DNA from: Christensenellaceae bacterium | Lineage (GTDB): Bacteria; Bacillota; Clostridia; Christensenellales; UBA1242 | Length of the DNA stretch: 32,822 nucleotides | Assembly (NCBI GenBank): GCA_031262595.1 | Contig: JAISHI010000004.1 | Location: 1 to 32,822, forward strand | Reading direction: 5' to 3' | Shown here: one piece after another, positions 1-32,822 of the stretch | How positions within the stretch are numbered: position 1 is the stretch's first letter | Layout of the letters: each line of letters opens with the position of its first letter | Program-made: the position numbers and the translations under genes | Notes under the pieces: model-generated | What the model was told of the DNA's origin: nothing | The model's database searches: none | Seen by the model: the letters and a program-made list of their open reading frames with translations, nothing else

Positions 1-20
1 TGACTGATGTCAACGCATTG

Positions 21-104
21 CTACTTCGCGCAATTACTGCAAGCTGAACAGGCTTTCGCCCCGCAAGCTTTAACTGATGCGCGGCTTCCGCACGCTTTTG
101 CCAT
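21..104 (-). CDS. 27-residue Cys-rich small peptide, unknown function
   Basis: Seen: an ATG follows a strong Shine-Dalgarno GGAGGT (minus strand of 111-116) at 7-nt spacing and the frame ends in TAG. The peptide has five cysteines among Ala, Lys, Gly and Ser, in the order AC-G, KAC-G, KAC, SAC, SNC, with CxxC-type spacing at the C-terminus. I do not recognise the family. Small Cys-rich peptides of this size can be precursors of radical-SAM thioether peptides (SCIFF/ranthipeptide-like), metal-binding peptides, or leader peptides. The gene that would follow on the minus strand, where a maturase might lie, is outside the window; a TTGACA (minus, 13-8) just downstream could be the -35 box of that next unit. 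An upstream in-frame extension exists but would read through the Shine-Dalgarno site and the inverted repeat, so this ATG is preferred. Confidence 0.55.
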   Translation of the reverse strand: MAKACGSRASVKACGAKACSACSNCAK

Positions 105-122
105 AAGTCCACCTCCTTGCCC

Positions 123-165
123 GCGTTTCATAACTCCATAAAAGTTGATTTGCGTTATGAAACGC
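123..165. repeat. Perfect 12-bp inverted repeat in leader of Cys-rich peptide gene
   Basis: GCGTTTCATAAC (123-134) is exactly mirrored by GTTATGAAACGC (154-165), with a 19-nt loop. On the minus strand it ends just before the Shine-Dalgarno of the 27-residue peptide, so it could fold in the 5' leader or be an operator. It lies between two divergent genes. Confidence 0.7.
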
Positions 166-247
166 TCGTCAAGGTTTAACGGACTTAATCTCGCTGACAA
201 TATTATCTTGCGCAAGTCCGCGAGAATTATTCAAGAAAATAAGTTAT

Positions 248-276
248 TTGTCAAAGCCCAAGCATTCTTATATAAT
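248..276 (+). promoter_or_regulatory. Promoter for patatin gene, leaderless type
   Basis: TTGTCA (248-253), 17-nt spacer, perfect TATAAT (271-276). The expected transcription start is near 283, which is the A of an ATG. No Shine-Dalgarno is present. Confidence 0.7.
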
Positions 277-282
277 ATGGAG

Positions 283-1137
283 ATGGGATTATTTCAAAAT
301 AAGAAAAAAGTCGGGATAGTTTTCGGCGGCGGCGGGGCGCGCGGGTTTGCGCACCTCGGCGCGATAAAAGCGTTTTACGATAACGGCATAAAATTCGACG
401 CGGTCGCGGGCACTTCGGTAGGTTCTATTGCGGCGATGTATTATTCGCTCCAAATGCCATACGCCGAACTTTATAATACCGTTAAAAAATGGGGCGCCCG
501 CGATTTATTTTCGAGTAAGGTTTTTTTCGTTCCGAGCGACCCGAAAGTTTTGGAGGGAACTTTACATGAGGCGCTCGGCGAGCGCGATACGTTCGCGGCT
601 TGTAAGATGCCGACCGCGTTTTTGTCCGTCGATATAACGACTGGGCACGACGAAGTCTTTAAAACCACCGACGGGCAGTTCGATAAAAAGCCCGCGATAA
701 AAACCGCGAATAAGGAAGGGGCGGCGGCTAACGGGGAAGAGGTTTTGCCGTCGTTTGCGATGAGCGCGAGTTGCGCGGTTCCAATCGTTTTTTCGCCGGT
801 TCAACTCGGGCATAAGAAACTCATGGACGGTGGACTTTCCAGCACGATTCCCGCGTATCTTTTAAAGGAGATGGGTTGCGACGAGATTGTTTGCGTTGAT
901 GTTTCGGGCGCGGACGATATTAAAACGAAGGGCAACGGCGTTTTCGAGGTTCTTTCCGCGAGTATTCAAATCCTCATAAAATCAACGGCGAAAAGCGGAA
1001 AATACGAAAGCGACGTCATTATAAGGCCGGATGTTCAAGGGCATGGTTTAACCCAAGTTTCGAACATGGACGAACTTATCGAGGCGGGTTATAAGGCGAC
1101 AATGGAAAAAATCGCCGAAATTCGTAAGTTGTTTTAG
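283..1137 (+). CDS. Patatin-like phospholipase family protein (RssA-type)
   Basis: Predicted cytoplasmic serine acyl hydrolase of the patatin family, which removes acyl chains from lipids using a Ser-Asp dyad. Seen: the oxyanion-hole motif GGGGARG at about residues 15-21, the nucleophile elbow GTSVG with Ser at about 45, and the catalytic Asp in DGG at about 182. The 284-residue length is normal for bacterial single-domain members. The start is placed at 283 because a TATAAT box ends 6 nt before it; an ATG at 277 is two codons longer, and more upstream starts (TTG 145, ATG 157) would lie in the promoter and an inverted repeat. Nine nt downstream lies the metallo-hydrolase gene with its own Shine-Dalgarno, so the two form an operon. 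Substrate is not predictable. Confidence 0.9.
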   Translation: MGLFQNKKKVGIVFGGGGARGFAHLGAIKAFYDNGIKFDAVAGTSVGSIAAMYYSLQMPYAELYNTVKKWGARDLFSSKVFFVPSDPKVLEGTLHEALGERDTFAACKMPTAFLSVDITTGHDEVFKTTDGQFDKKPAIKTANKEGAAANGEEVLPSFAMSASCAVPIVFSPVQLGHKKLMDGGLSSTIPAYLLKEMGCDEIVCVDVSGADDIKTKGNGVFEVLSASIQILIKSTAKSGKYESDVIIRPDVQGHGLTQVSNMDELIEAGYKATMEKIAEIRKLF

Positions 1138-1146
1138 GGAGAGAAA

Positions 1147-2280
1147 ATGAAAAAACAAACGACGAAAACTAAGATTTGGCTGACCGTTTTTTGCGTTTTC
1201 GCGATGGTTATCGTCGGGGTTTGTTGGCATTTTAAAGTCGCGGAGAAAATTGTTTCTAGCGCGGAGGCTTGGAAACTTGATAGCGGCGAACTTTCGCTCC
1301 ATGCGATAAATGTCGGCTCAGGCGATGCGCTTGTTGTTATTTTACCGGACAGAAAAACTATGCTCATCGATACGGGCGATAACGGCGAATATAAAACGAC
1401 GAAAAAATATTACAGTGAGGTTTTAAAGCTAGGAAAAACCCTAGACTATCTCGTTATAACTCACCCGCACTCCGACCATTTCGGGGAAGGCACGGAACTT
1501 TTAGCGGATTATGACTTCGGCGAGATATTTTTGCCGTTTGTTGATAGTATTAACTCAGCCGACGACGAGGCAAATAACGGCGGAAAGTTGCCAGTCGCGG
1601 GCGGAACGGCGGGCGCGAACAGCAAGAGTTACGGCGCGTTTATCGGCGCGGTTTATGCCGAGCAAACTAAAATAACCTATCTCGATGACGCCGCGCCAAT
1701 TCTCGGCGACGGCTATACAATAACTTTTTGGACGCCGAACGTAGAGTATGTTCGCGACCATATCGACGGCTCAAATCCGAACCCAAACGATATTTCCGCG
1801 ATGATGACGATTGAGTATAAAAATAAGGTTTTTGTTCTAACAGGCGACGCGACAGGCGACGATGAGGCGGCGTTTATGAGCGCGGTTCCTGAAAATTTCT
1901 TTAACGGAAAGGACGTTTATCTTAAAGTCGCGCACCACGGCAGCAACACGGAAAAAAGCAACGGTGCGGCGTTTTTGAACTTCATAAAACCGAAATACGC
2001 GATGATTTCCGCGGGCAAAAAGGATAAGAAAGATTATGGCTTGCCGAGCGAGGCGGCTGTTTCGCGGATTGAGGCGGTTGGCGCGGTTGTTTTCGCGACA
2101 TTAAACAACGGAAATATCGTTTTCGAGGTTTCGCCGAACGGAACTTTCGCTTATTATTTAGGCGAAGCGGTCGACGTTTCGGGCGCTTATATCGGGCTTA
2201 TCGTCGTTCTTGGGCTTTCAATCTTATATATTTGGTTGGGCAAAACCGCTAGAATAACGCGCTCCGCGCTATTTCGGTGA
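1147..2280 (+). CDS. ComEC/Rec2-like metallo-beta-lactamase-fold hydrolase, membrane-tethered
   Basis: Metallo-hydrolase resembling the beta-lactamase domain of the DNA-uptake protein ComEC. Seen: an N-terminal hydrophobic segment (about residues 9-28), then INVGSGDA and LIDTG motifs, the metal-binding THPHSDH motif (His106, His108, Asp110, His111), a TGDA motif, a VAHHGS motif in the second half, and a final hydrophobic helix near residues 345-367. The ComEC multi-helix channel domain is absent, so this is a stand-alone enzyme held at the membrane, probably with its catalytic domain outside. Members of this family are often annotated as competence or nuclease-like proteins; the real substrate is unknown. 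A GGGAGA Shine-Dalgarno precedes the ATG, and the gene is the second of an operon with the patatin gene. Confidence 0.85.
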   Translation: MKKQTTKTKIWLTVFCVFAMVIVGVCWHFKVAEKIVSSAEAWKLDSGELSLHAINVGSGDALVVILPDRKTMLIDTGDNGEYKTTKKYYSEVLKLGKTLDYLVITHPHSDHFGEGTELLADYDFGEIFLPFVDSINSADDEANNGGKLPVAGGTAGANSKSYGAFIGAVYAEQTKITYLDDAAPILGDGYTITFWTPNVEYVRDHIDGSNPNPNDISAMMTIEYKNKVFVLTGDATGDDEAAFMSAVPENFFNGKDVYLKVAHHGSNTEKSNGAAFLNFIKPKYAMISAGKKDKKDYGLPSEAAVSRIEAVGAVVFATLNNGNIVFEVSPNGTFAYYLGEAVDVSGAYIGLIVVLGLSILYIWLGKTARITRSALFR

Positions 2281-2297
2281 TTTGCGTGTCTTTTCGG

Positions 2298-2450
2298 CTA
2301 TAAAACGCGTTTTTCTCGGTTATTTAGCTCGCTAAACCGCCCTCGAAAAACTTGTTTTCTATCTCGAAAATCCTCTGCAAATCCCTCGAAATTATTCAAT
2401 CGGTATTGCCCTAGGCAAAAAACCGCGAACGCGCACGCGCAAAAAAGCAT
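2298..2450 (-). other. Possible 50-residue ORF in intergenic region; perhaps a dispersed repeat
   Basis: The 180-nt gap between the metallo-hydrolase and GalU-like genes contains one minus-strand ORF starting at 2450. It encodes a hydrophobic Cys-containing start (MLFCACAFAVFCLG) followed by a charged stretch rich in Phe, Arg, Glu and Asn. I see no Shine-Dalgarno and no convincing promoter for it. A short palindrome TTGCC-CTA-GGCAA lies at 2406-2418. The region could be a small gene, a non-coding RNA or an intergenic repeat; only one copy occurs in this window. Confidence 0.25.
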
Positions 2451-2460
2451 AAGAAAACTC

Positions 2461-3213
2461 ATGAAGAATAAAATACAAACCGCCGTGATAACTTGTGGCG
2501 GTTATGCGACGCGCCGTTTGCCGATAACGAAGGCGATTCCGAAGGAAATGTTGCCGATCGGGAATTTTCCAGCGATTCATTTTATATTAGAAGAACTCGA
2601 AAACGCGGGGATAAAGAACGTTTTGATTTTACTCGGGCGCGGCAGGGAAGCGCTAATGAATTATCTAGACGTTAACTTCGAGCTCGATGAGCATTTGCGC
2701 GCGAAAAATAAACGGACGCCGACGAACTTTTTTAAAGACCTAAACATTTTTTATAGAAGAGTTCCTATGCCACGAGGGGCTGCGGATTGCGTCTCGTTCG
2801 CGCGCGAGTTTGTTGGGCGGCGGAAATTTATTTTAGCGTTTTGCGATGATATTTATTTCGACGCGAACCCGACCGCGGAACTTATCGCCGACTTTAACGA
2901 AAACGGAAAACAAGCCATCACCGCAACCGAGATTTTAGGCGAAAAAATAAAAAATTACGGCGTTATAAAATGGCGCGCGGAAAACGAGATTGAAGTTATT
3001 AACGAAAAGCCGAAAAAAGCCGAGAGCCAGTTCATAGCCGGCGGGCGGTATCTTTTAGGCGATAAAGTTTTCGCGCGGATTGAGGCTTATCGAAAACTTT
3101 GCGAAAGTTGGAACCGCGAGATTTGTTTAACCGATATCCTAAACGACATCGCAGAGGAGGAAGGCTTGCGCGGAGTTCAAACCGCCGCGACCCGAATCGA
3201 CGTCGGGAGTTAG
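2461..3213 (+). CDS. GalU-like UTP-glucose-1-phosphate uridylyltransferase, short form
   Basis: Nucleotidyltransferase of the GalU/RfbA superfamily, expected to join a sugar 1-phosphate to a nucleotide (UDP-glucose in GalU) for cell-envelope sugars. Seen: a glycine-rich nucleotide loop with ATRRLP (about residues 14-22) followed by TKAIPKEMLPI, the GalU hallmark; an AFCDDI segment for metal and sugar phosphate near residue 121; and a C-terminal RIDVG motif. The GalU family normally continues some 40 residues past the D(V/T)G motif; here the protein stops one residue after it at 250 residues. No other frame continues the family sequence, so this looks like a genuinely short protein rather than a frameshift. 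The upstream region has a CATAAG at 2448-2453 at leaderless distance but no good -35, so promoter and substrate are uncertain. Confidence 0.75.
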   Translation: MKNKIQTAVITCGGYATRRLPITKAIPKEMLPIGNFPAIHFILEELENAGIKNVLILLGRGREALMNYLDVNFELDEHLRAKNKRTPTNFFKDLNIFYRRVPMPRGAADCVSFAREFVGRRKFILAFCDDIYFDANPTAELIADFNENGKQAITATEILGEKIKNYGVIKWRAENEIEVINEKPKKAESQFIAGGRYLLGDKVFARIEAYRKLCESWNREICLTDILNDIAEEEGLRGVQTAATRIDVGS

Positions 3214-3302
3214 GTAACCCCCACATAAATTAGTTGGGAGGCTGCCGCTCTTTTTGCGAGAATATAAGTTATAATTTAACGCGATTTTTTATTTAAAAAG
3301 AT

Positions 3303-3331
3303 TTGAAAAATATCGAAAACCGCGGTAAAAT
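3303..3331 (+). promoter_or_regulatory. Promoter for tadA, leaderless type
   Basis: TTGAAA (3303-3308), 17-nt spacer, TAAAAT (3326-3331). The start codon of tadA at 3338 coincides with the expected transcription start. Confidence 0.65.
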
Positions 3332-3337
3332 AGTCGC

Positions 3338-3781
3338 ATGGATTTCATGCAAAAGGCTTACGAACTTGCGCTTGCCTCTGAGCGTAGAGGCGACGTTCCC
3401 GTAGGTGCTGTTATAACCCGAAATGGCAAGATTATCGCCACAGGGCTCAATAGACGGCAAAAAACGCGTATGGCAACCGCGCACGCCGAGATTTTAGCGA
3501 TCGAAAAGGCTTGTCGTCGGCTTAAAAGTTGGCGGCTTTCGGACTGCGAAATTTACGTTTCGCTCGAGCCTTGCGTTATGTGCGCGGGCGCAATTTTAAA
3601 CGCGCGGATAGCTAAACTTTATATCGGTTGCCTCGCGGATAATAAGAAAACCGGCGCGCGCGGCGAGGCTCTCGGGCTTTTTTCCGAGAACAACCTAAAT
3701 TGGAAAACAGAAGTCGTTATCGATGAGAGGGAAGAGCTAAAAACGCTCATAAAAGAATTCTTCTCTAAGAAAAGAGATTAA
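3338..3781 (+). CDS. tadA: tRNA-specific adenosine deaminase
   Basis: Deaminates adenosine to inosine at the wobble position of tRNA-Arg(ACG). Seen: the zinc and proton-shuttle motif HAE (His49, Glu51) and the PCVMC zinc ligands (Cys79, Cys82), followed by the ARIAKLYIGC and GARG segments typical of TadA. The length of 147 residues is normal. The gene begins at the predicted transcription start with no Shine-Dalgarno, and it is followed by a terminator shared with the convergent diaminopimelate dehydrogenase gene, so it is a single-gene unit. Guanine or cytosine deaminases are related, but the TadA-type motif spacing favours this call. Confidence 0.93.
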   Translation: MDFMQKAYELALASERRGDVPVGAVITRNGKIIATGLNRRQKTRMATAHAEILAIEKACRRLKSWRLSDCEIYVSLEPCVMCAGAILNARIAKLYIGCLADNKKTGARGEALGLFSENNLNWKTEVVIDEREELKTLIKEFFSKKRD

Positions 3782-3790
3782 GACAACATC

Positions 3791-3818
3791 AAAAAATCGG
3801 CAAGCGCGCCGACTTTTT
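3791..3818. terminator. Bidirectional terminator between tadA and ddh
   Basis: Stem TCGGC (3797-3801) and GCCGA (3808-3812), flanked by A6 on the left and T5 on the right, between two convergent genes. Confidence 0.7.
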
Positions 3819-3830
3819 GTTAAGTTTTTA

Positions 3831-4790
3831 TTAAACTTTCTTTAAACTATCGTCGGTTAGTTGTAAATATTTCGGCGCGATGTCGGCGACGGTATAAATG
3901 CCGCTCGTTCCTTCGCTTTGGAGTTTATAATTCGCGATTGCGTAAGCCAGCATAATCGTCGCGGTGAAGTATGGGTTTGATTTAAGTTTTAATTTAAACT
4001 CGGCGCTGCTGTTTTCGTCGCAAGCAACAACTAAGCCCGCGTGTTCGAGCCGCCCCTTAAACTTCGCGTCGAACTCTTCCTTTTCGATAAAGTTAACCTC
4101 GGTTTCGTAAGGCTCGAAATAGTTCGGCATAGTTCGGATTTCTTTTTCTATACGCTTTTGGTCTTTATGGCGCGCGACAAGATAAACGACGCGCCTATGT
4201 TTCTTCTCGTCTGGAACAAACTCGCCCTTCTTACAAAGTTCAACCGCCGCGTCAACCGGCACGGTGAACTGAATCGCGTCGATAACGCCGTCGATGTTGC
4301 GGACAGCGTTGCTATGACCCATGGATACGCCCTTACCCCAAAAAGTTTGGGTTAGCGCGCCCGAAAGCGGGTGAGTTTTGTCGGTTTTACTTCGGGTTAA
4401 GCACGCCGAAAGATAGATCCGAATAACGGAAAACAATCCCGGGTCCCAACCCGTTGAGATTATCGCGGTCGTTCCGCTTTTCGTCGTTGAAGTCGTTGCT
4501 TTTTTGATATATTTGTGTAGCAGGGCATGCGTATCGAAACTATCGACCGTTGAAAAGTTGCGCAAAATTTCGGGCGTCATCTTCGGCGCGTCGTCGGAGG
4601 AACCCGCGCACATTAAAACGACGTCGATTTTCCCTTTATATTTAGGCAAACTTTTATAAGGCAGGCAGCCCGCGCAGTCCCTGCGGCTGAAAACCCCAAC
4701 GAGTTCAAATTCCTCGCGCTCTTTTGCTTGTTCGGCAACACACCTGCCGAGATTGCCGTTCCCAACAACGGCGATTTTAATTTTTTCCAT
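3831..4790 (-). CDS. ddh: meso-Diaminopimelate D-dehydrogenase
   Basis: NADP-dependent enzyme that makes meso-diaminopimelate in one step from tetrahydrodipicolinate and ammonia, feeding lysine and peptidoglycan synthesis. Seen: an N-terminal Rossmann loop VVGNGNLG (about residues 8-15), the FSRRD segment, STGWDPGLFS in the middle, and the WGKGVSMGHSNAVR signature that is diagnostic for Ddh. The 319-residue length is normal. Its presence implies a diaminopimelate-containing cell wall. It lies downstream of the PadR-membrane fusion gene on the same strand, but a terminator separates them, so it probably has its own promoter; I see only a weak TATCTA at leaderless distance. Confidence 0.93.
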   Translation of the reverse strand: MEKIKIAVVGNGNLGRCVAEQAKEREEFELVGVFSRRDCAGCLPYKSLPKYKGKIDVVLMCAGSSDDAPKMTPEILRNFSTVDSFDTHALLHKYIKKATTSTTKSGTTAIISTGWDPGLFSVIRIYLSACLTRSKTDKTHPLSGALTQTFWGKGVSMGHSNAVRNIDGVIDAIQFTVPVDAAVELCKKGEFVPDEKKHRRVVYLVARHKDQKRIEKEIRTMPNYFEPYETEVNFIEKEEFDAKFKGRLEHAGLVVACDENSSAEFKLKLKSNPYFTATIMLAYAIANYKLQSEGTSGIYTVADIAPKYLQLTDDSLKKV

Positions 4791-4803
4791 AAAAGTAGAT
4801 ATG

Positions 4804-4833
4804 AAAAAAACGCGGGATAAGTTCGCGTTTTTT
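4804..4833. terminator. Terminator downstream of the PadR-membrane gene
   Basis: AACGCG (4809-4814) pairs with CGCGTT (4824-4829). The A7 run on its left gives a T-tract for minus-strand transcripts, and T6 on its right does the same for the other strand. Confidence 0.65.
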
Positions 4834-4853
4834 GAAATTTATTAACTTAGAGA

Positions 4854-6161
4854 TTAACAAGCAAAAAAACTGAACTTCTTTGCGATATGATTAAAGACGC
4901 CCTCTAAGATAACGCCGGCGGATAGAATACAAGGCAAAATCAAGTAAACTATATGTTTTAACCAGTCCGCATTTTCGGAGAGTATTAAGTAAATTCCGAC
5001 CGTTATCGCGATGCAAGCCGCCGCAATTCCTAGGCGTTTTAGCATGTCTGTCTTAAACGTAAAGAGCAGTTTCTGTTGTTTCGGGAAAATAAAAAACGTC
5101 ATGAGCGTTATTATTAGGTAAATAGCGACGAGGATATACGCTACGATAAAGAAAATTTCCTCGCCGAATAAATACTCGGGCTTTAAGAAGATATGCGTTA
5201 AAACGAGCGCTAAAACGAGCAAAAGGCAATTAAACGAAACCGTTATCGCGCGGAGGCGGTTTATTAAGACGAAGCCTTGTGTTTGGATTGGGATATAATG
5301 TTTTTTCGCTTTTTCTTTAACTTTATAGTTCTCGGGCTTTTCGTCTGGCATTATTTTTAGGGTGTTGTCGCGCGGCTCGGTTTGTTTTGGCCTATATAAA
5401 ACATGCGTCGTTGGCGCGATATAAGGCTCGAGCCCAACGCCTTTTAAAAGGTTTATTTTCTCGGAATTTGGTTGCGCTTGATAGGATTCGAGTTTTTTAT
5501 TAAACTCGGCTTCGGCTTTCGTTTCTGCTTTTTCTATTTCTTCTCTAACTTCGGCTTTTTCTTCCTCTTTAATTTCGGGAACTTCGGGCTTAGTTTCCGC
5601 TAATATATAAGTAGTTAAGATTTGCGGCGTAGGCTCAGCTTGAACTTTTTCTTTTACGTTATGATTAAAAGGAACGTCGATAATTTTCTCGTCGTTTTCG
5701 ATTTTGTTTTCTTTTTCGTCGGCTTCAACGCGCGTTTCAACTCTAAACTTCGAGTTAGCCGCCGCGGCAACTTCTTTAATCTCAATTTCTTTCGCAGGTT
5801 CTTTAACTTCGACTTCTTTCTTTTCGGGCTTGTCCGCGTTCATTATAACGTTTATGACCTCGCGGTTAAACGCCCATTCGTCTTTGCGCGCTTCGAGATA
5901 CTCACGACCTTTTTGGGTTATGTTAAAGAAGCGTTTGCGCCCGCCGGTTTCGACTTCTTTCTCATAAAAACGGATAAACTTATTGTCTTGGAGCCGTTTA
6001 AGCGCACTATAAAGCGTCGGCTGCTTTAGCTCGAAAGTTCCGCCAGAAATTTCGTTAACCGTGTCTATTATCTCCGTCGAGCAATGGTCCCTAAGGTTTA
6101 TGCAAGTTAAAACGATAGCATCAACATTGCCCCGAATGATTTCTTTATCAACGCGTTCCAT
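4854..6161 (-). CDS. PadR-family transcriptional regulator fused to a C-terminal membrane domain
   Basis: Seen: residues 1-105 form a PadR-type winged-helix domain, with the helix-turn-helix region around QPTLYSALKRLQDNKFI and the wing ETGGRKRFFNIT. Residues about 105-295 are a highly charged, Glu/Lys-rich, probably disordered linker. Residues about 300-435 hold four or five hydrophobic helices ending near the C-terminus. Classic PadR repressors are soluble and about 110-180 residues long, so at 435 residues this is an unusual membrane-anchored version that may pass a membrane signal to DNA. The start is set at 6161, not the in-frame 6200, because a TTGACA/TATTTT promoter occupies the region between them. 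It diverges from the YgjP-like gene, so autoregulation at the shared promoter region is plausible but inferred. Confidence 0.8.
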   Translation of the reverse strand: MERVDKEIIRGNVDAIVLTCINLRDHCSTEIIDTVNEISGGTFELKQPTLYSALKRLQDNKFIRFYEKEVETGGRKRFFNITQKGREYLEARKDEWAFNREVINVIMNADKPEKKEVEVKEPAKEIEIKEVAAAANSKFRVETRVEADEKENKIENDEKIIDVPFNHNVKEKVQAEPTPQILTTYILAETKPEVPEIKEEEKAEVREEIEKAETKAEAEFNKKLESYQAQPNSEKINLLKGVGLEPYIAPTTHVLYRPKQTEPRDNTLKIMPDEKPENYKVKEKAKKHYIPIQTQGFVLINRLRAITVSFNCLLLVLALVLTHIFLKPEYLFGEEIFFIVAYILVAIYLIITLMTFFIFPKQQKLLFTFKTDMLKRLGIAAACIAITVGIYLILSENADWLKHIVYLILPCILSAGVILEGVFNHIAKKFSFFAC

Positions 6162-6170
6162 ATATAAATT

Positions 6171-6200
6171 AAAATAGAGCTTTTTGTCGGTTCTTGTCAA
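6171..6200 (-). promoter_or_regulatory. Promoter for PadR-membrane gene
   Basis: On the minus strand: TTGACA (6200-6195), 18-nt spacer, TATTTT (6176-6171). Transcription should start within a few nt of the ATG at 6161. Confidence 0.65.
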
Positions 6201-6210
6201 ACTATTTTAA

Positions 6211-6239
6211 TAGACAATATAAAAAAGATTTATCATAAT
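6211..6239 (+). promoter_or_regulatory. Promoter for YgjP-like gene, leaderless type
   Basis: TAGACA (6211-6216), 17-nt spacer, CATAAT (6234-6239); start codon at 6246 equals the expected +1. It lies back to back with the PadR-gene promoter, the -35 boxes 10 nt apart. Confidence 0.65.
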
Positions 6240-6245
6240 AAAAAT

Positions 6246-6926
6246 ATGCTTGACCCGCGAAATATTTTTAGGAGCAACCGAAAGAACCTCAGCCTATTCG
6301 TCGATATGAACGGCGTTTTGATTGCGAAAGCGCCGTTTAACCTAGACGAGCGCAAGATTTATGATTATGTCCGCGAAAAGCAGGATTGGATTTTAAAACG
6401 CCAAGAACAAATCCGCAAAAACAGTTATCTAAATAAATCCGTCGCGACTTATTTAACCTTTATGTTTTTAGGGAAGGAACTCTCGCCGATTATAACGGGG
6501 GAGGTTAAGAATATCGAGATTAGGAACGGCGCGATTTTAGTTCCGTCTAAAATAGAACAAGATAAAATCCTTAAAAAAATCGAGGCGTTCCTTAAAAAAC
6601 AAGCCTTAATAATAATTAAAGAGCGCGCGGAATATTTCCGTCAAATTCTCCGCATAAATCCCGCGAATATCAGCGTTAATAACAACAAAACGCGTTGGGG
6701 CGTTTGCGATTCGAAGCGCAACATCATTTTAAACTGGCGGTGCGTTATGTTGCCGCCGAATTTACTTGATTACGTTCTCGTTCATGAATTTTGCCATATC
6801 TTAGAGTTCAACCATACGAAAAACTTTTGGCGTTGCGTCCAAACTATCCTCCCTGACTTTAAGCTCCTGCGCGCGCACCTAAAAAACTTGGGGTGGTTGT
6901 TAGAATTGTTCCGCGTTTCGCAGTAA
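6246..6926 (+). CDS. YgjP/SprT-like zinc metallopeptidase (DUF45 family)
   Basis: Seen: a 226-residue protein with the sequence VHEFCHILEFNH near residues 179-190, giving an HExxH zinc site (His180, Glu181, His184) and a likely third ligand His190. Upstream is the TRWGVCDSKRNIILNWR segment typical of the YgjP-type M48-related DUF45 family, whose usual length is 220-250 residues. It has no signal peptide or membrane helix, so it is predicted cytoplasmic. The family is often found in restriction or defence neighbourhoods, but no such partner is visible here; substrate is unknown. It is preceded by a leaderless promoter and followed by the start of the accessory poly-G block. Confidence 0.85.
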   Translation: MLDPRNIFRSNRKNLSLFVDMNGVLIAKAPFNLDERKIYDYVREKQDWILKRQEQIRKNSYLNKSVATYLTFMFLGKELSPIITGEVKNIEIRNGAILVPSKIEQDKILKKIEAFLKKQALIIIKERAEYFRQILRINPANISVNNNKTRWGVCDSKRNIILNWRCVMLPPNLLDYVLVHEFCHILEFNHTKNFWRCVQTILPDFKLLRAHLKNLGWLLELFRVSQ

Positions 6927-6959
6927 TAATGAGCGCAGTTCCTAAAAAGTCGCAAATTT

Positions 6960-6978
6960 TTTGTGCATAATGACGAAA
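6960..6978 (+). promoter_or_regulatory. Conserved 19-nt element upstream of poly-G promoter, copy 1
   Basis: TTTGTGCATAATGACGAAA here matches 18 of 19 positions with 21492-21510, and in both places exactly 18 nt separate it from the TTGACA box. It may bind a regulator or RNA polymerase, or be a relic of duplication. Confidence 0.5.
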
Positions 6979-6996
6979 TTTTTTTGAATAAAACCC

Positions 6997-7028
6997 TTGA
7001 CAAATTGCACGGGGGGGGGGGCTATACT
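6997..7028 (+). promoter_or_regulatory. Poly-G promoter, copy 1 (likely phase-variable)
   Basis: TTGACA (6997-7002) and TATACT (7023-7028) are separated by 20 nt, of which 11 are consecutive G (7011-7021). Both boxes are strong, but the spacer is about 3 nt longer than the optimum of 17. Slippage in the G tract would change the spacing and so the promoter strength, as known for porA of Neisseria meningitidis. Confidence 0.75.
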
Positions 7029-7056
7029 TTAATTAACTAAAAAATTAGTTAATTAA
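7029..7056 (+). repeat. Perfect 12-bp palindrome at the transcription start of the secreted-protein gene
   Basis: TTAATTAACTAA (7029-7040), AAAA, TTAGTTAATTAA (7045-7056). It begins directly after the -10 box and ends 3 nt before the GGAG ribosome site. It could be an operator overlapping +1 or a hairpin in the leader. The second poly-G promoter lacks it. Confidence 0.75.
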
Positions 7057-7068
7057 AAAGGAGTTTAT

Positions 7069-7722
7069 ATGAAAAAGAAAAACGTTATTTTGGCAACTGC
7101 TGCTTCGGCTATGTTGGCGTTAGCGCCTATGAACGCGGACGCGCAACTTCCGCAAGGCTCGCAAACATCAACGGATAAACCAATAAATGAGTTTATTGAA
7201 AAGGGGTATGTAGAAATTGGTCCTAATAAATACGCGATTGTAAATTTTGTGGGAGAGGGAGAGTACTTTGTTGACGAATTGCACGACAAAGATAAGAATG
7301 GTCAAAACAGTGAAGGCGATCTTCGTTATACGGATCACTATAGTGTAGGCGATGTTGATGCTGGTTTGCATGCTTCTGCTGTCGCGCAATATTTCAAAGA
7401 CGGTGGGTGGAAGTACATTAAAGAGCCTGAAAAGTACACAGTATATAGTCTTGATACTAAAAAAGGTCAATTTATATATAAAATGTATGAAAAGTTAGCC
7501 GATTTCGGGCGTGGGCCGGTTGACCCTGAAAATACAAAACGAATCCTAATTGAGTGGGGCTTGGTTAAGCCTAAAGCCGCACAAACCCTACAAGCCGCTG
7601 AAACTACACTAGAAGCCGCCGCAGACACCATAGACACCACAGACACTATAGACGCCACAGAAGCCGTTGAGTCTGAAGCTAAAACTAAGCTTGAAGCTAT
7701 AGAGGAAATCTTAAAACAATAA
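7069..7722 (+). CDS. Secreted protein of unknown function, first gene of poly-G operon
   Basis: Seen: a clear signal peptide (KKK, then a hydrophobic Ala/Leu-rich core, with a likely cleavage after ADA near residue 25). The mature part is acidic and rich in Tyr, Asp and Gly up to about residue 165. The tail (about 165-217) is Ala/Thr-rich with repeated ETTLEAA, DTIDTTDTID and EAVES-like units, probably a flexible or helical stalk. No catalytic motif or anchor was recognised. The ORF is preceded by GGAG at good spacing and a leader of about 34 nt, unlike neighbouring host genes. Codon use (more GAT, AAT, AAA) also differs from host genes. The next gene follows after 9 nt with a GGAGG site, so the two are co-expressed. 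Function unknown. Confidence 0.7.
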   Translation: MKKKNVILATAASAMLALAPMNADAQLPQGSQTSTDKPINEFIEKGYVEIGPNKYAIVNFVGEGEYFVDELHDKDKNGQNSEGDLRYTDHYSVGDVDAGLHASAVAQYFKDGGWKYIKEPEKYTVYSLDTKKGQFIYKMYEKLADFGRGPVDPENTKRILIEWGLVKPKAAQTLQAAETTLEAAADTIDTTDTIDATEAVESEAKTKLEAIEEILKQ

Positions 7723-7731
7723 GGAGGTAAA

Positions 7732-8583
7732 ATGGCAAGAGATGCATACGGTGCGCTTATTAAGAAGTTTGAAAAAATAAACCCAAACCCTTCTCCGTTC
7801 GCTAGCGATAACTATCATTACGCAGCTTCTATTGTAGACGCGCTTGTTGGGGGTGGAGGACCTATTAATAGTGAAGGACTTACGGTTAACGAAGCTGAGA
7901 GGCTTCTTATAGAAGTACCAAGCGATCTATTTAAGATCCTTACCGATAACAAAAAAAGTTATCATAAGTATTTTGAATATTCCTTAAGAGCCGATGCTAA
8001 GGCCTTGCTCGAAAAGCTTAATAGCGCAAGTGTTGAACCCGAAACGCGAGAGGGCTCTTCACGCGCTTCACGTATTAAAAGTTCGCTTATTCGCCGTGCA
8101 GAAAACCTTAAAAATGATGTGCAGACTTTTTTTGAAGATAAGAAAGAAGCAAAATCCGCGGCGGAGGCCGAAGCGCTAGCCGAGCCAAAAAATAACTTTG
8201 CTAATTTTGATGCGCTTGTTAGGAAGTTTGAAGAAAATACTAGCCCTATAACTTCTCCTTATGACCATCCATACAACACACCTCCTTATGAATACGCAGA
8301 CCCTCATAGACACGCAAACGTCATTATTCGTATTCTTTTAAACGTATATAAGAGCGAGCATGTGGAGCAACTTATTAAAGAATCATCGAGTGATATTGCT
8401 GAAGCTGCTATAAAGAGTTGCCAAACATATAAAAATGGTAGCGTGGGGTATATACCATACACCATACACGAAGGTGTCCATCCATTGATTAAAAAAATTA
8501 AAGAGAAAGAGATAGAACAAACACAAGAAGAAAAAGCCGTCGAACCAGCCCAAGCAGAACCGCAACTCGAACCGACACGCTAA
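7732..8583 (+). CDS. Two-repeat protein of unknown function (paralog of the gene at 21586)
   Basis: Seen: 283 residues with two related halves. The first begins near residue 6 (ALIKKFEKINPNPSPF) and the second near 160 (ALVRKFEENTSPITSPY); both continue into Pro/Tyr-rich loops, a helix with ANxIIxxLL or ASIVDALV, and a further helical segment. Between them lies a basic, Arg/Lys-rich and Ala/Glu-rich linker (about 105-155). The tail is Gln/Glu/Pro-rich. There is no signal peptide or membrane helix. It is closely related to the protein at 21586-22419: the C-terminal 90 residues are almost the same, while the loops after NPNP and before the LLEK helix have diverged and carry insertions. Translation begins at a GGAGG site 9 nt after the secreted-protein gene. 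Function unknown; phase-variable expression is inferred from the promoter. Confidence 0.65.
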   Translation: MARDAYGALIKKFEKINPNPSPFASDNYHYAASIVDALVGGGGPINSEGLTVNEAERLLIEVPSDLFKILTDNKKSYHKYFEYSLRADAKALLEKLNSASVEPETREGSSRASRIKSSLIRRAENLKNDVQTFFEDKKEAKSAAEAEALAEPKNNFANFDALVRKFEENTSPITSPYDHPYNTPPYEYADPHRHANVIIRILLNVYKSEHVEQLIKESSSDIAEAAIKSCQTYKNGSVGYIPYTIHEGVHPLIKKIKEKEIEQTQEEKAVEPAQAEPQLEPTR

Positions 8584-8604
8584 ACCTAACGAACTTATAA
8601 ATAA

Positions 8605-8632
8605 AAATCCCGCGATAATCCGCGGGGTTTTT
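8605..8632 (+). terminator. Terminator of poly-G operon, copy 1
   Basis: CCCGCG (8609-8614), six-nt loop, CGCGGG (8621-8626), then T5. The same hairpin follows the paralog at 22448-22473. The T-tract overlaps the stop codon of the rnhA remnant. Confidence 0.75.
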
Positions 8633-8730
8633 AATGATTTTTATATTCCGCGACGGCGAGTTCGTCGCAACGGTTATTAAATTCATTGCTGGCGTGGCCT
8701 TTTACCCAAATAAAAATCGGCGGGAATATA
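8631..8730 (-). pseudogene. 3' remnant of rnhA carried by the duplication
   Basis: Read on the minus strand, this segment encodes the last ~30 residues of ribonuclease HI: FIWVKGHASNEFNN, then RCDELAVAEYKNH and a stop. It matches the intact rnhA at 22472-22912 almost residue for residue, with a few synonymous and non-synonymous changes. Upstream of about 8730 similarity ends abruptly, and no start or catalytic N-terminal half is present, so it cannot make RNase H. Its position directly behind the two-repeat gene mirrors the position of intact rnhA behind the paralog. Confidence 0.85.
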
Positions 8731-8756
8731 TAACGGGTTTCGGCTGTAAAACTCAA

Positions 8757-8793
8757 TAAAAAAACGAGCGCAAACTGACTGCGCCCGTTTTTT
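8757..8793. terminator. Bidirectional terminator before the membrane-anchored gene pair
   Basis: ACGaGCGCA (8764-8772) and TGCGCcCGT (8780-8788), one internal mismatch, flanked by an A-run and a T-run. It serves the minus-strand gene ending at 8805. Confidence 0.65.
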
Positions 8794-8804
8794 AATTTAA
8801 GAAA

Positions 8805-9845
8805 TTATTTCTTATTTATGACTTTGCCGGTTTTGTCCATGATAACGTAATGCGAGGAGAGGTCTTTATTTATAACTTGAACGCTCCAAAACGCGCTGTT
8901 TGCGGTCGAGCGGTCGCAAACTATTTTAACATAGCATTCGAAACCTTGCGTGTCTTTAATGCTGTCGGCTAGAACTTCGCTCGCGGTTTCGAGGGCTTTT
9001 TCCCAAGTTATCGCGCCCTCGCCACTCATAACGTTTTCGAGAGCAACCTCTTGCGCGCCAGCGACGCTAAGCATAATAGAAACAGGTTCGCTTATATCCG
9101 TTAAACTCGCGAGGTCATAAGCGAAGTTATAAGGCGGATATGCGTTTTTTTCGAGGGTTATTGTTTGCGGTTCGGCGTCGCCGATTTTAAGGCTGGCTTC
9201 GATTGTCGTGCAGTCGCGTAGCAGATTAGTTGTTGGGTTAACCGAGATTAACGTAAACGGAGTTGTTTGTTCGGCAGCGCCGTTTTTTTCGTAAGGCTCT
9301 TCGCGCATACCGCTCGAGAATTGGATGTTATAATCGCCGGTTGTGTGTTGTTTTAAATAGAACCTGCTTTCCGCGATATTTTCGAGCGCGAGTTGATATG
9401 CTGTTTGTTTTGGCGAGATTTTTCCGCCGAAAACCGCGAGAACAGCCGCTAGCCCCACGCAAAGCGTCGTAGCGATACCCTTTTTAGTCGTAAAAGGCCA
9501 TAATAATTTTTTTAGGAGCGAAGTTTTCGGCTTAACCGCAGTTTCGCCTTCGATAGCGAGTTCAGCAACCGCTGGCGTTTCGGTTTTCGATTTTTTGAGT
9601 TTGAATTTTTTCGCAGGCTTCTCATCGCTAACAATAACCGTTTCCTTCGCGGTTTCGGTAGTCTTTTCGATAACAGGTTTCGCGGGCGCGACCTCTTTAA
9701 TTACGGGCACAGGCACAACCTCTTTAATTATCGGAGTTTTTATTTCTTCGATAACTTTTGCGGCCTCTTCTGTTGCGTTTCGAACAGGCAAAACGCTAAC
9801 GCTAGGCGTTTCTTCGTCGTTTATAATTACTTTTTTCTTTTCCAT
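8805..9845 (-). CDS. Membrane-anchored protein of unknown function with long cytoplasmic linker
   Basis: Seen: residues 1-115 are charged and Pro/Lys/Glu-rich with PVIKEV-type repeats, then one hydrophobic helix (about 125-143), then about 200 residues predicted outside the cell. The outer part is rich in Thr, Glu and Ala and holds a helical segment around LETASEVLADSIKD. The C-terminal VQVINKDLSSHYVIMDKTGKVI resembles the final strands of small extracytoplasmic beta domains such as PepSY-like folds, but I cannot assign a family. Start 9845 is chosen; an ATG two codons upstream (9851) is equally possible, and no Shine-Dalgarno is visible for either. It follows the Ig-like membrane protein gene by about 20 nt, so the pair is probably an operon with a joint envelope role. 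Confidence 0.6.
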   Translation of the reverse strand: MEKKKVIINDEETPSVSVLPVRNATEEAAKVIEEIKTPIIKEVVPVPVIKEVAPAKPVIEKTTETAKETVIVSDEKPAKKFKLKKSKTETPAVAELAIEGETAVKPKTSLLKKLLWPFTTKKGIATTLCVGLAAVLAVFGGKISPKQTAYQLALENIAESRFYLKQHTTGDYNIQFSSGMREEPYEKNGAAEQTTPFTLISVNPTTNLLRDCTTIEASLKIGDAEPQTITLEKNAYPPYNFAYDLASLTDISEPVSIMLSVAGAQEVALENVMSGEGAITWEKALETASEVLADSIKDTQGFECYVKIVCDRSTANSAFWSVQVINKDLSSHYVIMDKTGKVINKK

Positions 9846-9866
9846 ACGCAATTGGTATGCGTTGGG

Positions 9867-10295
9867 TTATGCGTTTATGATTGTTATAAGGATAGTTTTT
9901 TCGAACTTCCCTGAGGAAACGGTTAATTGAATTTCGTCGCCGACTTCCGCGCCGTCTTTTAAAATAAGGTTCGTATGACCCGCGCGGGTCATTTTTAGCG
10001 GAACGTTTATCTTCGCGGTGTCCGAGCTCCTAACCGAGAAAGTTATCGGGTCGTTAAGGCTTTCGTTAACGCCAGTATCGATTGCGAGCAAGGGCTCAGT
10101 TCCGATAATAAAGTTCATGGCGTTCGTTTCGGGGTTTAAGTTATCCGCATAAAGGTTTAAATAAAGCGCGTCTTTTGTTTTCGTAACGTTGCCCATAGTT
10201 ATTAGCCCTATTATAAGAAGGATAACGCCGACAACAGCAATCGATATAAAGATAAGTTTATACTTTTTCGATTCAAACTTATTATTATTCGCCAT
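9867..10295 (-). CDS. Single-pass membrane protein with a C-terminal Ig-like domain
   Basis: Seen: a short basic N-terminus (KFESKKYK), a hydrophobic helix at about residues 13-34 and roughly 105 extracytoplasmic residues. The end (TFSVRSSDTAKINVPLKM, then TNLILKDGAEVGDEIQLTV) resembles bacterial Ig-like (Big-type) beta-sandwich sequences that follow a constant-is-defined pattern. 142 residues in total. No cleavage site is evident, so it is likely anchored. The ATG is preceded by a G6 run (minus strand of 10300-10305) acting as Shine-Dalgarno. It is the first gene of a two-gene unit with the anchored protein at 8805-9845. Function unknown. Confidence 0.6.
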   Translation of the reverse strand: MANNNKFESKKYKLIFISIAVVGVILLIIGLITMGNVTKTKDALYLNLYADNLNPETNAMNFIIGTEPLLAIDTGVNESLNDPITFSVRSSDTAKINVPLKMTRAGHTNLILKDGAEVGDEIQLTVSSGKFEKTILITIINA

Positions 10296-10311
10296 ATTCC
10301 CCCCAATTCGA

Positions 10312-10340
10312 TATTAAGATAAAGGTTGCCAAAAAAGCAA
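10312..10340 (-). promoter_or_regulatory. Promoter for Ig-like membrane protein gene
   Basis: Minus strand: TTGCTT (10340-10335), 17-nt spacer, TAATAT (10317-10312). It overlaps the serS promoter on the other strand. Confidence 0.5.
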
Positions 10341-10354
10341 CTTTATTTTAAAAT
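10326..10354 (+). promoter_or_regulatory. Promoter for serS operon
   Basis: TTGCCA (10326-10331), 17-nt spacer, TAAAAT (10349-10354). Expected +1 is about 3 nt before the ATG at 10364. The two opposing -35 boxes lie in a small inverted repeat (TTGC, GCAA), so the units may compete. Confidence 0.6.
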
Positions 10355-10363
10355 AACTTTATT

Positions 10364-11638
10364 ATGATTGACAAAGAACTTATAAGGCAAAACCCGAACG
10401 CTGTTGCAGATACGCTTTTAAAGCGCGGGTTTAAGGTCGATTTTAAAAACTATTTAGGGTTAGAAGAAAGTCGGCGCAAGCTACTCGGCGAGAACGAAGC
10501 TTTTCGCGCGAAACGAAACGCAGTTTCCGCGCAAATCGCGCAAATGAAAAAGAGCGGCGAGAACGCAGACGCGGTCGTTTTAGAGATGAAAAAAATCGGC
10601 GACGCGATCTCGAACGGCGACGTTAAAATCGCGGAACTTGACGAGAAAATCTTTGAGTTTTTGTCGGCTCTTCCTAACTTACCTGATACGGACGTTGTTT
10701 CGGGCGGAAAAGAGAATAATAAAGTTATAAAAACGGTCGGGACTAAACCCGAATTTAAAGGTTTTACGCCGAAGAATCATGTTGAGCTTTGCACGAGCCT
10801 AAAACTTATCGATTACGAGCGGGGAGCGAAAATTTCCGGCGCGAAGGCTTGGGTCTATACAGGCATGGGCGCGCGGCTCGAATGGGCGCTATTAAACTAT
10901 TTTATAGATTTCCACGTTAATAACGGCTATACGTTTATCTTACCGCCGCATCTTTTAAACTATGAGAGCGGTTATGCCGCAGGGCAATTCCCGAAATTTA
11001 TCGACGACGTTTTCGTAACGGATTTCGACAGCGACCCGAAAAAAAGTAAGTTTATGCTCCCAACCGCCGAAACCGCGCTTATAAGTTTGCATCGCGGTGA
11101 GATTATCCCCGAGAGCGAACTTCCTATAAAATACGCCGCCTATTCGCCTTGTTATCGAAAAGAGGCGGGCAGTTATCGAACCGATGAGCGCGGCATGATT
11201 CGGGGGCATCAATTTAATAAGGTTGAGATGTTTGTTTATTGTAAAGCCGAGGACGCCGATAAAATCTTCGCTGAACTCGTTTCGAACGCGGAAAAACTAG
11301 TTTCGGGATTAGGATTGCATTTCCAAACCGTTGCGTTGGCGGCTGGGGATTGTTCGGCTAGCATGGCGAAAACCTACGACATAGAGGTTTATATCCCGAG
11401 CATGAACGGTTATAAAGAAGTTTCGTCCGCCTCGAACGCTCGCGATTACCAGGCAAGGCGCGCGGGCATACGAACGAAAATCGGCGGACAAAATGTTTTC
11501 GTTAATACCTTAAACGCCTCGGGGCTCGCGACAAGCCGAATCATTCCGGCGATTGTTGAACAATTCCAAACCGCGGACGGGCGCGTTATAGTCCCAGAAG
11601 TTTTAAGAAAATACTTAGGAGGAGTCGAAATATTATGA
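10364..11638 (+). CDS. serS: Seryl-tRNA synthetase
   Basis: Class II synthetase that charges tRNA-Ser with serine in the cytoplasm. Seen: an N-terminal helical arm (about residues 1-105, including the alternating charged coiled coil), then the catalytic core with motif 2 around CYRKEAGSYRTDERGMIRGHQFNKVEMF, the family stretch SASNARDYQARRAGIRTK, and motif 3 around TLNASGLATSRIIPAIVEQFQ. The 424-residue length is standard. It heads an operon: its stop overlaps the start of the MazG-like gene (ATGA), which in turn overlaps plsX. Almost no leader precedes the ATG, in line with other operon heads here. Confidence 0.95.
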   Translation: MIDKELIRQNPNAVADTLLKRGFKVDFKNYLGLEESRRKLLGENEAFRAKRNAVSAQIAQMKKSGENADAVVLEMKKIGDAISNGDVKIAELDEKIFEFLSALPNLPDTDVVSGGKENNKVIKTVGTKPEFKGFTPKNHVELCTSLKLIDYERGAKISGAKAWVYTGMGARLEWALLNYFIDFHVNNGYTFILPPHLLNYESGYAAGQFPKFIDDVFVTDFDSDPKKSKFMLPTAETALISLHRGEIIPESELPIKYAAYSPCYRKEAGSYRTDERGMIRGHQFNKVEMFVYCKAEDADKIFAELVSNAEKLVSGLGLHFQTVALAAGDCSASMAKTYDIEVYIPSMNGYKEVSSASNARDYQARRAGIRTKIGGQNVFVNTLNASGLATSRIIPAIVEQFQTADGRVIVPEVLRKYLGGVEIL

Positions 11639-11964
11639 CATTCGAAGAATATAAGGAATGCGCGATGCAAACGCGCAAAGAATACGGCGACCCCGAGAAG
11701 GAAATCGTTTACTATGCGCTTGGGCTTGCAGGCGAAACCGGCGAGGTTGTTGAGCACATAAAAAAGCATTACCGCGACGGGCGCGAGATTGACAAAGAGG
11801 CGATTAAGAAGGAACTCGGCGATGTTCTTTGGTATATCGCGGGGTTCTCGCACGTTTTAGGCTTTGATATGAGCGAAATCGCGGAGGCAAACGTTAAGAA
11901 ACTTAAAGCGCGGCACGGCGATAGTTATTCGGGTTTCGGCAACCGCGAAGGAGAAGGAAAATAA
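11635..11964 (+). CDS. MazG-like nucleotide pyrophosphohydrolase
   Basis: Small all-alpha NTP pyrophosphohydrolase family that cleaves (d)NTPs to monophosphates and may clear abnormal nucleotides. Seen: GLAGETGEVVEHIKKHYRDG near residues 31-50, and KKELGDVLWYIAGFSHVLG near 60-78; together these provide the EExxE-ExxD-like metal-binding residues of the MazG fold. At 109 residues it is a single-domain form, unlike the two-domain MazG of E. coli. The ORF starts at a GGAGGA site and overlaps the serS stop by ATGA, and its TAA overlaps the plsX ATG, so translation is coupled in a tight three-gene operon. Confidence 0.85.
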   Translation: MTFEEYKECAMQTRKEYGDPEKEIVYYALGLAGETGEVVEHIKKHYRDGREIDKEAIKKELGDVLWYIAGFSHVLGFDMSEIAEANVKKLKARHGDSYSGFGNREGEGK

Positions 11965-12962
11965 TGAAAATTATTATTGATACGTTAGGCGCAGACAACA
12001 GCCCACACGCGATGATTGATGGCGCGATTTTGGCGCTCGAAGAAAACGCGGAAATTAGCGTTGTTATCGTCGGCGACGAGGAGATTATTAAAGAAAAAAC
12101 CGCGAAGTTTAAAGATCGCGTCGAGATTATCCATACAACAGCGGCGATTGATTGCCACCAAGCGCCGGCTATGGCGGTTCGGAGCGGTGAGAATAGCAGC
12201 GTTGTTTTGGGCTTATCCGCGCTCAGGAAAAACGAGGAATATTCCGCGTTTGTTTCGGCAGGCTCGACCGGCGCAGTTCTAACTGGCGCGATTTTAAAGG
12301 TTGGGCGAATTCCGGGCGTTTTGCGGCCTGCGCTTTGCCCGTTCCTTCCAACTAAAACCGGCAACCAAACTATGCTTATCGATTGCGGCGCGAATATGGA
12401 TTCGAAACCCGAGAATTTATTACAATTCGCTATCATGGCAACGGAATATTTAAAAGCGTCGGGGCGCGAAAACCCAAAAATCGCCTTGCTCTCCGTCGGC
12501 GCAGAGGACGAAAAAGGCAACGAACTCGTTCATGAAGCCTTTAAACTGCTAAAACAAAAAACCGCAGAGGGGAAGATTAATTTCGTCGGGAATATCGAGG
12601 CGCGCGACGTTTTAAACGGCGAGATTGATGCTGTTGTTTGCGACGGTTTCGCGGGGAATGTCCTACTTAAAACGGCAGAGGGCGCGATGGCTTTTGCGTT
12701 TAGTAAGATTAAGGATATGTTTTATACAAACCTTTCGACGAAACTCGGCTGGCAACTTTGTAAGAAGGAAGTTAATAAAATGAAAGCCGCAATCGGTGAG
12801 GAAGCCGCTGGCGGAACGATTTTCCTCGGGATTTTAAAGCCTGTCGTTAAGGCGCACGGCAACTCGAACGCCGTTGCATTCAAAAACGCAATCCTCTTCG
12901 CGGCGGAGGCGTCTCGCCTTGATTTAAAAGATAAAATCTCTGCGGCGCTTTCGGCGCAATAA
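11964..12962 (+). CDS. plsX: Phosphate acyltransferase PlsX
   Basis: Converts acyl-ACP and phosphate to acyl-phosphate for the PlsX/PlsY route of phospholipid synthesis; peripheral at the membrane. Seen: the N-terminal MKIIIDTLGADNSP motif (the family has DxMGGD; here Leu and Ala replace Met and Gly), SAGSTGAVLTGA, RPALCPFLPT, LIDCGANMDSKPENLLQFA and VCDGFAGNVLLKTAEG, all in the order of the family. Length of 332 residues is normal. The gene overlaps the MazG-like gene (TAATG) and has a GGAG site upstream. The usual partners acpP and fabD are not next to it here. Confidence 0.95.
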   Translation: MKIIIDTLGADNSPHAMIDGAILALEENAEISVVIVGDEEIIKEKTAKFKDRVEIIHTTAAIDCHQAPAMAVRSGENSSVVLGLSALRKNEEYSAFVSAGSTGAVLTGAILKVGRIPGVLRPALCPFLPTKTGNQTMLIDCGANMDSKPENLLQFAIMATEYLKASGRENPKIALLSVGAEDEKGNELVHEAFKLLKQKTAEGKINFVGNIEARDVLNGEIDAVVCDGFAGNVLLKTAEGAMAFAFSKIKDMFYTNLSTKLGWQLCKKEVNKMKAAIGEEAAGGTIFLGILKPVVKAHGNSNAVAFKNAILFAAEASRLDLKDKISAALSAQ

Positions 12963-12992
12963 GTTTCTAATAGACTTTTTTCAAATTCACTA

Positions 12993-13021
12993 TTGAAATT
13001 TAGGTTAGCGTATTGTATAAT
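12993..13021 (+). promoter_or_regulatory. Promoter for small Cys-containing protein, leaderless type
   Basis: TTGAAA (12993-12998), 17-nt spacer, perfect TATAAT (13016-13021). The ATG at 13028 is the expected +1. This rules out the TTG at 13013 as a start. Confidence 0.7.
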
Positions 13022-13027
13022 ACAAAT

Positions 13028-13336
13028 ATGGAAAATAAAAATAAGTTAATATCCTGTTGGGGGGAGCGCAATAAAGTTAAGCACGAGGCTAAAGACGGTT
13101 TAAATAAAGGAATTGAGGTTTTTACTGCGAAGCTGAGCACACTTATGGCTTGCGTTGCTTGCCCAGAACAGATTAAAGCGAAAGGGTGTGCCGAAGATGT
13201 CGATTGCGATTTGTTTCACCTTAATGAAGCACTTGACGCTGAGTTATCAAGGAAAAAAGAAGAGTTAGCAAGGGAGCAAAAAGAACGGGCGGAGCGTGAT
13301 AAACGTTTGAGGCAGGGCGGTCTTAAATATTTTTAA
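13028..13336 (+). CDS. Small Cys-containing hypothetical protein
   Basis: 102 residues, not recognised. Seen: Cys at 10, 42, 45, 54 and 60, the last four spaced C-x2-C-x8-C-x5-C, which could bind zinc or an iron-sulphur cluster. The region from about 70 to 98 is a highly charged Lys/Glu/Arg helix, likely a coiled coil. There is no signal peptide. Codon use is less GCG-rich than in the flanking plsX and uvrC genes, which may indicate a newer gene. It is its own unit, with promoter and terminator. Confidence 0.6.
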   Translation: MENKNKLISCWGERNKVKHEAKDGLNKGIEVFTAKLSTLMACVACPEQIKAKGCAEDVDCDLFHLNEALDAELSRKKEELAREQKERAERDKRLRQGGLKYF

Positions 13337-13351
13337 TTATTTGTTCTAACC

Positions 13352-13376
13352 CGCGGCGGGCTATCGTCGCGTTTTT
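13352..13376 (+). terminator. Terminator after the small Cys-containing gene
   Basis: CGCGGCG (13352-13358) pairs with CGTCGCG (13365-13371) with one G-U pair, loop of six, then T5. Confidence 0.65.
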
Positions 13377-13398
13377 AGATGTGCAATAATTTTGTTGC

Positions 13399-13427
13399 TT
13401 GTAAGTTTGCGCTTTTGATTATATTAT
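13399..13427 (+). promoter_or_regulatory. Promoter for uvrC-truB, leaderless type
   Basis: TTGTAA (13399-13404), 17-nt spacer, TATTAT (13422-13427); ATG at 13434 is at the expected +1. Confidence 0.55.
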
Positions 13428-13433
13428 GAATTA

Positions 13434-15044
13434 ATGAACCGCGAAAAACTTCTCGAAAAATTACGGCTAACTCCTGAGGGTGCGGGGGTTTATTTGATGC
13501 GCGATATGAGCGGCGCGGTTATTTATATCGGGAAGGCGAAAAACCTAAAACGCCGCCTCTCGAACTATTTTATAAATAAGGTTCATAACGAAAAAACGAC
13601 GGCGATGATCGAAAAAATCGCAGATTTTGAGTATTTTGTCGTTAAAACGGAAAACGATGCGCTCGGGCTCGAGGCGAATTTAATAAATAAGCATAAACCG
13701 CACTATAATATCCTTCTAAAAGACGACAAAAGTTTTCAATATATAAAGATTTGCGATGATAAATTTCCGTATCTCGTTATAACGCGGAAAGTCGATAAGC
13801 GCGGAAAATATTTCGGGCCTTATTATAACGGGATTTGGGCGCGCGAGGTTCTTAATTTAATTCAGGCGCTTCTTCGTGTTCGAACTTGCAAGAAAATGCC
13901 GAAATCGGCTTGTTTAAATTATCAAATCGGGCGTTGCAGCGCGCCTTGCGAGAATAAAATCTCGGGCGAAGATTACGCAAAAATTATCGACAACGTTAAA
14001 AAGTTTTTGCGCGGCGAGAGCGATTTTAACGCGCGCGAGATTTTAACGCAAAAAATGCAAATCGCCAGCGAGTTAGAGCAATTCGAGCTCGCGATAAAAT
14101 ACCGAACCGACCTTAAATTTCTCGACAAACTCGAAGAGCGCGTTATAACGAATATCCCGCGCGATTTAAACCTCGACGTTTTCGGCTATTTCGCGAACGC
14201 GAGCCTTTTCGTTGCGAGCGTTATAAATATTCGGCAAGGGAAGATGATTGGCGTGCAAAACTTTGGGTTCGAGCTCGTCGACGAGGGCGATATCGAGGGC
14301 GTTTTAGAGAATTTTGTCCTTCAATATTACGAGAAAAATCCAATTAGGGAGCAAATCGTTGCGGAATTCGAGCTCGAAAATGTTGCCGAAATTTTAGGAA
14401 CGAAAGTCTTTAACCCGAAAACCTCGGTTAAGAAACAATTTTTAGATACCGCGAACGCAAACGCAAAGGAATACGCGGAAAAGAGCCTCGAAAAAATAAA
14501 ATTTAAGACGAGTTTTACGTCAGGCGCTTGCGAGGAACTTGGTGTCGCGCTCGGAATGGCGAAAGTTCCGCATAAAATCGAATGTTATGATATTTCGCAT
14601 TTATCCGGCGAAGATATGGTCGCGAGTATGGTTGTTTTCGTCGGCGGCGTAGCGGAGCGCAAACTTTATCGCAAGTTTAATATTAAGCACGGGCAGGGCA
14701 ACAACGATTTCCTGAGTATGCGCGAGGTTTTAACGCGGCGGCTCGCGCGAATCGGCGACGCGGACGTTAGTTTTGGCGCGGCGCCCGACCTTATCGTTAT
14801 CGACGGCGGAAAGGGGCAACTCTCGGCGGTTAGCGACCTTATCGAACCGCATGGCATAGCGGTTTGCTCGCTCGCGAAACAAGAAGAAGAGATTTTTTTA
14901 CCGAGCGCGACCGAGAGCATAAAACTTTCGAAGCGCAGTTTCGCGCTAAAACTTTTAATGCGAATCCGCGACGAGGCGCATAGGTTCGCAATAACTTTTA
15001 ATAGAAGCAAACGCGCGGTTGACAAAAAAAGGGGGCGCAAATGA
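13434..15044 (+). CDS. uvrC: Excinuclease ABC subunit C, lacking the C-terminal HhH region
   Basis: Dual-incision nuclease of nucleotide excision repair, acting with UvrA and UvrB. Seen: GIY-YIG domain at the N-terminus (GVYLMRD and VIYIGKAKNLKRRLSNYF), a Cys cluster (CxxCxK, SACLNYQIGRCSAPC) near residues 150-175, the UVR helix pair around residues 195-235, and the RNase H-like domain with CYDISHLSGEDMVAS, the LSMREVLTRR segment, VIDGGKGQL and DEAHRFAI, which together supply the Asp, Asp, Asp and His of the 5' nuclease site. UvrC usually has about 600 residues and ends in a double helix-hairpin-helix; this protein ends at 536 just after DEAHRFAITFNRSKR. Its stop overlaps the truB ATG (ATGA), so the end is real and not a sequencing break. 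Confidence 0.93.
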   Translation: MNREKLLEKLRLTPEGAGVYLMRDMSGAVIYIGKAKNLKRRLSNYFINKVHNEKTTAMIEKIADFEYFVVKTENDALGLEANLINKHKPHYNILLKDDKSFQYIKICDDKFPYLVITRKVDKRGKYFGPYYNGIWAREVLNLIQALLRVRTCKKMPKSACLNYQIGRCSAPCENKISGEDYAKIIDNVKKFLRGESDFNAREILTQKMQIASELEQFELAIKYRTDLKFLDKLEERVITNIPRDLNLDVFGYFANASLFVASVINIRQGKMIGVQNFGFELVDEGDIEGVLENFVLQYYEKNPIREQIVAEFELENVAEILGTKVFNPKTSVKKQFLDTANANAKEYAEKSLEKIKFKTSFTSGACEELGVALGMAKVPHKIECYDISHLSGEDMVASMVVFVGGVAERKLYRKFNIKHGQGNNDFLSMREVLTRRLARIGDADVSFGAAPDLIVIDGGKGQLSAVSDLIEPHGIAVCSLAKQEEEIFLPSATESIKLSKRSFALKLLMRIRDEAHRFAITFNRSKRAVDKKRGRK

Positions 15045-15724
15045 AACATAAGGGCGACCCGATCGATGGGATTTTAGTCGTTAGTAAGCCCGTCGGGATT
15101 TCGAGTTTCGGCGCGCTTTCTATAGTAAAACGGCGGCTGAATATCGCGAAAATGGGGCATTTAGGAACGCTGGATCCGCTCGCTTGCGGGGTTTTAGTCC
15201 TTCTTTGCGGGAAAGCAACGAAATTAACGGAAAAACTCTCGGGGAAAACAAAAGTTTATAGAAGCATTTTTCGTTTCGGGATTGAAACAGATACGCTCGA
15301 CCTCGCGGGCGAAACAACCGCAACAAGCGAAAAAGTTATAACGCGCGAGATGATTTTGGAAGTCCTACCCGAATTTATCGGCGAAGTTGAGATTACGATT
15401 CCGCGTTTTTCTGCTGTTCATATAAACGGCGCGCGGGCATATGACCTTGCGCGAAACGGAACGGAATTTACCGCTCCTAAAAAAATCGTTAAGATTTCGC
15501 GGTTTGAACTTTTAGCCGAGTTAGGTTCTAACGAATTTTATTTCGAAATTGAATGCGAAACCGGCACATATATAAGAAGCCTCGCGCAAAAACTAGCGAA
15601 TCGCTTAGGTTCCGTCGCAATCGCAAGCTTAATCCAAAGAACCCGCGTCGGCGATTTTAAAATTGAAAACGCAAAAGATATTAAAAAAATCTCTATCGCG
15701 GATTTAATGCAAATAGAGATTTAA
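15041..15724 (+). CDS. truB: tRNA pseudouridine-55 synthase, catalytic domain only
   Basis: Makes pseudouridine 55 in the T-loop of tRNAs. Seen: the opening DGILVVSKPVGISSF, the catalytic GHLGTLDPLACGVL motif with its Asp near residue 45, the KVYRSIFRFGIETDTLD segment, and the later ECETGTYIRSLAQKLA motif. At 227 residues it lacks the C-terminal PUA-like domain seen in most bacterial TruB (about 300 residues). Its start overlaps the uvrC stop by ATGA, and the usual rbfA or ribF neighbours are absent. It ends 12 nt before the convergent ileS stop, and I see no hairpin terminator there. Confidence 0.92.
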   Translation: MKHKGDPIDGILVVSKPVGISSFGALSIVKRRLNIAKMGHLGTLDPLACGVLVLLCGKATKLTEKLSGKTKVYRSIFRFGIETDTLDLAGETTATSEKVITREMILEVLPEFIGEVEITIPRFSAVHINGARAYDLARNGTEFTAPKKIVKISRFELLAELGSNEFYFEIECETGTYIRSLAQKLANRLGSVAIASLIQRTRVGDFKIENAKDIKKISIADLMQIEI

Positions 15725-15736
15725 TTATTTAGAAAT

Positions 15737-18700
15737 TTAGTTAATCGTTATAACTAACTCGTCGCCGTCGATTAGGGTCGCAGCTCCCTCGCGTTTTTTC
15801 GTCGTTAACGCTTGGGCTAGGGTTTCTTCCGCGATTTCGTGGGCGTTTTCGGCGATAATTTGCGAGATTTCGGCATTTTCGGTATATAAATTAAGCTCGA
15901 TTCGCGTCGTTATGTCGAGGTTTTTGTTTTGGCGCTCGACTTGAACCGCGCGGATAATTTCGCGTAAAATCCCTTCGGCTTTAAGCTCGTCGGTTATCGC
16001 AGCGTCTAAAACGACCGTCGTTTCGCCCTCGGTCGAGATTATAAAGCCGGACTTCGATTTTAAGTTTTTAACGAAAAGGTCAGCGGTTAGATTTTCGAAC
16101 TTCCCGACGTTAACTGTTTCGCTTTTCGAGAGTTTCGTCCAAAGCGATTGCATTTCTTCGGTGGATTGTTGTTCGAGTTCCATTTTAAGTTGTTGGACTT
16201 CGCCCTTAAGAACCGCGCCAGCATTTTTAAAGTTTACGGTTAAATGAACCTCATTAAACTCGCCCTCATCCTCAGTTATTAAAAGTTCCTTAACGTTAAT
16301 TTCGTCGCGGATAAGTTTTCCGAAAAGTTCGAGCGCGTCTTTCGCGTCGGCGGTGGCTTTAACATAAAGTTTCGAAAGGGGCTGCTTAATCTTAATTTGT
16401 TGTTCCGCGCGGAGCGAGAGCGCCATCGAAATTATTTTTTGCGCAAACTCGGCCTTCGCGGCGATGTCTTTAATAGTTTCCGCGCAAACGAGTGGTTTCG
16501 GGAAGTCGCATATAACCGCAAGACTTGGCGCGCCGTCCGCGTTCGCCCAAAGGTTTTGATAGATATGCTCGGTTATAAACGGCGTTATAGGATGTAAAGC
16601 AAGAGTTATCGCCCGAAGAGCGTTATTTAAAACGAAGTAGCCGTTGAGTTTGTCGGTGTCGTTCGTGCCTTTCCAAAAACGGCGGCGGTTCGAACGGATA
16701 TAGAAGTTCGAAAGCGCGTCCGCGAACTTTTCCGTTGCCGCGATAACGAGATGGGGCTTAAAGTCGGCGTAGGCGTCGTCGCATTCCTTTATATAGCGGT
16801 TTGTTGCGTCGATAAGCCAAACGTCCGTCGGTTTTAACTTATTAGGCGCGTATCCCGAAAGATTTGGGTTGTCGATGCTCGCGTAGGTTGTATAAAAAAC
16901 ATAACTGTTCCAAAACGACAGCATTTTGCGTTTCGCTTCTTCGATTGTTTCGTTGCCGAACCTAACGTCAAGCGCAGGATTCCCGCTCGCGTAAACATAA
17001 CGGATTGCGTCCGAGCCGAAGTTTTCGCTCGCGTCGTCGAGGCTGATTTTTTTAGGGCCCGTTTTGCTGAATTTTTTGCCATCAACGTCAAGGACGGTTC
17101 CATGCCCAACAACGCGTTTATAAGGCGCCTTGCCTGTCATCGTTGCGGTTATGAAAAGCAGCGAATAGAACCAAAGGCGGACTTGTTCCTTCATTTCGAC
17201 AACAAAATCGATAGGGAAATTTTCTTTAAAGAAGGCTTTATCATCGAAATAGCCCTTCGTCGAGAGTGCAGTAACGCCCGCGTCGAGCCAGCAATCGCCA
17301 ACTTCGGGGATTCGTTCGACTTCGGCCTTGCAATGCGGGCAGGTTATTTTAATCTTATCGATATAAGGGCGGTGGAGGTGTGGGATTGTCGCGACTTTTT
17401 CCTTGCTCGAGAGTTTTTCGAGTTCCTCGCGGCTCCCGATAACGGTCGTCGTTCCGCATTTTTTACAAGGATAAATCGGCAGTGGAAGTCCATAAAAACG
17501 GCGGCGCGAAATGTTCCAATCGCCCATGCTGTCGAGCCAATTTAGCATAGACTTTTGCGTGAATTCCGGCTCCCATTTAACCTCGTTCGTTAACTTTTTA
17601 AGCAGCGGTTTAATCTCGCGCGTTTCGATGTCCCAGCCCTCAACAAGGCGGAAGATAACGTCGGTTTTGCAGCGCCAACAGAAAGGGTAGTTGTGCGTGA
17701 ACTCTTCGGTTGTATAAAAAGTTTCGTTTTCTTTTAGCATTTCGAAAACCGTTTCTTCGCAATTCGACGAATTAAATTTCGCGAGATTCTCGAACTCAGG
17801 GTAAAACGCGCCGGCCTCGTCGACAGGAATTATTTGTTTAAGCCCGAGGCTTTTTCCGAGTTCAAAGTCCTCCGCGCCGCAACCGGGTGCGATATGAACC
17901 GCGCCGCTGCCGTCGCTCTCCGAAACTTCCGTCCAAGCGACGACTTTATGCTCGAAATCTTGAACCGCTAATTTAAGGAACGGCGTATATTTAAGCCCAG
18001 CGAGGGAAGCGCCGTCAACCTCACCCAAAATAGCGATAAGGTCGCCTTTTAAAACGCGTTTATAAAGATTTTTCCCGACGATAAGAACGCGGTCGGAGGA
18101 TTTTATTTTGCATTTAACGTATGTTTGCTCTGGGTGAACCGCAACCGCAACGTTCGCAGCGAGCGTCCAAGGCGTTGTCGTCCAAACCAATAAATCCTCG
18201 CCAGTTTCGAGTGGCGCCTTAACAAAAACCGAAGCGTGTGTGCGTTCTTTATAACTTCCGCTCATTTCGTGTTCAGAAAGGCTCGTTCCGCAACGCGGAC
18301 ACCAAGGCATAGTTTTATAACTGCGTTTAAGCCAGCCGTTTTCGTTGCACTTTTTAAGAAACGCCCAAATCGCTAAAATATTTTTGTCATCGTTTGTTTT
18401 ATAAGGGTTTTCCCAATCCGCAAGTTGCCCGAGTCGAATGCTTTGCGCGGTTTGGACGCCTATAAAATGGTTAACTCGCTCCATGCATTTTTCCGTAAAG
18501 TTGTCCATTCCGTAATCGAGTATCGCTTTTTTATCGTTAAGCCCGAGAAGTTTCTCGACCTCAACCTCAACCCACATTCCTTGGCAATCAAACCCGTATT
18601 GATAGTGCATTTTGCGACCTTTCATGGTTTGATAACGGATAAACGCGTCTTTGAGCGTTCGCCCCCAAGCGTGGTGGATGCACATCGGCGCGTTCGCGGT

Positions 18701-18841
18701 AACTGGGCCGTCGAGGAATTTATAATGTTCTTTTGAATTTTTATTTTTTTCTTTAACGAGAGTTAGGGCGTCATTTTCTTCCCAAAGTTTTAAAACCTCA
18801 TGCTCAGCCCCGACAAAATCGTAAGTAGTTTCCTTTTTCAT
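15737..18841 (-). CDS. ileS: Isoleucyl-tRNA synthetase, long type with variant signature motifs
   Basis: Class I synthetase charging tRNA-Ile, 1034 residues. Seen: the HIGH region as APMCIHHAWGRTLKD (about residues 50-64), the KMSKS loop as KKFSKTGPKKISL, a CP1 editing domain in between, and zinc-type Cys pairs (MPWCPRCG, PFCWRCK, YPCKKCG, TCPHCK). The C-terminal anticodon region contains EQQIKIKQPLSKLYV, and a final domain of about 150 residues ends in GDELVITIN. The HHAWG and DUF5915-like C-terminus resemble the eukaryote-like clade of bacterial IleRS (the clade that includes mupirocin-tolerant IleS2), rather than the E. coli type; that placement is inferred from motifs. The gene is a lone minus-strand unit with a leaderless promoter. 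Confidence 0.93.
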   Translation of the reverse strand: MKKETTYDFVGAEHEVLKLWEENDALTLVKEKNKNSKEHYKFLDGPVTANAPMCIHHAWGRTLKDAFIRYQTMKGRKMHYQYGFDCQGMWVEVEVEKLLGLNDKKAILDYGMDNFTEKCMERVNHFIGVQTAQSIRLGQLADWENPYKTNDDKNILAIWAFLKKCNENGWLKRSYKTMPWCPRCGTSLSEHEMSGSYKERTHASVFVKAPLETGEDLLVWTTTPWTLAANVAVAVHPEQTYVKCKIKSSDRVLIVGKNLYKRVLKGDLIAILGEVDGASLAGLKYTPFLKLAVQDFEHKVVAWTEVSESDGSGAVHIAPGCGAEDFELGKSLGLKQIIPVDEAGAFYPEFENLAKFNSSNCEETVFEMLKENETFYTTEEFTHNYPFCWRCKTDVIFRLVEGWDIETREIKPLLKKLTNEVKWEPEFTQKSMLNWLDSMGDWNISRRRFYGLPLPIYPCKKCGTTTVIGSREELEKLSSKEKVATIPHLHRPYIDKIKITCPHCKAEVERIPEVGDCWLDAGVTALSTKGYFDDKAFFKENFPIDFVVEMKEQVRLWFYSLLFITATMTGKAPYKRVVGHGTVLDVDGKKFSKTGPKKISLDDASENFGSDAIRYVYASGNPALDVRFGNETIEEAKRKMLSFWNSYVFYTTYASIDNPNLSGYAPNKLKPTDVWLIDATNRYIKECDDAYADFKPHLVIAATEKFADALSNFYIRSNRRRFWKGTNDTDKLNGYFVLNNALRAITLALHPITPFITEHIYQNLWANADGAPSLAVICDFPKPLVCAETIKDIAAKAEFAQKIISMALSLRAEQQIKIKQPLSKLYVKATADAKDALELFGKLIRDEINVKELLITEDEGEFNEVHLTVNFKNAGAVLKGEVQQLKMELEQQSTEEMQSLWTKLSKSETVNVGKFENLTADLFVKNLKSKSGFIISTEGETTVVLDAAITDELKAEGILREIIRAVQVERQNKNLDITTRIELNLYTENAEISQIIAENAHEIAEETLAQALTTKKREGAATLIDGDELVITIN

Positions 18842-18848
18842 AAGGGCA

Positions 18849-18877
18849 ATCTTATCATGAACCCTCTTTTAAATCAA
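18849..18877 (-). promoter_or_regulatory. Promoter for ileS, leaderless type
   Basis: Minus strand: TTGATT (18877-18872), 17-nt spacer, TAAGAT (18854-18849). The ATG at 18841 is within 1 nt of the expected +1. No T-box or other long leader is possible, because the leader is nearly absent. Confidence 0.6.
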
Positions 18878-18889
18878 GCATTTTTCCGC

Positions 18890-18918
18890 TTGCGTTGGTT
18901 TTTTAAGTATGCTAATAT
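18890..18918 (+). promoter_or_regulatory. Promoter for DUF1828-like gene
   Basis: TTGCGT (18890-18895), 17-nt spacer, TAATAT (18913-18918). This makes the ATG at 18924 the start, not the ATG at 18909, which would lie across the -10 box. Confidence 0.5.
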
Positions 18919-18923
18919 ATCGC

Positions 18924-19307
18924 ATGGCACTTGAAGAACAAATTCAAACATTTTTAAGAAGTAAGATTGAAGCGAAAAAAAGCGCGGACGGAAAAATCGA
19001 GATTGATACGGGAATGTATCAAATCGCGCAGCAACCAATCCCCTATAAACTCTTTTTGGTTTCGCGCGCGGGCGGGGCGGTCTTCCTCAGCGACGAAGGG
19101 TATGTTATGACGGAACTCGATAAGATTTTCGAGCTTAAAGAGCCCGATGTTCAAAAGAATTTAATCGCGATTATGCGCCAGTACGGCTGCCGCAAAGAGG
19201 GCAAGAACATCGTTATTGATTGCACTCCGCGCGACCTAAACGTTAAGATTTCGTATTTGGTCCAATGCTTATCGTTTATGCTTAATATGAAAATATTTTA
19301 TGTTTAA
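18924..19307 (+). CDS. DUF1828-like small protein
   Basis: 127 residues, no signal peptide. Seen: YQIAQQPIPYKLFLV, then AVFLSDEGYVMTELDKIFEL, and a later KNLIAIMRQYGCRKEGKNI, which together resemble the DUF1828 family (lsDdGytl-e-L pattern and a following helix then a short hairpin). DUF1828 proteins are of unknown function and are often seen near mobile or defence genes. Here it is a lone gene with its own promoter and a following terminator. The domain call is from pattern memory only. Confidence 0.5.
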   Translation: MALEEQIQTFLRSKIEAKKSADGKIEIDTGMYQIAQQPIPYKLFLVSRAGGAVFLSDEGYVMTELDKIFELKEPDVQKNLIAIMRQYGCRKEGKNIVIDCTPRDLNVKISYLVQCLSFMLNMKIFYV

Positions 19308-19321
19308 ACTAATGCAATAAA

Positions 19322-19351
19322 ACGTCGCTAAATTATGGTGGCGTTTTTTTT
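19322..19351 (+). terminator. Terminator after DUF1828-like gene
   Basis: ACGTCGC (19322-19328) pairs with GTGGCGT (19338-19344) with two G-U pairs, followed by T7-T8. Confidence 0.65.
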
Positions 19352-19374
19352 CGTTGTTTGTTATTATTAGTTTG

Positions 19375-20391
19375 ATGAATGATGAGAGATTTTTTGATTT
19401 AGGCGAGAGCGAGGTTGACGCGGAATGCGATAACAAACTTCGCCCGAAGAGGCTCGAGGATTATATTGGGCAAGAGGACCTTAAAGCGAGCTTAAAGGTT
19501 TTTATGAAGGCGGCGACCTTGCGCGGCGAGGCGCTCGACCATATTTTATTATATGGGCCACCGGGGTTAGGAAAAACAACGCTCGCGAACATAATCGCGA
19601 ATGAACTCGGCGTTAATTTGCGCCAAACTAGCGGGCCCGTTATCGAATCTGCGGCGGATATGGCGGCGATTTTAACGAATATCGGGCGGAATGACGTTTT
19701 ATTTATCGACGAAATCCATAGGCTTTCGCGCCCTTGCGAGGAAATTCTTTACGGCGCGATGGAGGACTTCGCAATAGATATGGTTCTAGGAAAAGGACCT
19801 TCCGCGCGAACAATGAAACTCAAACTCGAACCCTTTACCCTCGTTGGCGCAACGACGCGCGCGGGGAATTTATCAAGCCCTCTTCGCGACCGTTTCGGGA
19901 TAACCTATCGGCTTGAAATGTATAACCTCGACGAAATCGCGAAGATTATCCGTCGAAGCGCGAACATTTTAGGCGTTAAAATCGCCGAGGATGCGCTTCC
20001 CGAACTTGCGCGCCGAAGCCGCGGAACGCCTCGAATCGCGAACCGACTTATAAAACGAATCCGCGATTTTGCCCAAATCGAAGGCAAGGCGGAAATAACG
20101 AAAGCCTTAACGCTAAACGCTTGCGACGCGCTTAAAATCGATCCGCTCGGGCTTGACTCAACCGACATTCTAATCCTCGAAACGCTTATCGATAAGTTTA
20201 ATGGCGGGCCGGTTGGGCTTGATACGCTAGCCGGCGCTACCAACGAAGCCGCGATTACGATTGAGGACGTTATCGAACCGTATCTTTTGCGCCTCGGTTA
20301 TCTCGTAAAAACCCCGCGCGGGCGAATGGCAACCCAACTCGCGTATATGCATTTAAAACGCCCGTTGCCGGATAGGAACGACATATTATGA
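19375..20391 (+). CDS. ruvB: Holliday junction branch migration ATPase RuvB
   Basis: AAA+ motor driving Holliday junction branch migration with RuvA. Seen: [15 protein letters not shown] near the N-terminus, Walker [10 protein letters not shown] (about residues 61-69), Walker [10 protein letters not shown] (Asp112, Glu113), sensor and arginine-finger region [18 protein letters not shown], and a C-terminal winged helix ([24 protein letters not shown]). 338 residues is normal. The ATG at 19375 fits a -10 of TATTAT at 19362-19367; an in-frame ATG at 19354 is less likely as it lies in the promoter region. RuvA is not adjacent. Its stop overlaps queA by ATGA, so both are one unit. Confidence 0.95.
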
Positions 20392-21473
20392 ACCCCGAAT
20401 TTAAAAATTTAAGCGATTTCGATTACGAACTCCCAGAGAGTTTTATCGCGCAAACGCCTCTTAAAAAGCGCGACGAATCAAAATTTATGGTTTATGACGA
20501 AGCAACCGATACGACGGAAATTCGGCGCTTTTATAACGTCCTCGATTATTTGCGCGCGGGCGATGTTGTTGTCGTTAATAATACGCGCGTAATTCCTGCG
20601 CGCCTCGAAGGGCATAAAATTTCGCAAAGCGGCGAGGCGGACGGAGCGAAAATTGAGGTTTTCCTGCTCAAAAAAATCGAGCTCGACGTATACGAAGTTT
20701 TATGCAAACCGCTAAAAAAATTTAAAATCGGCGATAAGGTTTTAGTCGCGAATAAATTAGTTTGTGAGATGCTTTTTAAGGACGCCGAGAGCGGAACAGC
20801 GCGTGTGAGGCTCTCAGCGGCCCGTAGCGGGGCGGAGTTCAAATCCGCAGAAGAACTCATAGACGAGGTAGGCGTCCTGCCGCTGCCGCACTATATCCGT
20901 GAAACGCTCTCGAAACGCGACTCCGAGCGATACCAAACAGTCTATAATAAGATAAAAGGTTCCGTCGCGGCGCCGACTGCGGGGCTGCATTGGACGAGCG
21001 AACTTATCGAGAAAGCAAAACAAAAAGGCGTTATATTTTGCGAGGTTTTACTTAACGTTGGGCTAGGAACTTTCCGCCCAGTTAGCGAGGAAATTATAAC
21101 GAACCATAAAATGCACAGCGAATATTTTGAAATCCCCGAAGCCGCCGCCGCCGAAATAAACCGCGCCCGCCGCGAAAATCGACGGATAGTTTGCGTCGGA
21201 ACAACAAGCCTCCGAACCCTCGAAGGCGCGTTCGCGAAGTTTGGCGAGGTTCGCGCCTGCAGCGGCGAAACGGATATTTTTATCTATCCGCCTTATAATT
21301 TTAAGGTTGCCGACGCGCTTATAACGAATTTCCATCTCCCGAAATCGACGCTTATTATGCTAGTTTCCGCCTTTATAAACCGCGATAAGATTTTAGAACT
21401 CTATGAACTTGCAAAGCGCGAATCTTTCCGTTTTTTCTCCTTCGGCGACGCGATGATGCTAATTAAAAAATAA
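20388..21473 (+). CDS. queA: S-adenosylmethionine:tRNA ribosyltransferase-isomerase
   Basis: Adds the epoxycyclopentanediol ring from S-adenosylmethionine to preQ1 at the wobble base of tRNA (queuosine pathway). Seen: the opening [67 protein letters not shown] with the following GTFRPV, and the closing [17 protein letters not shown] and [10 protein letters not shown]. 361 residues is slightly above the usual 340-350. It overlaps ruvB by ATGA, a common ruvB-queA arrangement. It ends just before the second poly-G promoter. Confidence 0.95.
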
Positions 21474-21491
21474 TTTTCACCCACAAAAAAC

Positions 21492-21510
21492 TTTGTGCAC
21501 AATGACGAAA
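21492..21510 (+). promoter_or_regulatory. Conserved 19-nt element upstream of poly-G promoter, copy 2
   Basis: TTTGTGCACAATGACGAAA, one mismatch to 6960-6978, again 18 nt before TTGACA. Confidence 0.5.
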
Positions 21511-21528
21511 GATTTTTATAAAAAACGC

Positions 21529-21556
21529 TTGACAAATGCTCGGGGGGGGGTATTTT
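21529..21556 (+). promoter_or_regulatory. Poly-G promoter, copy 2 (likely phase-variable)
   Basis: TTGACA (21529-21534) and TATTTT (21551-21556) are 16 nt apart, of which nine are consecutive G (21542-21550). The spacing is close to the optimum, so this copy should be active in the assembled state. Only nine G are present against 11 in the other copy. Confidence 0.75.
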
Positions 21557-21585
21557 AACTCAAAATACATAAAAAAGAGGTAAAT

Positions 21586-22419
21586 ATGGCAAGAGATGCA
21601 TACGACGCGCTTATTAAGAAGTTTAAAAAAATAAACCCAAACCCTTTTATATCTAATTATTATAACTATAGTTATGCGGATTCTATTGTTAACGCTCTTG
21701 TAGGGAATGAAAAAGAACTCACGGGCGACGAAGCCAAGAGGCTTTTCAAAGAAGCACCAGGGGAGCTCTTTAAAATTCTTACAGATAATAAAAAGGGTTA
21801 TCATGAGTATTTTAACTATTCTTTAAGAGCCGATGCTAAGGCATTGCTCGAAAAGATTAATAGCGCAAGTGTTGAACCTGAAACGCAAGAGGGTTCTTCG
21901 CGCGCTTCACGTATTAAAAATTCGCTTATTCGCCGTGCAAAAAATCTTAAAAATGATGTGCAGACTCTTTTTGAAAATAAGAAAGAAGCAAAATCCGCAG
22001 CTGAGGCTGAATGGGAAGCTGACTCAAAAAATAATTTTGCTAATTTTGATACGCTTGTTAAGAATTTTAAAGAAAATACTAGCCCTATAACTTCTCCTTA
22101 TAACCAGCCATACAACATAATCCCTTATGAATACCCAGACCCTTATGAACATGCAGACGTCATTATTCGTATTCTTTTAAACGCATATAAGAGCGAGCAT
22201 GTTGAGCAACTTATTAAAGAATCATCGAGTGATATTGCTGAAGCTGCTATAAAGAGTTGCCAAACATATAAAAATGGTAGCGTGGGGTATATACCAGGCA
22301 TCATATACAACGGCGTCTATCCGTTGATTAAAAAAATTAAAGAGAAAGAGATAGAACAAACGCAAGAAAACGCCGCCGAATCAGCCCAAGCCGAAAAGCA
22401 ACCAGAGCGGACTGTATAA
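21586..22419 (+). CDS. Two-repeat protein of unknown function (paralog of the gene at 7732)
   Basis: 277 residues, close relative of the protein at 7732-8583. Seen: the same two-half layout, with ALIKKFKKINPNPF near the N-terminus and TLVKNFKENTSPITSPY near 155, a basic linker and an Ala/Glu/Gln-rich tail. Conserved runs include SASVEPE, GSSRASRIK and, near-identical, KSEHVEQLIKESSSDIAEAA. The loop after NPF, the segment around residues 40-60 and the loop near YIPGIIYNGVY differ from the paralog. No secretion signal. It has its own poly-G promoter and an AAGAGG ribosome site; the secreted partner gene is absent from this copy. Codon use is unlike the host's. Function unknown. Confidence 0.65.
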   Translation: MARDAYDALIKKFKKINPNPFISNYYNYSYADSIVNALVGNEKELTGDEAKRLFKEAPGELFKILTDNKKGYHEYFNYSLRADAKALLEKINSASVEPETQEGSSRASRIKNSLIRRAKNLKNDVQTLFENKKEAKSAAEAEWEADSKNNFANFDTLVKNFKENTSPITSPYNQPYNIIPYEYPDPYEHADVIIRILLNAYKSEHVEQLIKESSSDIAEAAIKSCQTYKNGSVGYIPGIIYNGVYPLIKKIKEKEIEQTQENAAESAQAEKQPERTV

Positions 22420-22447
22420 GTCTAACCAAGCCATACTAATAAGTAAA

Positions 22448-22473
22448 TCCCGCGACAACCTCGCGGGATTTTT
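22448..22473 (+). terminator. Terminator of poly-G unit, copy 2
   Basis: TCCCGCG (22448-22454), loop of seven, CGCGGGA (22462-22468), then T5. The T-tract runs into the rnhA stop codon, the same layout as copy 1. Confidence 0.75.
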
Positions 22474-22912
22474 AATGACTTTTATACTCCGCGACGGCGA
22501 GTTCGTCGCAACGGTTGTTGAATTCGTTGCTGGCGTGGCCTTTTACCCAAATAAAAGTCGGCGCGAATTTTTCGGCAAGCTCGGCGAGGCGTTCCCAAAG
22601 GTCGCGGTTCTTAACGGGCTGTTTTTGGGAATTTTTCCAAGCGTTTTTTTGCCAAGATTTAAGCCAACCTTTATTAAAAGCGTCGACGACGTAGCTACTA
22701 TCGCTATAAATTTCGGTTTTAACCTTAACTTTAACCGCCTCGAGCCCCTTTATAACCGCGGTTAGTTCCATGCGGTTGTTGGTTGTTTCGCGCTCGAACC
22801 CCGAGAGTTCCTTTCGCTTGTCGCCGTAAACTAAAACGCAAGCCCAACCGCCTTTGCCGGGGTTTCCGCTGCAAGCGCCGTCGGTGTAAATCTTTAAAAC
22901 TTGTTCGCCCAT
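22472..22912 (-). CDS. rnhA: Ribonuclease HI
   Basis: Cleaves the RNA strand of RNA-DNA hybrids, using two metal ions. Seen: YTDGACSGNPG (Asp11), NNRMELTAV (Glu49), IYSDSSYVV (Asp71), VKGHASNEFNNRCDELA (His126 and Asp136), giving the complete catalytic set. 146 residues is normal. The ATG directly abuts the TAA of the preceding membrane protein gene, suggesting coupled translation. The last ~30 codons are repeated in the remnant at 8631-8730, and this copy is the functional one. Confidence 0.95.
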   Translation of the reverse strand: MGEQVLKIYTDGACSGNPGKGGWACVLVYGDKRKELSGFERETTNNRMELTAVIKGLEAVKVKVKTEIYSDSSYVVDAFNKGWLKSWQKNAWKNSQKQPVKNRDLWERLAELAEKFAPTFIWVKGHASNEFNNRCDELAVAEYKSH

Positions 22913-24301
22913 TTATGACCTGCTTTTATAACTTTTTAAGTTAGTTAAGAAAAGCACGAGATTTATAACGAAAAGCGCCGCGAACTCGTAGAAAAAGATA
23001 TTGGATTCCAACCTAAAAATAACGTTAACCGCGGTTAGAATTGCGATTATTATGCTAGTTATGATTATAGTCGGTTTATCTTTTTTCGTTTTGATTGCGA
23101 CCGCCGCCGCGATATTAAAGAAGAACATGACGAAAACGAATAAGCTAAGCGCAACTAAAAGAGCGTAAACTATCGTCGGAAGGGCGAAGGTATATGTAAA
23201 AACATTGACGACGGAGGTCGCGGTTATCATTATCGCGTTTAAGCCCACCGACGAGGACATAAGAAGAATAATGACCAGCGCGGATAGAGAGAGAAGAGTA
23301 ATTATGCTCGCGACGCAATAGCGCGTTAACAAAAGTTTCTTTGAGCTCGGGTAAATTGAGCGGTTAAAGAGTTTAATCGCGAGGAAAATCGCAACCGCGA
23401 AAACCGCGATAAGCCCTAACATTGCCGAGCTCGCCACCCAAGCCAAAATATCAACCCGTCCGCTTTTATAAAGGTCGCCGAACGCGAAAGGCGCGCCGGT
23501 TTTGTCGGGGTTTAAGCCATTTTTGACGATATGCCCGTAGACGGCGGCGTTATTTTTAGCGCGCGATGCCGTGAAGTTCTCGAACCCAACATAATCTTTT
23601 AGCCGCCCATCGATTGCGCTCGAAACCTCGAAAGCGTAGGCGTTAGATAAATAAAGATACGCGAAATTAACGGCGTTGGCGTTTCCCGAATAGCGCGAGA
23701 TATAACTTTGCGCCTCAGCCGTCTTTTCTTTTAAGGAGGCGATTTGCGCCGCTGAAAGGTAGGTTGATTTTATGTCGCTGATTGCTTTTTGGATATCGTA
23801 TTCTTCCCAAAGCGCGGATAACTCACGGCTAAAATTATAATAGTTTTCTTGGGAAATCGGCGCAAGTAGCGTTCTTAACTCTTCTATATTTTCGCTAACT
23901 TGGGCGCGGGTTGCCGTCGTCGTCAGCCAAGTATAACGCGTATTTTTAACCGCATCATAAGAGGCGATAAAATCGTTAAATGAGTTCCGCATAGTCGCGT
24001 AATTCTCGGCAATTCGCTCGTCGTCGAAATTAACAAGGCTTTCCGTAAAAGTGCGTTTTGTTTCGGCGAAAGTTTTAAAATCGGTTTTCATTTCGCCTAG
24101 CTGCGGAATCGGAAATTCTTGGTTCATTATAACGACGACTAATTCGTTAAACTCGGCATTAGTATGAAGCGCTGGCGGAGTTTCTTTCGTATAACTAACG
24201 CCGACGAAAAGGCTCGCGACGAAACTAGCGATAGTTATACAAATAAAAACAAACAAAAAAGTTTTTGCGTCAAAAATCCGCTTGCATTCGCGTTTAAACA
24301 T
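22913..24301 (-). CDS. ABC-2-like membrane protein of unknown function
   Basis: 462 residues. Seen: one N-terminal hydrophobic helix (about 15-36), then about 250 residues of outer-facing, mostly helical sequence (for example ENIEELRTLLAPISQENYYNFSRELSALWEEYDI), then five or six closely spaced hydrophobic helices to the C-terminus. This topology, TM1-large loop-multi-TM, is typical of ABC-2 type permeases that work with a separate ATPase. No ATPase gene is nearby, so it may pair with one encoded elsewhere or have another role. A TTGCCT/TTAGAT promoter precedes the ATG. The rnhA gene starts at the base after its stop. Confidence 0.55.
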   Translation of the reverse strand: MFKRECKRIFDAKTFLFVFICITIASFVASLFVGVSYTKETPPALHTNAEFNELVVVIMNQEFPIPQLGEMKTDFKTFAETKRTFTESLVNFDDERIAENYATMRNSFNDFIASYDAVKNTRYTWLTTTATRAQVSENIEELRTLLAPISQENYYNFSRELSALWEEYDIQKAISDIKSTYLSAAQIASLKEKTAEAQSYISRYSGNANAVNFAYLYLSNAYAFEVSSAIDGRLKDYVGFENFTASRAKNNAAVYGHIVKNGLNPDKTGAPFAFGDLYKSGRVDILAWVASSAMLGLIAVFAVAIFLAIKLFNRSIYPSSKKLLLTRYCVASIITLLSLSALVIILLMSSSVGLNAIMITATSVVNVFTYTFALPTIVYALLVALSLFVFVMFFFNIAAAVAIKTKKDKPTIIITSIIIAILTAVNVIFRLESNIFFYEFAALFVINLVLFLTNLKSYKSRS

Positions 24302-24308
24302 TATTTAA

Positions 24309-24336
24309 ATCTAATAAATTTTTAAAGACAAGGCAA
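24309..24336 (-). promoter_or_regulatory. Promoter for ABC-2-like gene, leaderless type
   Basis: Minus strand: TTGCCT (24336-24331), 16-nt spacer, TTAGAT (24314-24309). Expected +1 is at or within a nt of the ATG at 24301. Confidence 0.45.
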
Positions 24337-24342
24337 ACGAAT

Positions 24343-24927
24343 TTACAACTCTTTAAGTTTTTGGGAGAGCAGGGCTTTATATTCGCCTTTTATTTTTAGG
24401 ACAGCGTCGAATAAAATTAGACTTTGCGCGTTGGTTAAAACGCATTTTTTAGCGTTCTTTACCTTACAATAAGTTTCGAAAAGTCGCGTTATAACTGTAT
24501 TCATGCGTGCGCCGTAGTCGCCGCTTTGGTTCGAGCGAACGAGCATTAAAAGCCTTTCGGCGTCCTCAGTTTTTTTCGTTGCGGCAAGGAGTATATCAAC
24601 CAAAAATTTAAGGTTCGCGCCTTCGCAAGAAGTCGCCGCGACCCCAAAAATAAGCTTTAGAAGGGTAGGCGTTTCGAGGAGCGCAGACTTAAGTTTTGAT
24701 TCGCTTATCGAGGATAAAGTCGCGAAAACCGCGCCCTCGAGGTTCGAGGAAACTTCGATATCGCCCAAGTTTTCGCATTTCGTTAGCTTAAATTCCCAAA
24801 CCTCCATAGCCGTTTGGAAATCCAGCGCGCCGAGCTCCTTAAATAGCGGAACGAGGGCTTTTTCGCTATCGGTTGCGGAAAAAATCAGCCCAATAAGTTC
24901 ATACTTTCGTATTTCTTTGTTGTTCAT
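24343..24927 (-). CDS. Hypothetical alpha-helical protein
   Basis: 194 residues, not recognised. Seen: no signal peptide and no clear membrane helix; helical throughout, with FKELGALDFQTAMEVWEFKLTKC near residue 30 and a helix-rich C-terminus ending in LLSQKLKEL. The pattern resembles all-alpha repeat folds, but no family is named. Start 24927 is chosen over the ATG at 25002 because the longer form would run into the phosphoketolase gene and across a TAAACT -10 box. It is followed by the ABC-2-like gene, which has its own promoter. Host-like codon use. Confidence 0.55.
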   Translation of the reverse strand: MNNKEIRKYELIGLIFSATDSEKALVPLFKELGALDFQTAMEVWEFKLTKCENLGDIEVSSNLEGAVFATLSSISESKLKSALLETPTLLKLIFGVAATSCEGANLKFLVDILLAATKKTEDAERLLMLVRSNQSGDYGARMNTVITRLFETYCKVKNAKKCVLTNAQSLILFDAVLKIKGEYKALLSQKLKEL

Positions 24928-24934
24928 AGCGAAA

Positions 24935-24962
24935 AGTTTAGCATAGTTTTTCGTTTTTGCAA
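24935..24962 (-). promoter_or_regulatory. Promoter for hypothetical helical protein gene
   Basis: Minus strand: TTGCAA (24962-24957), 16-nt spacer, TAAACT (24940-24935), +1 at the ATG 24927. Confidence 0.45.
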
Positions 24963-24983
24963 TCAAAAATCGGAAATCAAGAG

Positions 24984-27332
24984 TTAAAAGTTCAAAACCC
25001 AATCAGGGTCGACGCCGAACTCATGGATATATTTCTTGAAACTATCGACCTTATTTAAGATGTCGTCGTATTGTTCTTTTTTATATTTTATGTTTTTGTT
25101 GCCGAGCGAAGCCAACATTAGGGCGTAATGCGCAACGTTAAACCTATCGATATTATTTAAAACGCACATATCAAAGCCCGTCGTTATTTCGCCCTCTTCT
25201 TGATAACCGATAACCATAGAATAGTTTTCGCGCGAGGCTAAAAGCCCTCTTATATATTGCGGATAGCCGTGGAACGAGAATAAAATCGGTTTGTCGGTTG
25301 TAAATATTTCGTCGAGTTCATCTTCGGTTAGCCCTTCTTCATCGTTTGAAAGATTGCTATCGAGTTTGTTTAGTTGCAGGGTGCAAACAACTCGAACTTT
25401 AACTTCCGGCGCGATATTCTTAAGATAACGAACGGAGGCGATAACTTCGCGGGTCGGCGTATCGCCGCAACAAGCCATAACTAAATCCGGCGTTTCATTT
25501 TTTCCGCAAGACCCCGCCCAATCTAAAACCGCAACGCCTTTTTCGGCGAGTTCGGTGGCTTCCGCGATAGTTAGCCATTGGCGAGTTTGGTGCTTCGAAG
25601 CCGTTATTATATTTATAACGTTTTTAGATTTCGAACATTTATCATAAACCGCGAGCAGGCTATTTGCATCGATTGGATAATAGGCGTTAATAAAGCCGGT
25701 ATTTTTTTCTAGCATAGTTGTCGCAAGACCTGGGTCTTGGTGGGTGTAGCCGTTATGGTCTTGTTGCCAAACGTGGCTGGTTGCGATGATATTAAGCGCG
25801 GGGAGGGGGTTTCGCCAAGAAATTCGCGAGATTTTGTTGAGCCATTTCGCGTGTTGGATAATCATGCTGTCCGCCACTCGCGCAAAACTCTCATAACTCG
25901 CGAAAAATCCGTTGCGCCCCGAAAGAACATAGCCTTCGAGCGCGCCCTCGCAAAAATGTTCGCTTAAAATACTATCGACGAAACGCCCAGTTTGACTAAG
26001 CGCCTCGTCGGTTGGGAGGATTTTGCCCTCGAAGATTCGGTTAGAAATATTAAACGGCGCATAAATTCTATTAGATTTCGTTTCGTCTGGGCTGAAAAAG
26101 CGGAACGAGGTCGGGTTTCGTTTCATTAACTCTTCTATATATAAGGAAAGCGTTTGCATATCGCTAGCGAGTATCTTCCCGCGAGCGGAAACTTGAACAG
26201 GAACTGCGAACGCGTTAACGTTAGGGCAATTTAGGGCAACAAACGGCGGATTCGAGATTGGGTTCGCGGAAATGCGTAGATTTCCTTTCGGGCAAACCCC
26301 GAGAATATCGCTTTGAATCGTTCCGTCGGGGTTAAAGAGTTCGTTCGGCTTATAACTCCAAAGCCAATTCGAAACGACGCCAACGTGTTCGGGTTTACTC
26401 ATATCAACAGGCACTTGATGCGCCCTAAAACTGCCTTCGATTTGTTGGTTGTTCGCGACTTTAACGCCGCCCCAACCCTTCGGCGAGTTCATTATTATCA
26501 TAGGATATTTAATATTTTCTTGCGCTTTTCCGTTTCGGGCGAATTCCCAAATTTTATGGATTTTCTGGATTGCGGTATCCAGAGCCGCCGCCATTTTCTC
26601 GTGGTCGTCGGCGGCTCCATACCCAACCTCAACCTCAACGGGCTCATAACCGAGTGCCGAAAAGTAATTCGCGCGTTCTTCTTTCGAGATTCGGGCGAGA
26701 AGCGTTGGGTTCGCGATTTTATAGCCGTTTAAATGAAGAACAGGCAAAACCGCGCCGTCGGTTTTCGGGTTAATGAATTTAGTCCCGAACCAACTAGCGG
26801 CTAAGGGCCCAGTTTCCGCCTCGCCGTCACCGACGCAAACGCAGGCGATAAGGTTAGGCTTATCCATAACGACGCCAAATCCGTGCGCGAGCGAATAGCC
26901 GAGTTCGCCGCCCTCGTGCATAGAACCGGGAATTTCCGGCGCAACGTGGCTCGAAACGCCGCCCGCGAACGAGAATTGTTTAAATAACTTCTTTAAACCC
27001 TCTTCGTTTTTAGTTATTTGCGGATAAAACTCGCTGTATGTTCCTTCGATATAGGCGTTCGAGATAAAAAAGTTTCCGCCGTGCCCCGGACCCGAGATAT
27101 AGCAAACCTCTTGGTTATACTTATTTATAGCGCGGTTAAGATGAGTATATAAAAAATTTTGCCCCGGACAAGTTCCCCAATGCCCAACGATTTTATTTTT
27201 AATATCGCTGCGGTTTAGTGGGCGCTTTAAAAGCGGGTTATCAAGTAAATAAAGTTGGCTTGCGGTTAGATAGTTTGCGCACCTAAAATAACGGTCGAGT
27301 GTTGCGAAATATTCTTTGCTGTTATAATTCAT
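24984..27332 (-). CDS. xfp: Xylulose-5-phosphate/fructose-6-phosphate phosphoketolase
   Basis: Thiamine diphosphate enzyme that splits xylulose 5-phosphate (and usually fructose 6-phosphate) with phosphate to acetyl phosphate and an aldose phosphate; key to heterofermentative sugar use. Seen: GHWGTCPGQNFLYTHLNR and YISGPGHGGNFFISNAYIEGTYSEFYP near the N-terminus, GSMHEGGELGYSLAHGFG, the TPP-binding VCVGDGEAETGPLAASW with LNGYKIANPT, GWGGVKV, and the later SHVWQQDHNGYTHQDPG and TASKHQTRQWLT motifs. 782 residues is standard. The ATG sits at the +1 of a CATAAT promoter. No acetate kinase or other pathway gene is next to it. Whether it uses one or both sugars cannot be told. Confidence 0.95.
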   Translation of the reverse strand: MNYNSKEYFATLDRYFRCANYLTASQLYLLDNPLLKRPLNRSDIKNKIVGHWGTCPGQNFLYTHLNRAINKYNQEVCYISGPGHGGNFFISNAYIEGTYSEFYPQITKNEEGLKKLFKQFSFAGGVSSHVAPEIPGSMHEGGELGYSLAHGFGVVMDKPNLIACVCVGDGEAETGPLAASWFGTKFINPKTDGAVLPVLHLNGYKIANPTLLARISKEERANYFSALGYEPVEVEVGYGAADDHEKMAAALDTAIQKIHKIWEFARNGKAQENIKYPMIIMNSPKGWGGVKVANNQQIEGSFRAHQVPVDMSKPEHVGVVSNWLWSYKPNELFNPDGTIQSDILGVCPKGNLRISANPISNPPFVALNCPNVNAFAVPVQVSARGKILASDMQTLSLYIEELMKRNPTSFRFFSPDETKSNRIYAPFNISNRIFEGKILPTDEALSQTGRFVDSILSEHFCEGALEGYVLSGRNGFFASYESFARVADSMIIQHAKWLNKISRISWRNPLPALNIIATSHVWQQDHNGYTHQDPGLATTMLEKNTGFINAYYPIDANSLLAVYDKCSKSKNVINIITASKHQTRQWLTIAEATELAEKGVAVLDWAGSCGKNETPDLVMACCGDTPTREVIASVRYLKNIAPEVKVRVVCTLQLNKLDSNLSNDEEGLTEDELDEIFTTDKPILFSFHGYPQYIRGLLASRENYSMVIGYQEEGEITTGFDMCVLNNIDRFNVAHYALMLASLGNKNIKYKKEQYDDILNKVDSFKKYIHEFGVDPDWVLNF

Positions 27333-27338
27333 AGTCTT

Positions 27339-27367
27339 ATTATGTCAAATAAGGAATAAAATCGCAA
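27339..27367 (-). promoter_or_regulatory. Promoter for xfp, leaderless type
   Basis: Minus strand: TTGCGA (27367-27362), 17-nt spacer, CATAAT (27344-27339). The ATG at 27332 coincides with the expected +1. Confidence 0.6.
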
Positions 27368-27461
27368 CAAGATAGTTTAAAATATTTTGTTTTTCTTCCT
27401 TAAGTTTATAAGCGGCGGCTAGCGCGTCAATTTGCGTTTCGTTATAAACTTCTTTTTCCAT
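27345..27461 (-). CDS. Possible 38-residue peptide upstream of phosphoketolase
   Basis: Seen: an ORF from ATG at 27461 to a TGA at 27345, with a charged start (MEKEVYNETQIDALAAAYKL) and a hydrophobic end (LNYLVAILFLI) like a tail anchor. A TATAAA box ends 6 nt before the ATG, with a TTGAAC 19 nt upstream of it, so it could be expressed from its own leaderless promoter. It runs over the -35 box and spacer of the xfp promoter. Codon use is host-like. It is not recognised and may be chance. Confidence 0.35.
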   Translation of the reverse strand: MEKEVYNETQIDALAAAYKLKEEKQNILNYLVAILFLI

Positions 27462-27508
27462 TTCTTTTTTATATGAATAAAAAGAAAGTTTTGTTCAATA
27501 ATCAATTT

Positions 27509-27898
27509 ATGGAAGAAATTAAAACAACCGCAGTTAAACGCACTACAACAACAAGAAAAACAACGCCAAAGAAAAAGCCAGAAACCAAAACTTTCGGGAA
27601 AACGGTTAAACAAGCCGCAGGGAAAACTTGGGATAAAACGAAAGAAGTGGCGGATAAAGCTTGGGATTGGACGAAGGGCGCCGCAAAAAAGACTGGGCAA
27701 GGCGTTCGCGCGGTTTATATGGAGATGAGCGGGGAACTTGCGGGGTTTATTGATGACGCGAGCGAGAAAGTTAACGAGTTTAAATCAAAACGCCGCGCAA
27801 AAACAACGACGAAAAAACGCGCGGCAAGCCGATCGAGTAAAAGTTCGAGCGCGAGCCGTTCAAGCAAGAAAATGACGAAGTCCTCATCAAAAAAATAA
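27509..27898 (+). CDS. Basic Lys/Thr/Ser-rich protein, possibly nucleoid-associated
   Basis: 129 residues, strongly basic. Seen: N-terminal stretch of Lys/Thr/Arg (KRTTTTRKTTPKKKPETK), a central helical section with two near-repeats (TWDKTKEVADKAW and DWTKGAAKKTGQG), a short acidic segment (SGELAGFIDDASEKVNEF), and a long C-terminal tail of Lys, Arg and Ser (KRRAKTTTKKRAASRSSKSS). Such composition is found in histone-H1-like and other DNA- or RNA-binding proteins, but no folded domain is recognised. The start is set at 27509 (ATG after an AATAAT box); an in-frame ATG at 27473 would add 12 residues. It precedes the P-type ATPase gene, which has its own promoter. Confidence 0.65.
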   Translation: MEEIKTTAVKRTTTTRKTTPKKKPETKTFGKTVKQAAGKTWDKTKEVADKAWDWTKGAAKKTGQGVRAVYMEMSGELAGFIDDASEKVNEFKSKRRAKTTTKKRAASRSSKSSSASRSSKKMTKSSSKK

Positions 27899-27908
27899 AA
27901 ATAAATAT

Positions 27909-27936
27909 TTGCGTTTGGCTATATTTATGTTAGTCT
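27909..27936 (+). promoter_or_regulatory. Weak promoter for P-type ATPase
   Basis: TTGCGT (27909-27914), 16-nt spacer, TAGTCT (27931-27936). The spacing to the ATG at 27943 fits the leaderless pattern, but the -10 is poor. Confidence 0.35.
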
Positions 27937-27942
27937 AAACTT

Positions 27943-30702
27943 ATGGACATTAAAAAACTTATCGTAAAGAATAAGGCAATGAAAAATAAGAAAGAAAACG
28001 TTAAGGACGCTAGCGTTAAACCTAGCGTTTTAGGCATTGACGAAATCGAGGCGGAATTTAAAGAAAATCCTTCTATTATAAAGGAATCTACCTCGCCGAA
28101 AGAACCTAAGGTTAAAAAACAAAGCGCCGAAGCGCCTAAAAAAGAAGGCGAAGAGCACACCGAAGGCGTTAGAGAACCAAGTAATACTTCCGTTATGGAA
28201 CGGCTTTCACCCCGCGGATTTATGCTTTCGATGTTTTCGCTTAATAATAAGAAACAAACGGCTAGTTATTGCCGTTATATAGATCATCTTAAAAAAGAAC
28301 GCGCAAAAACGGTTGAGCATGAGCCGGAGCGGTTTGCTGTTTCTGCGGATAAAGGGCTTAGTTGGAAGAATGTTGGCGAGCGAATTGACGACGGGTTTAC
28401 GAACCTAACGAAGCGTGGCAGCACAAAAACAATCGGGCGAATACTTTGGACTAATATTATGACGTTCTTTAACTTGCTTTGCTTTGCGGTTGCGGGCTGT
28501 TTAATTTATACTGCTATTGCTATCGACGGCTCGGCTTGGGCGAATATGTTCTTTATGGTCGTTATCCTCGCGAACATTTCTATCGGTATTATCCAAGAAA
28601 TTAAAGCCAAGTTAACGATCGAGCGGCTGAGTTTAATCTCCGCCCAAAAAGTAAGAACGATACGCGAGGGAGTTGAGTATAAACTTTCGCCAGACGACCT
28701 CGTTTTAGACGACGTTATCGTTTTAACAACAGGCAACCAAGTTCCAGCGGATTGTATCTTATTAGAAGGCGTTATGGAAGCAAACGAAAGCCTACTAACA
28801 GGTGAGAGCAACCCAATCGCGAAAAAAGTTGGTGATAAAGTTTTAGGCGGGTCGTTTATCGTTTCGGGAACGGTTAGGCTTAGGGTTGATGCGGTCGGTA
28901 AAGCGAATTATATCCAAACGCTTGCGCAAGGCGCGAGTAAATACAACCGACCAAAAAGCGAACTTTTATCCTCGCTTAAACTCATTATTAGGGCGATAGG
29001 CTTTATCCTTGTTATTTTAGGAACTGTTCTTATTATTCGAACAGGCGATAATTTGGGCTGGGATTTTACGAATTCCGACATGGTTACGAAAACTGCCGGC
29101 GCAATTATAGGAATGATTCCTGCGGGCATGTTCCTTTTAACCTCTATGGCGCTCGCGGTCGGGGTTATAAACCTCGCGAAATCTAATACCCTCGTTCAAG
29201 AATTATATTGTATCGAAATGTTAGCGCGCGTTGACGTTCTTTGCCTCGATAAGACGGGAACGATTACGGACGGGACTATGAAAGTGGCGGATGTTGTTGA
29301 GATTAAAAACTCGACGGACTATACAGTTAAAGAAATTATCTCGTCGATGCTGTTTGCGCTTGAAGATAATAACCAAACCTCAGTCGCGCTCGGCGAATAC
29401 TTTTCGCGGGATTGTATTGTTAAAGCGACGGACGTTGTGCCGTTCTCGTCGGCTCGGAAATTCTCCGCGGTTTCGTTCGCGGGGATTGGAACATTCTTCT
29501 TGGGCGCGCCGGAGTTTGTTCTTAAAGATATGAACGAGCGCGTTGACGAGAAAATAGGGCGTTTCGCGAGCCAAGGCTATCGGGTTCTTTGTTTAGCGCA
29601 CAGCAAAACGGTTATGAAAGATGGCGATTTGCCGGCAGCGAACGGGATAACGCCGGTAGCTCTCATAACAATCCAAGACCACGTTCGAAAAGAAGCTCCG
29701 GAAACGATTAAATGGTTCTATGATAACGGCGTTGATATAAAAATTATCTCGGGCGATAATCCAATAACGGTTAGCGAGGTCGCGAAACGCGCGGGCGTTA
29801 AAGACGCGGATAAATTCATAAGTCTCGAAGGTATGACTGTCGCCGACGTTAGGAGTTTCGCGAAAGAATATACCGTTTTCGGGCGCGTTACCCCAGAGCA
29901 AAAACTCATTTTAGTTAAAGAACTTAAAAATAGCGGGCGAACTGTTGCGATGACTGGCGACGGCGTTAACGATATTTTAGCTCTTCGTGAGGCGGATTGC
30001 TCGATTGCTATGGCGACGGGTAGTGAGGCGGCGCGAAACGTCTCGCATCTTGTTCTCTTAGATAGCAATTTCTCGTCTATGCCGAGGGTTGTTATCGAAG
30101 GGCGGCGCGTCGTTAATAACGTTCAAAAATCAAGTTCGCTCTTCTTATTTAAAACTTTGTTTACGATTATGCTCGTCTTGTTCGCGATTTTCCAAAAAGA
30201 TACGCTTTATATTTTCGAGCCGAAGAATATGTATATGTTAGAGTTCTTAATAATCGGTATGCCATGTTTCTTCTTGGCGCTTGAAATGAACTCCGCGCGG
30301 ATTAAGGGTAAGTTTATCTTTAACGTCATAAAGAACTCCTTCTCGGGCGCGGTCGTCGTTGTGTTTAATATTTTATTGCTTTATGTGTTTGAAAATCTTA
30401 ATCTCCTTGGCGTTAACCAAGATAACTTCTTAACTCTTTGTATCTTCTGCACGACAATAACAGGCTTCATGATGCTCTTTAAACTCGTTCAACCGCTTAA
30501 CGTTTATCGCGGAATTTTAATTTCGGTCGTTGTCGTCCTCTTAGTTTTCTCGGTCTTCTATCTGGGCGGTTTCTTCGGGCTTGTTGCGCTTAACGAGTAT
30601 AACGTTCTCTTACTTATTATTATAGCGCAAGCTTGTTATCCGATGGTTGCGTTCATAAATAACAGCCTCGCAAAAGTAAACTTGACAACGCAGTTTAAAT
30701 AA
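27943..30702 (+). CDS. P-type cation-transporting ATPase (Exp7/CtpE-like)
   Basis: Membrane pump that uses an aspartyl-phosphate cycle to move cations. Seen: N-terminal charged extension of about 100 residues with Lys/Glu-rich, Pro-rich sequence; first membrane helices about residues 165-225; TGES (about 286-289); two helices (about 345-415); the phosphorylation motif DKTGTITDGT with Asp436; TGDGVNDILALREADCSIAMATG (Asp673 and Asp677); and six C-terminal membrane helices. The motif RNVSHLVLLDSNFSSMP is characteristic of the Exp7/CtpE group; CtpE of mycobacteria takes up calcium, so calcium is possible here. No soft-metal CPC motif is apparent. The 919 residues are longer than typical for the group because of the N-terminal tail. 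Upstream is the basic protein gene; downstream is secD with its own ribosome site. Confidence 0.88.
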   Translation: MDIKKLIVKNKAMKNKKENVKDASVKPSVLGIDEIEAEFKENPSIIKESTSPKEPKVKKQSAEAPKKEGEEHTEGVREPSNTSVMERLSPRGFMLSMFSLNNKKQTASYCRYIDHLKKERAKTVEHEPERFAVSADKGLSWKNVGERIDDGFTNLTKRGSTKTIGRILWTNIMTFFNLLCFAVAGCLIYTAIAIDGSAWANMFFMVVILANISIGIIQEIKAKLTIERLSLISAQKVRTIREGVEYKLSPDDLVLDDVIVLTTGNQVPADCILLEGVMEANESLLTGESNPIAKKVGDKVLGGSFIVSGTVRLRVDAVGKANYIQTLAQGASKYNRPKSELLSSLKLIIRAIGFILVILGTVLIIRTGDNLGWDFTNSDMVTKTAGAIIGMIPAGMFLLTSMALAVGVINLAKSNTLVQELYCIEMLARVDVLCLDKTGTITDGTMKVADVVEIKNSTDYTVKEIISSMLFALEDNNQTSVALGEYFSRDCIVKATDVVPFSSARKFSAVSFAGIGTFFLGAPEFVLKDMNERVDEKIGRFASQGYRVLCLAHSKTVMKDGDLPAANGITPVALITIQDHVRKEAPETIKWFYDNGVDIKIISGDNPITVSEVAKRAGVKDADKFISLEGMTVADVRSFAKEYTVFGRVTPEQKLILVKELKNSGRTVAMTGDGVNDILALREADCSIAMATGSEAARNVSHLVLLDSNFSSMPRVVIEGRRVVNNVQKSSSLFLFKTLFTIMLVLFAIFQKDTLYIFEPKNMYMLEFLIIGMPCFFLALEMNSARIKGKFIFNVIKNSFSGAVVVVFNILLLYVFENLNLLGVNQDNFLTLCIFCTTITGFMMLFKLVQPLNVYRGILISVVVVLLVFSVFYLGGFFGLVALNEYNVLLLIIIAQACYPMVAFINNSLAKVNLTTQFK

Positions 30703-30754
30703 CATAAAATTATTAAATAATTGATTTTGGGGAACAATTAGAAAAGGAAGCAAT

Positions 30755-32095
30755 ATGAATAAAAACAAGGCTATCGCGAAATTCTGTGTTATTGCGGTGC
30801 TTGCCCTAATTGGGCTCGCCCTAACTTTTTGCAGTTTCGTTTTACCGTTTTCAACAACCCGTTTTAATGGTTTCTACGGCGCGATTGAGAAAAAAATGGG
30901 TATTGACCTTGCGGGCGGCGTTTTAGCGGTTTTCGAATGCGAACCAAACGGCTCCGGCGACCTTCAAACGCAAATGGACGCAACAATCTCGCGCCTCGAG
31001 CGAACCTTAACGGATAAGGGTTATGTTGAATCGACAATCCAAAAGCAAGGAACTAAGATTCGTATCGAAATACCGGGGCTTGAGGATAGCGAAGCCATTT
31101 TCGACGCAATCGGTGAGCCTGCGGAAATTGAGTTTAAGACCCACGACACGGAAGAAACCTTTATAACCGGCGAGCAAATAAAAAGCGTTGAAGTCGTAAC
31201 TAATTCGGATTATGAGGTTGCGGTTCGTATAAATTTCACTAACGAAGGCGCGAAAGCCTTCCAAGACGAGGCCAAAAAAGCTTATGAAGCGGGCGAAGCC
31301 AGCATTAAGATTTACTCAAACGGCGAACTTATTTCGAGCCCAAGCGTTAAAAGCGCGGACGTCGGCGCGCAAGGATTCGCGGATATAACGGGAGGTTATA
31401 CCCAAGAAACCGCCGAATCCTTTAAGATGCAAATCGACGCGGGGCTTTATGAGGTTAAACTCTCGGTTAATGAAACCAGCGTTATTCCGCCAACTATGGG
31501 AAAAAGCGCGTTGCTCGTCGGGCAGATTGCGGTTTTAGCGGCGCTTTTCGTTATCTTTGTTTTAATGGTTGCGCTTTATAAAGATTTGGGCTGGCTATCG
31601 AACCTTTCTATGGTTATATATTTCATCATCTTTATGTTCTTCCTCGCGGTTGTAGATAGCGTTCAACTGACCTTACCGGGTATCGCGGGTATAATTCTTT
31701 CGATAGGTATGGCAATAGACGCCAACATAATTATCTTCGAGCGCATAAAAGACGAGTTTAAAAACGGAAAACGAATGTCGACTGCGATTAAGGCGGGGTT
31801 CGATAAGTCGATTAAAACTATCTTAGACGCGAATATAACGACAGTTATCGCGGGCGTTGTGCTTTATATTTTAGGAACTGGCGCGATTAAGGGTTTCGCG
31901 ATAACCTTACTTCTCGGCGTTTTGATTTCGATGTTTACAAGCCTTGTCATAACCCGCAGTTTCGCGAAACTTTACCTTTATATAAATAATAAAAACCCAA
32001 AACGCGTCGGCTTAAAAGCGCCGAAAGGCGAAGAGGCGGCGGCGGTTGTTGTTGCTCCGAAAACCCGCAAACTTAACTTAGGAGGGGCAAAATAA
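30755..32095 (+). CDS. secD: Protein translocase subunit SecD
   Basis: Part of the SecDF membrane complex that helps pull exported proteins across the membrane using the proton gradient. Seen: a first membrane helix (about residues 10-32), the P1-like outer domain with GIDLAGGVLAVFE, EIPGLEDSEAIFDAIGEPAEIEFKT and a later ITGGYTQETAESFKMQIDAGLYEVKL segment, then five more membrane helices with GIAGIILSIGMAIDANIIIFERIKDE, the family signature, and GAIKGFAITLLLGVLISMFTSL. 446 residues is in the normal range for Bacillota SecD. The ATG is preceded by AAGGAAG. Its TAA overlaps the secF ATG (TAATG). The intergenic stretch upstream holds an AATTATT-A-AATAATT palindrome near 30708. Confidence 0.93.
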   Translation: MNKNKAIAKFCVIAVLALIGLALTFCSFVLPFSTTRFNGFYGAIEKKMGIDLAGGVLAVFECEPNGSGDLQTQMDATISRLERTLTDKGYVESTIQKQGTKIRIEIPGLEDSEAIFDAIGEPAEIEFKTHDTEETFITGEQIKSVEVVTNSDYEVAVRINFTNEGAKAFQDEAKKAYEAGEASIKIYSNGELISSPSVKSADVGAQGFADITGGYTQETAESFKMQIDAGLYEVKLSVNETSVIPPTMGKSALLVGQIAVLAALFVIFVLMVALYKDLGWLSNLSMVIYFIIFMFFLAVVDSVQLTLPGIAGIILSIGMAIDANIIIFERIKDEFKNGKRMSTAIKAGFDKSIKTILDANITTVIAGVVLYILGTGAIKGFAITLLLGVLISMFTSLVITRSFAKLYLYINNKNPKRVGLKAPKGEEAAAVVVAPKTRKLNLGGAK

Positions 32096-32822
32096 TGAAA
32101 AAGTTTTTCGAGAAAGTTAAAAAAAGCGATTTCGAAATCGTTCGCCCAGCCCGAAAATGGGTTTGGTTTGCGCCCCTCGCGATTCTCGTTATTGCGCTTA
32201 TCGTTTCCTCATTCTATAAATTCCAAATCTTTAACCTCGGGCTTGATTTTACAGGCGGAACGATTATTAAACTTACGGATAGCGAGATTGAGGACGACGA
32301 AAACGCTTATAAGGAAAGCATTTTAGATATTTTAGGTGAAAATGGCGTTGATAAAAATAAAGTCCAACTCGTTGTTGAGAAATCCAGCGGCGAAACGAGC
32401 CTTTCGGTTAAATATCCGAGCGTAAACGAAAAAACCGACGACGAAATGACGGAAATAAACGAAAAAATCATCGCGGATATAAAAGACGCGCATACGAGCG
32501 CGACCGTTTCAAACGCGGATACGATTTCGGCATCGGCGTCGAGCGAGAGAATTATAAACATTATAATCGCCGTTATGGTTTCGCTTCTTTGTATCTTGAT
32601 TTATATGCTTTTCCGCTTTAAGTTTACGAACGGTATGGCGGCGGTCATCGCGCTTATTCATGACGTTATTATCATGGCGGCCTGCGTTTCGATTTTTAGG
32701 ATTCAAATCAACTCGTCGTTCATCGCCGCGGCTATAACGATTGTTGCGTATTCGCTTAATAATACGCTCGTCTTGTTCGATAGGGTGCGCGATTACGAAA
32801 AAAATAATGACCCGCGCAGCAT
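32095..32822 (+). CDS. secF: Protein translocase subunit SecF (partial, runs off the window)
   Basis: Partner of SecD in the SecDF complex. Seen over 242 codons before the window ends: a short charged N-terminus, a membrane helix (about residues 23-40), the LGLDFTGGTIIKL motif near residue 47, an outer domain of about 100 residues, then further helices with ALIHDVIIMAACVSIF and AAAITIVAYSLNNTLVLFDRVRD, which is the SecF signature (usually IVGYSINDTIVVFDRIRE). The start is coupled to the secD stop with a GGAGG site. The C-terminal helices lie beyond position 32822. Confidence 0.92.
   Translation, partial: MKKFFEKVKKSDFEIVRPARKWVWFAPLAILVIALIVSSFYKFQIFNLGLDFTGGTIIKLTDSEIEDDENAYKESILDILGENGVDKNKVQLVVEKSSGETSLSVKYPSVNEKTDDEMTEINEKIIADIKDAHTSATVSNADTISASASSERIINIIIAVMVSLLCILIYMLFRFKFTNGMAAVIALIHDVIIMAACVSIFRIQINSSFIAAAITIVAYSLNNTLVLFDRVRDYEKNNDPRS

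Follow-up and report, generated by a model that had tools for sequence, protein, structure and literature searches.

Does an unbroken run of guanines that fills most of a near-consensus promoter's spacer mark a slippage switch, and does such a promoter stand alone in its genome? We examined this for a promoter in the 32,822-nucleotide stretch of Christensenellaceae DNA analysed here (the window). The preliminary description had placed near-consensus TTGACA and TATACT elements 20 nt apart with G11 in the spacer, and both its coordinates and its bases were found to be exact (Table 1). The spacer consists of 8 nt between the ‒35 hexamer and the tract (AATTGCAC), the 11 guanines, and a single C that separates them from the ‒10 hexamer (8+11+1=20 nt). 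Promoter homopolymers of the porA or Vlp type are characterized by at least about eight uninterrupted bases lying wholly within the spacer of a good promoter, and this tract has that anatomy. The pattern TTGACA-N15-22-TATAMT matched once in the window, compared with 0.04 matches expected from shuffled sequences. Runs of at least G7 were detected at two places in the whole window, each in the promoter-spacer position, a match count that was reached in 0 of 100 shuffles. An inverted repeat lies at the predicted 5′ end of the transcript; a 5′ transcript hairpin was considered as a feature of the promoter class and rejected, being strong at this locus but not general (p 0.25).

Table 1. Positions of promoter elements, genes and associated features in the window
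Feature	Position	Strand	Remark
Upstream box TTTGTGCATAATGACGAAA	6960..6978	+	common to rpoB, infA and 23S rRNA promoters of the genome
‒35 hexamer TTGACA	6997..7002	+	sequence
G11 tract, most of the 20-nt spacer, predicted slippage site	7011..7021	+	sequence
‒10 hexamer TATACT	7023..7028	+	sequence
Perfect 12-bp inverted repeat at predicted transcript 5′ end	7029..7056	+	local feature
217-aa orphan protein, signal-peptide-like N terminus	7069..7722	+	
283-aa orphan protein, second gene of unit, own Shine-Dalgarno	7732..8583	+	
Terminator-like hairpin ending unit 7069-8583	8602..8633	+	
Upstream box, second copy	21492..21510	+	
‒35 hexamer TTGACA, second promoter	21529..21534	+	
G9 tract, spacer 16	21542..21550	+	
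‒10-like hexamer TATTTT	21551..21556	+	
277-aa paralogue, 78% identical to 283-aa protein	21586..22419	+	
Terminator-like hairpin ATCCCGCG..CGCGGGAT, then T's	22447..22473	+	read from sequence

The operon that had been proposed downstream of the G11 promoter was borne out, its second gene starting 9 nt after the end of the first and being followed by a hairpin, as was the signal peptide claimed for one of its products, which was found at the N terminus of the first; the second carries no export signal. The further claim of a two-repeat protein is only weakly supported, as the halves of the 283-aa protein align over 31 residues only (E 0.013). Pfam searches of the proteins of both window units gave nothing significant, no relatives of these proteins were found in the 58 related genomes searched, and an AlphaFold model of the 283-aa protein, built from two sequences, was unusable (mean pLDDT 38). 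The second G-tract promoter in the window reads TTGACA-AATGCTC-G9-TATTTT, and its 16-nt spacer is one G below 17.

Just 5′ of both window promoters, and of a G-tract promoter on contig C17, we identified a shared 19-nt box, TTTGTGCANAATGACGAAA, with further copies in the genome at C4:19348, C6:30557, C28:3056 and C4:47998. The box was located upstream of rpoB-rpoC (identified from the 1246-aa product sequence and a neighbour), upstream of infA (IF-1, PF01176), approximately 500 nt upstream of a co-oriented 23S rRNA gene, and ahead of an ordinary promoter close to one end of contig C4. In this organism, TTTGTGCANAATGACGAAA probably serves in activation or growth-rate control, and its presence at the rpoB, infA and 23S rRNA promoters, which are among the most heavily used in the cell, suggests, by inference, very strong expression of the orphan genes at the right spacing.

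Across the source genome (811 kb in 29 contigs, 83% complete), of which we examined the stretches surrounding the tracts and the upstream box, we detected 12 tracts of G8 or longer. Of these, 11 lie in a ‒35/‒10 spacer and one lies inside a lipoprotein gene, so that slippage at any of them would be expected to alter expression. The ‒35 element of the 11 promoters was an exact TTGACA on the same strand in ten cases and TTGACT in one, some of the ‒10 hexamers were far from consensus, and the reversed-pattern control gave 0 matches in this genome. Read by hand, the spacers were 16 nt (one promoter), 17 nt (five), 18 nt (three), 19 nt (one) and 20 nt (one). A paralogous promoter on contig C8 carries G9 with a spacer of 18 nt, compared with G11 and 20 nt for the window promoter. 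The genes driven in this genome include one for an amino-acid permease (PF13520, E 6e-39), the only protein downstream of these promoters that was recognized by Pfam. Two others encode signal-peptide proteins that are paralogues of each other, two encode lipoprotein- or signal-bearing orphans, one a 310-aa protein with a signal, one a small membrane-like protein, and four encode orphans that look soluble; several of the products look cytoplasmic. At C16:15196 and C19:7705, only 6–7 nt separate the end of the promoter from the start codon, which would make these mRNAs leaderless. The coding tract, a G10 at C6:47706 (L027 1707–1716), lies within a lipoprotein gene with InlB-like repeats, in which the frame that opens with a lipoprotein-like start ends just past the tract, and a frame of 971 codons continues in another register. 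This gene is predicted to be out of frame, and so translationally off, at the assembled length. When a phasome is defined by at least ten phase-variable loci per genome, the 11 promoters and the coding tract supply that number of loci with the right anatomy, the variability of each being predicted only.

To describe the distribution of this arrangement, the pattern TTGACA-N3-11-G8 was searched in 59 relatives, 35 of them from the same family. It was detected in 16 of the 59 at approximately 76 distinct sites, and in 14 of the 35 within the family. A stricter pattern that included TATAMT, applied to an even draw of 248 genomes from the order, matched 106 sites in 39 genomes, concentrated in a few families (f15, f20 and f32). 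The reversed control gave no matches alongside the recurrence in either the family or the order, and was 0 in every relative. Among the positive genomes, G147 of family f32 shares its coordinates with G296, the genome of Pumilibacter muris CLA-AA-M08. This isolate from mouse has been cultured, belongs to the same order, which GTDB calls Christensenellales, and carries seven G-tract sites. At least 120 stretches matched in the GTDB 220 species genomes and, among the matches listed, most belonged to metagenome-assembled genomes (MAGs) of gut Clostridia and Bacilli; lone matches in other lineages probably include chance ones. Twenty genomes taken from the matches listed were rescanned and gave 1 to 19 sites each, with a control of 0.

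Several of these genomes showed features of their own. Streptobacillus notomytis AHL 370-1 (G299), which is fusobacterial and outside Firmicutes, carries 23 TTGACA-N-G8 sites. A Bacilli MAG (G077 C4:5204–24398, L244–L245) contains six genes in tandem, approximately 3.8 kb apart, each with its own G8–G10 promoter. Another genome (G012, L064–L074) contains eleven near-identical TTGACAAAAATGC-G8-10 promoters, often directly followed by an inverted repeat and mostly without a clear ORF, possibly representing a repeated element or a small RNA family. In the relatives, many tracts are only tens of bases away from the end of a contig (G001, G014, G018, G024 and G027), as if assemblies break there. 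Loss of mismatch repair was considered as a cause and rejected: MutS was found in 56 of the 59 genomes, including the source genome, and the G-tract-rich G053 is without MutS while the other such genomes keep it.

We then analysed the class of genes driven by these promoters, using the 193 G-tract promoters with a Shine-Dalgarno-bearing ORF within 170 nt. An export or membrane signal was predicted for 132 of the 193 driven genes (68%) and for 81 of 401 other ORFs (20%), corresponding to an odds ratio of 8.5 (p=4e-30), and a lipobox was detected in 49 of the 193 and 19 of the 401. The export call is a crude hydrophobicity rule that was applied alike to both sets, except that a higher length cut-off was used for the background ORFs. 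Judged by this heuristic predictor, the promoters control surface or secreted proteins, as expected of the porA or Vlp type. Altogether, poly-G promoters number at least eleven in the source genome and hundreds in its relatives, mostly ahead of secreted or membrane proteins.

Sigma-A-type RNA polymerase best tolerates spacers of 16–18 nt. We compared spacer lengths at 306 loci between G-tract promoters, collapsed for identical flanks, and ordinary promoters, defined as TTGACA paired with a TATAAT-like hexamer without a G6 run; the search patterns permit 10–25 nt and have no bias against 17. Ordinary promoters of the same loci clustered tightly at 17 nt (55 of 89 within 14–20 nt), whereas the G-tract promoters were spread over 15–20 nt and were under-represented at 17 (19 of 178; Fisher p=5e-18 versus ordinary promoters). 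The order survey, which shares some genomes with this set, showed the same shortage, with 23, 7, 25 and 27 promoters at 16, 17, 18 and 19 nt (p=6e-4 when 17 nt is taken as a fraction of 16–18 nt). The depletion holds for the class and not for the source genome alone, in which 5 of 11 spacers are 17 nt. We read this as the majority, assembled state often being one slip from the optimum, although biology and assembly consensus are not separated here. This contrast in spacer length provides a simple test for the poly-G promoter class that requires genomes only.

Next, we compared tract lengths between near-identical copies. In G001, paralogous promoters with flanks 97% and 95% identical carry G11 and G12. 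Other paralogous pairs within one genome differed likewise (G8 and G9 in G016, G8 and G10 in G063, G10 and G11 in G078), the tandem array of G077 includes G8, G9 and G10 promoters, and some paralogous pairs have equal numbers of G. Differences in length between otherwise near-identical copies were thus found between paralogues inside the genomes of relatives. They match the prediction of a fast-changing tract but do not amount to a measurement of switching; lengths were taken from assemblies and may be off by one base. Among the loci compared across genomes, no pair with both flanks conserved differed in length; one short flank match, between two Faecalibacterium MAGs, had equal tract lengths. 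The genus of the source genome consists of one genome, as does that of G027.

A phase-variable promoter, as the preliminary description had it, is the best-supported reading because of the genome-wide set, the paralogue length differences, the spacer distribution and the secreted and membrane enrichment; this support is comparative, and slippage itself was not seen. The presence of MutS, the 17-nt spacers of five of the eleven promoters and the cytoplasmic look of several driven genes in this genome weigh against it. We observed the anatomy, the recurrence in multiple copies, the length differences of near-identical copies, the atypical spacers and the enrichment in exported proteins, and we hold with considerable confidence that the G11 tract is a mutable spacer and one member of an independently switching phasome, for which slippage, the effect on transcription and the benefit are inferred. 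In the proposed mechanism, the tract would serve as the mutable spacer of a sigma-70-type (sigma-A) promoter, replication slippage (slipped-strand mispairing) would add or remove guanines and shift the distance between the ‒35 and ‒10 elements, and the altered distance would alter transcription of the 7069–8583 unit. The assembled 20-nt state would be weak or off, while the 16–18 nt states (G7–G9) would be strong, aided by the upstream box shared with the 23S rRNA, rpoB and infA promoters. The earlier proposal of a probably weak 20-nt state, from which loss of 2–4 G would restore 16–18 nt, fits the 17-nt peak that ordinary promoters show at the same loci, which is indirect support without transcript data. 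The 11 or more promoters and the one coding-frame tract would form a phasome whose members switch independently, and a clonal population could thereby display many combinations of surface and other proteins, with an inferred benefit of bet-hedging against phage, host immunity or protists.

A binary output is less certain. In the porA promoter of Neisseria meningitidis, a poly-G tract also lies between the ‒35 and ‒10 elements, and 11G gives a high level of surface protein, 10G an approximately 2-fold lower level and 9G an approximately 13-fold lower level (PMC3639595). Since this model case yields graded levels, a strict ON/OFF switch may, by analogy, be the wrong description, and we are evenly divided on whether the tract slips with a graded output, as a porA-like rheostat that leaves some transcript at 20 nt. 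The class spacers are spread smoothly over 15–20 nt, and near-consensus hexamers and an upstream box could carry a poor spacer. Nothing direct speaks against a graded output, but the 20-nt spacer is 3 nt from the observed optimum, and the genome has at least one tract that switches a coding frame, a switch of the binary kind.

The tract could instead be an element of fixed length, either a regulator site or a long spacer compensated by a DNA-twisting regulator of the MerR-like kind. The near-exclusive occurrence of G on the coding strand (approximately 76 G8 sites compared with only nine C8 sites, in six genomes) would fit such an element, as slippage alone needs no such bias. However, tract length (G8 to G18) and position within the spacer vary, the G-run contains no dyad such as the operator expected in the 19–20-nt spacer of a MerR-type promoter, the merR-like gene expected beside such a promoter is absent next to the unit, and the driven genes are unrelated between genomes; we consider a fixed element very unlikely. 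It is similarly improbable, in our estimation, that the spacer drifts freely and G-runs grow in it without effect. In favour of neutral growth, no other part of a promoter is under as little constraint as the spacer, but no tract of G8 or longer occurs at a neutral position elsewhere in the genome, the bias towards exported products is strong, and the spacers avoid the optimum rather than centre on it. A sequencing or assembly artefact, such as two-colour poly-G, is scarcely credible: some relatives' tracts do lie at contig ends with junk beyond (L078, L113), but unique sequence flanks the tracts on either side, an intact gene lies behind each, the reversed control is 0, and the same position recurs in genomes from many laboratories, including isolates.

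The slippage promoter can also be placed among known systems. The SSR tracts of Campylobacter, Helicobacter and Neisseria lie largely within coding frames. The phasomes of these genera likewise comprise at least ten repeat-tract loci per genome, mostly surface-related (PMC11868660), whereas here promoter spacers hold 11 of the 12 tracts, and most of the hosts are gut commensals without cultures. The porA promoter has the same architecture, tract lengths of G9–G11 and a surface protein as its product (PMC3639595), but is a single gene of a Gram-negative pathogen, in contrast to about a dozen promoters per genome in many Clostridia genera. The Vlp system of Mycoplasma hyorhinis has a poly-A tract in every vlp promoter (Citti and Wise 1995, cited in PMC10502178). 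It resembles the present set in that all genes of a surface lipoprotein set have a homopolymer in their promoters and switch at the transcript level; it differs in using adenine in one paralogous lipoprotein family, rather than guanine ahead of scattered, mostly unrelated genes. The pilus switch of Bifidobacterium breve is also slippage-based and in a gut commensal, but the portion of that report available to us concerns two pilus clusters and no genome-wide promoter set (PMC9187656). The device is known singly (porA) and as a poly-A lipoprotein family (Vlp). In the literature searched, which left most subscription journals and preprints out of scope, sets of poly-G promoters at multiple loci were not described for uncultured Clostridia, and no paper on phase variation in Christensenellales was found; within these limits, poly-G promoter phasomes that extend across an order of such bacteria appear to be undescribed.

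Beyond this locus, it is somewhat probable that several families of the order of Pumilibacter muris, made up of uncultured and mostly gut-associated Clostridia, run a genome-wide poly-G transcriptional phasome, as do, independently, other lineages such as Streptobacillus. Most assembled copies in it would be 1–2 G off the optimum, low or off, and one slip from strong. A 2025 review treats as a major question the fact that multi-locus phase-variable genomes seem confined to pathogens. Many uncultured gut Clostridia, including some with reduced genomes of approximately 1 Mb, appear to carry about a dozen promoters each that are phase-variable by prediction. This bears on that question, and the sites in the cultured mouse isolate make it directly testable. 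These findings point to random switching of multiple genes, on/off or high/low, in bacteria of which most are gut commensals, and would imply a hidden heterogeneity of surface-protein expression in gut bacteria that is missed by surveys of invertible DNA.

Follow-up and report, generated by a model that had tools for sequence, protein, structure and literature searches.

The window, meaning the whole stretch of DNA analysed, covered 32,822 bases from the start of contig C5 in a genome of 811 kb (29 contigs, 83% complete), which is the single genome of its genus in the collection searched. Two paralogous genes lie in the window downstream of promoters with a run of Gs between the -35 and -10 boxes, and the following features were assigned to the two places.

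21492..21510, forward strand: upstream element TTTGTGCACAATGACGAAA, also present ahead of 23S rRNA, rpoB and infA
21529..21534, forward strand: -35 box TTGACA (pattern match)
21542..21550, forward strand: G9 tract inside the promoter spacer (pattern match and recurrence in the genome and the family)
21551..21556, forward strand: -10 box TATTTT (pattern match; spacer 16)
21586..22419, forward strand: gene of an orphan two-repeat protein of 277 aa, no signal peptide seen, no Pfam domain over the cut-off
6960..6978, forward strand: the upstream element again, preceding the other copy
6997..7028, forward strand: paralogous poly-G promoter (TTGACA 6997-7002, G11 7011-7021, TATACT 7023-7028)
7069..7722, forward strand: gene of a 217-aa protein with a signal-peptide-like N-terminus, first behind the G11 promoter
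7732..8583, forward strand: gene of the 283-aa paralogue of the 277-aa protein, second behind the G11 promoter
8640..8727, reverse strand: 3' fragment of rnhA, brought along by the duplication

At the G9 promoter (21529-21556) seven nucleotides (aatgctc, 21535-21541) separate TTGACA from the nine Gs, and the spacer between TTGACA and TATTTT amounts to 16 nt (21535-21550), so that a homopolymer of at least eight lies between -35 and -10. TATTTT agrees with TATAAT at four of six positions and is a weak -10. Between the end of the promoter and the ATG at 21586, where the gene (21586-22419) begins, lie 29 nt, with GAGG at 21577-21580. A first-pass annotation of the window had read the two boxes, the nine Gs and the 16-nt spacing from the letters, and pattern matching confirmed all of them. 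It had also described the same arrangement at both copies with tracts of 9 and 11; the layout of TTGACA, G tract and -10 box and both tract lengths were recovered, but the spacer of the G11 promoter is 20 nt and not 16. Total spacing is near the 17-nt optimum in both cases, so that one to three steps would switch the promoter. The leader RNA had no better structure than shuffled sequences.

The G9 promoter in the window is not a product of chance. Runs of seven or more Gs were confined to two places in the window, G9 and G11 (8 overlapping matches), and none of 100 shuffles of the window reached those 8 matches. The pattern TTGACA-N3..14-G8-N0..2-TATNNT matched twice in the window and never in 100 dinucleotide shuffles.

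Throughout the host genome, 28 overlapping matches to tracts of at least eight Gs merged into 12 places. Eleven of these tracts lay between a -35 box (TTGACA in ten, TTGACT in one) and a -10-like hexamer of different genes, with an ATG 12 to about 60 nt past the tract and unrelated genes downstream. The strict pattern fitted eight of the eleven promoters, with spacers of 18, 20, 16, 17, 18, 19, 18 and 17 nt, while the other three fitted more loosely, their -10 being assigned by eye. The genes behind the eleven encode secreted or lipoprotein-like proteins (by eye), an amino-acid permease (AA_permease_2, E 4e-42) and orphans. Only 5 of the 11 first genes had 2.0 or more in a crude score of N-terminal hydrophobicity, taken as a sign of signal- or membrane-like sequence, and a sixth with a score of 1.5 looked signal-like by eye. 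The twelfth run, a G10 at C6:47706 (L012, locus 1501-1510), is located inside a lipoprotein-like gene whose frame breaks at the G10, a long open frame following in another phase; this is a classic site for a translational switch and likely is one.

The first-pass annotation had suggested searching related genomes for TTGACA, a G tract and TATNNT. The strict layout was found in 60 of 309 family genomes, including the host genome, and in 19 of 42 genera; it was absent from the other 249 genomes, and the reversed pattern, used as a control, occurred in none of the 309. Together with the shuffles and the 11 of 12 host tracts, these counts bear out the annotation's view that the tract is maintained and not accidental. 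A wider search gave at least 80 loci; no frequency for genomes beyond the family is drawn from it. Absence or interruption of the tract in relatives keeping the gene had been named as counter-evidence, and this was checked on an ABC-transporter gene that, within its genus, only 2 of 112 genomes have (E 1e-100 or better). Both genomes carry the tract, as G9 and G8, and the rest of the spacer is identical, an outcome in favour of the annotation.

The upstream element (TTTGTGCANAATGACGAAA, at 21492-21510 and 6960-6978) was found at nine places in the host genome with up to three mismatches, and the reversed control gave none. Three of the nine belong to poly-G promoters, one lies about 500 nt before a 23S rRNA gene, and others precede rpoB and infA, both named by eye from their translations. 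The element was therefore rejected as a marker specific to poly-G promoters. As it is common to the promoters of rRNA, rpoB and infA, the poly-G promoters would be tied to the housekeeping polymerase, and those with the element appear to be strong.

The two copies in the window arose by duplication. Segments 7718-8727 and 21571-22568 share 84% identity. Their homology extends into rnhA, of which copy 1 has only the 3' fragment; copy 1 was therefore probably derived from the place at 21.6 kb. The promoter regions (6960-7019 and 21492-21550) are 85% alike, and this likeness stops at the end of the G tract. Positions 6987-7109 of copy 1 also match C8:54007 across its promoter, leader and gene start (82.5%, from just before the -35), and downstream of the tract the upstream region of copy 1 matches the C8:54007 place alone, so that 7020-7717 looks as if it had been inserted behind the G tract. 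The C8:54007 place has a G9 promoter as well, and the gene that follows it is related to the 217-aa gene at 7069..7722. Judged from these matches, copy 1 is a mosaic whose pieces meet at or close to the G tract. The claim that the arrangement is independent of operon context is weakened by the mosaic and by the sharing of the promoter up to the tract end between two duplicates; independent evidence that the tract is maintained is supplied by the nine other host promoters and by the family. The 277-aa and 283-aa proteins are 79% identical. With dN at 0.118 and dS at 0.30 both paralogues were probably kept functional, and some windows of 40 codons in the gene's second half, with few sites, had dN above dS.

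Transcriptional phase variation through slippage in the promoter spacer is the best reading of the poly-G promoters, and we regard it as highly probable. The G9 tract would be the adjustable spacer of a sigma-70-type promoter: Gs would be gained or lost by replication slippage, the distance between -35 and -10 would move around the 17-nt optimum, and the gene would go up or down reversibly in single cells. Ordinary TTGACA/TATAAT promoters of three relatives had a spacer of 17 in 76 of 138 cases (150 matches, namely all from G215 and G288 and the first 44 of 63 from G248, minus 12 with homopolymers), and 17 is therefore supported as the working optimum. As assembled, the G9 promoter (spacer 16) would be near-active and its G11 paralogue (spacer 20) weak or off. 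Since by the 17-nt rule G9 is one base short and G11 three too long, with assembled homopolymer lengths that may be off by one, it may well be that the two copies differ in expression state, as had been proposed; that a cell mixes variants of the two-repeat protein in this way is speculative. From the sequences we infer slippage in the living population, a change in transcription and a benefit from diversity. A MutS_I domain was found at C19:15936 in an open frame of 845 aa, so a mutator background aiding slippage is lacking, and loss of mutS was rejected as its driver. Other points against the phase-variation reading are the weak -10 of the G9 promoter, the absence of the strict layout from 249 of 309 family genomes, the interrupted tracts of relatives and the small share (5 of 11) of host first genes with a high N-terminal score.

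A fixed promoter, in which the G-rich spacer would only set basal strength or DNA shape and the gene would not switch, is improbable. Interrupted and hence stable tracts do occur in like promoters of two relatives (G215:C2, G215:C7 and G288:C44), and tracts can therefore be lost or locked. However, a mixed G-rich spacer would suffice for strength, whereas pure runs of 8-15 Gs recur, and in the host genome the tracts between TTGAC and a T consist of eleven with 8-11 Gs and one G6, with no G7. When promoters of one genome were grouped by identical non-G spacer, the number of Gs varied within each of the 12 groups. The tract therefore changes faster than its flanks, in agreement with the earlier view that its length is the variable part.

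It is still less probable that the tract mainly serves as a protein or structure site (repressor, G-quadruplex) or as a recombination junction, with spacing being secondary. The join of the mosaic copy 1 at or near the G tract would fit this explanation, as would the excess of G over C, 60 against 14 of 309 genomes; yet C-tract versions do exist (two genera, L181-L185, none in the host genome), and the lengths of tract and flank compensate, as expected if total spacing matters. Among 131 family matches, which do not include one overlapping second match and two further matches of G142, the mean spacer was 17.1 with tracts of G8-G15, and the correlation between G number and remaining spacer was negative (r -0.33, permutation p 5e-5; when each genome contributed one row, r -0.27, p 0.018). 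A sequencing or assembly artefact is hardly credible, for although homopolymers are miscounted by short reads and the counts of 9 and 11 may be wrong by one, the eleven tracts are spread over the two contig strands (5 forward, 6 reverse) and have promoter orientation every time, and 60 genomes show the layout.

A shortage of spacer 17 was seen among poly-G promoters with TATAAT, which had it in 3 of 60 cases (genus g34: 0 of 29), compared with 76 of the 138 ordinary promoters. With G numbers shuffled within genera p was 0.025, rising to 0.11 when repeated flanks were removed, and 2 of 8 spacers of the strict host set were 17. The shortage is partly a lineage effect and was set aside as support.

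An extension of the phase-variation reading, which we offer tentatively and consider rather doubtful, is a modular, exchangeable switch cassette in this Clostridia-like family with genomes of about 1 Mb. Genes would be put behind a shared module of -35 box and G tract, sometimes joined at the tract, and the majority length would be kept at a distance of one or two bases from the 17-nt optimum, which would leave each gene low in most cells and expressed in a few.

Promoter switches made of homopolymers are familiar chiefly from a small number of pathogens. According to the available text of PMC7864442, which cites van der Ende 1995, porA of Neisseria meningitidis has a poly-G tract between -35 and -10, as do the host promoters, and its transcription is lost when the 17-nt spacing is shortened. 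That is a single outer-membrane gene of a proteobacterium and was shown by experiment, whereas eleven promoters of a reduced Clostridia-like genome, known from sequence alone, are concerned here. The same text places a poly-G tract likewise between -35 and -10 of tp0126 of Treponema pallidum, with a total of 17 nt being best (PMC7864442); tp0126 encodes an OmpW homologue of the outer membrane and was tested by experiment, whereas the gene here is an orphan without a visible signal peptide. By their anatomy the poly-G promoters of the host genome belong to the porA/tp0126 type. In Neisseria fetA a spacer homopolymer alters promoter strength, as stated in the available part of PMC5320596; this tract is poly-C, a version seen in 14 of the 309 family genomes and not in the host genome. 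The accessible text on the pilus of Bifidobacterium breve, a Gram-positive gut bacterium, describes a G10-G11 slippage switch and mentions further G-tracts in promoter spacers (PMC9187656). The tracts studied there, as far as that text goes, lie in coding sequence, whereas those described here lie in promoter spacers.

The mechanism is thus already known, and its setting is new and widespread, with eleven poly-G promoters in one reduced genome and a wide occurrence in a family of uncultured bacteria. A literature search, with most subscription papers beyond its reach, found no account of promoters of this type from these Clostridia-like genomes. If the switching is true, expression in these organisms would be heterogeneous by design and hidden by consensus genomes.

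No relative of the 277-aa protein was found outside the host genome. Its gene occurred in 1 of 297 family genomes, the host, and a profile built from two rows matched only the host genome among 396 genomes of the order. Pfam domains over the cut-off were found neither in it nor in the paralogue, the best hit in a PDB search had an E value of only 0.39, and phage, viral and genome collections gave no relative, some of these searches having used exact short seeds, which can miss distant ones. Its hydrophobic N-terminus score was below 2.0, with no visible signal peptide, and a structure model with a mean pLDDT of 37.3 was discarded as worthless.

In the family, 30 of 61 first genes behind the promoters had a strongly hydrophobic N-terminus by the crude score. 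Ten proteins, picked for length and variety, were scanned for domains: five had BspA-type leucine-rich repeats and one was InlB-like, and the remainder were a GDSL lipase, a WG-repeat protein, an ABC ATPase and a DUF6273 protein. Because of the 30 of 61 N-termini and the 6 of 10 BspA- or InlB-like proteins, a switching of surface features would fit about half of the genes.

Many of the family promoters lie close to contig ends (L188, L213-L215, L217, L219, L221 and L224), a position that suggests repeated gene families which break assemblies. Outside the family, Streptobacillus notomytis (L090) has two poly-G promoters, at 3086 and 4296, 1.2 kb apart, which precede related proteins that are 37% identical. 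An AT-rich inverted repeat, TTAACTAAAAAATTAGTTAA, is present in the leader just 3' of the -10 of the G11 promoter (window positions 7033-7052) and again in the leader of L019; it is a possible operator or mRNA 5' stem.
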